Below the pieces are notes generated by a model, which saw only the letters and a list, made by a program, of their open reading frames with translations, was not told where the DNA came from and made no database searches. From an uncultured beta proteobacterium (GTDB lineage Bacteria; Pseudomonadota; Gammaproteobacteria; Burkholderiales; Rhodocyclaceae): 56,170 nucleotides of DNA. The position numbers and the translations under genes were made by a program. Location: contig CAJBYR010000081.1 of the NCBI GenBank assembly GCA_903959855.1, positions 1-56,170 of the forward strand, in the 5' to 3' direction. This document shows, one piece after another, positions 1 through 56,170 of this stretch (the first letter of the stretch is position 1; each line of letters opens with the position of its first letter).

Positions 1-1367
1 CTCGCCGGCAGGCCTTGCAGCGCCTGCTCGAGGACCCCCGGCTGGCCGGCCGCATCGCGGGGCGAGAAGTTCCAGGTGGTCGGCGCGATGATCTGGTAGT
101 TATGGATGCGGCCGCGGCGCACCGTCAGCCAGTGGCCCAGCGACCCGCGCGCTGCCTCGATCAGACCGACGCCCGAGGTTTCGTCGGCCGGCTGCGCGGT
201 GATGCACCAGGGCTCGCCCGGCACGATCCGGTCCAGCCAGGTTTCCATCTGCGGCAGCACCAACGCGATTTCCAGCAGGCGCGCGACAACCCGCGCCGCC
301 ACGCTGCCGCCACCGACGGCAATCATGTCGCGCACCAGGGGATGGCCGGCAACGGCCTGCCGCGCCAGCGCCCCGGTCTCTACCACCTGCCCTGCCAGAC
401 GCGGCGCCTTGCACCAGGAATAGGCGCCGTCCTTGTCCGCTACCGGCAAGGTGCCACCATCGGCCGGATGCTGCGGTCGCCCGGTGGCGGCGTACCAGGA
501 ATGCGCCGTGTCTTCGGCAATGCCACCGACATCCAGCGCCTGCAGCCGGCCTTCGTGCCATACGCCGGGCGCGAACATCCGGCCTTCATCCAGTGCATAG
601 CAGCCGTAGCTCATGTAGCGCTCCGTTCCCCGGCCCAGCTCCCATAGCTCCAGGTCATCGGCAATCGTGAGGAAGTGGCGCAGGTCACCCTCCTTCGCCT
701 TCCCGCGCCAGGCATCAAGCCCGGCGCGACTGGCCAGCGCAGCGAATTCTTCCAGCGGCCCACCGAAAGTGGTGCGCTCAAGGAAGCCGCGAAACTCGCG
801 CAGGATGCGGTGCAGGCGAAAAACTTCGGAACTCTGCAGCGGCCGCGTCGAGCCGCCGGGCTGCACGGCCAGCGTGTGCGGCCATTTTCCGGCCAGGAGA
901 CCCATGCTCTGCATGAAGCGCGCGCGCGCCGGCAGCACCTCGTTGGGCGCACTGCCCACGGTGGCGCGGAAACGTTCCACCGCGCCGGGGTACCAGCGCC
1001 GACTCTTGTAGTCCTCGCGCGCAAAATCGGGCATGAAGAACAGGTAGAAATGCGTCAGGTGGTCGGCCAGGTTTTCCACCGCCAGCGTCAGGTTCGCCGC
1101 ATGGCGGCCGTTGGGCGGCGGCGCGATGCCCGCCGCATCGGCCAGCGCCAGCGCCGCGGCGGCCGATTGCGCCACCGAACAGATGCCGCAGATGCGGGGC
1201 ACCAGCACCAGCGCGTCGGCCGGCAGCTTGCCCTGCAGGATCTGCTCGAAGCCGCGATACAGCGGCGAATTGACATAGGCAGCTGCAACCTGCCCGGCAT
1301 CGATGTCGAGCGTGACTTCGAGATCACCCTCGACGCGATTGAAGGGCCCGACAATCCTGCGCGTCAT
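1..1367 (-). CDS. hoxC: Regulatory [NiFe] hydrogenase large subunit, 3' end cut by window
   Basis: Large (catalytic) subunit of the cytoplasmic H2-sensing hydrogenase that, with HoxB, reports H2 to the HoxJ/HoxA two-component system (HupV in other species). The ATG at 1367 begins MTRRIVGPFNRVEGDLEV, and the first nickel-ligand motif RICGICSVAQ lies near residue 60. About 455 residues are present, ending in EQALQGLPA. The second nickel-ligand motif (DPCxxC) and the stop lie beyond base 1, so roughly the last 25 residues are missing, judged from the usual family length near 480. Regulatory large subunits normally lack a cleaved C-terminal peptide; this cannot be checked here. It follows hoxB on the same strand after a 115-bp gap holding two strong stem-loops. 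A hoxJ sensor kinase would be expected next, outside the window. Confidence 0.93.
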   Translation of the reverse strand, partial: MTRRIVGPFNRVEGDLEVTLDIDAGQVAAAYVNSPLYRGFEQILQGKLPADALVLVPRICGICSVAQSAAAALALADAAGIAPPPNGRHAANLTLAVENLADHLTHFYLFFMPDFAREDYKSRRWYPGAVERFRATVGSAPNEVLPARARFMQSMGLLAGKWPHTLAVQPGGSTRPLQSSEVFRLHRILREFRGFLERTTFGGPLEEFAALASRAGLDAWRGKAKEGDLRHFLTIADDLELWELGRGTERYMSYGCYALDEGRMFAPGVWHEGRLQALDVGGIAEDTAHSWYAATGRPQHPADGGTLPVADKDGAYSWCKAPRLAGQVVETGALARQAVAGHPLVRDMIAVGGGSVAARVVARLLEIALVLPQMETWLDRIVPGEPWCITAQPADETSGVGLIEAARGSLGHWLTVRRGRIHNYQIIAPTTWNFSPRDAAGQPGVLEQALQGLPA

Positions 1368-1386
1368 TGCAGCGCACTCCCCCCGC

Positions 1387-1407
1387 CCCCCTCGCCGAGC
1401 GAGGGGG
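1387..1407. other. Perfect stem-loop between hoxB and hoxC
   Basis: A 9-bp perfect inverted repeat (1387-1395 with 1399-1407, loop CGA) lies about 20 bases upstream of the hoxC start in the transcribed direction. No T-run follows in the minus direction, so it is not a typical intrinsic terminator. It could act in mRNA processing or be a small REP-like palindrome. Confidence 0.6.
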
Positions 1408-1451
1408 TGATTTCGGTTCGCGAGCCTCGCTCGCTCCCTGTGACTGGCTGC

Positions 1452-1468
1452 GCCGTCCTTGGGACGGC
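1452..1468. other. Stem-loop just downstream of hoxB
   Basis: A 7-bp perfect inverted repeat (GCCGTCC / GGACGGC, 3-base loop) lies 15 bases beyond the hoxB stop. With the stem at 1387-1407 it makes the 115-bp hoxB-hoxC gap unusually structured. No U-tract is present. Confidence 0.55.
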
Positions 1469-1482
1469 CCGGCGGACGGCGC

Positions 1483-2471
1483 TCATTTCTTGGCCCGCTT
1501 GACCGAGGGCGCGCGCAGCTGGTGGTCGGCCGTGGCGTTCTCGCGCACGCGTGCCGGCGTCGCCGACTTCGACAGGGCCGCCAGGGCGATGAACCAGGCC
1601 TTGGGCATGTCGGCGGGCAGGCCGATGGGGATGCCGGCGACCTTGGGCGTGCTCTCGAAGGCGTGGCCCGGCTCTTCGAAGCCCGGCTCGGTGCAACGGA
1701 TGCAGGCATAGCCACCGCGCAGGCAGGAGCCCTCGCCGTTCCACAGGCGCTGGTTGCAGTCGGCATGGGCTTGCGTGCCGGCGCAGCCCAGATGTTCCAT
1801 GAGGCAACCCTGGTCGGAATGCTTCTCGGCGCTGGCCTTGAATTCGTAATACTCGTTGCGCGGACAGCCGTGGTGCACCAGCTGGTCGGCAAAAAAGCGC
1901 GGTCGGCCATAATCGTCAAGCTGGGCGGTGCCCAGGCGGCCGTGCGCCAATGCCGCCAGGGTCTCGGTGATCCAGTCCGGATGCGGCGGGCAACCGGCGA
2001 CATTGATCACCGGCAGGCCACTCGGGTCGCGAAACTCGGGGCCGAGCAGGCCGCCGGCAGCCTCGCCGTCATACTGCAGGCCACAAGCATCGGTGGGATT
2101 GATTCCCGCCGCCGTGATGCCGCCCCAGGCCGAGCAGCTGCCGATGGCGACCACGTGCTTCGCCCGCCCGGCAATCTGCTTGACCCAGTCGATCATGGGT
2201 TTCCCACCGCCGCCGAAGCGATGAAACCCACCACTGCCGCGCGGCCCGCGCAGCAACGAGCCCTCGACACAGAGCACATCGACCTGTTCGCGGCCGTCGG
2301 CACAGCGGGCAATCAGCTCGCGCGCGTCATCGAGGCAGGCCTCGGAAACGCTGGGATGCCAGAGGATATCGATGCCTTCGTCGGCCAGCAGGCGGAACAG
2401 CGAACCCTGCTCGCTGCCCAGCCACGACAGCGTGCAGCCGCCGCAACCGCCGGACTGGAGCCAGAGGATGT

Positions 2472-2475
<4 letters not shown>
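1483..2475 (-). CDS. hoxB: Regulatory [NiFe] hydrogenase small subunit
   Basis: Iron-sulfur small subunit of the H2-sensing hydrogenase (HupU family), 330 residues. It has no twin-arginine signal peptide, as expected for the cytoplasmic sensor, and starts directly with MNILWLQSGGCGGCTLSWL. That contains the CxxC proximal-cluster motif in standard four-cysteine form. Further cluster cysteines are visible in GSCSAWGG, VAGCPPHPDW, and the C-terminal GCLMEHLGCAG and CIRCTEPGF segments. The GTG at 2475 is chosen because it overlaps the hoxA stop by 4 bases (GTGA), which implies translational coupling. It pairs with hoxC, and the pair is expected to pass the H2 signal through a histidine kinase (HoxJ, not in the window) to HoxA. 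Confidence 0.95.
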
Positions 2476-3904
<1,429 letters not shown>

Positions 3905-3908
<4 letters not shown>

Positions 3909-5641
3909 TCGGGAACAGTCCAGCCAAGGTCGCGGTGCCGCGCGAGGTGTCTTGGCGTCCATGACGCCAGCGACTTGCGCACAAAGTGGTGGCGCGCGAC
4001 GTGATAGCTCGGATCGAAGCCGTAGAAGTTGCGCCGCATCTGCGCCAGTTCCTCCTCGCGGTAGGCAGCGAGCGGCTTTTCGGCTTCATCCCGGGCGCGG
4101 CGTTCGCGCTTCGCGGCAAGGCGTTCGGCCAGATCCGGGGCTGCCGCAATCTCCATCGCCCGTCGCGCCACATCGACGCGAAAGGCGGCCATATCGCCGG
4201 CCAGGCAAGCGTCGCTGAAGCCGATCTCGACCGCGGCCTGTGCCGTCAGCGGCTGACGGTTGCGCATGATGGCGCCGCATTTGTCACCAACGCCATCGTC
4301 GCCGACACGGCGCGGCAGCAGGTAGGTCCAGTATTCCGAGCCGTAAAGGTTGCCCATGTTCTTGTAGTGCGGATTCAGCATCACACCGTCGCGCACCCAA
4401 ACCAGGTCTGCGGCGCGCGCCAGGAAACAGCCACCGGCACCGGCGTTTCCGGCCAGCGCAGCAACCGTGATCTGCCGGCCGCTGTTGATCAGCTCCAGGG
4501 CCAGGTCGTTCATCGCGTTGATGTTGTTCCAGGATTCGTCGGCCGGCGAGCCGTCACCGAGACTCGCGGCTTCGATCACGTTGAGGTGGATGCCGTTGGA
4601 CCAGAAATCGGCACCGCCGGCGAGCACGATAACCCGCACCGGGCGCGTCCTGGCCCAGGCCAGCGCTTCGTGCAGGCGACGGCATTGCGTGGTGGACATC
4701 GCGCCGTTGTAAAACTCGAAATGCAACCAACCCACCTCGCCCGATTCCTCCCAGGCAATGTCCTGCCAGGTCGCGTATTCGATGCGCCACCAGGTGGGGA
4801 GCGGCACTTCCGCAAGGACCGAGCTCTCGGCCGGGAACGCCAGGCTTGCCGGCAGCTTGATGCCGCCCTCGCGCCGGACATGGCCGATCCAGACGGCACC
4901 ATCGCAGGTACGCCGCAACAGCGCTGTCTCGCGCCTGCCGATGACCCTTCCCGCCCCCGCCGGGGACACACCGGCCAGGCTCGCTTCCGGCCAGGCGTCG
5001 AAGATGTGGCAGGGAATGCCGAACAGGCTGTCGGCAACGCCGGGAACGCCGTCCGCCGCATTGATCTTGCGCAGCACCGTGGCGCTGTCGTCGTGCAGCC
5101 AGTCAATGGCGCGCTCAGGCTGCTTCATCAGCGGCCGCAAGCGGCCGCGCGCTTCGGGCCAGGCCGCCAGCGGCGTCGGCGCCTCGCCCGCGGCGTAACG
5201 CTCGACCGCCCGCAACACTGCCGTCACTGCCGCCTGAGTCACCTCGTTGCGATAGATGCTTGACTTCTTTGCCGCGCGCATGGGGAAGGCGGCCGTGGCC
5301 CAGACCGGCCCCGCATCCATCTCGGCCTCGGCCTGCAGCACGGTCACACCCCACTCCGATTCACCGTCCTGCAAGGCCCAATCGAGCGCCGAGGGGCCGC
5401 GATCGCCGACGATGCCGGGATGGACGACGAGGCAGACATGGTGCTTCCAGATCGATTCGGGAATCGCCCGCCGCAGGTAAGGGGCGACGATCAGGTCCGG
5501 CTTGAACAGCGCCACGGCCTCTTCGGTGACACTGTCGGCGATATCGAACTCGATCGAGATCTCGTGGCCGCGCCGCGTCAGTTCCGCCCCCAGTCGCTGG
5601 GTCAGGCTGTTGAAGGCGTGGGTAAGGAGAAGAATTCGCAT
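3905..5641 (-). CDS. hypX: HypX/HoxX, CO-ligand synthesis for aerobic hydrogenase maturation
   Basis: Two-domain protein of 578 residues. Residues about 1-270 resemble 10-formyl-THF-dependent transferases, with VVHPGIVGDRGPSALDWA containing the conserved HPG and D residues. From about 280 to the end it resembles enoyl-CoA hydratase/isomerase (crotonase), with the oxyanion-type segment VIVLAGGADFWSNGIHLN. Work on HypX in Ralstonia and Aquifex shows it makes the active-site CO from the formyl group of formyl-THF via formyl-CoA, which matters mainly under air. The ATG at 5641 (MRILLLTHAF) is used rather than one nine codons upstream because it opens the formyltransferase fold. It overlaps hoxA by 4 bases. 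In related operons it directly follows hypE; here two foreign-looking genes intervene. Confidence 0.95.
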
Positions 5642-5701
5642 GGTCGAGCGGTCAGAGCCCCAGCGCAATGCTTGTACCAGCCGATGTCGATTTTGATGCT
5701 A

Positions 5702-6046
5702 TCACTTGATTGGGGATGCCTGCATGCGTTCGATGGCATTTGCCAACAACGGCACTTCATTCTCGACCACATCCCACAGGATATCGTTGTCAATCCCAAA
5801 ATAGCCATGCGCGATCCTGTGCCGCATGCCGATCATCGCATCCCACGGTATTTCGGGCGCTTGCTGGCGTGCTTCTGTCGGCAACTTTCCTGCCGCCTCG
5901 CCGAGAATCTCGACATTTCTGACGATCGCATCAAAGGCCATGCCCCGTCGATCGAATTCCAAACGATCAATTCCGCATCGATACTCGACGATCTTGTGGC
6001 ATGCCTCGGCCATGTCGCCGAGAAACAAGCGCCAGTCACGCGGCAT
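5702..6046 (-). CDS. HepT-like HEPN toxin (DUF86)
   Basis: A 114-residue protein of the HEPN/DUF86 family. The HEPN ribonuclease signature RX4HXY is intact as RHRIAHGY in the C-terminal half, preceded by the typical segment AIVRNVEILGEAAGKLP. In characterised systems HepT is an RNase or growth inhibitor neutralised when its MntA partner AMPylates the tyrosine of this motif. The ATG at 6046 (MPRDWRLFLGDM) gives the usual family length; upstream codons in frame belong to the overlapping partner. It overlaps the nucleotidyltransferase gene by 11 bases, the usual MNT-HEPN coupling. Composition is less GC-rich than the hydrogenase genes, which suggests transfer. Function here is inferred, not shown. 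Confidence 0.9.
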   Translation of the reverse strand: MPRDWRLFLGDMAEACHKIVEYRCGIDRLEFDRRGMAFDAIVRNVEILGEAAGKLPTEARQQAPEIPWDAMIGMRHRIAHGYFGIDNDILWDVVENEVPLLANAIERMQASPIK

Positions 6047-7016
6047 GCAGAGCTTCCTGCTCAATGGCGGGCCGCATCTCGGAACGCAGCGCCTTGCTTG
6101 TAACCAAATCGATCCTGCGCCCGAGAAACAACTCCAGACTACGCTGTAGTTCAAAAAAACCACGGAGGGTTGCAGGGCCGGCAAAGCTTGCCAGGACGTC
6201 GATATCACTGTCTGGACCTTGCTCGCCGCGAGCGACCGAACCGAATACGGCCAAGTCGTTCAACTCATTTCCGGCACCGAAAATCGCCTTCACTACGAAC
6301 AGAATATCGGTGACATGCTGCGCCAAGCGATCGAGTTTCTGCGCATGATTCGAAAAAACCTTCGCTACTTCAGCCGATATTGCCTCGTCCGTCGCAACGG
6401 CATAGAAGGCCAGATCGCCCTGGCGAACAAAGGGTACGGCTGCAATGCCGAATCGATTGCTTAATGCCTCGATGTGCCCGTGAATATCGCCCAGTCGCTT
6501 GCCAGCATCCTTTTGGAGATGCTGGTACACGATGAATGCCGACTCTTCGCTACGACCGACAAGCGCCTCAAGATCATCGAGGAACAGATACTTATCGAGT
6601 CCGCTTCTACCCATGTATTGCGCGGAACCACGCTCGATTCCAATATCCGGATCGAGAAACACGCAGGCTGACCGTAGCGCGCTTGATTCGATAGTGCGGA
6701 AGTAATCCGACCGCTGCTGATATGAGTAATACGCATCGTCACGATGAGCGGAGTACTTGAACTGCTTTCGATCCGCGAACAACTTTCGCAGTTGTCTAAC
6801 GTCAGGATTGCGCCGATGGTCACGCAAGAAGTCAAAGACCTCGGAGCTGAACGGCCCAGCCGACCGGCGAAGCTGGTTTCCTTCCTTGCCCGTCGAATCC
6901 GGAGGCGTCAACATCGGAACATAGGTCAATTGCCGAAACTTGCCGCTCGCCATCAAATCGAGCAGCAGATCGAATTTGAACAAGTCCCGCTTGTCGCCGA
7001 AATACTGGTTCTTCAT
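6036..7016 (-). CDS. Unrecognised N-terminal domain fused to MntA-like nucleotidyltransferase
   Basis: A 326-residue protein with two parts. The C-terminal 75 residues are a minimal nucleotidyltransferase (MNT) domain: GSVARG at 259-264, then D269/D271/D273 of the GSX10DXD motif and a third Asp at 303 (GRRIDLVT). This is the MntA antitoxin class that AMPylates HepT. The first ~215 residues begin MKNQYFGDKRDLFKFDLLLDL and contain FLDPDIGIERG. I recall this as a widespread uncharacterised 'NQYFGD' protein family, normally free-standing; I know no function. A helical linker (about 215-245) joins them in one uninterrupted frame. It starts 49 bases after hypE without a clear ribosome-binding site and overlaps hepT. 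A sequencing error joining two genes is possible, but reading-frame continuity argues against it. Confidence 0.85.
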   Translation of the reverse strand: MKNQYFGDKRDLFKFDLLLDLMASGKFRQLTYVPMLTPPDSTGKEGNQLRRSAGPFSSEVFDFLRDHRRNPDVRQLRKLFADRKQFKYSAHRDDAYYSYQQRSDYFRTIESSALRSACVFLDPDIGIERGSAQYMGRSGLDKYLFLDDLEALVGRSEESAFIVYQHLQKDAGKRLGDIHGHIEALSNRFGIAAVPFVRQGDLAFYAVATDEAISAEVAKVFSNHAQKLDRLAQHVTDILFVVKAIFGAGNELNDLAVFGSVARGEQGPDSDIDVLASFAGPATLRGFFELQRSLELFLGRRIDLVTSKALRSEMRPAIEQEALHAA

Positions 7017-7065
7017 GGGGTTGCCGTCTCGTCGCCGATATACCCGGTGGCCAAGTTTGCCACGT

Positions 7066-8130
7066 TCAGCATATCCGCGGCAGTTGGTCGCCCGCCAGCC
7101 AGTCGACGATGCGCTTGCCGCCGAAGGCCGTGGTCATCTGCACGAAGTGATGATCGTCGGCGATCACGTCGCCGATGAAGCAGGCATTGCGGCCCAGCGG
7201 ATGGGCGCGCATGACATTGAGCAGCAGTTCGGCATCGAGCGCATTGCAGATCACTACCAGCTTGCCTTCGTTGGCGACGTAGAGCGGGTCGAGGCCGAGG
7301 AATTCGCAGGCGGCGGCGACCACCGGCTTCACCGGGATCGCCTTCTCGTAGAGCATCATGCCGACGCCCGATTGCCCGGCGATTTCGTTGAGCGTCGCCG
7401 CCAGCCCGCCGCGCGTCGGGTCGCGCAGGCAACGCAGGCCGGCGCCGGTGGCCAGCATCGCCGAGATCAGTCCGTTCAGGGCCGCGGTATCGGATTCGAT
7501 GGTGGCTTCGAACGTCAGGTTCTCGCGTTTGCTCATGATGGCGACACCGTGGTCGCCGAGCGAGCCGGAAACCAGGATCACGTCGCCCGGCCGCGCACGT
7601 GCGCCGCCCAGGTCCAGCCCGTCGGGCAGCACGCCGACGCCGGTGGTGGTGATGAAGACGCCGTCGCCCTTGCCGCGCTCGACCACCTTGGTGTCGCCGG
7701 TCACCACCGGCACGCCGGCCTCCTTCGCGGCGGCGGCCATGGATTCGACGATGCGCGCCAGGTCGCCTAGCGGAAAGCCTTCTTCGAGGATGAAGCCGGC
7801 CGCGAGGTAGAGCGGCGTCGCGCCCATCACCGCGACGTCGTTCACCGTGCCATGCACCGAGAGGCAGCCGATGTCGCCGCCGGGAAAGAACAGCGGCGAG
7901 ACGACATGCGAATCGGTGGCCATCACGAGGCGTCCGGGCCGGCCGTTAAAAGTCGGCGCTGGCAACACGGCGCCGTCGTTGCCCTGGCCGAGGTATTCGT
8001 TGCCGAGGTGCTTGGCGAACAGTTCAGAAATCAGCTGCACCATGGAACGCCCGCCCGAGCCGTGCGTCAGGTCGACGCAGCCGTGCTTCAGATCCAGCGG
8101 CCGAACATAGCCACGCTTTACTTCGCCCAT
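7066..8130 (-). CDS. hypE: Hydrogenase maturation protein HypE (carbamoyl dehydratase)
   Basis: HypE, 354 residues, dehydrates its own carbamoylated C-terminal cysteine to a thiocyanate and so supplies the two CN ligands of the NiFe centre. The protein ends in the diagnostic PRIC, whose last Cys is the carbamoyl acceptor. The PurM-like ATP-binding motifs LTHGSGGRSM and NDVAVMGATP are present. The ATG at 8130 overlaps the hypD stop by one base (TGATG); the reading frame upstream is hypD shadow. It works with HypF, which transfers the carbamoyl group, and with the HypC-HypD scaffold. Confidence 0.97.
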   Translation of the reverse strand: MGEVKRGYVRPLDLKHGCVDLTHGSGGRSMVQLISELFAKHLGNEYLGQGNDGAVLPAPTFNGRPGRLVMATDSHVVSPLFFPGGDIGCLSVHGTVNDVAVMGATPLYLAAGFILEEGFPLGDLARIVESMAAAAKEAGVPVVTGDTKVVERGKGDGVFITTTGVGVLPDGLDLGGARARPGDVILVSGSLGDHGVAIMSKRENLTFEATIESDTAALNGLISAMLATGAGLRCLRDPTRGGLAATLNEIAGQSGVGMMLYEKAIPVKPVVAAACEFLGLDPLYVANEGKLVVICNALDAELLLNVMRAHPLGRNACFIGDVIADDHHFVQMTTAFGGKRIVDWLAGDQLPRIC

Positions 8131-9257
8131 CAGTGCATATCCTTGTAGCGTCCGTAGCTGTAGTGCGCGGCGCAGGCCCCTTCGGAACTCACCATGCAGG
8201 AACCGATGGGGTTCTCGGGCGTGCACACCGTGCCGAAGATCTTGCAGTCCTGCGGGCGCTTGACGCCGCGGAGTATCGCCCCGCATTCGCAGGCCTTGTT
8301 GTCGGGCACCGAGCGGTAGTCAAGCTTGAAGCGGCGCTCGGCGTCGAAGCTCGCGTACTTGGCGCGGATGCGCAGCGCCGAATACGGCACCACCGACAAT
8401 CCGCGCCATTCGAATTCGCGGCGCAGTTCGAAGACCTCGGCAACGCGGTCCTGCGCCTTGAGGTTGCCGTCGCGCGTCACGGCGCGGGCGAACTCGTTCT
8501 CGACCTCGGCACGGCCTTCGTTGACCTGCCGCACCAGCATCAGGATGGCCTGCATCACGTCCAGCGGCTCGAAGCCGGCGATGACCACGGGCTTGCGGTA
8601 TTCCTCGGCGAAGAACTCGTACGGCCGGCTGCCGATCACGGTCGACACGTGCGCCGGGCCGATGAAGCCGTCGAGCGGCACCGTACCCCACTGCCGCACT
8701 TCCGGCGATTCGAGGATGTTGCTGATCGCCGCGGGCGTCAGCACATGGCAACAGAGCACGCTGAAATTCGCCAGATTTTCGGCGGCGGCCAGTTGGATCG
8801 CCACAGCGGTCGGCGGCGTGGTGGTCTCGAAGCCGATGGCGAAGAACACCACTTCGCGCCCCGGATTGTCGCGCGCGATCTGCAGCGCGTCGGTGGTCGA
8901 ATACACCATGCGGATGTCGCCGCCGCGCGCCTTCGCCTTCATCAGCGACAGGCCACCGGAGGCCGGTACGCGAAGGGTGTCGCCGTAGGTGCACAGGATC
9001 ACGCCCTGTTCCAGCGCCAGGCGGATCGCCAGGTCGACGCGACCGATGGGCAGCACGCAGACCGGGCAGCCGGGGCCATGCACCATGCGCACCGAGGGTG
9101 GCAGCAGGTCGCTCAAGCCATAGCGCGAGATCGCATGGGTGTGCCCGCCGCAAAACTCCATGAAGCTGTAGTTGCGCCCGGGCTGGACCGTGGCAGCGAT
9201 GCTCTGGGCGAGATTCTTCGCCAGTTCGCCATCACGGAACTCGTCGATGTATTTCAT
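8130..9257 (-). CDS. hypD: Hydrogenase maturation protein HypD
   Basis: HypD, 375 residues, is the [4Fe-4S] scaffold on which, together with HypC, the Fe(CN)2CO unit is assembled. Visible family motifs are FCGGHTHAISRYG near residue 35, GPGCPVCVLP with the catalytic cysteines near 65-70, and GFETTTPPTAVAI. The C-terminal cluster cysteines lie in CECGAILRG, DCKIFGTVCTPENPIGSCM and ACAAHYSYG. The ATG at 9257 overlaps the hypC stop in ATGA, so HypC and HypD translation is coupled, which fits their 1:1 complex. Confidence 0.97.
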   Translation of the reverse strand: MKYIDEFRDGELAKNLAQSIAATVQPGRNYSFMEFCGGHTHAISRYGLSDLLPPSVRMVHGPGCPVCVLPIGRVDLAIRLALEQGVILCTYGDTLRVPASGGLSLMKAKARGGDIRMVYSTTDALQIARDNPGREVVFFAIGFETTTPPTAVAIQLAAAENLANFSVLCCHVLTPAAISNILESPEVRQWGTVPLDGFIGPAHVSTVIGSRPYEFFAEEYRKPVVIAGFEPLDVMQAILMLVRQVNEGRAEVENEFARAVTRDGNLKAQDRVAEVFELRREFEWRGLSVVPYSALRIRAKYASFDAERRFKLDYRSVPDNKACECGAILRGVKRPQDCKIFGTVCTPENPIGSCMVSSEGACAAHYSYGRYKDMH

Positions 9258-9493
9258 GCCGCGGCAGCACCGGCAGCGTCTGCGTTCATTTCCGCGAACA
9301 ACGCCAGCGTCTTTTCGGCCTCTTCGGGATCGAGTTTGCTCAGTGCGTAGCCCACGTGGAGGATCACATAGTCGCCAACCTGCACGTCGGAGAGCAAGGC
9401 CAGCGAAATCTCTTTCCTGACGCCGCCGAGATCCACAATCGCCGTGTCGTTGGCGCCGACTTCTATTACTTTGACTGGTAATGCAAGGCACAT
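9254..9493 (-). CDS. hypC: Hydrogenase maturation chaperone HypC
   Basis: A 79-residue HypC-family chaperone beginning MCLALPVKVIEV. Cys2 becomes the N-terminal Cys after Met removal and binds HypD and the iron unit; the conserved His is in YVILHVGYAL. The C-terminus is Ala-rich. A strong ribosome-binding site (GGAGG) lies 8 bases upstream. This is one of three hypC-family genes in the window (also hupF and hybG) and is probably the general partner of HypD. A double-palindromic element begins 26 bases upstream of its start codon. Confidence 0.96.
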   Translation of the reverse strand: MCLALPVKVIEVGANDTAIVDLGGVRKEISLALLSDVQVGDYVILHVGYALSKLDPEEAEKTLALFAEMNADAAGAAAA

Positions 9494-9519
9494 CTTACTT
9501 TCCTCCGTGCGCGCCAGTA

Positions 9520-9607
9520 ATGGCAGGTATCCGGCTCCGTCCGTGTCCTCCGTCGCGGGCTTTGCCCGCTCCTCCCCCTTTACCTACCGGACCCGGATAC
9601 CTGCCAT
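9520..9607 (-). repeat. Palindromic element A, unit 1 (minus-sense)
   Basis: Outer arms 9520-9534 and 9593-9607 are a perfect 15-bp inverted repeat. Read on the minus strand, the enclosed core runs GTAAAGGGGGAGGA, a GC hairpin (9555-9560 with 9564-9569), then GACGGAGGACACG. The same core layout recurs in three other units (9661, 14641, 14791) whose outer stems differ in sequence. It lies in the hypF-hypC gap of the operon and is co-transcribed in sense orientation, 26 bases upstream of hypC. I know of no named family that matches. Confidence 0.85.
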
Positions 9608-9660
9608 CACTGACGGGAAACGCCTGCGATTTGCAGCCGCAAACCGGCGACGTCATCAAC

Positions 9661-9768
9661 GGATCGGGATGGTGGGGTATTCCCTGCAGCGAAGTAAAGA
9701 AGGAGGAAGTGCCCGCAGGGCACTGACGGATGACATGAGCGGAGGGGAATACCCCACCGTCCCGATCC
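9661..9768 (+). repeat. Palindromic element A, unit 2 (plus-sense, head-to-head with unit 1)
   Basis: Arms 9661-9683 and 9746-9768 pair over 23 positions with a single imperfection (T9670 against G9759), a G.U pair if transcribed on the plus strand. The core contains AAGTAAAGAAGGAGGAAG, a 7-bp hairpin (9708-9714 with 9718-9724), then GACGGATGACATGAGCG. About 50 bases are identical or nearly so in element B unit 2. It is antisense to the surrounding operon. Confidence 0.85.
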
Positions 9769-9796
9769 CCAGCGAACCTCAAACGAACAAACGGTT

Positions 9797-10915
9797 TCAT
9801 CGGTTTTCCAACGTATGCAAAGCCACCCACGCCTGCCCCAGCGCCAACCCAGCATCGCCGGGCACCAGCCTGACCGGCGCCAGCACACGCAATCCGCGCG
9901 CCTCGCAGTCGCGACGCAGGCCGGTCGCCAGCAGCCGGTTGAAGAAACAGCCGCCACCGAAAACCACGGTACGGATGCCGCTCTCGTCGCAGACGCCCTC
10001 CGCCCACTGCGCCAGCGCCGCCACCAGCGTGGCATGGAACACGGCGGCGCCCCGTGCGGCGTCGGCTTCGCCTGCCAGCCGCCCCAGCAGCGGGCGCAAG
10101 TCGAGCACGCCGCCGGCCAGGGTCCAGCCGCCGGCAACCGGCGCCGGCCAGCCCTTGGCGTCCATCCAGTTTGTCGCCTCCTGCTCCAACCGGATCGCCG
10201 CTTCGGCATCCACGTCCATTTTCAGGCACAGCCCAAGCAGGCCGGAGGCGGCGTCGAACAGCCGGCCGGCACTCGACGTGCGTGGACAGTTCACGCCCTT
10301 TTCCAGCATCGCCAGCACCGTCGCCGCCGCAGGCTCACCGGCGTAGCGTCGCATCACTTCAGCGCCGCGACCGAGGTCGTGCAGCACGGCGGCCGCCATG
10401 CGCCAGGGTTCGCGTGCGGCGCGGTCGCCACCGGGCAATGCCAGCGGCGCGAGATGGCCCAGCCGTTCGAAGCACGCGCCATCGACCCGCAGCAGTTCGC
10501 CGCCCCAAGGCGTGTTGTCGGTGCCGAGGCCGACGCCGTCGAGCGCGAGGCCGATCACCGGGCCACGTTCGCCATGCTCCGCGCACACCGCGGCGATGTG
10601 CGCGTGGTGGTGCTGCACCGGCAGCGCGATGGCGCCCAATTGCGCCGCGATCCCGGCGGCATGGCGCGAGGAATGAAAATCCGGATGCAGGTCATGGGCA
10701 ATCGTGGCCGGGCCATCCAGCCACTCGAGCATGCGCGACACTTCCGCTTCGTGGCCGAGGCAGGCCTCGGGCGTATTGAGGTCGCCGACCACGCGTGACA
10801 TTCGCGCCTCGCCTCCCTTGACGCCGCAAACGGCGTTCTTGAACCAGGCGCCAGCGGCCAGCACCGGCGCGGCACTGGCGAACGACGCCGGCAGCGGAAT
10901 CGCGCCGACGCTCAT
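9797..10915 (-). CDS. hypF: C-terminal-only HypF (carbamoyltransferase domain)
   Basis: Full HypF proteins (~750 residues) have acylphosphatase, zinc-finger, YrdC-like and Kae1-like domains. This one has 372 residues, essentially the C-terminal Kae1-like half: HHHAHIAAV (metal-binding histidines), [31 protein letters not shown], and [12 protein letters not shown] near the end. The ATG at 10915 overlaps the hypB stop in ATGA; the longer reading frame upstream is only hypB shadow. R. eutropha HypF1 is a similarly shortened protein in the same operon position. Without the YrdC-like part it cannot be expected to make carbamoyl-adenylate alone, so a full-length HypF elsewhere in the genome, or another donor, is implied. 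Confidence 0.93.
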
Positions 10916-11841
10916 CGCACCGCGGAGACGAGCGCCGGTGGCGCCTTTTGCTGCGCGGACCGTTGCGCCCCACGCGCGATCCAGTCCAGCCATTGCTCCA
11001 TGCCCTGCCCCGTGGTTGCGGACAACTGGATCACCTCGATGCCGGGGTTGACGCGACGGGCGAATTCGATCGCGGCATCGACCTTGAAGCTCAGGTAGGG
11101 CAGCAGGTCGCACTTGTTGAGCAGCATCAGCGTCGCCGCGCGGAACATGTCCGGGTACTTGATCGGCTTGTCCTCGCCCTCGGTGACCGAGAGGATCACC
11201 ACCTTGTGCACTTCGCCGAGGTCGAAGGCCGCCGGGCAGACCAGGTTGCCGACGTTCTCGATCATCAGCAGGGAATCCTCGGGTAATTCCAGCTTGCCCA
11301 TGGCATGACCGACCATGTGGGCGTCGAGGTGGCAACCCTTGCCGGTGTTGATCTGCACTGCCTTCGCGCCGGTGGCGCGGATGCGTTCGGCATCCTGGTC
11401 GGTCTGCTGGTCGCCCTCGATGACGGCCACCGATGCCTTGCCATTGAGCATGTCGATGGTCTTGCACAGCAACGTAGTCTTGCCCGAACCGGGGCTGGAG
11501 ACCAGGTTCAGCGTGAAGATGCCGCGTTCCGCCAGGCGCTGGCGGTTCTGCTGCGCGTAGGCGTTGTTCTTGGCCAGGATGTCCTGCTCGATCTGCACCA
11601 TGCGTTTGGTGCCGATGCCTGGCGCGTGCGAGTGCGCCGGCGAAGCGTTGGAATGCACGGGCGCATAGCGGTGGCCGGAGTCATGGGTATGAGGATGGGC
11701 ATGGTCATGTCCATGATCACCGTCATGGCCGTGGTCATGGCTGTGGCGCGTGCCGTCGGCATGAACATGTTCGTGCCCGTGGTGGGGATCGTCACCGTCT
11801 ATTTTCACTTCGCCCGCAGCGCAGCCGCATGTCGTACACAT
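10912..11841 (-). CDS. hypB: Hydrogenase nickel-insertion GTPase HypB
   Basis: HypB, 309 residues, is the GTPase that delivers nickel to the large-subunit precursor together with HypA. It begins with MCTTCGC, the high-affinity N-terminal nickel site. A long His/Asp-rich stretch (about residues 18-72) follows, probably for nickel storage or buffering. The G domain starts about residue 110 with P-loop [11 protein letters not shown]; further motifs are [23 protein letters not shown] (internal metal-site Cys) and [10 protein letters not shown]. The start at 11841 is fixed by the CxxCGC motif. It is one of the few genes here with only one copy, so it must serve all four hydrogenases unless paralogs lie elsewhere. 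Confidence 0.97.
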
Positions 11842-11858
11842 ATGCCTTCTCCGGTCGC

Positions 11859-12200
11859 CTAGGCGACTTCAAGTTCCTTGACCCGCATCTCGGTGCCGCC
11901 CGTGACCTGCATCTGGTGGCTGCCGCACTGCGGGCATTCGCCGAAAACTTCGCTCATCGGCACCGACATCGAACACTGCATGCACCAGCCGGTACCCGGC
12001 GTCGCAACGATCTCAAGCGTCGCGCCGTCGGCGATGCTGTCGCGCATCACGGCATCGAAGCAGAACTTCATCGCCTCGACTTCGACCCCGGACAGTTGCC
12101 CGATCTCCAGCCAGACCGTGGTCACCTTTCCGAATTTTTGTTCGCGGGCGGCATCCTCGATCAGTTGCAGGACCCCCTCGGCCAATGACATTTCATGCAT
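11859..12200 (-). CDS. hypA: Hydrogenase nickel metallochaperone HypA
   Basis: HypA, 113 residues, starts [10 protein letters not shown], whose His2 is the nickel ligand. The zinc site is formed by two CxxC motifs, WCMQC and ECPQCG, in the C-terminal half. It works with HypB, which lies 17 bases downstream. It begins 9 bases after hupJ, at the boundary between the hup accessory genes and the hyp genes. Confidence 0.97.
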
Positions 12201-12209
12201 GGCGGGAGT

Positions 12210-12725
12210 TTAAGCCCTTCGGGACCCGAGCACACCTTTCAAGAAGCCCCTTCGCGTGGTCGGGATTTCCATCACCGAATGCCCGGCCATGCGCGCCGCC
12301 TCGCGTTGCGGCCCCGGATCCGCCGGCGCCTCGGCGAACAGGCCACGCATGATTTCGTCCGCCGTCGCGACGGCACTTTCCTGGTCGCCAAAATCGAAGG
12401 CCGGCGAGAACAGCGAACAGAACTGGTAGGCGCCGCATTCAGGTTCCTCGCCACCCATGAATTCGTAGCAGCCCGACGGGAAATCCCAGTCACGGCGGCG
12501 GTCGGCGGCAAGATGGAGTTCGCGCGACGGGGTCGTCGCCAGCATGACCAGGTTGATCGCCCAGGGGGTGATGAGGACGCCGATCAGGCGACCGTCCTCC
12601 TGAGGCCGGAAGCCGACTGCCTGTACCCGCAGCGCGGGATTGTTCAGCGGCAGGCCCGCCATCCGGGTCTGCGCAATACGTTCGAAGGCGGCTTCGAGCG
12701 CGCGAACGGCTTCAGTCGCCGCCAT
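12210..12725 (-). CDS. hupJ: Hydrogenase assembly chaperone HupJ (HybE/HoxT family)
   Basis: A 171-residue HybE-family protein, implicated in small-subunit or Tat-linked assembly of uptake hydrogenases. Family segments include GVLITPWAINLVML, FPSGCYEFMGGEEPECGAYQ and the FSLxSP-like CSLFSPAFDF. The ATG at 12725 overlaps hupI by 14 bases. The last residues read EIPTTRRGFLKGVLGSRRA, a twin-arginine-like RRxFLK motif at the wrong end of the protein. The second HybE homologue (21198-21686) also ends in such a motif. Its role is unknown to me; mimicry of the small-subunit signal peptide is one idea. Confidence 0.9.
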   Translation of the reverse strand: MAATEAVRALEAAFERIAQTRMAGLPLNNPALRVQAVGFRPQEDGRLIGVLITPWAINLVMLATTPSRELHLAADRRRDWDFPSGCYEFMGGEEPECGAYQFCSLFSPAFDFGDQESAVATADEIMRGLFAEAPADPGPQREAARMAGHSVMEIPTTRRGFLKGVLGSRRA

Positions 12726-12942
12726 CGTCGAGCAGCAGGAAGCGCTCGCGCGCGGCCTCGCAGCCGGGGCAGACCCAGTTGTCGGGCAAGTCGGCGAAAG
12801 CGGTGCCGGCGGGAATCTGCCCGATCGGATCGCCCTCGGTCGGGTCATACACCTGCCAGCAGACGCCGCATTCGAACAGGGCCAGCGGGTTGGACGCTAC
12901 CGCGCGCCCGGTGCGCTCAAAGGAGCCTTCGGGAAACTTCAT
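12712..12942 (-). CDS. hupI: Rubredoxin-type hydrogenase accessory protein HupI
   Basis: A 76-residue rubredoxin with two iron-binding motifs, ECGVCWQVYDP and NWVCPGCEAA. In O2-tolerant hydrogenase operons (HoxR/HupI) it helps assemble the small-subunit clusters, especially under O2. The ATG at 12942 overlaps the hupH stop in ATGA. Its presence next to a six-cysteine HupS is consistent with a need for the special proximal cluster. Confidence 0.95.
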   Translation of the reverse strand: MKFPEGSFERTGRAVASNPLALFECGVCWQVYDPTEGDPIGQIPAGTAFADLPDNWVCPGCEAARERFLLLDDGGD

Positions 12943-13784
12943 GTTGCGCTTTCGATCGAGACGATCCATTCGTCGAGGCGGATGATGGTCTCGTCGTAGT
13001 CTTCCTGCGCCGCCAAGGCAACGGCGGGGATGTCCACGATCTCGAGCGAATTGAGGATCAGCTTTTCCATGTTGTTGAAGTACTGCACCCACCAGACATA
13101 GGGCAAGGCCGTCGCCGTGATGCGGCAGTTGCCGAAGCCACGCGAGAGGATGGAAAACGATATCCGCCCCAGTTGCTCGTCGAGCCAGGCCAGGTCGTCG
13201 GGCGTGGCCGGCAGCAGCGAAAGGTTGATCACCTGCGCCGGCCGACCGACCCGCCACACCCCGGAAAGGCTGCGGATCTCGTGGTACAGCGCAGGTGCGT
13301 TCATCAGTTCCGGCGGCGGCACGGCGGCCGGTGTCGCAGGGAACTCCCGCGCCAGCGCCAAGGCACGCAGGGCCAGCGGGAAGGCGCTGGCCTCGACGTC
13401 GTCAATGCCCTCGCCACGGATGCGCCAGATGCCGGTGAAGGCGGTTTCCTGGGCGCGCAGGTCGCCTGCGGTGAGCACGCTGACCTCGCCCTCACCCAGC
13501 AGTTCGTGGATCTCGGCGCGCACCGCCGGCGGATAGTCAAGAAGCGAAAAACGCACTACCTGCATGGTCGAGAACGGGGTCTCGCGCAGCGCCGCAAGCA
13601 GCGTCTTGAGGAAAGCCAGCGCGGGGCCGGCGACCTCGGGCGGCGCGTCGAGCTCGCTCACCGGCGGGCGGAAGGCATGTACGTCGTTGGGCACGTCGAG
13701 CGTCACCAGCACTTCATCGACCGGTTGCGAGCCGGGGCCAATGCTGGGCTTGAAGGGAACCACGGGGATCGGAAAGGTCATCAT
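12939..13784 (-). CDS. hupH: Hydrogenase accessory protein HupH (HoxQ)
   Basis: A 281-residue HupH/HoxQ family protein, involved in small-subunit maturation and Tat proofreading of membrane-bound hydrogenase. Characteristic C-terminal segment: GNCRITATALPYVWWVQYFNNMEKLILNSLEIVDIP in part, with VWWVQYFNNM as the recognisable core. Two ATG codons in tandem open the frame at 13784, preceded by GAGGG. It follows hupG by 15 bases and overlaps hupI by 4. Confidence 0.93.
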   Translation of the reverse strand: MMTFPIPVVPFKPSIGPGSQPVDEVLVTLDVPNDVHAFRPPVSELDAPPEVAGPALAFLKTLLAALRETPFSTMQVVRFSLLDYPPAVRAEIHELLGEGEVSVLTAGDLRAQETAFTGIWRIRGEGIDDVEASAFPLALRALALAREFPATPAAVPPPELMNAPALYHEIRSLSGVWRVGRPAQVINLSLLPATPDDLAWLDEQLGRISFSILSRGFGNCRITATALPYVWWVQYFNNMEKLILNSLEIVDIPAVALAAQEDYDETIIRLDEWIVSIESAT

Positions 13785-13799
13785 GTCGGTTGCCCTCTT

Positions 13800-14252
13800 C
13801 TAGTGGCAGTGCGTGGCGGTGTTGGCATTGGTGACCGGAATGCCTATGCCCGGCGGTCGCGAGGGTGGTGCGGAGAGCAACTCCGGCAGCAGGCGGACAT
13901 AGCTGCTCCAGTCCTTGAGGCCCTCGACCGTACCGAGGTATTCGCCATCGCGCAGCGCCAGCAGCGCCGGCCAGATACGGATGCCGTAACGCGAGGCAAG
14001 GCTACGCGCGTCCACCGGCATCAGCAGGCCGACGCGGACCTCGCCCTCCATGCGCAGCAAGGCCTCGGGCAGGATAATCGTCAGGTCCCAGGTTTCCGGC
14101 ACCTTGGTCGGGTCATCGGAAAAGAGAATCAGCGTATTGCCGGGCGCCTTGGCGAATTCCTCATAGGATTCTGCGTCGAGCACCTGGTAGCCATAACGGG
14201 CCTGGAGGACGCCGAAGCGGTCCTGCAGGCGTTCGATGCCCGGTGATTGCAT
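13800..14252 (-). CDS. hupG: Thioredoxin-like small-subunit chaperone HupG (HoxO/HyaE)
   Basis: A 150-residue HupG/HyaE-type protein with a thioredoxin-like fold (TLILFSDDPTKVPETWDLTIILPE, IWPALLALRDGEYLG visible in part) but no CxxC active site. It therefore acts as a chaperone, not a redox enzyme. Relatives bind the Tat signal of the hydrogenase small subunit. The ATG at 14252 is preceded by GAGGAG at good spacing, which decides it over an upstream ATG. It ends in a His-containing tail (NTATHCH). Confidence 0.92.
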   Translation of the reverse strand: MQSPGIERLQDRFGVLQARYGYQVLDAESYEEFAKAPGNTLILFSDDPTKVPETWDLTIILPEALLRMEGEVRVGLLMPVDARSLASRYGIRIWPALLALRDGEYLGTVEGLKDWSSYVRLLPELLSAPPSRPPGIGIPVTNANTATHCH

Positions 14253-14262
14253 TTTGTACTCC

Positions 14263-14592
14263 TCAAGTGGCAGCCGGCCGGAGGAAATCCGGCAGCTGCG
14301 GTTCGCGGTCGATAAGGTCGGCAAAGGCCGCGTGGATCAATTCGTCGTTGTTGCCGCCGCCCTGCAGGATGGACTCCAGCGCCACCAGCGCTTCCTCGAC
14401 CTGGGCAGCGCGCTCGGCATCGATCACTTCGCGCGCGGCACCGAGGAAGCAGAGGACCCACTGCCCCGGCTCGAGGGGGCCGGTGAGCATCGTGTCCATG
14501 CGCTCGATACCGTTGCGGCTTTGGCAAAGGGCCGAAGTTCCCCCCTCGGTGCCTTCCATGCGGATGACTTGCATTGGCAGCGCCAGGCACAT
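14263..14592 (-). CDS. hupF: HypC-family chaperone HupF (HoxL)
   Basis: A 109-residue HypC paralogue beginning MCLALPMQVIRMEG, with a longer insert and tail than HypC (79 residues). In Rhizobium and Ralstonia it escorts the HupL/HoxG precursor and protects the iron centre under O2. The ATG at 14592 follows AGAGGAAG. It lies between hupD and hupG, separated from hupD by palindromic element B, which begins 48 bases upstream of this start. Confidence 0.93.
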   Translation of the reverse strand: MCLALPMQVIRMEGTEGGTSALCQSRNGIERMDTMLTGPLEPGQWVLCFLGAAREVIDAERAAQVEEALVALESILQGGGNNDELIHAAFADLIDREPQLPDFLRPAAT

Positions 14593-14640
14593 CTCAGGGC
14601 TTCCTCTTTGGTTGTGCGTCGTTCTGCGAAGCTTGGCGGG

Positions 14641-14744
14641 GGCCAAGGATGGCGGGCATCCGTCTCCGTCCATGTCCCCCGGGCCGAAAGGACACCGGCC
14701 CTCCTCCTTTACTTACCGGAGACGGATACCCGCCATCCTTGGCC
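14641..14744 (-). repeat. Palindromic element B, unit 1 (minus-sense)
   Basis: Arms 14641-14668 and 14717-14744 form a 28-position stem with one imperfection, which is a U.G pair if read as minus-strand RNA but C.A on the other strand. The minus-strand core reads AAGTAAAGGAGGAG, then a 6-bp GC hairpin, then GGGGGACATGGACGG. The stem sequence is unrelated to that of element A except near GGATACC. It is transcribed in sense within the hup operon, 48 bases upstream of hupF. Confidence 0.85.
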
Positions 14745-14790
14745 GGATACGCTTCTGCCTTGCGACCGTTGCACAGCACCGACATGACAT

Positions 14791-14896
14791 GATCGGGAGG
14801 GCGGGGTGTTCTGCGCAGCGAAGTAAAGAGGGAGGAAGTGCCCGCAGGGCACTGACGGATGACATGAGCGAAGTAGAACGCCCCGGTCTCCCGATC
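14791..14896 (+). repeat. Palindromic element B, unit 2 (plus-sense)
   Basis: Arms 14791-14814 and 14873-14896 pair over 24 positions with four departures. Three are G.U pairs and one is G.G when read as plus-strand RNA; on the other strand the three would be A.C mismatches. The core matches element A unit 2 almost base for base: AAGTAAAGAGGGAGGAAG, the 7-bp hairpin at 14837-14853, then GACGGATGACATGAGCG. The spacer to unit 1 (14745-14790) is weakly similar to the spacer in element A. Confidence 0.85.
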
Positions 14897-14925
14897 CCCC
14901 GCGAACCGAAACCTAGTAACGCTTT

Positions 14926-15549
14926 TCATTCCACCCAACCCCAAACCCGTGAATCGCCAATACGGCTGGCAGCTTCGGCCGAAGGACGCCCCAACTCGTA
15001 AGCAGACATCCCTAACGCCGTGTTGTCAGCGCCGACTTCTGACTCCCGCGCCTCAACGACAAAACCCCAGTCGCGCAATTGCGCCACAGCCATGGCCACG
15101 GCATCATCGAGCCGCGCCTTGACCACCGGGCGCAGGCTGCCGCCGTAGTCCTCGAGTTCTTCGGGCTGGACGCCGATCAGCAGCAGCGATTCCGGCAACT
15201 GCCCGGTGAGGTCGGCAGCGGCGATGACTTCCTGGAAGCCGGTCTGGTGCAGGCTCATCTTCTTGGCGCCCATGAAACGCGGCACCTCGTCGCCCTCGAC
15301 GCGCTTCATGGTGCCCGGTTCAAGGCCGTAGTCGATGGCATCGAACACGATCAGCCGCTTCGCGCCCTGCACGTAAGGCAACAGGTAGAGGCCCTGGGTG
15401 CCGCCGTCCATCACGGTGATGCCATCCGGCACCTGCCATTGGGCCGCCAGATGTTCGACGCAGCGTACGCCAAAGCCCTCGTCGGCCCACAGCAGGTTGC
15501 CGATGCCGAGCACCAGGACGTCGCAACGCGGATCGTCAAATGGATTCAT
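14926..15549 (-). CDS. hupD: HupL-processing endopeptidase HupD (HoxM)
   Basis: A 207-residue nickel-dependent maturation protease that removes the C-terminal peptide of HupL after metal insertion. The family signature GIGNLLWADEGFGVRCVEHL carries the nickel-binding Glu; other conserved parts are DGGTQGLYLLPYVQ with its Asp, and SLHQTGFQEVI with the conserved His. The ATG at 15549 (MNPFDDPRCDVLVLG) is chosen over an upstream ATG that lies in hupC. The last ~35 residues form a tail beyond the usual fold. It starts 8 bases after hupC. Confidence 0.95.
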   Translation of the reverse strand: MNPFDDPRCDVLVLGIGNLLWADEGFGVRCVEHLAAQWQVPDGITVMDGGTQGLYLLPYVQGAKRLIVFDAIDYGLEPGTMKRVEGDEVPRFMGAKKMSLHQTGFQEVIAAADLTGQLPESLLLIGVQPEELEDYGGSLRPVVKARLDDAVAMAVAQLRDWGFVVEARESEVGADNTALGMSAYELGRPSAEAASRIGDSRVWGWVE

Positions 15550-15557
15550 TCGCGCAC

Positions 15558-16268
15558 CTATTCCCGAAATGTCCGCTGACCGCTGATCATGGTGCTGATC
15601 ATGGTCTGGCGACTCATGATGTCCTCGCGCACCGCGGCATAGACATGCAGTATGACGAAGCAGACGATGCCCCACATGCCCAGGTGGTGCCAGCTATGGA
15701 CTGCCTGGCTGCCGCCGAAGAGCGGAATCACCCAGCCGAACAGCAGGTCCTGCCAACTGCCCAGCCCCGCCCCCTCGCTGTAGAGCGCGAAACCGGTGCA
15801 GATCATCAGCACGGCGGCCACGGTGACGAAGATGAACATGAACAGGTGGCCCATCGGGTTGTGCCCGACATACTTGTAGGGCTGCCGCTCCAGGAACAGG
15901 TACCAGCGCAGCTCGCGCAGCAAGCCAGCCCACCACTTCGGATTCGTGATCGGCAGGTAGAACAGTTCCCGGGCGTGATGGTTGCCGACCACCGCCCAAT
16001 AGATGCGCACCAGGAAGCCGATGGTAAAGATATAAGCGGCGGCGAAATGGGCGAAGCGGATATAGCCCATCAGGAACTGGTCGGAGGCCTCGCCCGGCGT
16101 GCTGGGCAGGGGACTCGCGATCAGGTAGCCGCTGGTGGCCAGCACCAGGATGCACAGGGTATTGATCCAGTGCCACAAGCGCACCGGGGCTTCATAGACA
16201 TACACTGTCCGACCGGCGGCAGTTTCCGGATTGTTGTCGAGTTCGGCGGCGGCGGCGTTAAGGTCCAT
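15558..16268 (-). CDS. hupC: Ni/Fe-hydrogenase cytochrome b subunit
   Basis: A 236-residue di-heme cytochrome b (HupC/HyaC/HoxZ) that anchors HupSL at the periplasmic face and passes electrons to the quinone pool. Four membrane segments are visible, roughly at residues 30-55, 65-90, 135-160 and 185-215. Candidate heme-ligand histidines are WHWINTLC, FAHFAAAYIF and WHHLGMWG. It starts 20 bases after hupL and ends 8 bases before hupD. Together with HupS and HupL it completes the respiratory uptake enzyme. Confidence 0.95.
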   Translation of the reverse strand: MDLNAAAAELDNNPETAAGRTVYVYEAPVRLWHWINTLCILVLATSGYLIASPLPSTPGEASDQFLMGYIRFAHFAAAYIFTIGFLVRIYWAVVGNHHARELFYLPITNPKWWAGLLRELRWYLFLERQPYKYVGHNPMGHLFMFIFVTVAAVLMICTGFALYSEGAGLGSWQDLLFGWVIPLFGGSQAVHSWHHLGMWGIVCFVILHVYAAVREDIMSRQTMISTMISGQRTFRE

Positions 16269-16287
16269 GGCATTTTCCTCCGAACGG

Positions 16288-18087
16288 TTAGCGGATCTTG
16301 ACCGAGGTCATTTCCTGACCGTCGGGACTCATCACGTGGGTCGAGCAGGCCAGGCACGGGTCGAAGGAATGCAGGGTGCGCAGGATCTCCAGCGGCTCGT
16401 CGGCCTTGGCCAGCGGCGTGTTCATCAGGCTGGCCTCGTAGGCGCCGATCTGGCCCTTGTGATCACGCGGACTGCCGTTCCAGGTGGTCGGCACCACGCA
16501 CTGGTAGTTGTCGATTTTGGTGTCCTTGATCTTGATCCAGTGGCCAAGCGCACCGCGCGGCGCCTCGGTGAAGCCGGCGCCCTTGGCCTCTTTCGGCCAG
16601 GTGCTGGGCTCCCATTTCTCGACGTTGGCGGTCGAGGAATCGCCGGCCTTGATGTTGGCGATCAGCTTGTCGAGCTGCTTGACCTGCAGGTCGGCGCAGT
16701 ACAGCGTCTCGATGCCGCGCGCCGCGGTGCGGCCCAGGGTCGAGAACAGCGCGGTGAGCGGAATGTCGAGCTTCTTCAGCACGCCGTCGATGGTTTCCTT
16801 GATGAAGGGGAACTGCTTGGGCTGCAGGTAGCCCAGCACCATGCGCGGCAGGCAGCCGACTTCCATGGCGTTGCCGCGCCAGCGCGGCGCCTTGATCCAG
16901 GAGTACTTGGCCGATTCGTCGAGCTGCTCGATCCGGGTCCGCGTGCCCTTGAAGTTGGGGCCTTCCGGCTTGTAGTTGGGCTCGGTGACGCCGTCAAAGG
17001 GATGCAGGCCCTTGGATTCGTCGGCGTACTTGTACCAGGAGTGATTGACGAATTCCTGGATCTGCTCCGGATCCTTGAGGTCGACCTCGTGGATCTTGTC
17101 CAGCTTGCCGCCGATGATGGCGCCGCGCGGCAGCAGCAGGTTGCCGGGCGAGTAGTCGTTGGCACGCTCCGGCATGTCACCGTAACTCAGCATCGCCTGC
17201 GAAGACAAGCCGCCGCCATGGAGCCAGCCCTTGTAGAACGAGGCAATGGCCAGCAGGTCGGGGATGTATACCTGCTCGACGAATTCCTTGCTGCGATCGA
17301 CGATGCTCTTGACCAGGTTCAGGCGTTCCATGTTGATCGCGCCCACCGCGCCGGTGTCATGCACGTTGATGGCGCAGGGCACGCCGCCCACCAGCCAGTT
17401 CGGGTGCGGGTTCTTGCCGCCGAAGATGGTGTGGACCTTGACGATCTCCTTCTGGAAATCCAGCGCTTCCAGGTAGTGCGCGGTCGCCATCAGGTTGGCT
17501 TCCGGCGGCAGCTTGTAGGCCGGGTTGCCCCAGTAGGCATTCGAGAACGGCCCGAGCTGGCCGGATTCGACGAACTTCTTGAGGCGGTTCTGCAGGTCGC
17601 GAAAATAGCCCGGCGACGAGAGCGGCCAGTTCGAGATCGACTGTGCGAGTTCAGAAGTCCGCTTCGGATCGGCCTTCAGCGCCGAGACGATGTCCACCCA
17701 GTCCAGCGCATGCAGGTGGTAGAAGTGCACCAGGTGGTCATGCACATAGAGGTTCAACTGCATCAGGTTGCGGATGGTGTTGGCATTTTCCGGAATCTTG
17801 ATGTTCAGCGCGTCTTCCACGGCGCGCACCGAGGTCAGCGCGTGGGTGCCGGTACACACGCCGCAGATGCGCTCGGTGAAGGCCCAGGCATCGCGCGGAT
17901 CGCGGCCCTTGAGGATGACTTCGAGGCCGCGCCACATGGTGCCGGTGGATACTGCGTTGCGGATCACGTTCTGGCTGTCGAGGTTCACCTCGACGCGAAG
18001 ATGGCCTTCGATGCGGCAGATCGGATCGACCACGACCCGCTTGCCCGAGTTGTCCATCTTGAAGCCTTGAGTTTCGTAGACACCCAT
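16288..18087 (-). CDS. hupL: Uptake [NiFe] hydrogenase large subunit HupL
   Basis: Catalytic subunit of the membrane-bound, H2-oxidising enzyme, about 599 residues. Nickel ligands are in the N-terminal motif [11 protein letters not shown] and the C-terminal DPCLACSTH. The 15 residues after this His ([15 protein letters not shown]) are the peptide HupD is expected to remove. The hupS stop and this ATG overlap as TGATG; an adjacent GTG at 18090 is an alternative start one codon earlier. No signal peptide: it is exported with HupS by the Tat system. Sequence character ([18 protein letters not shown]) fits group 1 uptake hydrogenases. Confidence 0.97.
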
Positions 18088-19166
18088 CACTTCTCTCCCG
18101 TAACGGTTTCAGACTTCTTTGCCTTCTTCAGCACCGAGGCCGCGGCATGCACCGCCACCGCCGCGCCGGCCACTGCCGCCGCCGTGCCGCCGACCTTGTC
18201 GGCATTCGATTCGACGCCGAACTGCTTGATGTCGGTGACGCGGTCGTAGAAGCTGCCCTTATCCCAGAAGCCGTCTTCCGAGCAGCCGATGCAGCCGTGG
18301 CCCGACTGGATCGGGAAGGACACGCCGTCGTTCCAGCGCACCGTCGAGCAGGCGTTGTAGGTGGTCGGGCCCTTGCAGCCCATCTTGTAGAGGCAGTAGC
18401 CCTTGCGCGCCGCGTCGTCGTCCCATTTCTCGACGAACTGGCCGGCATCGAAGTGCGGCCGGCGATAGCATTTGTCATGGATGCGCTGGCCGTAGAACAT
18501 CTTCGGCCGGCCCTGGCGGTCCAGCTCGGGCAGGCGGTCGAAGGTCAGCAGGTAGGTGACCACGCCGGTCATCACCTCGGCGATCGGCGGGCAGCCCGGC
18601 ACCTTGATCAGGGGCTTGCCGGAAATCACCTTGTCGATCGGCGTAGCGCGCGTCGGGTTCGGCTTGGCGGCCTGCACGCAGCCGTAGGATGCGCAGGCGC
18701 CCCAGGCGATCACCGCCTTGGCGTCGGCCGCAGTCTCCTTGAGGATCTCGACGAAGGGCCGGCCGCCCTCGATGCAGTACATGCCATCCTCATTGAGCGG
18801 CGGATTGCCCTCGACGGCGAGGATGTAGTTGCCCTTGTATTTCTTCTTGATTTCCTGCAGCTGCTTCTCGGCCTGGTGCCCCGCCGCCGCCATCAGCGTG
18901 ACGTGGTAGTCGAGCGAGAGCATGGAGAGGATCACGTCCTTGGTCAGCGGGTGCGCCGAACGGATGAAGGACTCGGAGCAGCAGGTGCATTCCAGGCCTT
19001 CGAGCCAGATCACCGGCGTGCGCGGCTTGGTCTCCATGGCCTTTGCGATCTCGGCGGCATAGGAACTATCCAGGCCGAGCGAGGTGGCTGTCAGCGAACA
19101 AAACTTGAGGAAGCTGCGCCGGCTGATGCCCTGGCGCCGCAGCACGTCGTAAAAGGTTTCGGTCAT
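18087..19166 (-). CDS. hupS: Uptake [NiFe] hydrogenase small subunit with six-cysteine proximal cluster
   Basis: Electron-transfer subunit, 359 residues. The Tat signal [10 protein letters not shown] lies near residue 15, with cleavage expected around residues 40-45. The mature protein opens with ECTCCSES instead of the standard CTGC. A further extra Cys is in GACASYGC, followed by VPGCPPI. These supply the six cysteines that bind the [4Fe-3S] proximal cluster of O2-tolerant hydrogenases such as E. coli Hyd-1 and R. eutropha MBH. Medial and distal cluster ligands are in the C-terminal [20 protein letters not shown] and [11 protein letters not shown]. An Ala-rich hydrophobic anchor ends the protein. 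A sigma-54 promoter lies about 45 bases upstream. Confidence 0.97.
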
Positions 19167-19208
19167 CTTGGTCTCCGTCGGGAAAGAAAGTCCTTCGAAG
19201 ATCGTATT

Positions 19209-19224
19209 AGCAAGCCACGGGCCA
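19209..19224 (-). promoter_or_regulatory. Sigma-54 (-24/-12) promoter of the hup operon
   Basis: Read on the minus strand, 19224-19209 is TGGCCCGTGGCTTGCT. It has GG at -24 and GC at -12, exactly 10 bases apart, and matches the TGGCAC-N5-TTGCW consensus well. A transcript would begin near 19198, leaving about 30 bases of leader before the hupS ATG. The hybO promoter at 27878-27893 is nearly the same sequence. Activation by HoxA is inferred. Confidence 0.85.
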
Positions 19225-19253
19225 ACCCGTGAAATTTCGATTATTTAGCTTTC

Positions 19254-19266
19254 AATCAATGTGTTG
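19254..19266 (+). promoter_or_regulatory. IHF-binding site upstream of hupS
   Basis: AATCAATGTGTTG matches the IHF consensus WATCAANNNNTTR at every position. It lies about 30 bases upstream of the -24 element, the usual place for IHF to bend DNA so that an NtrC-type activator reaches sigma-54 polymerase. Confidence 0.75.
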
Positions 19267-19351
19267 AGGTTTGGGGATGGAAACTCAAGTCGGGCCGAGG
19301 CGGTTAGCGGGTAATCGCATTGGCAACGGGGCAGGCTCGCCCGTTCAAATC

Positions 19352-19363
19352 GCTGATATCAGC
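19352..19363. promoter_or_regulatory. Perfect 12-bp palindrome, candidate activator site
   Basis: GCTGATATCAGC lies about 155 bases upstream of the inferred hupS transcript start, in the range of NtrC-type enhancer sites. It might instead act on the divergent gene at 19485. The assignment to HoxA is a guess from position and symmetry only. Confidence 0.35.
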
Positions 19364-19484
19364 AGCGTAGGATCACCGACCACCCATGTACTTGAGTTTC
19401 TTGGGCGATTTGTGCACCATCCAAAATGCCGGCCTGAAACAAGACCGTTGAACCTCCAGACTCAAGCACATTGAGGAGATGAAC

Positions 19485-20555
19485 ATGAAAAAGTCATATC
19501 AAACCGCCCTGATGACTATTCTTGTGGCGGCTGCCCTCCCTTTGTCGGGGTGGGCCCAGCCGACTGCGCAGCAAACACTTGACCGCCGGAAACAGTCTCT
19601 CTCTGACAATTACACGCGTGAGTCCGGCTCACACAGTTGTTCTACCATCACCTATCCAGGCCCGCGCAAAGCCTGTGTGTTTTGGAGGGATATTTATGCC
19701 GAAGGTGCGACATGCGTACGCAACTCTGTCACTGACAAGGACGTGACCGATTGCGTCGCAAAGCTTCGAGCCGACTTGAAGGCGATGGAGAGTCAGCCCG
19801 AATCTTGGTATGACCCGCAAAACGCCAAATGGCGCAGTGATGCAAGGGCTGCTGCTCAAGACTACGAAGATACCTATACCAGGTACAGTCGAGCTGGCGC
19901 GCTGTCGCAAGCTGATTTGACGAAATTTGATTTTCGTACGCCCCGGCTTTGGAGATACCGACTTCGCTTGCAAACAGACATCAGAGTTGCAAGAGACTTT
20001 CTGACGAATGATGAAGCCGCAGGAATTGTGGATGATTTCAGAAGAACCAAGGCAGAGCTACTTGCGGTCGTTGCACCTGCACCTGCACCGGCGGCAAATA
20101 CGGCCGTTGCACCTGCACAGACTGCGGCGGCTAGGGTATCGTGGGTCGCTGCGCAGAGCGGCATTCCTGCAGGCGCAACACCTAGCGGCGGTTCGGCACA
20201 GAATGAGCAGATCTATATCTGCCGCGCCAGGATGCAAGACGGCGTGCTCCACGCGGGTGCGGCGTGGAGGGGCACCTGCTATGTGGGCTTCGGTGGCAAA
20301 TCGGTGAATAGCAAGGTGGCCGAGGTGCTGGCCATCAGCGGTGGTCAGGTTGGCTGGGAAGTGCCCGCCGGCGGCAGGATTCCCGCCAATGCGCCGGTTG
20401 CTGGGCTAGCTGGTAGTACCCCATTTCATTTTTGCCGCATGAGGATGCAGAACGGACAGATTCAGCCTGGCAAGCTGTGGAAGGGCAACTGCTACGCGCC
20501 GTTCGGTCCGAACGAGATCAAATCGGCGACCTACGAAGTGATGGTGGTGAGATAA
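19485..20555 (+). CDS. Secreted protein with C-terminal DM9-like repeats
   Basis: About 356 residues. Start at 19485 is chosen because GAGGAG sits 6 bases upstream; an ATG two codons earlier overlaps that site. An N-terminal signal peptide (MKKSYQTALMTILVAAALPLSGWA) is evident, then a Cys-containing helical region (about 25-195). A proline/alanine linker (APAPAPAANTAVAPA) follows, then two DM9/DUF3421-like repeats. Each has an IP(A)xA...G start and a C-R-A/M-RMQ...W-GxCY-V/A-GFG/PFG core (YICRARMQDG...GTCYVGFGG and HFCRMRMQNG...GNCYAPFGP). DM9 repeats in other organisms include mannose-binding lectins. It stands alone, opposite to both flanking hydrogenase operons, and is less GC-rich, suggesting insertion. 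Specific function unknown. Confidence 0.85.
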   Translation: MKKSYQTALMTILVAAALPLSGWAQPTAQQTLDRRKQSLSDNYTRESGSHSCSTITYPGPRKACVFWRDIYAEGATCVRNSVTDKDVTDCVAKLRADLKAMESQPESWYDPQNAKWRSDARAAAQDYEDTYTRYSRAGALSQADLTKFDFRTPRLWRYRLRLQTDIRVARDFLTNDEAAGIVDDFRRTKAELLAVVAPAPAPAANTAVAPAQTAAARVSWVAAQSGIPAGATPSGGSAQNEQIYICRARMQDGVLHAGAAWRGTCYVGFGGKSVNSKVAEVLAISGGQVGWEVPAGGRIPANAPVAGLAGSTPFHFCRMRMQNGQIQPGKLWKGNCYAPFGPNEIKSATYEVMVVR

Positions 20556-20602
20556 CAGTCGGGGAGTGGCCGCGGCCGATCGCGGCTGTTCCCATGCATC
20601 TC

Positions 20603-20629
20603 AAGGCAGGCTCCGGCCTGCCTTTTCTT
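20603..20629 (+). terminator. Intrinsic terminator after the DM9 gene
   Basis: A 9-bp stem (20603-20611 with 20616-20624, loop TCCG) runs into TTTTCTT on the plus strand, a standard rho-independent terminator about 50 bases past the stop at 20555. The remainder of the gap to 20757 shows no gene; the hyb operon ends at 20758 on the other strand. Confidence 0.85.
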
Positions 20630-20757
20630 ACCATTAGACTCGCTCCGCCCGCCCGTTTCGGGGCTGTGCGGCCGGGTTTCATTGACATAGTGAGCTGGTG
20701 CGCAACTGGCAACCGAATTGCCGTCCCGCCAGCGCCGACTTCCGGCGCCCTGCCCGC

Positions 20758-21153
20758 TCAGAGATTGTTGCGCACGTAATCCGCAAAGCGTTGATCGCGC
20801 GTGGCGATGTGCTTGCCGATGAATTCCAGGGTCTCGGCGGCGCGACCGGCGACGAGGACCGATTCGCCTGCGGCGTGGTTGGCGGCGATGCCGCGCAGTG
20901 TGTCGAGCATCATCACATGGTCGTCAACATGGTCTTCATAGTCATCGTAGCTCTTCAGGCGCATGAGCAACTCTTCCGACATGAAATGCGCTTCGCTGTA
21001 GTCGATCAGGCGCTCAAGGATTTCTCCGACAACGGTGGGATCGCCATTGGCACCTGCGGCCTTGCACAGTTCGCGCAACAAACCGAGTTGCATCTCGTGC
21101 TCGCGCTCGGTATCTGCATTGGACGCGACATTGAATTCAGCCATTCCTGACAT
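20758..21153 (-). CDS. Hemerythrin-like protein at the end of the hyb operon
   Basis: A 131-residue hemerythrin-fold protein predicted to carry a di-iron, O2-binding site. Ligand-like motifs are REHEMQLG (His), SEAHFMSEELLM (His and Glu), and HVDDHVMML (two His); the last His-xxxx-Asp region is weaker (GKHIATRDQRF). It starts 44 bases after hybE on the same strand, so it is probably co-transcribed. An O2-scavenging or sensing role near an O2-sensitive Hyd-2-type enzyme is an inference. Distinct in sequence from the second hemerythrin at 30756. Confidence 0.88.
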   Translation of the reverse strand: MSGMAEFNVASNADTEREHEMQLGLLRELCKAAGANGDPTVVGEILERLIDYSEAHFMSEELLMRLKSYDDYEDHVDDHVMMLDTLRGIAANHAAGESVLVAGRAAETLEFIGKHIATRDQRFADYVRNNL

Positions 21154-21197
21154 TGACCTGCCCTTTCGTAGACCCGCCGTTCTTGCGTGAGAGAAGC

Positions 21198-21686
21198 TTA
21201 GCGCACCGCCAGAAAGCGACGACGCGAGAGCGAAGGCTGCCCGGGGGCATGTGGCGCTGCCGGTTCCCTGGCGGCCGCCGGGTCGGTCAGCAAGGCGACC
21301 ATCGAGGCGCGTGCCGTCATGATCGCTTCCGACTGATTGGCGAACTGCCCCATGGGCGAAAACAGGGGGCAGCTCTGGTACTCACCGAGTTCCGTCTCGG
21401 TGCTGCCGAGAAAGGCGAAATCGCCGGCGGGAAACTTGACGAAGCGGCGCTTGTTGTCGCCAGTGCTTTGCCAGTTGGCTTCGCTTCCCGGCACCAGCAG
21501 CGCGCTCATGCACCAGGGCGTGACCACGACGCCGAGCCAGTGCCCCTGCCAGCGCTGGAAATCGACAGCCTCGACGTTCAGTGCCGGATTGAGGATCGGC
21601 ACGTCCGCCATCTGTTCGCGCTGGATGCGGAAGAAGGCTTCCTCCACCGCGTCGCCTGGGCTGTCCTGATGAACGCGAAAACTCAT
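21198..21686 (-). CDS. hybE: Hydrogenase assembly chaperone HybE
   Basis: A 162-residue HybE-family chaperone, homologous to HupJ at 12210. Matching segments are VVVTPWCMSALLVPG, FPAGDFAFLGSTETELGEYQSCPLFSPMGQF. The ATG at 21686 overlaps the hybG stop in ATGA. E. coli HybE binds the small-subunit precursor and holds back Tat export until assembly is complete. The final residues SLSRRRFLAVR look like a truncated twin-arginine motif placed at the C-terminus, as in HupJ. Confidence 0.9.
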   Translation of the reverse strand: MSFRVHQDSPGDAVEEAFFRIQREQMADVPILNPALNVEAVDFQRWQGHWLGVVVTPWCMSALLVPGSEANWQSTGDNKRRFVKFPAGDFAFLGSTETELGEYQSCPLFSPMGQFANQSEAIMTARASMVALLTDPAAAREPAAPHAPGQPSLSRRRFLAVR

Positions 21687-21940
21687 GCGGCGAAACCGCC
21701 CCACTCGCGGGCGTCACTCCCCTGTGCCATGAGCTCCTGCATCAGTGCCAGGGCTTCCTCAGCGCGCTCGCGCTCCACGCGTTCGAAGGCGAAACCGCCG
21801 GCCTGGATCAGCAGGTAGTCGCCGATGGCGATCTCTTCGTCCATCAGCAGCAGGCTGACTTCGCGCACCTGTCCGAAGCATTCGGTGACGGCCATGCCGT
21901 CGCGCACTTCGATGACTTTCGACGGTGCGGCGAGGCACAT
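21683..21940 (-). CDS. hybG: HypC-family chaperone of the hyb operon
   Basis: An 85-residue HypC paralogue beginning MCLAAPSKVIEVRDG, with Cys2 available after Met removal; the usual conserved His of the YVxxHVG segment is replaced (YLLIQAGGFAF). The symbol hybG is given by position in a Hyd-2-type operon. It starts one base after the hybD stop and overlaps hybE. It probably serves HybC, in place of or beside HypC. Confidence 0.92.
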   Translation of the reverse strand: MCLAAPSKVIEVRDGMAVTECFGQVREVSLLLMDEEIAIGDYLLIQAGGFAFERVERERAEEALALMQELMAQGSDAREWGGFAA

Positions 21941-21941
21941 C

Positions 21942-22430
21942 TCAGGCGGCCTGCTTCAGCGGCGTGACGGCATATCCGCGAGCCGCAAGTTCAGCCGCCG
22001 CCATCGCCGCCAGCACCGGCACCTTCTCGGCCACCGTCGGAGTCATTTCCATGCCGAGTTCGAGGGAAATGAACTCGACGCCAAGGACCACGATTTCCTT
22101 CGGCATGGTGTCGAGCAGTTCCAGACTGGCCAGCACGTCGGGCAAGGCGATCTGGTGCGGCGAGAGCTTGTTGCGGAAGAAAACCGGAATGTCCTTGCCT
22201 GCGATCTTGACCACGGTGCCCGGTGCTGCGCCGGTCTTGACCACGTCGAGGATGATCAGAAAATCAAGGTTGGAGAGATCCTCGATCATCTCCATGCCCG
22301 AGGTTCCGCCGTCGATTGCCATGACGTTGTCCGGCAGTTTCCAGCCGCGCTCCAGGGCCTCGACGGCACGCACCCCCGCGCCCTCGTCGGTGAGGATGAT
22401 GTTGCCAACGCCGAGGACTACTGCACGCAA
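21942..22430 (-). CDS. hybD: HybC-processing endopeptidase HybD
   Basis: Nickel-dependent protease that trims the HybC precursor; 162 residues from the preferred TTG at 22430, matching E. coli HybD (164). From there the protein reads MRAVVLGVGNIILTDEGAGV, the canonical family start, and CCGGAG lies 8 bases upstream. A longer frame from ATG 22493 is rejected because its first codons run through an intrinsic terminator hairpin (22453-22473). Other motifs: DGGTSGMEMIEDL and SPHQIALPDVL with the conserved His. Confidence 0.93.
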   Translation of the reverse strand: MRAVVLGVGNIILTDEGAGVRAVEALERGWKLPDNVMAIDGGTSGMEMIEDLSNLDFLIILDVVKTGAAPGTVVKIAGKDIPVFFRNKLSPHQIALPDVLASLELLDTMPKEIVVLGVEFISLELGMEMTPTVAEKVPVLAAMAAAELAARGYAVTPLKQAA

Positions 22431-22444
22431 GGTTTGGGCTCCGG

Positions 22445-22473
22445 AAACAAAAGGGGCCGGCACAGCCGGCCCC
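22445..22473 (-). terminator. Intrinsic terminator inside the hyb operon
   Basis: A perfect 9-bp GC stem (22453-22461 with 22465-22473, loop of 3) is followed on the minus strand by TTTTGTTT. It lies 17 bases after the hybC stop and before hybD, so it should lower transcription of hybD-hybG-hybE-hemerythrin relative to the structural genes. Confidence 0.88.
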
Positions 22474-22489
22474 TCGATACTACTCGCGA

Positions 22490-24196
22490 TCAAACCGCTT
22501 TTACCGTTATGGCGGTATTGCTTTCCGTGTCGGTCAGGTGGATCGCGCAGGCGATGCAGGGGTCGAAGGAATGCACCGTGCGCAGCACTTCCAGCGGCTT
22601 CTCGGCGTCGGCGATCGGGGTGTCGAGCAGCGACGCCTCGTAGGGACCCGGCTCGTCCTTTTCATTGCGCGGGCAGGCATTCCAGGTCGAGGGCACGACG
22701 CACTGGTAGTTCTTGATCTTGCCGTTGTCGATGACGACCCAATGCGACAGCGCGCCGCGCGGCGCCTCGTGGAAACCGACGCCCATGATTTCGCCCTTGG
22801 GGAAAGTCGGCGGGTTGAAGGTCTTGACATCGCCCTTGCCGATGTTGTCCACCAAGGCCTTCCACTGACCGTCAAGCATGTCGACCTGCACCGCGCAGGA
22901 TATCGCGCGCGCCGCATGTCGGCCGATGGTGGAATGCATGGCATCCAGCCCGACCTTGGTCTTGGCCAGGGCCGAGACGGTGTCCAGCGCCGCCGTGGCG
23001 TACTTCTTGGTCGGTTCGTGGCCGGCGGCGAGCATGGTCAGCACGCGTGCCAGCGGGCCGACCTGGGCAACCTTGCCATAGAAGGTCGGCGACTTGAGCC
23101 AGGAATACTTGGCGTCGTCCTTGAAGTCGGTGTAGTTGGGCTTGGTCTCGCCCTTGTAGGGGTGCAGCGCGCCGCCCTTGGAGTAGTCGTACCAGGAGTG
23201 CTTGACCGATTCCTCGACACCCTTGGTGAAGTATTCGTCGCCGAACTTGGTGATCGGCTTGAATTTGGTGAGGTCGCCGCCCTCGATGAAACCGCCAGGC
23301 AGGGCGAACTGGGTACCCTTGGTGTCCAGCGGGATGTCCGGCACGGCGAGGTAGTTGGTGACACCTTTGCCGATCTTGGTCCAGTCGGCATAGAAGGCAC
23401 CGATCGCGGCGACGTCGATCAGATACACATTCTTGACGAAGTCCGAAAGTTCATCGATGAAGCCCTTGATCGCCATCAGCCGTTCGACGGTCAGCACCGC
23501 CTGCGAATCGGTGGCGATCGGGTTGGCGACGCCGCCCACCGCCACGTTCTGGATGTGCGGGGTCTTGGCACCGAGGATGGAGACGATCTTGTTGGCCTTG
23601 CGCTGCACTTCCAGCGCCTGCAGGTAATGGGCCACGGCCATCAGGTTCACTTCGGGCGAGAGCTTCATCGCCGGGTGGCCCCAGTAGCCGTTGGTGAAGA
23701 TGCCGAGCTGGCCGCCGTTAACGAAATGCTTGAGCCGCTCATGCACGCGGCGCATCTCGTGCTTGCTGTTGAGGTGCCAGGACGAGAGGCTCTCGCCCAG
23801 CGCCGCCGCCTTGTCCGGATCGGCCTTCAAGGCGGAGGTGACATCCACCCAGTCGAGAGCGGAGAGATGGTAGAAATGCACGATCTGGTCATGCACCGAG
23901 TGCGCCAGGATGATCAGGTTGCGGATGAACTGGGCGTTCAGCGGCACTTCCATCTGCAGGGCGTTCTCGACCGCGCGCACCGAGGTGATGGCATGCACCG
24001 TGGTGCAGACGCCGCAGATGCGCTGGGTAATGGCCCAGGCGTCGCGCGGATCGCGGCCGAGCAGGATCAGTTCAACGCCGCGCCACATCTGGCCCGAGGA
24101 CCAGGCCTTCTTGACGCGACCGCCGTCAACATCGACGTCGATGCGCAGGTGGCCCTCGATGCGGGTGATCGGATCTATCGTTACGCGCTTGGACAT
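22490..24196 (-). CDS. hybC: Hyd-2-type [NiFe] hydrogenase large subunit HybC
   Basis: Catalytic subunit of the second uptake hydrogenase, 568 residues. Nickel-ligand motifs are QRICGVCTTVHA in the N-terminal region and DPCIACAIH near the end. The following 15 residues (LTDTESNTAITVKAV) should be cleaved by HybD. The start ATG has GGAG at good spacing (GGAGAGAAAAA). It is separated from hybB by 171 bases holding strong hairpins. It partners HybO and is likely periplasmic-facing and coupled to HybA/HybB. Confidence 0.97.
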   Translation of the reverse strand: MSKRVTIDPITRIEGHLRIDVDVDGGRVKKAWSSGQMWRGVELILLGRDPRDAWAITQRICGVCTTVHAITSVRAVENALQMEVPLNAQFIRNLIILAHSVHDQIVHFYHLSALDWVDVTSALKADPDKAAALGESLSSWHLNSKHEMRRVHERLKHFVNGGQLGIFTNGYWGHPAMKLSPEVNLMAVAHYLQALEVQRKANKIVSILGAKTPHIQNVAVGGVANPIATDSQAVLTVERLMAIKGFIDELSDFVKNVYLIDVAAIGAFYADWTKIGKGVTNYLAVPDIPLDTKGTQFALPGGFIEGGDLTKFKPITKFGDEYFTKGVEESVKHSWYDYSKGGALHPYKGETKPNYTDFKDDAKYSWLKSPTFYGKVAQVGPLARVLTMLAAGHEPTKKYATAALDTVSALAKTKVGLDAMHSTIGRHAARAISCAVQVDMLDGQWKALVDNIGKGDVKTFNPPTFPKGEIMGVGFHEAPRGALSHWVVIDNGKIKNYQCVVPSTWNACPRNEKDEPGPYEASLLDTPIADAEKPLEVLRTVHSFDPCIACAIHLTDTESNTAITVKAV

Positions 24197-24276
24197 TTTT
24201 TCTCTCCATCCTGAACTTCACGTGAATACAACGCAGAGCGCGCCGGGTGATATCGAGCGCAGCGAGCAAACTTTGT

Positions 24277-24296
24277 CCCCCGCCCCGGGGCGGGGG
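24277..24296. other. 20-bp perfect GC palindrome in the hybB-hybC gap
   Basis: CCCCCGCCCC at 24277-24286 is directly followed by its complement GGGGCGGGGG. It can form a cruciform or hairpin in the mRNA 80 bases upstream of hybC. Flanking G-runs (24301-24311) add to an unusual G/C asymmetry. No gene is visible in 24197-24367. Confidence 0.6.
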
Positions 24297-24322
24297 CAAG
24301 GGGGTGGGGGGCCGTATTGATG

Positions 24323-24374
24323 CCACTGGCTTTCATGATCGTGGGCGTAGCCAACGCAGCATGAAAGTCAGTGG
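24323..24374. other. 15-bp-arm inverted repeat at the hybB stop
   Basis: Arms 24323-24337 and 24360-24374 match at 14 of 15 positions around a 22-base loop. The right arm covers the last codons and the stop of hybB. A stable 3' mRNA structure or processing site is likely; a following T-run is lacking, so termination is doubtful. Confidence 0.65.
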
Positions 24375-25540
24375 GTGGCCTGCGCGTTTTCCCGGGGCAG
24401 TACCGGGAAACGGCGGGTGATGATGATGTAACCGAGAACTTCTATGGCGAACATGCCGGCGGTGACCAGCACTTCGGGCAGGGTCGGGAAGTAGCTGAAG
24501 CCCCCCGAATCGCCGACGATGGTTTCGTAGCCGATCAGGTAACCGTTGAGTCGCAGCAACGCCCCGCCGAGCATCAGCAGCACGCCGGCGAGGAAGAGCT
24601 TCGCCGGGTTGCGGCGATTCGCTTCGGCGCCGATCAGCAGCAGCGGTGCGGCCAGGCAGAGCATTTCCAGCCAGAACATCAGCGCCTCGATCGAGGGCTC
24701 GAAGGCTCGGGGCAGGGCGCCGCGCACCACGAGGTCGGCGACGCGCACCACCAGATACACGGCGAGGAAGCCGAGCATGATCTTCGCCAGCGGCGTCAGC
24801 ATGTGGGTTTCCAGCTTGCGCCGGTAGGCGGTCGAGGTCAGGCAGGACTCGAACAACACCACCGCATAGCCCATGGTGATGGCCGTCAGCAGGTAGAGCA
24901 GCGGCTGCAGCGGCGTCTGCCACAGCGGATGGATCTGCACCCCGAGCACCACCAGCAGCGTGCCCAGCGAGGACTGGTGCATCATCGGCAGCACGGTGCC
25001 CAGTGCGATGATGAAGAACATCGCCTTGCCCAGCTTGCGCTTGGCTTCCGCCTTGCCGTATTGCTCGAGGAAAGTCGGCGAGAACTCGATCCACATGACA
25101 ATGATGTAGAGCGAAATGCAGACCGCCACCTCGAACATCACCGAGTTCAGGTTGATCGACCAGGGATTGAACATGTGCCAGACGTTCCAGGGGCGACCCA
25201 GGTCGAAGATCACCCCGGCACCGGCCAGCGTGTAGCCGAACAGGCTGGCCAGCAGCGCCGGGCGTACCAGCGGGTGGTACTCGCCCTTGTTGAAGATGTA
25301 GACCAGCATCGCCACCGAAAAGCCGCCACAGGCGAAGGCCGAGCCGATGACGACGTCGAACACCACCCAGATGCCCCAGGGATAGCCGTCGTTGAGTCCG
25401 GTAACCGAGCCGAGGCCGAACAGGAAGCGCACCAGCAGGATCGCGAGCATGACCGCGATCAGGACGCCGCAGGTCAGCGTTACGGCATTGACCAGGCTGC
25501 CGCCGACCGGCGCCGGCGCCGCGTGTTGATTATTGGCCAT
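24368..25540 (-). CDS. hybB: Hydrogenase membrane subunit HybB (NrfD family)
   Basis: Integral membrane quinone-interacting subunit, 390 residues with about ten hydrophobic segments. It begins with a short cytoplasmic or periplasmic tail (MANNQHAAPAPVGGSLVN). NrfD/HybB features include YPWGIWVVFDVVIGSAFACGG and GRPWNVWHMFNPWSINLNSVMFEV. It connects the HybA ferredoxin to quinone and, by analogy with E. coli Hyd-2, may support reversible or proton-linked turnover. It begins 2 bases after hybA. Confidence 0.95.
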   Translation of the reverse strand: MANNQHAAPAPVGGSLVNAVTLTCGVLIAVMLAILLVRFLFGLGSVTGLNDGYPWGIWVVFDVVIGSAFACGGFSVAMLVYIFNKGEYHPLVRPALLASLFGYTLAGAGVIFDLGRPWNVWHMFNPWSINLNSVMFEVAVCISLYIIVMWIEFSPTFLEQYGKAEAKRKLGKAMFFIIALGTVLPMMHQSSLGTLLVVLGVQIHPLWQTPLQPLLYLLTAITMGYAVVLFESCLTSTAYRRKLETHMLTPLAKIMLGFLAVYLVVRVADLVVRGALPRAFEPSIEALMFWLEMLCLAAPLLLIGAEANRRNPAKLFLAGVLLMLGGALLRLNGYLIGYETIVGDSGGFSYFPTLPEVLVTAGMFAIEVLGYIIITRRFPVLPRENAQATH

Positions 25541-25542
25541 GT

Positions 25543-26598
25543 TCAGCTCCCTCCCTTGCCGGATTCTTCATCTTCCGGCTTGACGTTGCGCTTGGCGACA
25601 TAAGTCATCGCGCCGAGTACCGCGAAGGGCATCAGCAAGCCGCCATACAGCGAGTGCTGGATGGTTTCCGACATCGCCGCCGCGGCATCGGGCGGCAGGT
25701 CGGGCATGCCCATCTTCTGGAAGTTGACGCCGGACAGCTTGAGCACCTGTGTGCCGCCATACTCCTTTTCGCCATACACGTGCTGCAGGTACTTGCCGGC
25801 CTGGGTTTCGTAAGTCTGGTCGGGTTCTTCGCGCCAGCCATTGCGCATTTTCACGCCCTTGGCATTGGCTGCGACCTTTGCGTTCTTGTCCTGCGCCGAC
25901 AGCAGATGGCCGCGCGGAAAGCGGTTCATCTCGCCCGGCTTCATCGCGATGCGGCGCTTGGCCTCGGTCAGGAGATCTTCGGTGCGACCGAACAGCGTGG
26001 CGCCGGTCGGGCAGACCTCGGCGCAGGCCGAGTAGTGGCCCTCTTCGTGGCGATGGCGGCACAGTTCGCACTTGCCGATGCGCCCGGTGGGCGAGTCATA
26101 CTGGTATTTGGGAATGCCGAAGGGGCAGGCGGCGACGCAGTAGCGGCAGCCGATGCACTTGTCGGGGTTGTAGCCGACCACGCCGGTCACCGGGTCCTTG
26201 GTCATCGCCGACACCGGGCAGGCCGAAACGCAGGAGGGATCGCCGCAATGCATGCACGACGTTTTCATGAAGGCGAAGCCGTTGACCTCCTGGTCCTTGG
26301 CGTCCATGGTGCCGTTGCGGTACATCTTGATGATGTTGAAGGTGTAGCCGGAGGTATCGAGCGGCGTGTCCCACAACTTGTCGACCGTGGAAAACTCCGC
26401 CGGGTTTTCATTTGCGGTCTTGCATGCCGCGACACAGGCCTTGCAACCCACGCAGAGCGTGCCGTCATAAAGCAGGCCGAGGGCTTCGGGCGGACGCGGA
26501 CGGGTTTCACGCGCCAGGGCGGAGGTCGCCACGACGCCGGTCGTGGCTGCGGCACTTCCCGCCAGCACACCCTTGAGGAAATCTCGCCGGGTGCCCAT
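25543..26598 (-). CDS. hybA: Hydrogenase iron-sulfur protein HybA
   Basis: Periplasmic polyferredoxin, 351 residues, carrying electrons from HybO to HybB. It has its own Tat signal (MGTRRDFLKGVLAGSAA). Four cluster motifs are visible: CVGCKACVAACK, CMHCGDPSCVSACP, CIGCRYCVAACPFGIP, and CELC with CAEVCPTGA. A C-terminal membrane helix (about 315-335, GGLLMPFAVLGAMTYVA) anchors it. It starts 2 bases after hybO and overlaps nothing. The combination HybO-HybA-HybB-HybC marks the enzyme as Hyd-2 type. Confidence 0.96.
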   Translation of the reverse strand: MGTRRDFLKGVLAGSAAATTGVVATSALARETRPRPPEALGLLYDGTLCVGCKACVAACKTANENPAEFSTVDKLWDTPLDTSGYTFNIIKMYRNGTMDAKDQEVNGFAFMKTSCMHCGDPSCVSACPVSAMTKDPVTGVVGYNPDKCIGCRYCVAACPFGIPKYQYDSPTGRIGKCELCRHRHEEGHYSACAEVCPTGATLFGRTEDLLTEAKRRIAMKPGEMNRFPRGHLLSAQDKNAKVAANAKGVKMRNGWREEPDQTYETQAGKYLQHVYGEKEYGGTQVLKLSGVNFQKMGMPDLPPDAAAAMSETIQHSLYGGLLMPFAVLGAMTYVAKRNVKPEDEESGKGGS

Positions 26599-26600
26599 GA

Positions 26601-27818
26601 TCAGGCTCCGGCCTTGTCGTCGGTTGCGGCTTTGGTCGCCCCGGCGGCGACTTTGGCGCGCTCGGCCTCCTCAGCGGCATGCGACAGCCCGAGGTTACGT
26701 GTCAGCATGATCGCGGCGCCGGCAGCGGCGCCCGCCACCGCGGCGACGGCAGCGGCGGAGGCGAAGGATGCCGCCTTGCCCTGCTCTTCGACGATGCGCG
26801 GATACTGCAGCGGCGGCGTCACGTTGATCATCTTCGCGACTTGATGGATGGGCTTGGTGAAGCCGACGCCCTTTTCGGTGCAGCCGATGCAGGGATGGCC
26901 GCAGCCCACCGGCCAGTTGTTCTCGCCGGCATCGCCGAAGCCCAGCGTCGAGCAATTGGCATAGGTTTCCGGGCCCTTGCAGCCGAGCTTGTAGAGGCAG
27001 TAGCCCTGGCGGTGCCCGCTGTCGCCGAACTCCATGGCGAAGCGGCCGGCGTCGAAGTGCGCACGGCGCTCGCAGTTTTCGTGGATCAGGCGCGAGTAGG
27101 CAAACTTGGGGCGACCCAGCGAGTCGAGTTCGGGCAGCTTGCCGAAAGTGAGGAAATGCACCACCGCGGCGAGGAAGTTGTAGGGGTTGGGCGGGCAGCC
27201 GGGGATGGTCATCACCGGCTTGCCGAGGATTTTTGCAACGCCCTCGGAACCGGTCGGGCTGGAATCGGCACCGGAGATCGAGGGTATGGTCGAGGGCATG
27301 CCGCCCCACGACGCGCAGGAGCCGATGGCGATCACGGCGGCGGCATCGGCCGCGCATTCCTTGAGCATGTCGATCGCGGTCTGGCCGCCGACCTTGCAGT
27401 AGATGCCGTTGGCCTTGGTCGGGATGGCGCCTTCGACCACCAGTACGTACTTGCCCTTGTTGGCCTTCATCGCCGACTTGCGCGCGGCTTCGGCCTGGTG
27501 ACCTGCGGCGGCCATCAGGGTCTCGTGGTAGTCGAGCGAAATGACGTCGAGGATCAGCTTTTCCAGGGTCGGGTGCTCGGCACGCAACAGCGATTCGGTG
27601 CAGCCCGTGCATTCCTGGAAATGCAGCCAGATCACCGAAGGCCGCTTGGCGGCTTCGATCGCCTTGGCCACAGCCGCCTCGGCGCCGGCCGGCAGGCCCA
27701 GGGTCACCGCTACGGTGGCGCAGAACTGCAGGAATTCGCGCCGCGGCATGTCCAGGCGCCGCTCGACATCCTGCAGCGTTTCGCGGCTGGTATCGAAGAT
27801 TTCGTTGAGATTGCCCAT
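26601..27818 (-). CDS. hybO: Hyd-2-type [NiFe] hydrogenase small subunit HybO
   Basis: Small subunit of 405 residues. Tat motif PRREFLQFC sits at about residue 25 after an extended n-region. The proximal cluster motif is ECTGCTES, so it has the standard four cysteines, in contrast to HupS. GSCASWGGMP lacks the extra Cys. Distal cluster ligands are in CERRAHFDAG, CLYKLGCKGPETY and GHPCIGCTEKG. A long Ala-rich C-terminal helix (about 345-375) should anchor it. The first gene of the hyb operon, with AGGGGG upstream and a sigma-54 promoter about 60 bases before the ATG. Confidence 0.97.
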   Translation of the reverse strand: MGNLNEIFDTSRETLQDVERRLDMPRREFLQFCATVAVTLGLPAGAEAAVAKAIEAAKRPSVIWLHFQECTGCTESLLRAEHPTLEKLILDVISLDYHETLMAAAGHQAEAARKSAMKANKGKYVLVVEGAIPTKANGIYCKVGGQTAIDMLKECAADAAAVIAIGSCASWGGMPSTIPSISGADSSPTGSEGVAKILGKPVMTIPGCPPNPYNFLAAVVHFLTFGKLPELDSLGRPKFAYSRLIHENCERRAHFDAGRFAMEFGDSGHRQGYCLYKLGCKGPETYANCSTLGFGDAGENNWPVGCGHPCIGCTEKGVGFTKPIHQVAKMINVTPPLQYPRIVEEQGKAASFASAAAVAAVAGAAAGAAIMLTRNLGLSHAAEEAERAKVAAGATKAATDDKAGA

Positions 27819-27877
27819 GTCTGCTGTCCCCCTGAAGTGCCGGGCCGCACACGGGCCCGAATTTGAGGAGAGGCAAA

Positions 27878-27893
27878 CGCAAGTCGCGGGCCA
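27878..27893 (-). promoter_or_regulatory. Sigma-54 (-24/-12) promoter of the hyb operon
   Basis: On the minus strand 27893-27878 reads TGGCCCGCGACTTGCG, with GG and GC 10 bases apart. It differs from the hupS promoter at only a few central positions and the last base. Transcription would start near 27867. A near-IHF site (one mismatch) lies at 27936-27948. The rest of 27819-28012 has no gene. Confidence 0.8.
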
Positions 27894-28012
27894 GATTCAG
27901 GTTTTTCTTGGCAGCCATATAGTTTCAATGGCTTGCGAAGATTTGATTTCCACCTAAAGCATTATTTTCGGATAGTGAATATCCACCATACTAATCACCC
28001 GAAGAAAGCGCC

Positions 28013-29350
28013 TCAGCGGACAACGCTGATCACCAGGCCAAACGCCGCGCAGGCCCCGATCACTTTCATGATGTCGGCCTTGTACTTCCACAGCGCGACC
28101 AAGGCGCCAGTCGCCATCAGCACCGGCAGCCATTCGAAGGGGCCGACGAAAGGCGCCGCATCCGTTCCCTTGGGCCAGAAGGTATGCCAGGCGAAAAAGG
28201 CCGCCAGGTTGAGGATGACCCCGACTACCGCCGCCGTGATGGCCGTCAGCGGCGCGGTGAACTTGAGCTCGCCACGCGTGGCTTCAACCAGCGGTCCGCC
28301 GACCAGGATCAGCAGAAAACTGGGCAGGAAGGTGAAGAAGGTCGCCACGGCAGCGCCCGCCAGCCCCGAGGCCACCGGGCCCGCGGCGACCGCCTTGGTC
28401 ACGCCGCCGACATAGCCGACCCAGGTCACGATCATGATCAGCGGCCCCGGCGTGGTCTCACCCAGCGCCAGGCCGTCCATCATCTGCGGGCCGGTGAGCC
28501 AGCCGTAGTGCTCGACACCGCCCTGATAAACATAGGGCAGCACGGCATAGGCGCCACCGATGGTGAGGAAGGCCGCCTTGGTAAAAAATTCACCCATGTG
28601 CCACAAGTCGGGAATGCCACCGATCGCCAGCATCGCCAAGGCCCAGACGGCGACGAAAGCCCCCAGCATCAGGGCCAGCCCGCCCCAGGTGAAGCGGGCG
28701 TGCTCCGGCGGCGGCGTGTGGTCGTCGATCAGCGCCGGCCCGTAGCCCTTGTGTGCACCACCATGCCCGCCACCCCCGGAGAACTTCTCCGGCATCAGTT
28801 TGCCGCCGATCGCGCCGAGCAGACCGGCCGCGAGCACGATCCACGGGAAATCAATGCGGAAAAAGAAAATGCCGACGAAGGCCAGCGCCGAAATGCCCAT
28901 CAGCAAACCATTGCGCACGGCACGCGAGCCGATGCGCCAGGCGGCAAACACCACCACGGCGACCACGGCAGGCTTGATGCCGTAGAACACACCCTGCACT
29001 GCCGGCATTTCGCCAAAGGCGAGATACAGCCCGGCCAACAGTGACAGCAGGCCGAAAGCCGGCAGGAAGAACAGCAGCCCGGCCAGCAGCCCTCCGCGCA
29101 GGCCATGCAGCAACCAGCCGGTGTATATGGCCAATTGGCAGGCCTCCGGGCCCGGCAACAACATGCAGTAGTTGAGCGCATGCAGAAAGCGCTGCTCGGA
29201 AATCCAGCGTCGGTGCTCGACCAGTTCCTGGTGCATGATCGCGATCTGCCCGGCCGGCCCGCCGAAGCTGATGAAGCCGAGCTTGAACCAGAAGCGCAGG
29301 GCCTCGATGAAACTCGGCGCCGGCGGTGCGGCCAGTGCTGTATCAGCCAT
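28013..29350 (-). CDS. chrA: Chromate transporter ChrA
   Basis: CHR-family membrane transporter of 445 residues, expected to export chromate. Two homologous halves are visible: FWFKLGFISFGGPAGQIAIMH with LPGPEACQLAIYTGW in the first, and FFTKAAFLTIGGAYAVLPYV with LALGETTPGPLIMIVTWVGY in the second. About ten membrane segments; a His/Gly-rich loop (GGGGHGGAHKGYG) separates the halves. The ATG at 29350 overlaps the chrB end by 8 bases. It runs toward the hyb operon on the same strand, but the hyb promoter lies between. Confidence 0.95.
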   Translation of the reverse strand: MADTALAAPPAPSFIEALRFWFKLGFISFGGPAGQIAIMHQELVEHRRWISEQRFLHALNYCMLLPGPEACQLAIYTGWLLHGLRGGLLAGLLFFLPAFGLLSLLAGLYLAFGEMPAVQGVFYGIKPAVVAVVVFAAWRIGSRAVRNGLLMGISALAFVGIFFFRIDFPWIVLAAGLLGAIGGKLMPEKFSGGGGHGGAHKGYGPALIDDHTPPPEHARFTWGGLALMLGAFVAVWALAMLAIGGIPDLWHMGEFFTKAAFLTIGGAYAVLPYVYQGGVEHYGWLTGPQMMDGLALGETTPGPLIMIVTWVGYVGGVTKAVAAGPVASGLAGAAVATFFTFLPSFLLILVGGPLVEATRGELKFTAPLTAITAAVVGVILNLAAFFAWHTFWPKGTDAAPFVGPFEWLPVLMATGALVALWKYKADIMKVIGACAAFGLVISVVR

Positions 29351-30254
29351 GCGCCGTCTCCATCTGGTAATTCTTGTAAAGGCCATCGAAGACCCGCCCG
29401 GACTCCGCCAGCAGTTTGTCGTCGTCGGCCGCCGACTCGCGCAAGCCGGCCAGCACAGCCTCGACACCCGCCGCCTCGGCCACGGGCACGCCGCCGACGT
29501 CAAGAAAATGTACGATGGCCGCAATGCGCGCCAGGGCCGGATCATCGGCAAGCCCGAAGCTTGCCGCCAGTACCTCGAAGCTCACGCGCCCACCAACATG
29601 GGTGAAGGGCGCGCCGTCAAAGTCGAAACCCAGTGCCGACTTCGGGCATTTCTTCGGATCGGCGAGCCAGAGGAACTTTGCCTTTTTGTCAATGACGCGC
29701 TGAATCAGCCAGGCCGAGGCCATACGGTCCACCCACAGGTGTTTGCGTGTCGCCCAGGTTCGCCCCTGATAGTCGGCGCTGGCGAGACGGCGAATGGCGC
29801 CGCGCCCAGCCGTCGGCTCGCCGCTGGCTGTTGCTTCCAGGGTAGCCAGCGCGGCCAGCACCTGGCGCTGGGCTTCGCCGGGAAAGAAGTCGATTGCAGC
29901 AAGGCGTGCCAGACTGCGCCGCACCGCGCGCACTGCCTTGGCATCGTCTGCATCGGCCGCGTCAATCGCCTTCAATAGCGTCGCGTAATCGGCGCCACGA
30001 TCGAACAGCGCCTGGAGCTCAGCCCGCTGCCGGGTGTCGCGGCCCCCGAGAAGATAGTTGTCTGCCGTCCCCATGGCGGCTCGAACCTGGTCGGCCATGC
30101 GCGCCATGTCCGCGGCGTGCTTCGGCGAATCGGGCAGCAGATATACGCCATCACGCAGGGTGGCGCACCCCAGCGCGCGCAAGTTGCGCCAGACACGCAT
30201 GCGGTCGGCGGATTTCGTTGCAGGAAGGCTGACAAACAAGGCAAGAAATTCCAT
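29343..30254 (-). CDS. chrB: Chromate resistance protein ChrB
   Basis: A 303-residue ChrB-type protein, a chromate-responsive regulator or accessory protein of ChrA. The N-terminal part (SADRMRVWRNLRALGCATLRDGVYLLPDS) matches the ChrB N domain. The C-terminal domain has TWATRKHLWVDRMASAWLIQRVID and GFDFDGAPFTHVGGRVSFEVL, with metal-type acidic and His residues. No clear ribosome-binding site precedes the ATG at 30254, so the transcript may be leaderless or nearly so. Confidence 0.92.
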   Translation of the reverse strand: MEFLALFVSLPATKSADRMRVWRNLRALGCATLRDGVYLLPDSPKHAADMARMADQVRAAMGTADNYLLGGRDTRQRAELQALFDRGADYATLLKAIDAADADDAKAVRAVRRSLARLAAIDFFPGEAQRQVLAALATLEATASGEPTAGRGAIRRLASADYQGRTWATRKHLWVDRMASAWLIQRVIDKKAKFLWLADPKKCPKSALGFDFDGAPFTHVGGRVSFEVLAASFGLADDPALARIAAIVHFLDVGGVPVAEAAGVEAVLAGLRESAADDDKLLAESGRVFDGLYKNYQMETAHG

Positions 30255-30755
30255 TTTTTGCCGGGATGCAGAAAGTTTTACTGTAGCAACTATAACCTAG
30301 AACGTGCTTAGTGTACATCCTCTAGTAGCTTGCGAAACGGCCGAAAGCGGAACGGCAACTTTGTCGACCGATGCAAGATCAAACCATCTAGAAGCTCGAC
30401 GTGTCCATGTTTTAGATTGATAGCTTTATTTGACTCAAGTCAATACCCGTATACCGCATATGAATATCATCCCGCAGGTCATGCGTCATGGATCAATAAA
30501 TCAATTGACCCGCGGTCCGAGTTGTAACGCCGCCCAAGCTCAGGAAAACATGCACAGGCAATGAAGCCAGTCCATCGTCTGCCGATCCAAGCCTGGTTGC
30601 AGTGCCCAAAGCTGCACAGGCCGGGTTTTTCGGAATGCTGCCGCCTCACAGCCCCAACCGACGACCATCGCCGACCGCCAATGACCGCCAATGACCGCTG
30701 GCGAACCGCCAGCCGACCCCGATTTTTATCCTTAACCTGATTGACGGAGAAAACC
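30255..30755. other. 500-bp chrB-hemerythrin intergenic region
   Basis: This AT-richer gap between divergent genes holds the FNR-like box at 30430 and a tandem repeat of GACCGCCAAT near 30672-30695. A 7-bp hairpin (30697-30703 with 30707-30713) precedes ATTTTTA. No convincing gene is present: a 27-codon frame at 30481 lacks a good ribosome-binding site. The hairpin plus T-run may be an attenuator ahead of the hemerythrin. Confidence 0.55.
30430..30443 (+). promoter_or_regulatory. FNR/DNR-type box with candidate -10
   Basis: TTGACTCAAGTCAA is a perfect dyad fitting TTGA-N6-TCAA. A TATCAT at 30465-30470 would put a transcript start near 30477, with the box centred at about -41, the class II activator position. 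The first plus-strand gene is the hemerythrin at 30756, so the leader would be about 280 bases. Confidence 0.6.
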
Positions 30756-31244
30756 ATGGCCACTGAAAAGCTCTTGGAGTGGAGTGACAGTTACAAAGTG
30801 GGCATCCAGGAAGTCGACGAGCAGCACCAGGAGCTCGTCGCCATGCTGAATGCCCTGCACCAGGCGATTGTCGAGCATCACGCAAAGGAAGCTTCGCGCA
30901 AGATCCTCGACCAACTTGCCGACTACACCCGCACGCATTTCCTGCTCGAGGAAAGCCTGATGCGCGTGACCCATTACCCTGGCTTCGACGCCCACAAGCA
31001 GCAGCATGAAGAACTCATCAAGCAGGTTGTGGACCTGCAGCACAAGCTCGACACGGGCGGCGCAACCATCACCTTCGAACTGTTGCACTTCCTCAAAGTG
31101 TGGCTGGCCCAGCACATCAACGAGACCGACAAGCGCTTTGGCGCCTTCTTCACCAAGGCTGACCACCTCAAGAGCTATGCCAACTGGAGCGAGGAAGTTA
31201 ACACCACGATGACCAAAAAGAAGTGGTGGTGGAAGTTCTGGTAG
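30756..31244 (+). CDS. Bacteriohemerythrin
   Basis: A 162-residue single-domain hemerythrin with the full ligand set: VGIQEVDEQHQEL (His), THFLLEESLM (His, Glu), HKQQHEEL (His, His) and HINETDKRF (His, Asp), plus an N-terminal His in the ALHQ region. It should bind O2 at a di-iron centre in the cytoplasm. The ATG at 30756 follows ACGGAG at good spacing. The C-terminus is unusual: TMTKKKWWWKFW, a Lys/Trp-rich tail. It precedes the heme oxygenase and phytochrome genes on the same strand and may form an operon with them. Confidence 0.93.
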   Translation: MATEKLLEWSDSYKVGIQEVDEQHQELVAMLNALHQAIVEHHAKEASRKILDQLADYTRTHFLLEESLMRVTHYPGFDAHKQQHEELIKQVVDLQHKLDTGGATITFELLHFLKVWLAQHINETDKRFGAFFTKADHLKSYANWSEEVNTTMTKKKWWWKFW

Positions 31245-31321
31245 GCCGCTGAAACAGCTTGCACTTCCGACGCACCGTCCCTGAAGGGCCGGTGCAGATG
31301 GATGCCGGTTGTTCAAAACGC

Positions 31322-31987
31322 ATGTACAACACACACGAGGGATCGGTTGGTCCTGCCCGGGAATCGGACACAGCCAACACGGCGGTTGCCGGAGGCGTCA
31401 AACGTTTGCAGGTCGCCCTGCGCCAAGCGACCCGCGAGTCGCACCATGTGATCGACCATCATCCGCTGATGGCGCCGCTGGTTCGATCCGACCTGACCAG
31501 GCAGGAATACACCAGAGCACTGGTTGCGCTCGACTGGCTGCATGCACCGCTGCAGTGCGAACTTGCCACCGCTTTAGCCGAATTCAGTGGCGAATTCGAG
31601 CTGGCGGATCGCGTTGCATGGCTACATAAGGATCTCATTGCCCTGGGCGCAACAGCATCCGGTCCGCAGCCGGCCTGGACACCACCGCGGCTGGATGGCA
31701 GCGCCGAACTGATCGGCGCACTTTACGTAATCGAAGGCTCCACCCTGGGCGGTCAGGTAATTGCCCGCCGCATCGAGGCCTCGCTTGGTCTGAGCGCAAC
31801 ATCGGGCGCGCGCTTCTTTAACGGCTGGGGCGCCGAAACAGAAGCACGCTGGCAGAGATTCTGGGATTTCGCCGGCACCCGTTGCACGGGCGAAGCCGGC
31901 CTGGCATTGGCAACCGCAACCGCCACATCCTTGTTCGACGCCCTCCTCCGCGGGCTCGACCTGGCCCATGGCTGGAATGAAAGCTGA
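31322..31987 (+). CDS. bphO: Biliverdin-producing heme oxygenase
   Basis: Heme oxygenase of the BphO type that cleaves heme to biliverdin, the chromophore needed by the phytochrome encoded 3 bases downstream. Family features: LRQATRESHHVIDHHPLM with the proximal His, and LIGALYVIEGSTLGGQVIARRI, the distal-helix glycine motif. The start is uncertain. ATG 31322 gives 221 residues but lacks a ribosome-binding site; TTG 31406 has GGAGG 9 bases upstream and would give 193 residues, opening exactly at the first helix. TTG 31259 and ATG 31301 are less likely. Confidence 0.9.
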   Translation: MYNTHEGSVGPARESDTANTAVAGGVKRLQVALRQATRESHHVIDHHPLMAPLVRSDLTRQEYTRALVALDWLHAPLQCELATALAEFSGEFELADRVAWLHKDLIALGATASGPQPAWTPPRLDGSAELIGALYVIEGSTLGGQVIARRIEASLGLSATSGARFFNGWGAETEARWQRFWDFAGTRCTGEAGLALATATATSLFDALLRGLDLAHGWNES

Positions 31988-31990
31988 ACG

Positions 31991-34900
31991 ATGACCGCGC
32001 CGGCGAACGAACACGATCTGCTGGCCGAAGCGCTGAAGCGCTGCGAATCCGAACAAATCCACCTCGTTGGCGCCATCCAGGGATACGGCGTTCTGCTCGC
32101 CATCGACGGCAGCGACATCGTGCGCATGGCCAGCGACAACCTGGACTCGGTGTTTGGCATCCCGGCCGCACAGGCCATCGGCCGTCCCGCAAACCAGCTG
32201 ATCGACGACCAGGCGATACAAAGCCTTCGCCTCCGGCTTCAGGGCATGCCCGATGGCCGCACCATTCCGCAGGACTGTCATGCCGCCCAGTCGTTTGGCG
32301 GTGCCAACCTGCTTGCCCTGGCCCACCTGATCGATGAACTGCTGATCATCGAGCTCAAGCCTGCCCGCGTCAGCAAGGCCGATGCCGTTGACCGCCTGCT
32401 GGAAGCGATCCGCGAGTCCATGTGGTACTTCGACCGGGAAACCAGCATCGACGGCTACTGTCGGCTTATTGCCAACGAGTTGCGCCGCATCACCGGCTTC
32501 GATCGCGTCAAGGTCTACCGTTTCGACAACAACTGGAACGGCGAGGTCATCGCCGAAAGCCGCAATGGCAGTTTGCCGACCCTGCTGAACCACCATTTCC
32601 CGGCACGCGACATACCGCCGCAGGCACGCGCGCTCTACGAAAAGAACCTGGTGCGCATCCTTGCCGACAGCGAGGCGCCTACGGTTCCGGTGATACCGGT
32701 GCTGAATCCGCTCAACAACCGCCCGCTCGATCTGAGTCATTCGGTACTGCGCGCCATTTCCCCGATCCACATCGAATACCTGCGCAACATGGGCGTGCGC
32801 TCGACCATCACGGTCTCGTTGATGCACGACGGCAGGCTCTGGGGCCTGGTCGCCTGCCACAACGCGACGCCGAAGCACGTGCCAGGTCACTTGCGTGAAC
32901 TCATCGAGTTCATCGGCAAGACTGTCTCGATGAAGCTGGGCTCGCTGGAAAACGCGGCGCGCGCCAATTCCATGGAAGCCGTGCGCCAGCGACTGCAAAC
33001 CCTGACCGAACTGGTGCGCAGTTCCAGCGACATCCATCTGCTGATTTCACGATTCAGCGCGGATTACCTGAGCCTGGCAGACGCCTCGGGCAGCTATGCG
33101 AGCTTTGGCGACAGCACTTATGAAATCGGCCTGGTGCCGCGCCGCACGGAGCTGATGGCCCTGGTTACCTGGCTCAAGCAGCAGCCGTTCAGCAACGGCA
33201 TCTTCGTCACCGACCGCCTCGGCGACCTTTTTGCGCCGGCCGGTGACTACGCCAGCCTGGCCTCGGGCCTGCTCGCTGTGGCGCTTGACCCGGAGCTCAA
33301 CAGTTTCATCCTCTGGTTCCGCCGCGAGGTCGAACGCGACATCGTCTGGGCCGGTAATCCCGACAGCAAGGTGGTCCTCGATGCCCTGGGGCCACGCGTC
33401 GATCCGCGACGTTCCTTCGAAGTCTGGCTGGAAACCGCGCGCGGCCGATCCGAGCCCTGGACTCATGCCTCGATCGACGCCGTCAAGCTGTTTTCGCTAT
33501 CCATCGTGCAGATGCTGATGCAGCAATCGCTGCAAAAGGTGAACAGCGCCGATGCCGCCAACAAGGCCAAGGGCGAATTTCTTGCCAACATGAGCCACGA
33601 GATCCGCACGCCGATGAACGCCATCATCGGCCTGGCCTACCTCTGCCTGCAGACCGAGGTCAGCCCGCAGCAGCGCGATTACCTGGAAAAGGTCAATTTC
33701 TCGGCCAACAACCTGCTGCGCATCCTCAACGACATCCTCGACTTTTCCAAGATCGAGGCCGGACGCATGAGCATCGAGGAAACCTCCTTCGGGCTCGATC
33801 GCGTGCTGGAAAACGTCGGCACCCTGACGGCCCTGCAAGCCCAGGAAAAGGACATCGAGTTCATCGTCGATGTTGCGCCCGGCTGCCCTGTCCAGCTTTG
33901 GGGCGACCCCCTGCGGCTGGAGCAGGTGCTGGTGAATCTCGCGGACAATGCCGTTAAATTTACCGAGAAGGGCGAGATCGTCATGGCCGTCTGGCCGGTC
34001 GCCGAAAGCGCAGCCGACTTCGAGTTGAGCTTCTCGGTCAGCGACACCGGCATCGGCATGACCCTGGACCAGATGGGCCGCCTGTTCCAACCTTTCACCC
34101 AGGCCGACGGATCGACCACGCGCAAGTTCGGCGGCAGCGGTCTGGGGCTGTCCATTTGTCGCCGCCTGGTCGAGATGATGGGTGGCAGCATTGATGCCAC
34201 CAGCGAACCGGGGCGCGGCACCCAGTTCACCTTCACCGCCCGCTTCCGCAAGCATGACGATGACCAGATTTCCCGCCGGGCGCAGATCGGCGAAGTCATG
34301 CTGCCCGACCTGCGCGACCTGTCGGTGCTGCTGGTCGACGACAGTTCCCGGGCGCGCGGTGTCTGCAGGCAATACCTCGAATCCTTTGCTTTCAAGGTCA
34401 CCGAGGCCGCCAGCGGCAACGAGGCGCTCGGCCTGAACGCCGAACGGCAGCGCAATGCAGCGGGGTTCGACCTGATCGTGATCGACCGGGAAATGCCAGG
34501 TCTGGATGGCATCGAAACGGCTCGGCGGATTTCAGAGTTGGCGGGGGCCGAGCGGCGACCGAAGACCATCCTGACGTCGATGCATGGCCATGTCTATCGG
34601 CATGACGAGCATCCGTTCGTGGATGCCATCCTCGCCAAGCCATTTACCGCCAGCCGCCTGTTCAACACCATCGCCGGCATGTACGCCTGCGCCGGCCTGA
34701 CCAGCGTGTCGGGCGGCAGCGATGCGGACAAGAACCACATCCGCGGTGCCCACCTCCTGCTCACCGAGGACAACGAGATCAACCAGCAGGTCGCCAAACA
34801 GATTCTGGAAGGCATAGGCGTGCGTGTCACGGTGGCGAGCGACGGCGAAGCGGCGGTGATGCTGACGCGGGCACACCGCTTCGACGGCATCCTGATGGAC

Positions 34901-35785
34901 ATTCACATGCCGGTCATGGATGGCTACGCCGCCACGCGGCGCATCCGCGAGGATCTCCGCTTCAGCGATTTGCCGATCATCGCGATGACCGCCAACGCCA
35001 TGAGCGGCGATCGGGAAAAATGCCTGGCGGCGGGCATGAACGATCACATCGCGAAGCCGGTGAATCCCGAAGAATTGTTCGCCACACTGGCGCGCTGGGT
35101 GACTCCCGCCCAGCCCGCCGAAGCGGCAGCAGTGACGACCGCTTCAACCCGGTCGGCTCGCCCCGACCAGTCCATGCCGCGCCTGCCCGGCATGCAGGTC
35201 GACGCCGCTGTCCAGCGCCTGGGCGGTGATGTCAATGCCTATCTCGGATTGCTCGACAGGTTCCGTCTCAACCATCGTGACTCCATCGCCGAGATCCGGC
35301 TCGCCTTGACCGGGGGCAGCCGCCCTCTCGCCGAGCGCACTGCACATACCCTTAAGAGCGTGGCGGCAACCCTGGGCGCCGTAGGCCTTGCCGAAAAGGC
35401 ATCGGACATCGAAATTCACATACGCGAGGGCGTCAAGCTGACGCGCATGGAACGGCTGCTCGAATCCACCCGCGCCGAGCTGAACGCCCTCCTCGCCGCG
35501 ATCGACAAGCTGCTTTCGGCGGGCAGCGAACCAGCCGCGGGCGACCCGAATGCATGCGATCATGTGCCTTCCCTGCTGAGCTCTGCCTTGCGCCTGCTCG
35601 CCGCCTACGACACCGGAGCCGAAGAACCCATCGCTGCGATGGAAAAGCTGCTGCCTCGAACCGGACCCATCGCCCTGCACATGGCCCATGCGCGCGAATG
35701 CCTCGATCGCTACGATTACGAGGCGGCACGTACGCGACTGCTGGCACTTGCCCGCGAACTGGACCTTTCCGATCCGGAGTCGTGA
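31991..35785 (+). CDS. bphP: Bacteriophytochrome hybrid histidine kinase
   Basis: A 1264-residue red/far-red light sensor. PAS (about 15-115) carries the biliverdin-binding Cys18 (KRCESEQIHLVGAIQ). GAF (about 135-305) has DIPPQAR and SPIHIEYLRNMGV; PHY (about 320-505) has the RRSFEVW tongue motif. The HisKA domain has phospho-acceptor His536 (NMSHEIRTPMN), and the HATPase spans about 640-755 (GGSGLGLSI). Two receiver domains carry D832 and D970, and a C-terminal Hpt domain carries His1119 (AHTLKS). This is a complete internal phosphorelay. The next gene, an HD-GYP regulator, is the likely output. All chromophore-pocket motifs I checked are intact. Confidence 0.95.
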   Translation: MTAPANEHDLLAEALKRCESEQIHLVGAIQGYGVLLAIDGSDIVRMASDNLDSVFGIPAAQAIGRPANQLIDDQAIQSLRLRLQGMPDGRTIPQDCHAAQSFGGANLLALAHLIDELLIIELKPARVSKADAVDRLLEAIRESMWYFDRETSIDGYCRLIANELRRITGFDRVKVYRFDNNWNGEVIAESRNGSLPTLLNHHFPARDIPPQARALYEKNLVRILADSEAPTVPVIPVLNPLNNRPLDLSHSVLRAISPIHIEYLRNMGVRSTITVSLMHDGRLWGLVACHNATPKHVPGHLRELIEFIGKTVSMKLGSLENAARANSMEAVRQRLQTLTELVRSSSDIHLLISRFSADYLSLADASGSYASFGDSTYEIGLVPRRTELMALVTWLKQQPFSNGIFVTDRLGDLFAPAGDYASLASGLLAVALDPELNSFILWFRREVERDIVWAGNPDSKVVLDALGPRVDPRRSFEVWLETARGRSEPWTHASIDAVKLFSLSIVQMLMQQSLQKVNSADAANKAKGEFLANMSHEIRTPMNAIIGLAYLCLQTEVSPQQRDYLEKVNFSANNLLRILNDILDFSKIEAGRMSIEETSFGLDRVLENVGTLTALQAQEKDIEFIVDVAPGCPVQLWGDPLRLEQVLVNLADNAVKFTEKGEIVMAVWPVAESAADFELSFSVSDTGIGMTLDQMGRLFQPFTQADGSTTRKFGGSGLGLSICRRLVEMMGGSIDATSEPGRGTQFTFTARFRKHDDDQISRRAQIGEVMLPDLRDLSVLLVDDSSRARGVCRQYLESFAFKVTEAASGNEALGLNAERQRNAAGFDLIVIDREMPGLDGIETARRISELAGAERRPKTILTSMHGHVYRHDEHPFVDAILAKPFTASRLFNTIAGMYACAGLTSVSGGSDADKNHIRGAHLLLTEDNEINQQVAKQILEGIGVRVTVASDGEAAVMLTRAHRFDGILMDIHMPVMDGYAATRRIREDLRFSDLPIIAMTANAMSGDREKCLAAGMNDHIAKPVNPEELFATLARWVTPAQPAEAAAVTTASTRSARPDQSMPRLPGMQVDAAVQRLGGDVNAYLGLLDRFRLNHRDSIAEIRLALTGGSRPLAERTAHTLKSVAATLGAVGLAEKASDIEIHIREGVKLTRMERLLESTRAELNALLAAIDKLLSAGSEPAAGDPNACDHVPSLLSSALRLLAAYDTGAEEPIAAMEKLLPRTGPIALHMAHARECLDRYDYEAARTRLLALARELDLSDPES

Positions 35786-35787
35786 AC

Positions 35788-36843
35788 GTGGACCAGAAAA
35801 CCATACTGCTGGTCGACGACTCGCCGGAAATCCTCGATGTCCTCAAGTTCATCCTCAAGCCGCACTATGCCATCAAGGTCGCCACGCGCGGCGCCCTTGC
35901 ACTCAAGCTCGCGGCCGGGGCCGGGGCCGGGATCGACCTGATCCTGCTCGACGTCATGCTGCCGGACATGGAGGGATACGAAGTCTGTCGCCTGCTGAAA
36001 GCGGACGAACGCACCCGGCATATACCGGTGATCTTCGTCACTGCCCGATCAGACCCGAGCGACGAAGCGCATGGCTTCGCCATCGGTGCCGAAGACTACA
36101 TCGTCAAGCCGGTCAGCGCTCCCGTGGTACTGGCCCGGGTCGCCACCCACCTGGCCTTGAACGACCGCAGCCGGCTGCTTGAACAACTGGTACGCCAACG
36201 CACCTCCATGCTCGAACAGCGCACCCGCGAACTGGAGGAAACGCGTCTCCAGATCCTGCGCCGCCTGGGCCGGGCGACCGAATTTCGTGATAATGAAACT
36301 GGCATGCATGTATTGCGCATGAGCCAGTATGTGGGCCTCCTCGCGCGCCGCATCGGGCTCAGTACGGCCGAAGTGGAAACCATGGATCATGCAGCGTTGA
36401 TGCACGACATCGGCAAGATCGGGATTCCCGACCATATCCTGCGCAAGCCCGACTCCCTGACCACCGAGGAATACGACATCGTCAAGACCCACTGCCAGAT
36501 CGGCGCGGACATCATCGGTTTTCATGAGTCACCCTTGCTCAGCACGTGCCGCACTGTGGCGCTGACGCACCATGAGCGCTGGGACGGGCAGGGTTACCCC
36601 AACCACCTCAGCGGCACCGACATACCTCTGGCAGGCCGCTTGACGGCCATTGCAGATATCTTTGATGCGCTGACCTCCTGGCGACCCTACAAGACCGCCT
36701 GGAACCTTGACCGGGCAATGCAGGAAATCGACGCGCAATGCGGCCACGCCCTGGACCCGGTGCTTGGCGCCACCTTCATCGGATTGCGCCCCGATCTGGA
36801 GCGCGTGATCGCTGCCTATCCGGATTCCGCCAGCCTGCACTGA
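35788..36843 (+). CDS. Response regulator with HD-GYP c-di-GMP phosphodiesterase domain
   Basis: About 351 residues: a receiver domain (1-125, LLVDDSPEILDVL, phospho-Asp in ILLDVMLPDMEG), a coiled-coil linker (about 130-160), and an HD-GYP domain. Catalytic motifs are present as HDIGKIGIP and HHERWDGQGYP, so c-di-GMP hydrolysis is expected. GTG 35788 is preferred since GGAG lies 8 bases upstream; GTG 35782, which overlaps the kinase stop as GTGA, is the alternative. Directly downstream of the phytochrome kinase and probably its partner, linking light to c-di-GMP. Confidence 0.93.
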   Translation: MDQKTILLVDDSPEILDVLKFILKPHYAIKVATRGALALKLAAGAGAGIDLILLDVMLPDMEGYEVCRLLKADERTRHIPVIFVTARSDPSDEAHGFAIGAEDYIVKPVSAPVVLARVATHLALNDRSRLLEQLVRQRTSMLEQRTRELEETRLQILRRLGRATEFRDNETGMHVLRMSQYVGLLARRIGLSTAEVETMDHAALMHDIGKIGIPDHILRKPDSLTTEEYDIVKTHCQIGADIIGFHESPLLSTCRTVALTHHERWDGQGYPNHLSGTDIPLAGRLTAIADIFDALTSWRPYKTAWNLDRAMQEIDAQCGHALDPVLGATFIGLRPDLERVIAAYPDSASLH

Positions 36844-36880
36844 GCCACCGGTGCCTGTCGGCGACCGGGTTCAAGCGAAA

Positions 36881-36904
36881 GCACGGCGCACCGGGGCGCC
36901 GTGC
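36881..36904. terminator. Stem-loop between convergent genes
   Basis: A perfect 9-bp stem (36881-36889 with 36896-36904, 6-base loop) lies between the HD-GYP gene and the convergent GST gene. It may stop transcripts from either side, though no T-run follows, so its strength as an intrinsic terminator is doubtful. Confidence 0.45.
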
Positions 36905-36914
36905 ACTGTCATCG

Positions 36915-37568
36915 CTAAGCCTTGTACGTATCCAGATTGATGCCTTCGCGCGCCATCGCCGAAGCCACGGCGGGAAGCGCGGCGACGCGATCGACGAAGG
37001 CCTTGTAGGCCGGCAGCGAAGCCGGATCAATAGCGGCAAAACCGCCCCAGCGCAGGAATACCAGGGCGTAAAAGTCGGCGAAGGACGGCTTGTCGCCCAG
37101 CAGCCAGGGCGAAGCATGGCCGATCATGGCCTGGATGCGCTCCAGGTGCTCGCGGAACCTGGTCACTGCCAGGGCCTTGACGTCTTCCTGGGCGGCTTCG
37201 CCCGAGGCGAAGTTGGTCGGGCGAAAGACATGGGTGAAGGTCGGATGCACGGAGTTGTTCATCCAGGCGAGCATGGATAGTGCCTGCGCCCGCTGCCAGG
37301 GGTCGGCGGGCAACAGGCCGGCCTGCGGATAGCGACGGTCGAGGTAGTCACAGATGGCAAGGATCTGGTTCAGCGGCTTGCCGTCCTCCACCAGCACCGG
37401 CACCAGCCCCAGCGGATTCAGCGCCAGGTACTCGGGCGTGCGCTGCTCGCCCTTGTGCAACTTGACGGTCTGGGTCTCGAAATCGGTGCCCGTCGCGGCC
37501 TTGATCACTTCAAGTGCCGCATGGGGAACGAAGGAACAGGCGCCGGGGCCGTAGTAGAGCTTCATCAT
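36915..37568 (-). CDS. Glutathione S-transferase
   Basis: A 217-residue GST of the beta-like bacterial type. The N-terminal thioredoxin-fold domain (MMKLYYGPGACSFVPHAALE) contains the Cys/Ser region typical of beta GSTs, with NPLGLVPVLVEDG as the cis-Pro glutathione site. The helical C-domain follows (LGDKPSFADFYALVFLRWG). The first of two tandem ATGs is used because GAGGAG lies 8 bases upstream. It follows the SNF2 gene on the same strand after 55 bases. Substrate unknown. Confidence 0.93.
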   Translation of the reverse strand: MMKLYYGPGACSFVPHAALEVIKAATGTDFETQTVKLHKGEQRTPEYLALNPLGLVPVLVEDGKPLNQILAICDYLDRRYPQAGLLPADPWQRAQALSMLAWMNNSVHPTFTHVFRPTNFASGEAAQEDVKALAVTRFREHLERIQAMIGHASPWLLGDKPSFADFYALVFLRWGGFAAIDPASLPAYKAFVDRVAALPAVASAMAREGINLDTYKA

Positions 37569-37623
37569 GGGGTTATCTCCTCACTGTCATTGGATGGTCA
37601 GCCAAAACGGATTTTCGCACGCC

Positions 37624-40600
37624 TTATGCCAGGGGCTGGAACAGGACGTCGAGATCGCTGGCGGTCAGCAGGTTGCCTCCCGCCGCCGCGCCCGGGCCCT
37701 GACGCATCAACTGGTCGGCCAGGCCGCGCTTGCGGTCCTGCAGGGCGAGGATTTTTTCTTCCACGGTGCCCTGGGTCATCAGCTTGTAGACGAACACCGG
37801 CTTGTCCTGGCCAATGCGGTGGGCGCGCGCCGTCGCCTGTTCCTCGACCGCCGGATTCCACCACGGATCGTAGTGGATCACGGTGTCGGCGGCGGTCAGG
37901 TTGAGGCCGGTGCCGCCGGCCTTGAGGCTGATCAGGAACAGCGGCACCCGGCCCTGCTGGAAATCATCGATCGGGGTTTCGCGGTCGCGCGTCTGCCCGG
38001 TCAGTTTGGCGTAGCTGATGCCCAGCTTGTCGAGCTCCAGCTCGATCAGGGCCAGCATCGAGGTGAACTGCGAGAACAGCAGCACCTTGCGGCCTTCGTC
38101 AAGCAATTCGACCAGCATTTCCATCAAGGTTGCCAGCTTGGCGGAATGCGCATGTCCTTTCTTCACCAGCGCCTCGGCGGCAGGCAACCTCACCAGGCGC
38201 GGATCGCAGCAGATCTGCCGCAGCTTCAACAGGGCATCGAAAATCATGATCTGGCTGCGCCCCACACCCTGCTCCACCAAGGCGTGGCGCAGCTTGCGGT
38301 CGAAGGCGACGCGCAGCGATTCGTAAAGGTCGCGCTGCCCGCCTTCGATCTCGACCCAGCGCACCATTTCGGTACGCGGCGGCAGATCGCTCAAGACCTG
38401 CTCCTTGGTACGCCTGAGCAGGAAGGGCCGCACCCGCTCGCTGAGCCGCACGCGCATTTCCTCGTCGCCGAGTTTTTCGATCGGCGTGCGATACACCTGC
38501 GTAAAGCGCTTGCCGGTACCCAGCAAACCGGGCATCAGGTAATCGAACTGCGCCCAGAGCTCGCCAAGGTGGTTCTCCAGGGGCGTGCCGGTCAGCGACA
38601 GGCGATGCCGGGACTTGAGCAGGCGCGCCACCTGGTGCGACTGCGCCTTGGGGTTCTTGATGAACTGCGCCTCGTCCATCACCAGCACGTGCCACTCCTG
38701 CGCCAGCAGGGTTTCACGGTCGCGCACCAGCAGCGGATAAGTGGTCAGTACCAGGTCCGCGGCGGCGATCTCGCCGAAGCGCTCCGCCCGATCCTTGCCA
38801 TGCAGGGTCAACACTTTCAACTCGGGCGCAAATTGCGCCGCTTCGTTGCGCCAGTTGGCCATCAGGCTGGTGGTCGCCACCACCAGACAGGGCCGGTCGG
38901 CCCGGCCCGATGTTTTTTCAAGATGCAGGTGCGCCAGGGTCTGCACCGTCTTGCCCAGGCCCATGTCATCGGCCAGGATGCCGGCAAGCCCGAACTCGCG
39001 GAGGAACTGCAGCCAGTCGAGGCCATCCTGCTGGTAGGGCCGCAGGGTTGCGTTGAAACCCGCAGCGGGCAGGCGACGCTCGATGCCGGTGAAGTCGCGC
39101 AAACGCCGTCCCAGAAGGCGCAGTTCCTCGCCGCCGATCCAGTGTGCCGGCAGTGCTTCGAGCCCGGCCAGGGCCGCCGCATGATGCCGCGCCAGACGCG
39201 GCCGCTCGTCGTCGAGGAATTCCAGCAGTGGCAGCAGCCAGGCCTTGAGCCGGCCGGACGGAACCGGCAGGATGCGCCGTTCGTCGATCGCCACCGGGAA
39301 GCTTTGTTTGTCGTCCAGCCCGCGCACCAGGCCCGCAAGGTCGGGCTGCTCGCGCAGCAGGCGCAGCAGCGGCGCCACCAGGCTGATGCGCTCGCCGCCG
39401 ACCCGCACCCCGAGGTCGAGGTCGAACCAGTCGCTGCCGACGCTCTCCTCGACAGCGACGAACCAGTCTTCGGCCTGGGCGATGGTGTAGGGAAAATCAT
39501 CCGCAAACTCGATGACGATGCCCTGTCGCTCAAGATCCGGCACGCCCTCGCTCAAGAACTCCAGCCAGCCCACGGCATCGTTGCGATGCGGCACCAGGCC
39601 TTCGGTGCCGTCCTCGGCGGCGAGGTAATGACCTGCCCGCTGACGCCAACTTTCCAGCCCGGCCGCACGCAGGCTGCGCCAGACGCCGCTCTCCGTTCCG
39701 GTATCGCGCTCCAGCGTTTGCCAGTGCTCATCCACCCGCCGGCGCAGGTATGGGCTCCCTCCTTCGACGCCGACCACGCTCAAGCCATGGGGATAGTCGA
39801 ACCAGGGAACGGCAAGCGCCAGTTTCTCTTCCAGCCGCCCCGCCCCCAAATGTCGAAAACTGGCGCGGGTCAGGCGCAGTCGCGGCGAGGGCGTGCCGGC
39901 AGGCATCGTCTCGGGCATCTCCGGCATGGGCAGGCTCAGGTCCGGCGACTGCACCAAGCGCTCAAGCCTTTGCCTGACCAGCAGCACATCGGCGGCATTG
40001 AGTGGCGGCGCACGCAACATTTGTTCGAAGACCTGTGGCGCCAGCCCGCTATGCAACTCGCCGAGTTGTCCCGCGGCCGCGTCGAGGTAAAAGGCCGGGC
40101 GCGTCGGAATCACCTGGCAATGCGCGGGCAGGTCGAGGCCCAGCTGCTGCATGCCCTGGGCATCATGCAGCCAGGTCCAGCGCGCCTCGCGTGGCGGCGC
40201 CAGGCACAGCGGTGTTTCGACCAGGCCGTCGAGTTGCAACTGCCCGGTGGCCAGCGCCAGGCGCAGGAGCAAGGCGCCGGTTTCACCCGCGAGGTCGACG
40301 GCATCGTTGTAGAAGTAACCGCCTCCCGCCTGCAAGGCAAGGAACAGGCGCAAGGGCGCAACATCGGCATCCGTCACCAGACTGCGATGGCTGCGGCTGG
40401 ACGAAAGGTCATAGGCCTGGGGCCGATAGGCCGTCGGTTTGCCGTAACCGCCCTTCTTCAGCGGACGGCTGCGCGCCACGCCCAGGCTCGGCTGCGCACC
40501 GGGACGCAACAGGTAGAGCACCCTGGCGGCGGTATCGGCAATGCGCTTGGGCGAATTGGCCTGACCGGCAAGTTCGCCGAGCCACTCGAGCACGGCGGGG

Positions 40601-40980
40601 CTGGGTTGTGGAAAGTCCCCCGCAGCCGAATGAACCGGCGCCTGGCCTCGGGTGTGACGGCCGACCCGCGACTCGTCAAAGGTCAACAGCACCGCGACGA
40701 TGTGCTTGCAATCTTCCTCAACCGGGCACATGCACACGCCATCAACTTCGTTGACCTCGCCGCGGCCATCGACACCCAGCCAAAGCTCCACGCCATACGG
40801 CTCGTTCTGTGTTCCCTGGACTTCGGCTGCGACGTGGATCTCGCCTGTTTTTTCTTCCACCGCCATGATCCGCACACGGCCTTCAGTCGCATAGCTGCGA
40901 CCCCGCTGCAGCGTCACGGCGCTGAAATTGTCGCCCGCAACCGCAAGCAGGCGGCTGGATGAATTGGGGTGGTTAGGCAT
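37624..40980 (-). CDS. SNF2-family helicase with SWIM zinc finger
   Basis: An 1118-residue DNA-translocating ATPase. A SWIM-type zinc finger lies near residue 85 (CMCPVEEDCKHIVAVLL). The middle ~500 residues are poorly defined. The SNF2 ATPase core has motif I LADDMGLGKTVQTLAHL, motif II VMDEAQFIKNP, then LSLTGTPLENHLGELWAQFDYL. The helicase C domain has FSQFTSMLALIEL, INLTAADTVIHYDPWWNPAVE-type sequence (read as LNLTAADTVIHYDPWW) and ARAHRIGQ. Bacterial relatives often have roles in DNA repair or transcription recycling; the exact role is unknown. Confidence 0.93.
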   Translation of the reverse strand: MPNHPNSSSRLLAVAGDNFSAVTLQRGRSYATEGRVRIMAVEEKTGEIHVAAEVQGTQNEPYGVELWLGVDGRGEVNEVDGVCMCPVEEDCKHIVAVLLTFDESRVGRHTRGQAPVHSAAGDFPQPSPAVLEWLGELAGQANSPKRIADTAARVLYLLRPGAQPSLGVARSRPLKKGGYGKPTAYRPQAYDLSSSRSHRSLVTDADVAPLRLFLALQAGGGYFYNDAVDLAGETGALLLRLALATGQLQLDGLVETPLCLAPPREARWTWLHDAQGMQQLGLDLPAHCQVIPTRPAFYLDAAAGQLGELHSGLAPQVFEQMLRAPPLNAADVLLVRQRLERLVQSPDLSLPMPEMPETMPAGTPSPRLRLTRASFRHLGAGRLEEKLALAVPWFDYPHGLSVVGVEGGSPYLRRRVDEHWQTLERDTGTESGVWRSLRAAGLESWRQRAGHYLAAEDGTEGLVPHRNDAVGWLEFLSEGVPDLERQGIVIEFADDFPYTIAQAEDWFVAVEESVGSDWFDLDLGVRVGGERISLVAPLLRLLREQPDLAGLVRGLDDKQSFPVAIDERRILPVPSGRLKAWLLPLLEFLDDERPRLARHHAAALAGLEALPAHWIGGEELRLLGRRLRDFTGIERRLPAAGFNATLRPYQQDGLDWLQFLREFGLAGILADDMGLGKTVQTLAHLHLEKTSGRADRPCLVVATTSLMANWRNEAAQFAPELKVLTLHGKDRAERFGEIAAADLVLTTYPLLVRDRETLLAQEWHVLVMDEAQFIKNPKAQSHQVARLLKSRHRLSLTGTPLENHLGELWAQFDYLMPGLLGTGKRFTQVYRTPIEKLGDEEMRVRLSERVRPFLLRRTKEQVLSDLPPRTEMVRWVEIEGGQRDLYESLRVAFDRKLRHALVEQGVGRSQIMIFDALLKLRQICCDPRLVRLPAAEALVKKGHAHSAKLATLMEMLVELLDEGRKVLLFSQFTSMLALIELELDKLGISYAKLTGQTRDRETPIDDFQQGRVPLFLISLKAGGTGLNLTAADTVIHYDPWWNPAVEEQATARAHRIGQDKPVFVYKLMTQGTVEEKILALQDRKRGLADQLMRQGPGAAAGGNLLTASDLDVLFQPLA

Positions 40981-41224
40981 TCCTAAAAGGTATGGGCAAA
41001 GGGGTCGAAGTTAGCACAAGCGGCGGCGCCTGTCCCCCGGAATACACCCCAAGCACGGCATCGATGAATTTGGCGTACTGCCAGGATCGTCCTTCGGCAG
41101 CCTGAGAACTGTGGCAAGACAACGCCACCGGACGGTTACCTGCTATCCACATCAACTCAGGCAACTGACTTCAATTCCATGATTTTGTGTGAGTTTATTT
41201 TCAGGAACCGAAGGCATGGATCTT

Positions 41225-41251
41225 GTATGAAGAATCCCATAGACTTCATAC
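41225..41251. promoter_or_regulatory. NikR-like operator upstream of nickel permease
   Basis: GTATGAAG (41225-41232) and CTTCATAC (41244-41251) are perfect inverted repeats 11 bases apart. The GTATGA/TCATAC half-sites equal those of the E. coli NikR operator, with a spacing of 15 instead of 16. It ends 24 bases before the permease start. A nikR gene lies 1.5 kb away. The upstream stretch 40981-41224 shows no gene. Confidence 0.75.
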
Positions 41252-41274
41252 TGCCGTTTGCAAAGGACCAAACC

Positions 41275-42096
41275 ATGGACTTGCCCAACGAATGGATTGC
41301 CCTCCTCGCCCTGGTCTTCATCCTCGGCGCCAAGCACGGGCTCGACGCCGACCATCTCGCTACCATTGACGGCCTGACCCGTTACAACCTGCGTCTTGCG
41401 CCGCAGCGCGCACGCTGGTGCGGCTCGCTGTTCTCGCTGGGTCATGGCACGGTGGTGATGCTGATTGCCCTCGCCGTGGGCTACGCCTCGTCACGCTGGC
41501 AGGTTCCGGAATGGATGGAAGATGTCGGCACCTGGGTGTCCATCATCTTCCTTACGCTGCTGGGTTTCCTGAATCTGCGTGCCGTGCTGGCAACCCCGGC
41601 ATGCGACATGGTGGCCACCGTAGGCGTCAAGGCCGGCATCCTGCACCGCCTGCAGGCTACCTCGCACCCATTGGCGATCGCCGCCGTCGGCGCGCTGTTT
41701 GCGCTCTCCTTCGACACCATGAGCCAGGCTGCACTGTTTGCCGTCACCGCCACCCAGCATGGCGGCATCGCCCATGCACTGGCTCTCGGCTTTGCGTTTA
41801 CGCTGGGCATGCTAGTGGCGGATGGCATCAACGGCCTGTGGATCGCTCACCTGCTGCAGCGTGCCGATCATCGTGCGCGCATTGCATCGCGGGTGATGGG
41901 CCTGATGGTCGCGGCCATCAGCTTCTCGGTCGCCGGTTTCGGGCTGGCACGCTGGCTGAATGCCGATGTTTCCGGCTGGTACGAGGGCAAGGAAGTCATG
42001 GTGGGCACCGCAGTGATTGCACTGCTGGCCGGCTCATTTGTCCTGAGCAGCCTGCTGGCGCGCGACACGCAGCCGCCGGCCGCCAGCGCCGCCTGA
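41275..42096 (+). CDS. Putative nickel permease (NiCoT/HoxN-related)
   Basis: A 273-residue membrane protein with about seven to eight helices, likely importing Ni2+ for the hydrogenases. NiCoT signature I appears as KHGLDADHLATID (family form RHAxDADHI). Others are FSLGHGTVVML, LFALSFDTMSQ (family FDTATE) and LGMLVADGINGLW (family LFDTLDG), so all four signatures are present in variant form. The ATG at 41275 is chosen because AAAGGA lies 7 bases upstream; ATGs at 41179 and 41227 lie across the operator. It ends where the convergent gene begins, with no gap. Confidence 0.87.
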   Translation: MDLPNEWIALLALVFILGAKHGLDADHLATIDGLTRYNLRLAPQRARWCGSLFSLGHGTVVMLIALAVGYASSRWQVPEWMEDVGTWVSIIFLTLLGFLNLRAVLATPACDMVATVGVKAGILHRLQATSHPLAIAAVGALFALSFDTMSQAALFAVTATQHGGIAHALALGFAFTLGMLVADGINGLWIAHLLQRADHRARIASRVMGLMVAAISFSVAGFGLARWLNADVSGWYEGKEVMVGTAVIALLAGSFVLSSLLARDTQPPAASAA

Positions 42097-42732
42097 TCAG
42101 TCGAGTTCGACGAGGCCGCGCGGCGTTCTGATGTAGGCGACCAATTCGGTCGCTTGCCCAGCGACTGCCGGATGCAGGTCGAGGCGCGATTCCAGACCTA
42201 ACGCTGCAAGTGCCTCTCGCAACGTCGCCGGATCCGGATGGAATGCCTCCAGTTTCATCAGGCGACAGCCTGACTCGGGCAGGCGCCCCGAGGGATGGAA
42301 GGGCACATCCCATTGGATCAGGGTCGGCAGCAGGCCGTCCCCCGGCAGGTGGCCGTCCGCCGGCACGGTGATGCGCCAGCGAAAATCGCCGCGCTCCATG
42401 GCCAGAATTTCGCCGGGATCGTGACGGCACGCGAGTGCATCGCGCTCGATGTCCTCGCTGCGCACCACCCAGTGGATCAACCGTGGGCGGTCGTCCGCCC
42501 ACTCCGCGTCGTCGAGGCCGAACCAGCGCGGACGGCCGGGGTGCAGCACCCGCGGATCGATGGCGATGAGCTCGAGGTAGAAACCCTCGCCGAGGCCAAG
42601 CAAGCGGTTATGCGTGCCCATGCGAACATGCTCACCGCCGGCTGAAAGCGAAACGCCGAGTTGGTTTTCCAGCCAGATCGCACCGGCATCGAGATCACAG
42701 GCGGCAAGCACCAGATGATCGGGAACCACCAT
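42097..42732 (-). CDS. Glyoxalase-like (VOC) domain protein
   Basis: A 211-residue protein of the glyoxalase-like fold: MVVPDHLVLAACDLDAGAIWLENQLGV is the typical opening, with a repeat-like second half (LMKLEAFHPDPATLREALAALGL). Candidate metal ligands are D/H in PDHLVL and E in YLELIAIDP. The third gene of the HD-nikR-VOC run, starting 8 bases after nikR. Substrate unknown; metal-linked stress is a guess from context. Confidence 0.85.
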   Translation of the reverse strand: MVVPDHLVLAACDLDAGAIWLENQLGVSLSAGGEHVRMGTHNRLLGLGEGFYLELIAIDPRVLHPGRPRWFGLDDAEWADDRPRLIHWVVRSEDIERDALACRHDPGEILAMERGDFRWRITVPADGHLPGDGLLPTLIQWDVPFHPSGRLPESGCRLMKLEAFHPDPATLREALAALGLESRLDLHPAVAGQATELVAYIRTPRGLVELD

Positions 42733-42740
42733 GCCGGACG

Positions 42741-43223
42741 CTAGGTTTTCGGTTTCAGGTGCACGTGGCCGTGGCCGCTGCCGGCGGGCCGGTAACCGTG
42801 GCCGTGCGCCCGTCCGGAATCGACCTCGACGTCGATCAGGTTAAGCTGGCCATGGCGCACGCCGCGCTCGGCGATCAGTGCGTCGGCGAAGCTGCGCACT
42901 GCCGCGGTCGGCCCGCGCAAGACCACGCTTTCGAGGCAGTTCTCGTGGTCGAGATGGGCGTGCATGGTAGCCACCGTCAGGTCGTGCTGGCCGTGCTGCA
43001 ACGCCGTGAGACGCTCGGCGAGGTCGCGTTCGTGGTGGTTATAAACGTAGGACAGGTTCGCCACGCAATGGCTGGCCTCGCCACGCTGCCGGCGCGCCTG
43101 TTCGAGGTGGGCGCGCAACATGTCGCGCATGGCTTCAGAGCGGTTTTTATAGCCGCGCTCGCCGATCAGCCTGTCGAATTCGGCGGCCAGTTCGGCATCC
43201 AGCGAGATGGTGATGCGCTCCAC
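42741..43223 (-). CDS. nikR: Nickel-responsive repressor NikR
   Basis: A 160-residue ribbon-helix-helix regulator. DNA-binding strand and helices: VERITISLDAELAAEFDRLI...RSEAMRDMLRAHL. The ACT-like domain holds the nickel site HAHLDHENCLE, matching His87/His89/Cys95 of E. coli NikR, with the fourth ligand His in the preceding QHGQHDLTV region. The C-terminus is His-rich (RAHGHGYRPAGSGHGHVHL). The GTG at 43223 starts one base after the HD gene stop; the longer frame upstream is shadow. The likely target is the operator at 41225-41251. Confidence 0.94.
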   Translation of the reverse strand: MERITISLDAELAAEFDRLIGERGYKNRSEAMRDMLRAHLEQARRQRGEASHCVANLSYVYNHHERDLAERLTALQHGQHDLTVATMHAHLDHENCLESVVLRGPTAAVRSFADALIAERGVRHGQLNLIDVEVDSGRAHGHGYRPAGSGHGHVHLKPKT

Positions 43224-43224
43224 C

Positions 43225-44136
43225 TCAGTGCGATCCTTCGATTTCGAGAACCATATCGACCACGCCACCACGCTTCAGCTTATCCAGCCGATGCTGGCGT
43301 TCGGTGCCGACGATGCGGTTCAGGTAGGCCAGATTGCGGTCTATCGACTCCTGATAGAAATTGCGTTCGGCCCCCGTATGCTTGCCGAAATGCCGCGCCA
43401 GGTTGCTGGACATGCCTTTCAGGTCGGTGTCCAGCCGTCCCTTGGTCATGTTGTAGAAGGCCGTGGTTTTTTCCAGCAGATCATGGATGTCGGCAAAGCC
43501 GCCCATCTGCGCCTCCTCGAATTCATAATACAGAAACAAAACCCGCTCAAGATACTCACGGTTGGCCATCTGGCCGATCAGGTCAGCCGTGGCCGTGGCA
43601 TAAGCCGCGCGTTGCTGCTGCAGGTTGTCGAACGTCACCCAATCCGGATGCTTGCGATGGTCGGTCAACATGATTACCTTGGTAGTGGACTCAAGGACGG
43701 GTGCCGGCAGTTCGACCAGGTGCCGACGGGCGAATTCGACCCCGCGCATGACATGACCGGCGGTGAATTGGGCGCCCGTGCCGCTCGCTTCTTCGTCGCT
43801 CATCAGGTAACCGACATCGTGCATCAGGGCGCCGATGAGGGCGGCATCGAGGTAATCCGCATCCACGCCCTGGCCGGCAAGATGCAGGCCGTGCAACATG
43901 CGCGCCGTGCACAACACGACCTCATTGGTATGGCTGCGATTGTGGTACAGCGTCTTGAGGTTCTGGTAGCCGGGCAGCCTGCCGTCGAACGCGCGATCCA
44001 GCAGGTCAAAGGCCGCCGTCACCCGCGTGAGATCATGTCCCGGAGCAAAGCTCCAGACAATGCCGGCAACCTGCGCTTCAACTTCTCCGGTATCCCGGAT
44101 GTTGCCAAGCGCAAGGAAGGGGCTGTCGTGGTTCAT
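43225..44136 (-). CDS. HD-domain phosphohydrolase
   Basis: A 303-residue protein with an HD metal-dependent phosphohydrolase core: NRSHTNEVVLCTARMLHG provides the first His, ALIGALMHDVGYLM the HD pair, and MLTDHRKHP a further His. The end is helical (TERQHRLDKLKRG). The first gene of an operon with nikR, divergent from hoxF across 245 bases. A nucleotide or second-messenger substrate is possible, but nothing here identifies it. Confidence 0.85.
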   Translation of the reverse strand: MNHDSPFLALGNIRDTGEVEAQVAGIVWSFAPGHDLTRVTAAFDLLDRAFDGRLPGYQNLKTLYHNRSHTNEVVLCTARMLHGLHLAGQGVDADYLDAALIGALMHDVGYLMSDEEASGTGAQFTAGHVMRGVEFARRHLVELPAPVLESTTKVIMLTDHRKHPDWVTFDNLQQQRAAYATATADLIGQMANREYLERVLFLYYEFEEAQMGGFADIHDLLEKTTAFYNMTKGRLDTDLKGMSSNLARHFGKHTGAERNFYQESIDRNLAYLNRIVGTERQHRLDKLKRGGVVDMVLEIEGSH

Positions 44137-44296
44137 GGATCGGCGGAAATGCCGCTTTCGTGGAGACCTGAAATAGTAAGGTGTAATGCTAGCAGAGCGC
44201 CTGCCGAAAAGCCGCTTGACCCTGTTTCATTAAAGGTTTTCATTCCCGGACCGTTAATTAATTCCTTGTCCGGCCATCCTTGCCGACGTCTGACCA

Positions 44297-44310
44297 TTGA
44301 TCTAGATTAA
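44297..44310 (+). promoter_or_regulatory. FNR-like box and promoter of the hoxFUYHW operon
   Basis: TTGATCTAGATTAA matches TTGAT-N4-ATCAA with one mismatch. A TATGCT at 44332-44337 would place the start near 44344, so the box is centred at about -41, as for class II FNR promoters. No -24/-12 element was found in 44137-44381, unlike the hup and hyb operons. Confidence 0.6.
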
Positions 44311-44381
44311 CCACTGCGCCCGCCAAATCGTTATGCTGCGGCGCGGTAATTCCTTTTCCGCCAACTCATCGACCTCCCACC

Positions 44382-46262
44382 ATGTCCGACAACAGAATCA
44401 TCGACGCGGTTCTAGAACGCCACGGCCGCGACGGCACGCGCCTGGTACAAATCCTGCGCGAAATCCAGGAACAGCTGAACTGGCTCTCGCCGGCGACGCT
44501 GACACACATTGCCGAAGGCATAGGCTGGCCGCGCGCCCAGGTCAGCGGCACTGCCGCCTTCTACAGCTTCTTCCATACCCGGCCGCGCGGCCGCTACTGC
44601 GTGCTCTGGTCGGACAACATCACCGACCGCATGCTGGGCAATACCGACCTGATGGACGCCATGTGCAAGAAGCTCTGGCTGGAACCCGGCCGGGTTTCCG
44701 AAGACGGGCTGGTCAGCGTCAATACCACCTCCTGCACCGGCATGTGCGACCAGGGCCCGGCGCTGCTGGTGAATTACCGTGCCGTCACCGGCATGACGCT
44801 GCAGCGCGTCGATGAAATGGCCGAGCTGATCCGTACCGAAACGCCTGTTGCCGACTGGCCGGCCGAGTGGTTCGCGGTGCAGGACAACGTCAGGCGCGCC
44901 GAGATATTGCTCGCCGGCAATTTCGCCCCCGGCTCGGCATTGCGCGCAGCCCATGAACGTGCCGAGGTCGACGGTCTGTCGGCCTCGAACAACCGCTCCT
45001 TCCGCGAATCACTTCCGCATGGCATCGCCGGCCCGATGGCCATGCTCGACGAGATCCAGCGCTCCAAGCTGCGCGGCCGCGGCGGCGCCGGCTTTTCCAC
45101 CCGCTTCAAGTGGGAAGCCTGCCGCAACGCGCCCTTGCGCGCCGACCAGGAACGCATCGTGGTCTGCAATGCCGACGAGGGCGAACCCGGCACCTTCAAG
45201 GATCGCGTGCTGCTGACGTCCTACGCCGACCTCGTCTTCGAGGGCATGACCGTGGCGGCCTACGCCGTCGGCGCCACGCGCGGCTTCCTCTACCTGCGCG
45301 GCGAATACCGCTATTTGCTGGAACCGCTGGAAGCCGTGCTCGCCCGCCGCCGCGCCGCGGGTCTGCTGGGCAAGAGCATCCTCGACATCCCCGGTGCGCG
45401 CTTCGACATCGAGATCCATCTAGGCGCCGGCGCTTATGTCTGCGGCGAGGAATCGGCGCTGATCGAGTCGCTCGAAGGCAAGCCGGGCCGGCCGCGCGTG
45501 CGCCCGCCCTTCCCTGTCACCAACGGCTACCTCGACCAGCCGACCATCGTGAACAACGTCGAAACCTTCGCCTCGGCGGCACTGGTCGCGCTGCACGGCG
45601 GCGACTGGTTCGCCGCCATCGGCACCAAACAATCGACCGGCACCAAGATCCTCTCCGTCTCGGGCGACGTCGCCCGGCCCGGCATCTACGAATATGCCTA
45701 CGGCGTCACCGTGCGCCAGGTGCTCGCCGACTGCGGCGCCACCGATACCCTGGCGGTGCAGATTTCCGGTCCGTCGGGCATGTGCCTGGCCGAAGACGAA
45801 TTCGACCGCAAGATCGCCTTCGAGGACGTGCCCACCGCCGGCGCCTTCATGGTGTTCAATACCCGTCGCGACATGTTCGAGGTGGCGCGCAACTTCTCGC
45901 ACTTCTTCGCCCACGAGTCCTGCGGCTTCTGCACCCCCTGCCGGGTCGGCACCACGCTGGTACGCAACATCATGGACAAGATCGCCAACAAGCACGGCTC
46001 GCCCTACGACATCAACGAACTGTTCAAGCTGCACCGCCTGATGCAGGGCGCCAGCCACTGCGGCCTCGGCAATACCGCCTGCAACCCGGTGTTCGACACG
46101 CTCAACAAGTTCCGCCCGGCCTACGAGCACCGGCTGCTGTCGCTCGACTACGAGCCGGCATTCGACCTTGACGCCGCCCTTTCCGAAGCGCGCCAGATGA
46201 CCGGCCGCGACGACGCCGGCGCGCACTTTGCAGCGCATTCGCCAGATGAGGCCAAAGCATGA
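44382..46262 (+). CDS. hoxF: NAD-coupled hydrogenase diaphorase subunit HoxF
   Basis: A 626-residue fusion of NuoE- and NuoF-like parts that transfers electrons between FMN and NAD(H). Its N-terminal thioredoxin-like domain holds a [2Fe-2S] site including TTSCTGMCDQGP. FMN/NAD-binding motifs are RGRGGAGFSTRFKWEAC and NADEGEPGTFKDR. The [4Fe-4S] ligands are ESCGFCTPCRVGT plus a later Cys (ASHCGLGNTAC). Slightly longer than the R. eutropha protein. The start lacks a strong ribosome-binding site. First gene of hoxFUYHW. Confidence 0.96.
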   Translation: MSDNRIIDAVLERHGRDGTRLVQILREIQEQLNWLSPATLTHIAEGIGWPRAQVSGTAAFYSFFHTRPRGRYCVLWSDNITDRMLGNTDLMDAMCKKLWLEPGRVSEDGLVSVNTTSCTGMCDQGPALLVNYRAVTGMTLQRVDEMAELIRTETPVADWPAEWFAVQDNVRRAEILLAGNFAPGSALRAAHERAEVDGLSASNNRSFRESLPHGIAGPMAMLDEIQRSKLRGRGGAGFSTRFKWEACRNAPLRADQERIVVCNADEGEPGTFKDRVLLTSYADLVFEGMTVAAYAVGATRGFLYLRGEYRYLLEPLEAVLARRRAAGLLGKSILDIPGARFDIEIHLGAGAYVCGEESALIESLEGKPGRPRVRPPFPVTNGYLDQPTIVNNVETFASAALVALHGGDWFAAIGTKQSTGTKILSVSGDVARPGIYEYAYGVTVRQVLADCGATDTLAVQISGPSGMCLAEDEFDRKIAFEDVPTAGAFMVFNTRRDMFEVARNFSHFFAHESCGFCTPCRVGTTLVRNIMDKIANKHGSPYDINELFKLHRLMQGASHCGLGNTACNPVFDTLNKFRPAYEHRLLSLDYEPAFDLDAALSEARQMTGRDDAGAHFAAHSPDEAKA

Positions 46263-46972
46263 ACGAGACCAATACCTTCCTGCTCGACGGCGAAGAGATT
46301 CCCTTCACGCCGGGGCAATCCATCATCCAGGCGGCCACCGAACACGGCATCTACATCCCGCATTTGTGCTGGCACCCCGAGTTCAAGGCCCACGGCTCGT
46401 GCAAGATCTGCACGGTCAAGGTCAATGGCCGCTTCGGCTCCTCCTGCACCATGGCGGCCCAGGCCGGCATGAACGTCGAGAACCGCACATCGGAACTCGA
46501 CGACAAGCGCCGCACGCTGCTGCAGATGTATTTCGTCGAAGGTAACCATTTCTGCCCCTCCTGCGAGAAGAGCGGCAACTGCAGTTTGCAGGCGACCGCC
46601 TACGAACTGAAGATGGTGTCGCCGCACTTCGACATGTTCTACCCGGACCGTGCGGTAGACGCCTCGCACCCCGACATCCTGCTCGACTTCAACCGCTGCA
46701 TCATGTGCAGCCTGTGCGTCACCGCCTCCCGCGAGGTCGACGGCAAGAACGTGTTCTCCATGGGCGGGCGCGGGCTGCTCGGGCGCCGCATCCACATCAG
46801 CAGCGAATCGGGCAAACTTGCCGACACCGACTTTGCCCTCACCGACCGCGCCGCCAGCATCTGCCCGGTCGGCGTCATCCTGCCCAAGCGCAAGGGTTTC
46901 GCCGTGCCCATCGGCGAGCGCAAATACGACAAGCTGCCGATCAACCTGCAGGTTTCGGAGGAGACACCATGA
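46259..46972 (+). CDS. hoxU: NAD-coupled hydrogenase diaphorase subunit HoxU
   Basis: A 237-residue NuoG-like iron-sulfur subunit linking HoxF to the hydrogenase module. [2Fe-2S] ligands are in LCWHPEFKAHGSCKIC and SSCTMAAQ. The His-Cys3 motif is in EGNHFCPSCEKSGNC, and a ferredoxin-type [4Fe-4S] motif in CIMCSLCVTASREV with CPVGVI. The ATG overlaps hoxF by 4 bases and the stop overlaps hoxY, so translation is coupled. Confidence 0.96.
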   Translation: MNETNTFLLDGEEIPFTPGQSIIQAATEHGIYIPHLCWHPEFKAHGSCKICTVKVNGRFGSSCTMAAQAGMNVENRTSELDDKRRTLLQMYFVEGNHFCPSCEKSGNCSLQATAYELKMVSPHFDMFYPDRAVDASHPDILLDFNRCIMCSLCVTASREVDGKNVFSMGGRGLLGRRIHISSESGKLADTDFALTDRAASICPVGVILPKRKGFAVPIGERKYDKLPINLQVSEETP

Positions 46973-47526
46973 ACGCCCCTGCCCCTGCGGTCAAAAAGCT
47001 GCGCGTGGCGACTACCAGCCTCGCCGGCTGTTTCGGTTGCCACATGTCCTTCCTCGACATCGACGAACGCATCATCCCGCTGCTTGACCTGATCGAGTTC
47101 GACCGCTCGCCGCTGACCGACATCAAGCATTGCGGCCCCTGCGACCTCGGCATCATCGAGGGCGGCCTGTGCAATGCCGAGAACGTCCATGTGCTGCGCG
47201 AATTCCGCAAGAACTGCAAGTTCCTGGTGGCGATGGGCGCCTGCGCCATCAACGGCGGCCTGCCGGCGCAGCGCAACCACCTCGACCTGCGCGACGTGCT
47301 GGAAGAGGTCTACCAGACCGAGGCCGGCCTATCCCATGGCGGCATCCCCAATGATCCTGAACTGCCGCTGCCGCTCAACCAGGTGCACCCGATCCACGAG
47401 GTAGTAAAGATCGATTACTTCCTGCCCGGCTGTCCGCCGCCGGCCGACGCCATCTGGAAACTGCTGACCGACCTGCTGGCCGGCCGCACCCCGAGCCTGG
47501 GCCACGGCCTGATGCATTACGACTGA
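46969..47526 (+). CDS. hoxY: NAD-coupled hydrogenase small subunit HoxY
   Basis: A 185-residue short small subunit without Tat signal. Proximal cluster ligands: LAGCFGCHMSFLD, then KHCGPCD, MGACAINGG and LPGCPPPADAIW. The ATG at 46969 overlaps the hoxU stop (ATGA), preceded by GGAGGAG. It forms the hydrogenase module with HoxH in the cytoplasm. Confidence 0.96.
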   Translation: MNAPAPAVKKLRVATTSLAGCFGCHMSFLDIDERIIPLLDLIEFDRSPLTDIKHCGPCDLGIIEGGLCNAENVHVLREFRKNCKFLVAMGACAINGGLPAQRNHLDLRDVLEEVYQTEAGLSHGGIPNDPELPLPLNQVHPIHEVVKIDYFLPGCPPPADAIWKLLTDLLAGRTPSLGHGLMHYD

Positions 47527-47694
47527 AATGCCATGAATAAATCTACTGCGCGTGCCGGATCGGGGCTTGGGCGGTGCTCGCTATCCTCACATATAACGAC
47601 ATATGTTCCGGTAGCTGTGCTCCGGCCGCACCCCGCTGCGGCCCGCTCGCTACGATTTCTTCACGGCATTTAACCCAATACCACCGAGAACACC
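47527..47694. other. Unusual 168-bp gap inside hoxFUYH
   Basis: All other junctions in this operon overlap, but hoxY and hoxH are separated by 168 bases. These include an AT-rich patch near 47588-47610 (CATATAACGACATATG) and a GC hairpin around 47624-47643. No gene is seen. It could hold an internal promoter, a processing site or a remnant of a deleted gene. Confidence 0.5.
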
Positions 47695-49194
47695 ATGACA
47701 TTCGCCCTCGAAACAGCCAAATCCCCGGAAACACTGCGCCGTGTCGCCATCGATCCCGTATCGCGGGTCGAAGGCCACGGCAAGGTCACCATACTGCTCG
47801 ATGACAACAACAAGGTGCACCAGGTGCGCCTGCACATCGTCGAGTTCCGCGGCTTCGAAAAATTCATCCAGGGGCGCCCGTACTGGGAAGTGCCGGTGAT
47901 GGTGCAGCGCCTGTGCGGCATCTGCCCGGTCTCGCACCACCTCGCCGCCTCCAAGGCGCTGGACATGATGCTCGGCATCAAGCAATTGACGCCGACCGCG
48001 GACAAGATCCGCCGCCTGATGCACGCCGGCCAGATGCTGCAGTCGCATGCCCTGCACTTCTTCCACCTCGCCTCACCCGACTTGCTGTTCGGCTTCGGCT
48101 CGGACATGGCCAAACGCAACATCGTCGGCGTCGTCGCCGCACACCCCGAGGTCGCCAAGAAGGGCGTGCTGCTGCGCAAGTACGGCCAGGAGGTAATCCG
48201 CATGACGGCGGGCAAGCGCGTGCATGGCACCGGCTCGGTTCCGGGCGGCGTGAACAAATCGCTATCTGCCGAAGAGCGCGCCGAATTGCAGAAGGACATC
48301 TACCAGATGGTGGCCTGGAGCCGCGACGCGGTGGCAATCATCCGCGGCCTGTTCGAGCAGAACCTGACGCAGTACAACGCCTTCGGCCGCTTCCGCTCGG
48401 CCGGCATGTGCCTGGTCGGCGCCGACGGTGCCATGGACCTTTACCACGGCGGCCTGCGCGCGCGCGACATCGACGGCAAGACCCTGTTCGACCATTTCGA
48501 CTACAGCCGCTATTGGGACGTCATCGGCGAGGACGTCAAGCCCTGGTCCTACATGAAGTTTCCCTTCTTCAAGTCGCTCGGCACCGAAGATGGCTCCTAT
48601 CGCGTCGGCCCGCTGTCGCGGGTCACGATGTGCGACCACATCCCCACGCCGCTGGCGGACAAGGAGCGCGAAGCCTTCCTCGCCTTCGACGGCGGCAGCG
48701 CCGCCGGCGCGACGCTGGGCTACCACTGGGCGCGCATGATCGAGATGCTGCATTCCGCCGAGACCATCAAGGATCTGCTGCACGACGACGACATCGTCGG
48801 CCACGACCTGATGGCCACCGGCCAGCGTCAGGAACGCGGTGTCGGCGTCATCGAGGCGCCGCGCGGCACCCTGATCCACCACTACCGCGTCGACGAAAAC
48901 GACCAGGTGATCCGCGCCAACCTGATCGTCTCGACCACGCACAACAACCAGGCCATGAACACGGCGGTGCGCGAAGTGGCCATGCAATACCTGGATGGCG
49001 TCGAGATCACCGAAGGCCTGCTCAACCACATCGAAATCGCCATCCGCGCCTTCGACCCCTGCCTCTCCTGCGCGACGCACGCGCTCGGGCAGATGCCTCT
49101 GGAAATCGCAATAGTCGGCGCTGACGGTACGGTGATCGACGAGGCCATGCGCGACCATCGCGGGTTGATCCGCGAACTGCCAGACCACGCTTGA
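47695..49194 (+). CDS. hoxH: NAD-coupled hydrogenase large subunit HoxH
   Basis: Catalytic [NiFe] subunit, 499 residues, group 3d type. Ligand motifs are RLCGICPVSHH at about residue 73 and DPCLSCATH in the C-terminal part. The remaining 37 residues (from ALGQMPLEIAIVG) form the peptide that HoxW should remove. The N-terminal RVAIDPVSRVEGHGKVTI is typical for bidirectional enzymes. Its stop overlaps the hoxW start. Confidence 0.97.
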   Translation: MTFALETAKSPETLRRVAIDPVSRVEGHGKVTILLDDNNKVHQVRLHIVEFRGFEKFIQGRPYWEVPVMVQRLCGICPVSHHLAASKALDMMLGIKQLTPTADKIRRLMHAGQMLQSHALHFFHLASPDLLFGFGSDMAKRNIVGVVAAHPEVAKKGVLLRKYGQEVIRMTAGKRVHGTGSVPGGVNKSLSAEERAELQKDIYQMVAWSRDAVAIIRGLFEQNLTQYNAFGRFRSAGMCLVGADGAMDLYHGGLRARDIDGKTLFDHFDYSRYWDVIGEDVKPWSYMKFPFFKSLGTEDGSYRVGPLSRVTMCDHIPTPLADKEREAFLAFDGGSAAGATLGYHWARMIEMLHSAETIKDLLHDDDIVGHDLMATGQRQERGVGVIEAPRGTLIHHYRVDENDQVIRANLIVSTTHNNQAMNTAVREVAMQYLDGVEITEGLLNHIEIAIRAFDPCLSCATHALGQMPLEIAIVGADGTVIDEAMRDHRGLIRELPDHA

Positions 49195-49652
49195 GCGCGC
49201 CGACGCTGATTTTCGGCTGGGGCAATCCCAGCCGCGGCGACGACGCATTGGGACCGCTGTTCGTCGATCATTTCGCCGAACTGGCGGGCCGCCATCCCGA
49301 ATGGGGCGAAGTCGACTGCCTGACCGATTTCCAGTTGCAGGTCGAACATGCGCTCGACCTGCAAGGCCGGCAGCGCGTGCTGTTCGTCGATGCCAGCCTC
49401 GACGCTCCCGCACCCTGCAGCCTGGTGCGCATCGAAGCCGCGCGCGACTCCAGCTTCACCACCCACGCCATGAGCCCGCAAGCCGTGCTCAAAGTCTATG
49501 CCGACATCGAGGACGGCGAGCCCCCGCCCTGCTGGCTGCTGGCGATCCGCGGCGAACGCTACGAACTCGGGGAAGGCCTCAGCGCCGAAGCCAGCAAGAA
49601 CCTGGTGGCCGCGCTGCTCGCGGCCACGGACTGGATCGCCGGAGCCGGCTGA
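49191..49652 (+). CDS. hoxW: HoxH-processing endopeptidase HoxW
   Basis: A 153-residue maturation protease for HoxH. The motif IFGWGNPSRGDDALGPLFVD gives the conserved GNxxRGDD. A later His is in SFTTHAMSPQAVL. The TTG start at 49191 overlaps the hoxH stop as TTGA; no ATG option exists before the conserved motif. It is the third maturation protease in the window, one per processed enzyme. Confidence 0.94.
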   Translation: MSAPTLIFGWGNPSRGDDALGPLFVDHFAELAGRHPEWGEVDCLTDFQLQVEHALDLQGRQRVLFVDASLDAPAPCSLVRIEAARDSSFTTHAMSPQAVLKVYADIEDGEPPPCWLLAIRGERYELGEGLSAEASKNLVAALLAATDWIAGAG

Positions 49653-49666
49653 ACAACCGTCCGCGG

Positions 49667-50437
49667 ATGTTCGACCACGCCACCGCACTGCCGGGCGCAT
49701 TCTGGGCCCTGGCAGTCGCCGCCACCTTCCTCTTCGGCATGTCCAAGGCCGGCTTCGGCGGTGCTGCCGGCAGCCTCGGCGTACCCTTGATGGCGCTGGC
49801 CGTCTCGCCCGTATTCGCCGCCGCGGTGATGCTGCCCATCCTGCTGGTGATCGACATCATCGGCGTGGTGGTGTTCCGCGGTCGCTCCGACCGGGCCAAC
49901 CTGCGCATCATCCTGCCCGGCGCAATGCTCGGCATCGGCATCGGCTGGCTGACCTTCGGCCACGTCGATGCACGCTGGATCATGCTGCTGATCGGCATCG
50001 AGGCCGTGCTTTTCGCCATCGACCGCTTTCGCGCCGCGCGCCGCAGCGCAATCGCCGTCGCGTCAGCGCCGACTCTCGGACCGGGCATTTTCTGGAGCGC
50101 GCTCGCCGGCTTCACCAGCTTCGTGTCCCACGCCGGCGGGCCGCCGATCATGCAATACCTGATGCCGCAGAATATGGACAAGATGCGCCTGGTGGGCACC
50201 ACGGTGATCTTCTTTACCGTGGTGAATTTCGCCAAGCTCGGTCCCTACGCGCAACTCGGCCTGGTGGACTTGTCCTTCCTTGGCGTCTCGCTGCTGCTGG
50301 CGCCGGTGATACCGCTGGGCTACTACACGGGCTACCGCCTGCTCAAGGCCGTGGATATGCGCGGCTTCAATCTCGTCACGGCCTGGACGCTGCTGATCGC
50401 CGGCGCGAAGCTGATCCACGACGGCATGATCGGCTAG
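49667..50437 (+). CDS. TauE/SafE-family membrane permease
   Basis: A 256-residue protein with about eight membrane helices. Family features are FLFGMSKAGFGGAAGSLGVPLMAL and FTSFVSHAGGPPIMQYLMP. Such proteins export sulfite or organosulfonates; some sit in metal or sulfur loci. It starts 14 bases after hoxW and so is likely in the same transcript, but a role in hydrogen metabolism is not established. The ATG at 49667 is the first in frame after the hoxW stop. Confidence 0.9.
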   Translation: MFDHATALPGAFWALAVAATFLFGMSKAGFGGAAGSLGVPLMALAVSPVFAAAVMLPILLVIDIIGVVVFRGRSDRANLRIILPGAMLGIGIGWLTFGHVDARWIMLLIGIEAVLFAIDRFRAARRSAIAVASAPTLGPGIFWSALAGFTSFVSHAGGPPIMQYLMPQNMDKMRLVGTTVIFFTVVNFAKLGPYAQLGLVDLSFLGVSLLLAPVIPLGYYTGYRLLKAVDMRGFNLVTAWTLLIAGAKLIHDGMIG

Positions 50438-50451
50438 CCCGACGCCAGGCG

Positions 50452-51249
50452 TCAGCCGGCAACAAGCCCCGTCAGCTTGAGGCGCGTCGACAGCTGCACC
50501 TGATCCAGCGCATACAGGGCATCGAGGAAATTCAATTGGAAACTGCCGGGGCCCGCCGCGCCGGCGCCGGCGATTTCGCCGGTGACGCCCATTACCGCCA
50601 TTGCATTTGCGGCGGCAGAGAAGATATCTGAATTGACCGCAACGAAGGCACCTGTGATGGCGCTCGCTGTGCAGCCCATGCCGGTGACCCTGGGCATCAA
50701 GGCGTGACCGTTGGCCACCCGCGCCACGCGCGTGCCGTCGGTAATCAGGTCCAAGGGCCCGCTGACCGAGACCACGCAGCCGGCCGCTTGCGCCAGTTCC
50801 ATGGCATCGCTCGCCACGGCATCCGGATCATCCCGCGAGTCGACTCCCTTGGTGTTGCCACCGGAATGCACCAGCGCCCTGATCTCCGAGGCATTGCCAC
50901 GGATCACCGAGGGGCGGACTTCACGCACCAGCCGCTGCGAGGTCTCGGTGCGATAGGCGGTGGCACCGCAGCCGACCGGGTCGAGCACGATGCCGATGCC
51001 GCGCTCGTGCGCCACGCGCCCGGCCTTGAACATCGATTCGACCCAGGGCGCGCTGAGCGTGCCGATGTTGATCACCAGGGCCTGTGCAATGCGCGCCATG
51101 TCCTCGGCCTCGTCGATGGCATGGGCCATCACCGGCGAAGCGCCGATCGCCAGCAGCGCATTGGCGGTGGTGTTCATGACCACGTAATTGGTGATGTTCA
51201 GCACCAGCGGTGCCTGTGCGCGGATCTGCTGCACGTCTTCCCAAACCAT
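50452..51249 (-). CDS. thiM: Hydroxyethylthiazole kinase ThiM
   Basis: A 265-residue thiamin-salvage kinase that phosphorylates 4-methyl-5-(2-hydroxyethyl)thiazole. Motifs: LVLNITNYVVMNTTANALLAIGASP, VLDPVGCGATAYR, VIRGNASEI and the anion-hole GMGCTASAITGAF with the catalytic Cys. The ATG at 51249 follows AAGGAG; the upstream in-frame ATG lies toward hflX. No TPP-riboswitch motif was recognised in the 120-base leader. Confidence 0.95.
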   Translation of the reverse strand: MVWEDVQQIRAQAPLVLNITNYVVMNTTANALLAIGASPVMAHAIDEAEDMARIAQALVINIGTLSAPWVESMFKAGRVAHERGIGIVLDPVGCGATAYRTETSQRLVREVRPSVIRGNASEIRALVHSGGNTKGVDSRDDPDAVASDAMELAQAAGCVVSVSGPLDLITDGTRVARVANGHALMPRVTGMGCTASAITGAFVAVNSDIFSAAANAMAVMGVTGEIAGAGAAGPGSFQLNFLDALYALDQVQLSTRLKLTGLVAG

Positions 51250-51368
51250 TCGCTGCTCCTTTGTTGTTGTCTCCTGCCGCCGGCGAGGCATGCTACACGC
51301 TCACAGGCGCGAACTCCAGACGACGGCCGGCAGGCGTGGCGCGGTACTATCCGCCTTCGCCACCACCG

Positions 51369-52739
51369 ATGAAACCTCCCCGCATGTCGAAAGAAGTCAA
51401 AGAAAAGCCGCGCTACGCCATCGTTGCCGCCGTCCAGTTGCCGAACGTCAGCGATATCGAATTCGAGTCCTCGCTCGCCGAACTGCGCGACCTGGCCAAG
51501 ACCCTGGGTTACGAGATCAGCGCCACCTTCACCCAGAAGCGCGGGAGCTTCGACGCCGGCGCCTATCTGGGTACCGGCAAGCGCGAGGAGATTCGCGGCT
51601 TCGTCGATAGCGAGCCGGCACCCGGCAGCTTCGAGCCCAGCCGCCATGCTGCCGCCGACACCGAGGCTGGCCGCATCGAGGCCATCCTGGTGGACCACGA
51701 AATCTCACCTTCGCAGGCTCGCAACCTGGAAAAGGAAGTCGGCTGCGAGGTGATGGACCGCACCATGGTCATCCTGGAAATATTCCATCGCCACGCCACC
51801 TCGCGCGCCGCCCGTGCCCAGGTCGAGATCGCACGGCTGGGCTACATGGCGCCGCGCCTGCGTGAAGCGGCCAAGCTGGCCGGGCCACAGGGACGGCAGC
51901 GTAGCGGCACCGGCGGCCGCGGTGCGGGGGAGTCGCACACCGAGCTGGACCGGCGCAAGATCCGCGACCGCATCGCCGAACTGCAACAGGAAATCGACGC
52001 CATGGATGTCGAGCGCAAGACCCAGCGCGCGCGACGGCAGGAGCGCCAGGGCCTGGCCACCGTGGCCCTGGTCGGCTACACCAATGCCGGCAAATCCACG
52101 CTGATGCGCGCCCTGACCGGCAGCGATGTGCTGGTGGAGAACAAGCTCTTCGCCACGCTCGACACCACCGTGCGCGCCCTGCAACCCGAAAGCCGCCCGC
52201 GCGTGCTGATCAGCGATACCGTCGGATTCATCAAGAACCTGCCGCACGGCCTGGTCGCCTCCTTCAAGTCAACCCTCGAAGAGGCGCTGGATGCCGCCCT
52301 GCTGCTGCACGTGATCGACGCCAGCGACCCGGGCCACGAGCGCCAGCGCGAAGTTACCGACAAGGTATTGGCGGAGATCGGCGCCGCCGACGTGCCGCGC
52401 CTGCGGGTCTTCAACAAAATTGACCATGTCGGCGATGCCACCGCCCAGGCCGCGCGCAGGGCCGAACTGCTCGCGGCCTATCCCGATTGCGTGGTCATGA
52501 GTGCGCGCCGGGCCGACGACGTCGCACAACTGCGCGAAGCCATCATCGACTTCTTTCGCCGCGACCAGGTCGAGGCCGAAATCTTCCTGCCCTGGTCAGC
52601 GCAGCAGCAGCGCGGGCATATCTTCGCCAGTTGCGAGGTGCTCGACGAAAAGGCCGACGAGGCCGGCGCCACGCTGCGCGTGCGCGGCGAGCGAGCCACG
52701 GTGCTGGCCATGGCCGAGCAGTTCGCCCCGCCGGCCTGA
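51369..52739 (+). CDS. hflX: GTPase HflX
   Basis: Ribosome-associated GTPase, about 456 residues, acting in ribosome splitting and rescue under stress. N-terminal HflX domain has GAYLGTGKREEI and HEISPSQARNLE. A coiled-coil linker runs about 200-220. The G domain has G1 GYTNAGKSTLM, G3 DTVGFIKNLP and G4 NKIDH. ATG 51369 and ATG 51384 (MSKEVKEKPRY) are both possible; neither has a clear ribosome-binding site. Divergent from thiM. Confidence 0.95.
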   Translation: MKPPRMSKEVKEKPRYAIVAAVQLPNVSDIEFESSLAELRDLAKTLGYEISATFTQKRGSFDAGAYLGTGKREEIRGFVDSEPAPGSFEPSRHAAADTEAGRIEAILVDHEISPSQARNLEKEVGCEVMDRTMVILEIFHRHATSRAARAQVEIARLGYMAPRLREAAKLAGPQGRQRSGTGGRGAGESHTELDRRKIRDRIAELQQEIDAMDVERKTQRARRQERQGLATVALVGYTNAGKSTLMRALTGSDVLVENKLFATLDTTVRALQPESRPRVLISDTVGFIKNLPHGLVASFKSTLEEALDAALLLHVIDASDPGHERQREVTDKVLAEIGAADVPRLRVFNKIDHVGDATAQAARRAELLAAYPDCVVMSARRADDVAQLREAIIDFFRRDQVEAEIFLPWSAQQQRGHIFASCEVLDEKADEAGATLRVRGERATVLAMAEQFAPPA

Positions 52740-52761
52740 GCGCGGGGCAGGCCCGCCGCGC

Positions 52762-53613
52762 TCAGCGCGCGACGGCGTCCTTGGCCAGTATGGTCACGTC
52801 GTCGGCGCCGTGACCTGCCGCGATCAAGCGATCCATGCGCGCCGCAATCCCCGGCAGCACCGCCAGCGGCCGCCCGCCGGCCACCTCCAGCATCAGGCCG
52901 AAATCTTTGCGCGCCATGGCGAGTTCGAAACTCGGTGCGAAACTGCCTTTGGCCATGCCGCCGCCGCGCACCTCCACCATGCCATTGAGGTCAAAAAGCT
53001 GCGCCACGTCGATCGCCGCCTTGCCCTCCACGCCGGTCGCCTGAGCCAGGGTCAGCATGTCGGCCATGGTCGCCGAGAGGCTGAGGATCAAGGCATTGCC
53101 GAAGAGCTTTTTTGCCGCGGCGAGGTCGCTGCGTTCCCCCTGGTATTCCACCCGCCCGGTCATCGCGGCGAGTTCCGCCGCGACCGAATCGAACACGGCG
53201 CGCGGCCCCGAGACCAGCATCGAGCCCTTGGCGGTGCGCGCCGCCTGCGGCGTCATGAATACCGGCGCATGCAGGAACCTGATCCCCGTCGCCGCCAGCT
53301 GCGCCGCCCGTTCGGCCGTCAGGGCAGGCAGGGTGGTGCTGTGATCAACCAGCACCACGCCGGGGGCCAGCCCGCCGCGTGCCGCCTCGATCACCGCATC
53401 CACCACGGCGTCATCCTTGAGCACCAGGTGCACTCGCGCCGCGCCAAGCACCGCCTCGGCCGATGTTCCGGCAACGGCGATGCCGAATCCGGCAAGGGCC
53501 TGCGCCTTGTCGGCCGAGCGATTCCATACCGTGACGCTGTCGCCGCGCTGGGCCGCGGCCTCCGCGAACGCGCTGCCGAGCAAGCCGGTCCCGAGAATTG
53601 CAATCTTTGCCAT
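52762..53613 (-). CDS. Beta-hydroxyacid dehydrogenase family protein
   Basis: A 283-residue NAD(P)-binding dehydrogenase of the 3-hydroxyisobutyrate/6-phosphogluconate type. The Rossmann motif GTGLLGSAFAEAA lies at the N-terminus; DHSTTLP resembles the substrate-binding DxST segment; AAAKKLFGNALIL carries the catalytic Lys. The ATG at 53613 follows AGGAACG. Substrate cannot be assigned. Confidence 0.9.
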   Translation of the reverse strand: MAKIAILGTGLLGSAFAEAAAQRGDSVTVWNRSADKAQALAGFGIAVAGTSAEAVLGAARVHLVLKDDAVVDAVIEAARGGLAPGVVLVDHSTTLPALTAERAAQLAATGIRFLHAPVFMTPQAARTAKGSMLVSGPRAVFDSVAAELAAMTGRVEYQGERSDLAAAKKLFGNALILSLSATMADMLTLAQATGVEGKAAIDVAQLFDLNGMVEVRGGGMAKGSFAPSFELAMARKDFGLMLEVAGGRPLAVLPGIAARMDRLIAAGHGADDVTILAKDAVAR

Positions 53614-53733
53614 GAACTCGTTCCTTTTTATATGCGGATGCCTGTGCTTGAATCTTAACCTGCGATCCGGCGTCGGCAACTACAATTCACGGCACCCAAG
53701 CAATGCCCTCCACTCACTGACAAAGGAATCTCC

Positions 53734-54261
53734 ATGCGCGCCCTATTCTCCCTGCTGCTCATCGTCGTTGCCACTGCCGCCGGCGCCGCCTCCAAGGCCG
53801 AAATCAACGCCGAAGTGCGCGAAGCCCTGCAAAACTTCGAGAAGCAGACCAGCTCCGGCCACGAGCTTTCGAAAAAGGCCTCAGGCATGCTGATCTTCCC
53901 CAACGTGATCAAGGCAGGGGTCGGCATCGGCGGTGAATACGGCGAAGGCGCGCTGCTGGTCAAGGGCAAGACGGTTGCCTACTACAACATCGCCGCCGCT
54001 TCGATTGGCCTGCAGCTCGGTGCCCAGGCCCGCAGCCAGATCGTGCTGTTCATGACCGACAAGGCCCTGGCCGATTTCCGCAAGAGCGAAGGCTGGAAGG
54101 CCGGGGTCGACGGCAGCGTGGCACTCGCTACGCTGGGTGCCGGCGGCGCGCTCGACACCGAAACCGCCAAGCAGCCGATCATCGGCTTCATCTTTTCGAA
54201 CAAGGGGCTGATGTACAACCTGACCTTCGAAGGCTCGAAGATTTCGCGGATCACCAAGTAA
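53734..54261 (+). CDS. SYLF/Ysc84-domain lipid-binding protein
   Basis: A 175-residue protein with a signal peptide (MRALFSLLLIVVATAAGAASK) and a Ysc84/SYLF domain. The characteristic parts are SGMLIFPNVIKAGVGIGGEYGEG, YYNIAAASIGLQLGAQARSQI and VALATLGAGG. Probably periplasmic, phospholipid-associated. Stands alone; physiological role unknown. Confidence 0.92.
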   Translation: MRALFSLLLIVVATAAGAASKAEINAEVREALQNFEKQTSSGHELSKKASGMLIFPNVIKAGVGIGGEYGEGALLVKGKTVAYYNIAAASIGLQLGAQARSQIVLFMTDKALADFRKSEGWKAGVDGSVALATLGAGGALDTETAKQPIIGFIFSNKGLMYNLTFEGSKISRITK

Positions 54262-54337
54262 GCACCGGACAGCGCCGCGGCAACGCAGCCATCGCCGTAC
54301 CCCCGGCGCCGACTCTTGGCCATCGGCCGACGCCGGC

Positions 54338-55156
54338 TCATCGCAGCCCGGGAAACTCTCCGCCGACCCGGCCCTTCATGATCCGGGCGTACAGCTTGGG
54401 CGCCAAGCGCGACACCCACCAGGCCGTGCGCGAGGTGGCGTCCGGCAGCAGCAAGGACCGCCCTGCCGCTACGGCATCGAACACGCGCCCGGCGATATCC
54501 TCGGGCGAGGATTCGCCGCCGGTGGTGATGCGCGGACCGTCCACCGGCGCGCCGCTGCCATCCGTGGCAGCAGCGCCGATGCCGGTGTGGATGAAGGATG
54601 GGCAGACCAGGGTGACACCGACGCCGGCGCCAGCAACTTCAGTTCGCAGGCTGTCGAAAAAGCCGTGCAGCGCGTGCTTGCTGGCCGCATAGGCGGTGCG
54701 ACCGGTCAAAGGCGAGAAGCCGGCGACGCTGGAGATGGCGACAATGAAACCGTGGCGCTCGACGATGTGCGGCAGTGCGGCCCGGGTCAGGTTGGCGGCG
54801 CCGAAGAAATTGACTTCCATGACGCGGCGGATGACAACCGGATCGGTGTCGACGAGCAGGCTGCGGGCGCTGATGCCGGCATTGTTGATGAGGCCGTCGA
54901 GCGCGCCGAAATGAGCCAGCGTCGCCGCCACCGCCGATTTGCACGCAGTCGGATCGGTGATGTCGCCGGGCAGGGCCAGCGCGTCGGTGCCCGTGGCGCG
55001 CAACCCCGCCACAAGGGTATCGAGTTTTGCGGCGTCAAGGTCCAGCGCGGCAATGCGCGCACCAGCGGCAGCATAGCGCCGGCACAGTGCAGCGCCGAGG
55101 CCGCCGGCCGCACCGGTGACAAGTGTCACGCGCCCACGCAATTCGCGCCGGCTCAT
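54338..55156 (-). CDS. Short-chain dehydrogenase/reductase
   Basis: A 272-residue classical SDR with cofactor motif TGAAGGLGAAL, NNAG at INNAGISARS, and catalytic Ser-Tyr-Lys (VAISSVAG...TAYAASKHAL). The C-terminal extension is typical of membrane-associated fatty-acid or sterol-type SDRs, but the substrate is unknown. Overlaps the upstream epimerase gene by 4 bases (ATGA), so the two are co-expressed. Confidence 0.94.
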   Translation of the reverse strand: MSRRELRGRVTLVTGAAGGLGAALCRRYAAAGARIAALDLDAAKLDTLVAGLRATGTDALALPGDITDPTACKSAVAATLAHFGALDGLINNAGISARSLLVDTDPVVIRRVMEVNFFGAANLTRAALPHIVERHGFIVAISSVAGFSPLTGRTAYAASKHALHGFFDSLRTEVAGAGVGVTLVCPSFIHTGIGAAATDGSGAPVDGPRITTGGESSPEDIAGRVFDAVAAGRSLLLPDATSRTAWWVSRLAPKLYARIMKGRVGGEFPGLR

Positions 55157-56109
55157 GCCGCCTTTCGCCGACGCGAATCACGCCAGAGATCGAATACCTG
55201 GCTCGACGTCAGCTTCGGCACATAGCCGAATTCCTCTTTCAGGCGCCGGTTGTCCAGCACCGGCCGGTAGCGCAGAAAATCAATCTGCTGCGGGCCGTAT
55301 TGGGTCAGGCCGAACAACTTGAGCAGCCACAGCGCACCGCGCAGCAGGCCGGGTGGAAACACCACGCAGCGCTTGTCGAGGCGTTCGGCGATTTCGAAAA
55401 TACTGAGCTTGCCGTCGCCGGCAACGTTGAAAATGCCGGTCACCGGCGAATCTACGCCTTGCACGATGGCGCCGACCACGTCCTGGTCATGAATGAAGAC
55501 GAAGGGGCTGTCGGAACCCTTGATTGCTATCAGGCGTGGCTTCTCGAACAAGTCGGTGATCTGGTTGCGCACCGTCGCACCGAGGATGGTGCCGATGCGG
55601 AACACGATCTGTTCCAGCTGCGGCTGCGCTGCACGATACTCGGACAGCATTTCCTCGACCAGGCCCTTGTGCCAGGAATAGGCAAAGCTGAAATTACCGC
55701 GCACCGGATCGGTTTCAGTGAGCCACTCCGGGTTGTCGGCGTGGTAGCCGTAAGCCGCACCCGACGACGAGACGATGACGCGCCTGACGCCGTGCGTCAG
55801 GCAGGCTTCGAGCAGGTTGCGCGTGCCGCCGACATCAACGCTGAATTCGAATTCGCGATTGCTCTTTTTGCCCGGCGTGACGATGGAGGCCAGATGCACT
55901 ACCACCCGCGGCCGGTGGCGGCCGATGATGGCGTCGACCTCGGGAGCGCGGATGTCAGCGGTTTCGTAGATCACTCCGGGCAGGCGTTGCGCCGGCTCGC
56001 GCAGGTCCAGCGCCACGACATCAAATGCTCCGCGCACCGCCAGCGCCGCCACCACCTGGCTGCCGAGGTAGCCGGAACTGCCGGTGACGAGAACGCCGTT
56101 CTGGTTCAT
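55153..56109 (-). CDS. NAD-dependent epimerase/dehydratase
   Basis: A 318-residue extended-SDR with N-terminal VTGSSGYLGSQVVAAL (GxxGxxG) and active-site SSSGAAYGYHADNPEWLTE plus YSWHKGLVEE (YxxxK). It resembles sugar-nucleotide epimerases and hydroxysteroid-type reductases. The start overlaps the end of a further upstream coding region. Sits with the SDR in what looks like a lipid or envelope operon. Confidence 0.92.
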   Translation of the reverse strand: MNQNGVLVTGSSGYLGSQVVAALAVRGAFDVVALDLREPAQRLPGVIYETADIRAPEVDAIIGRHRPRVVVHLASIVTPGKKSNREFEFSVDVGGTRNLLEACLTHGVRRVIVSSSGAAYGYHADNPEWLTETDPVRGNFSFAYSWHKGLVEEMLSEYRAAQPQLEQIVFRIGTILGATVRNQITDLFEKPRLIAIKGSDSPFVFIHDQDVVGAIVQGVDSPVTGIFNVAGDGKLSIFEIAERLDKRCVVFPPGLLRGALWLLKLFGLTQYGPQQIDFLRYRPVLDNRRLKEEFGYVPKLTSSQVFDLWRDSRRRKAA

Positions 56110-56170
56110 GCGGGAGGACGCCGGCTCCAGTAAGTGGAAACCGTCAGGCCGGAAACGATGTGCCAGATCC
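56106..56170 (-). CDS. C-terminal fragment of an upstream gene, cut by window edge
   Basis: On the minus strand the last 20 codons before the epimerase start read IWHIVSGLTVSTYWSRRPPA and end at a TGA that overlaps the epimerase ATG (ATGA), the same coupling seen throughout this operon. Too short to identify; the hydrophobic run followed by basic residues would suit a membrane protein. Confidence 0.4.
   Translation of the reverse strand, partial: IWHIVSGLTVSTYWSRRPPA

Follow-up and report, generated by a model that had tools for sequence, protein, structure and literature searches.

What kind of sequence separates hypF from hypC at this locus? A sequence-only reading had described two head-to-head units with a conserved core at positions 9520 to 9777 of the window (the whole stretch of DNA analyzed here, 56,170 nucleotides [nts] long) and had taken them for a structured RNA. 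The window is a single contig of a 4.26-Mb genome, and it carries two copies of the element. The arms, the folds, and the core pattern all confirmed the two units at that place, but the functional borders, as set by an open frame that bridges the two genes, are wider (9494 to 9800). The observation is thus confirmed with its borders widened, and a regulatory RNA is not the best reading of it. The explanation that we favor, with a probability of about 0.7, is a mobile or once-mobile repeat that is transparent to translation and in this respect is like the MIRUs, reportedly the mycobacterial interspersed repetitive units of Supply et al. 1997. We could not match the core to a known family, and the translational coupling and the single-strand recognition that belong to this explanation are what we infer from the patterns described below.

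Two copies in one contig

The features of the two copies and of their neighboring genes are as follows.

9494..9800, minus strand: copy 1 in full; it begins with the start codon that overlaps the hypF stop, and its last base directly precedes the hypC start, a layout common to other copies
9495..9800, minus strand: bridging open frame of copy 1, 101 codons, ending in TAA, one base, and then the hypC ATG
9512..9615, minus strand: unit B of copy 1, arms 9588-9615 and 9512-9539, core 9542-9583, 101.9 bits with the covariance model
9661..9768, plus strand: unit A of copy 1, arms 9661-9684 and 9745-9768, core 9694-9737, 107.4 bits with the covariance model
9616..9660, no strand: spacer between the units of copy 1, without a promoter-like site
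9254..9493, minus strand: hypC (HupF_HypC by Pfam/NCBIfam match), downstream gene of copy 1
9797..11467, minus strand: C-terminal part of hypF, upstream gene of copy 1, its TGA stop overlapping the ATG of the bridging frame
14593..14929, minus strand: whole element, copy 2, with a frame from 14929 to 14594 of 111 codons, ending in TGA, one base, and then the ATG of the second hypC
14641..14744, minus strand: unit B of copy 2, core 14671-14712, 102.1 bits with the covariance model
14791..14896, plus strand: unit A of copy 2, core 14823-14866, 101.2 bits with the covariance model
14263..14592, minus strand: second hypC-like gene, downstream of copy 2
14926..15675, minus strand: HyaD/HupD-type hydrogenase maturation protease gene, upstream of copy 2

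A second element with the same core had been placed about 5 kb away, and we confirmed it at 14593 to 14929; GTAAAG is present in all four window units. The core pattern matched three times in the window, against 0.00 matches expected, and the fourth unit has another spacing. In copy 1 the arms were 89% complementary for 9512-9539 with 9588-9615 and 96% for 9661-9684 with 9745-9768; in copy 2 the values were 96% for 14641-14668 with 14717-14744 and 86% for 14791-14812 with 14875-14896. Each of the four units folded better than its shuffles (z of −6.5 to −7.8, with 0 of 200 shuffles as good in each case). In both copies unit B reads along the minus strand, unit A along the plus strand, and their 5′ ends face each other. 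The outer stems had been said to differ between the copies. They have indeed diverged but are not unrelated: because the copies are 75% identical over 235 nt, the stems are diverged relatives.

The statement that the element is no named RNA agrees with Rfam 15, which gave no match at gathering score in the window and only sub-cutoff matches in 9450 to 9850. A scan of that same interval found no sigma-70-like promoter and no terminator-like site, and the bridging frames of both copies had no match in Pfam or NCBIfam. The GGAGGA of the core had been suggested to be a ribosome-binding site held within a structure. This found no support, as the GGAGGA of unit A is antisense and that of unit B lies inside the bridging frame; many copies of the element have another GGAG-type site, immediately ahead of the next start codon. 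The hypF frame at 9797 to 11467 matches only positions 381 to 739 of the 741 of the HypF model, which is the C-terminal half, and the N-terminal half was unmatched in this frame.

Covariation and strand polarity of the units

In each unit a long outer stem leads into a conserved internal loop, which is capped by a small apical hairpin. The loop reads GTAAAG-NN-GGAG on its 5′ side and CGG-NN-GACATG on its 3′ side. We aligned 55 diverse units that had been gathered by their cores and not by their stems. RNAalifold returned 33 consensus pairs for this alignment, 30 of which had changed on both sides. Paired cells made up 95.0% of the total, versus 66.6% after shuffling and 35 to 46% when the alignment was slid, and the covariation score was 0.758 against 0.218. 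A conserved core with diverged yet fully paired stems, the pattern to which the sequence-only reading had drawn attention, is therefore borne out by strong compensatory change.

Positions within the core are also coupled. We counted them in 260 distinct units that had also passed a stem check; since these copies share ancestry, they are not independent events. Directly before GTAAAG, an A went with T at the variable position of ACA(T/C)G in 220 units, and a G went with C in 40. Directly after GTAAAG, a G went with G at the position just ahead of GACATG in 197 units and an A with T in 61; 2 units had another combination. The second coupling is no Watson-Crick swap and hints at a three-dimensional motif.

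The wobble pairs in the outer stems are one-sided, with 206 G.T pairs and 11 A.C pairs among 111 distinct units. In a model-fitted alignment the excess held for both unit types, with 99 G.T versus 5 A.C in A units and 75 versus 3 in B units. Because G.T exceeds A.C on the own strands of A and B, which are opposite strands, we conclude that selection acts on each unit in the form of a single strand with the unit's own polarity. Two other sources of such a pattern were rejected. A cruciform in double-stranded DNA would give no preference between G.T and A.C, and a mutation bias linked to transcription would favor one genomic strand, whereas A and B each favor their own. The opposite strands of A and B also mean that one ordinary structured RNA does not explain both.

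Among 113 units there were 45 head-to-head pairs, and in 34 of these the cores were 111 or 112 nt apart.

Frames that bridge stop-start junctions

In most Rhodocyclaceae copies the upstream gene ends in a stop codon placed at, or overlapping, a start codon (TGANATG, TAGGATG, or ATGA). The element then commonly opens with AAAC. At the far end there is commonly a GGAG-type site followed by TGANATG or ATGA, where the downstream gene starts. The frame that runs from the first start codon is mostly 101 to 127 codons long. The complete layout (upstream stop, start, open frame, and stop near the next start) was found in 54 of 73 non-edge records with unit B in the sense orientation (B-sense) and in 10 of 93 A-sense records; ten pairs were labeled A-sense in both orientations, so some of these 10 layouts are mislabeled. 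These counts cover 87 distinct pairs, with related copies included and with families f13 and f49 and the Burkholderiales records set aside. The other 19 non-edge B-sense records lacked the full layout, some of them through parsing. Of 62 B-sense frames that ran through, 33 ended in TGANATG and 19 in an ATGA overlap.

As a control we compared the three frames. Reading each pair both ways gave 118 orientation records, of which 39 could be parsed: frame 0 was open in 36 (one of them, L031+, a reverse orientation), frame 1 in 0, and frame 2 in 5. The three records with stops in frame 0 were L024+, which is a reverse orientation, and L041 and L109, which we judged to have been read from the wrong start and which are open when read from ATG. 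In L132, the frame-0 reading meets its first stop 17 nt beyond the start codon that was used. The length between the two starts was 1 or 2 modulo 3, the exceptions being the reverse record L031+ and L041 (judged misparsed). By our reading, frame 1 would be closed by the TAA within the near-invariant GTAAAG of unit B. In the relative with the most matches given below (G211), 17 of 47 rows could be parsed and 30 could not; frame 0 was open in 15, frame 1 in none, and frame 2 in 12, and the two rows not open in frame 0 (L267 and L276) were judged misparsed.

Different copies and different clades use different frames, so the peptide itself is not conserved. A real conserved protein was accordingly rejected as the meaning of the bridging frame, given these differences among clades and the lack of Pfam or NCBIfam matches for the window frames. 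The selected property would instead be the passage of ribosomes. Gene finders may be expected to call such frames hypothetical proteins. At right ends in G211 (for example, L264, L267, and L281), GCGTCGCGGAAGACGC stands between GTTTCAT and the next start, where it may form a small third hairpin, and it is followed by a GGAG-type site and then the start codon.

Filled and empty junctions

Two other junctions that hold copies in the host genome were checked, one between the genes for thiolase and enoyl-CoA hydratase-3-hydroxyacyl-CoA dehydrogenase (fadA-fadB; gene types confirmed for the host genome) and one between the genes for urease beta and alpha. The element was present at the fadA-fadB junction in 8 of 16 loci, and 5 loci were cleanly empty orthologous junctions (L153, L155, L157, L159, and L160), reading TGACATG, TGAAATG, or TGAACATG with fadB immediately after. 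In the remaining three, the sequence ended before fadB (L156), had a longer gap (L162), or was unparsed (L161). All 8 filled loci kept the old start codon, as ATG in 5 and GTG in 3. Ten sequence-distinct fadA-fadB copies measured 341 to 358 nt from start to start, and in 10 of 10 the frame stopped 6 nt or less from the fadB start. The last thiolase codon was GTT in 8 of 8 filled loci (within L147 to L162; in one it is followed by TAG) and GTC in the 5 clean empty ones; L162, with its longer gap, also has GTT. This difference is possibly a trace of the insertion step, or simply descent.

The hypF-hypC junction could be read in 10 of 20 loci, the ten unread ones including that of the host genome itself. 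Two (L181 and L182) were filled like the window. In six (L179, L180, L186, L188, L192, and L193) hypC began 1 to 3 nt past the hypF stop, and the core matches in L180, L188, and L192 lie beyond this junction. Of the other two, L196 had a longer gap without the element and L190 held a different repeat.

For the main G211 subfamily we read the ends of the element. Just before the start, the four bases were TGAA on the left in 15 of 22 copies and TGAC on the right in 13 of 21. In 16 copies read on both sides there was no clean target-site duplication: the four bases were identical in 3, and a TGANATG-like motif stood on both sides. We looked for the exact word GTTTCAT at 40 to 85 nt 3′ of the core: 42 of 154 A units and 20 of 110 B units had it there, versus 0 and 0 in the control; it looks like a worn terminal inverted repeat, the exact word being absent from most copies. 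The copies in the host genome differ from one another and so give no evidence of recent movement there.

At one junction, the stems of unit B can differ wholly between genomes and yet pair, which implies that replacement or repeated insertion occurs and makes the orthology of copies uncertain. Whole stems that differ at one site but remain paired would also result if template-switch correction during replication preserved perfect palindromes in the absence of selection. Symmetric correction, or symmetric mutation, predicts equal leftovers of G.T and A.C on either strand; with 206 against 11, in both unit types and on opposite strands, we regard this explanation as scarcely credible.

We also considered a cis-acting structured RNA in the operon mRNA, in which unit B folds and regulates the downstream gene, with unit A as its antisense partner. 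It would account for the covariation, for the coupled core positions, and for the bias toward unit B in the sense orientation upstream of start codons. An mRNA cannot explain the wobble asymmetry of unit A, which is on the antisense strand, and the window copy has no promoter-like site. The downstream genes are unrelated (hypC, ureC, and fadB, for example), and the copies are dispersed and have empty sites. A riboregulator of this kind is unlikely. What survives of the earlier proposal of a structured RNA is a strand-specific structure; a single structured RNA does not, given units that point outward on opposite strands, dispersal, empty sites, and no promoter.

Distribution among genomes

Relatives were searched with a covariance model built from the 55 units, and dispersed copies were found. 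The host genome gave 24 matches. Twenty were strong (8 pairs and 4 singles), whereas the other four were weak and were the opposite strands of units already counted; in the alignment, L008, one of the singles, does have a partner, whose hairpin is enlarged. In the host genus, 14 of 25 genomes (the host included) carry the unit, with 0 to 21 matches each; several genomes in this set are incomplete, and one that consists of a single contig has just one pair. At least 18 of 399 genomes and at least 10 of 159 genera matched in the order, with nine candidates per genome scored, which puts a ceiling on the copy numbers. At the class level at least 4 of 321 matched, two of them outside the order, with eleven candidates scored. 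The relative G211, 99% complete, had 110 matches. A scan of named genomes for the exact core found 54 stretches, mainly in Sulfuritalea, other Rhodocyclales, and Burkholderiales. The element is about 300 to 380 bp long.

The exact core pattern had no match in viral contigs, blastn found none in phages, and the sole plasmid match was 22 bases long with an E value of 0.8, which is chance. Carriage by phages, plasmids, or viral contigs was rejected as finding no support in these searches.

Outside the Rhodocyclaceae, the units examined were mostly in other intergenic places and had other spacings. Two loci of family f49 (L207 and L215) come near the stop-start layout, with frames ending 10 and 16 nt past the start, and the full layout was found in L050 (titled uncultured beta proteobacterium) and L053 (titled Gammaproteobacteria bacterium). 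Because the layout was mostly not seen outside the Rhodocyclaceae, the frame does not characterize the repeat family as a whole, and the stop-start habit seems to belong to one branch of it.

The Burkholderiales copies bear on whether the units are bidirectional terminators or repeats that stabilize mRNA 3′ ends, the copies inside operons being side effects. At L019, L046, L206, and L210, long frames end toward the element from both sides, as they would between convergent genes; this point is weak because the same analysis also gives both sides for the stop-start copies L053 and L226. The window copy has no terminator-like site, a terminator within the hyp, ure, or fad operons would be costly, and the open frame would be left unexplained. 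We consider such a function improbable.

Candidate mobilizers

No mobilizing enzyme was found; genome-wide, the search covered Y1 transposases (RAYT and IS200 type). The unit was present in 0 of 34 Y1 transposase loci of about 2 to 3 kb each, some of them overlapping. G211, with its 110 matches, had no Y1 transposase match, and units without a Y1 match were also present in three other genomes that were 83 to 90% complete (G001, G006, and G011). RAYT was therefore rejected as the mobilizer. These results make it very unlikely that the element is a REP/BIME repeat moved by a RAYT (Y1 HUH) transposase, to which it otherwise has several likenesses: inverted pairs of units, a fixed motif 5′ of a hairpin, a strand-specific single-strand structure, and chromosomal copies.

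Two pairs in G211 are split by other sequence. One (L013/L246) and the other (L245) hold, respectively, a CopG-type antitoxin gene with an unmatched frame and a Fic-domain gene. Both were examined as candidates for an autonomous copy with its cargo between the units, and no transposase was recognized among these genes.

An unrelated repeat at the same kind of junction

The different repeat at the hypF-hypC junction of another genome (L190:2400-2594, in G022) belongs to a second, unrelated family (loci L293 to L322), two of whose 30 loci, L309 and L313, are cut by a contig end. It was found in 16 of 25 genomes searched, all of the host genus, with up to 35 matches per genome. Among matches of at least 160 nt, 13 of 14 loci span a stop-start junction (mostly ATGA) with a frame of 61 to 72 codons, in either orientation; among shorter testable matches, 4 of 14 do. 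Some units of the first family (L008 on host contig C259, L035:19-181, and G023:C81:4039-4201) have a much longer apical hairpin that holds sequence of the second family, a pattern that looks like nesting of the two repeats.

How the element may persist

Under the explanation that we favor, the element is a short dispersed repeat that is or was mobile. In the Rhodocyclaceae it lies at junctions where the upstream stop touches the downstream start, and one reading frame runs unbroken from the old start codon to the new one and stops there. On leaving the upstream gene, ribosomes would translate the meaningless peptide of the element, stop, and restart on the downstream gene by way of the ribosome-binding site near the right end of the element. 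The open frame would in this way keep translational coupling across the insertion. A recombinase or transposase acting in trans would read each unit as a folded single strand, with single-stranded DNA a more likely substrate than RNA.

Whether this amounts to a new class of mobile repeats is a further and more tentative proposal, which we hold to be less likely than not. Such a class would have a strand-specific motif with noncanonical coupled positions, read by a putative novel enzyme, and would be translatable in the stop-start junctions of operons, a niche that at least two unrelated families in one genus would have taken independently.

Start codons inside operons should rank among the worst places for a selfish repeat, and the element suggests a way to live there, namely by keeping the path of the ribosome open. 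The strand asymmetry is a sharp clue to a putative recombination enzyme, and the repeats lend themselves to testing the importance of translational coupling for operon genes such as hypC, ureC, and fadB.

Comparison with known repeats

REPs have a GTAG foot on a hairpin of about 20 to 40 nt; the four window units read GTAAAG, in units of about 110 nt, whereas counts over the whole collection are biased by the pattern used to gather it. With REPs and BIMEs the element shares inverted pairs of structured units dispersed over the chromosome, but its units have a long internal loop and no linked Y1 transposase. Like prokaryotic MITEs, it is small, lacks a transposase gene, and may have inverted ends (in a minority of copies, GTTTCAT follows units of either type on the 3′ side); unlike them, it has no parent transposase that we could find and no clean target-site duplication in the G211 copies. 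Enterobacterial repeats with frames have reportedly been described. Our literature search turned up no paper that we recognized as describing the element and none on the stop-start habit outside mycobacteria, and to our knowledge no repeat with such a habit at start codons or operon junctions has been described outside that group.

The cited part of PMC3110155 describes BRE as a GC-rich repeat of Betaproteobacteria that is chromosomal, usually intergenic, and suspected to be mobile, all of which applies here too. BRE is 75 to 91 bp in Bordetella, is often in tandem, and is listed for Bordetella, Polaromonas, Delftia, and others (PMC3110155, same part). The element differs from that description, rather than from the BRE sequence, in its size and in its head-to-head pairs, mostly (34 of 45) at 111 or 112 nt. 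None of the 54 exact-core stretches was titled Bordetella, Polaromonas, or Delftia. Rickettsia palindromic elements (RPEs), in the portion of PMC10969869 cited here, are fused in frame inside genes and encode a conserved peptide. As there portrayed, they too are palindromic repeats kept translatable; here, the frame bridges two genes and differs between copies.

MIRUs, according to the cited section of PMC12548453, insert at start codons with a coupled frame. The stop-start junction and the bridging frame (54 of 73 non-edge B-sense records) are common to both on that account, the coupling in our case being presumptive. MIRUs come from another phylum, and the named hosts here are mainly Betaproteobacteria; the element, which is about 300 to 380 bp long and combines a conserved core with two inverted structured units, is likened to them by behavior and not by sequence. 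By that analogy, MIRUs are the nearest known case.
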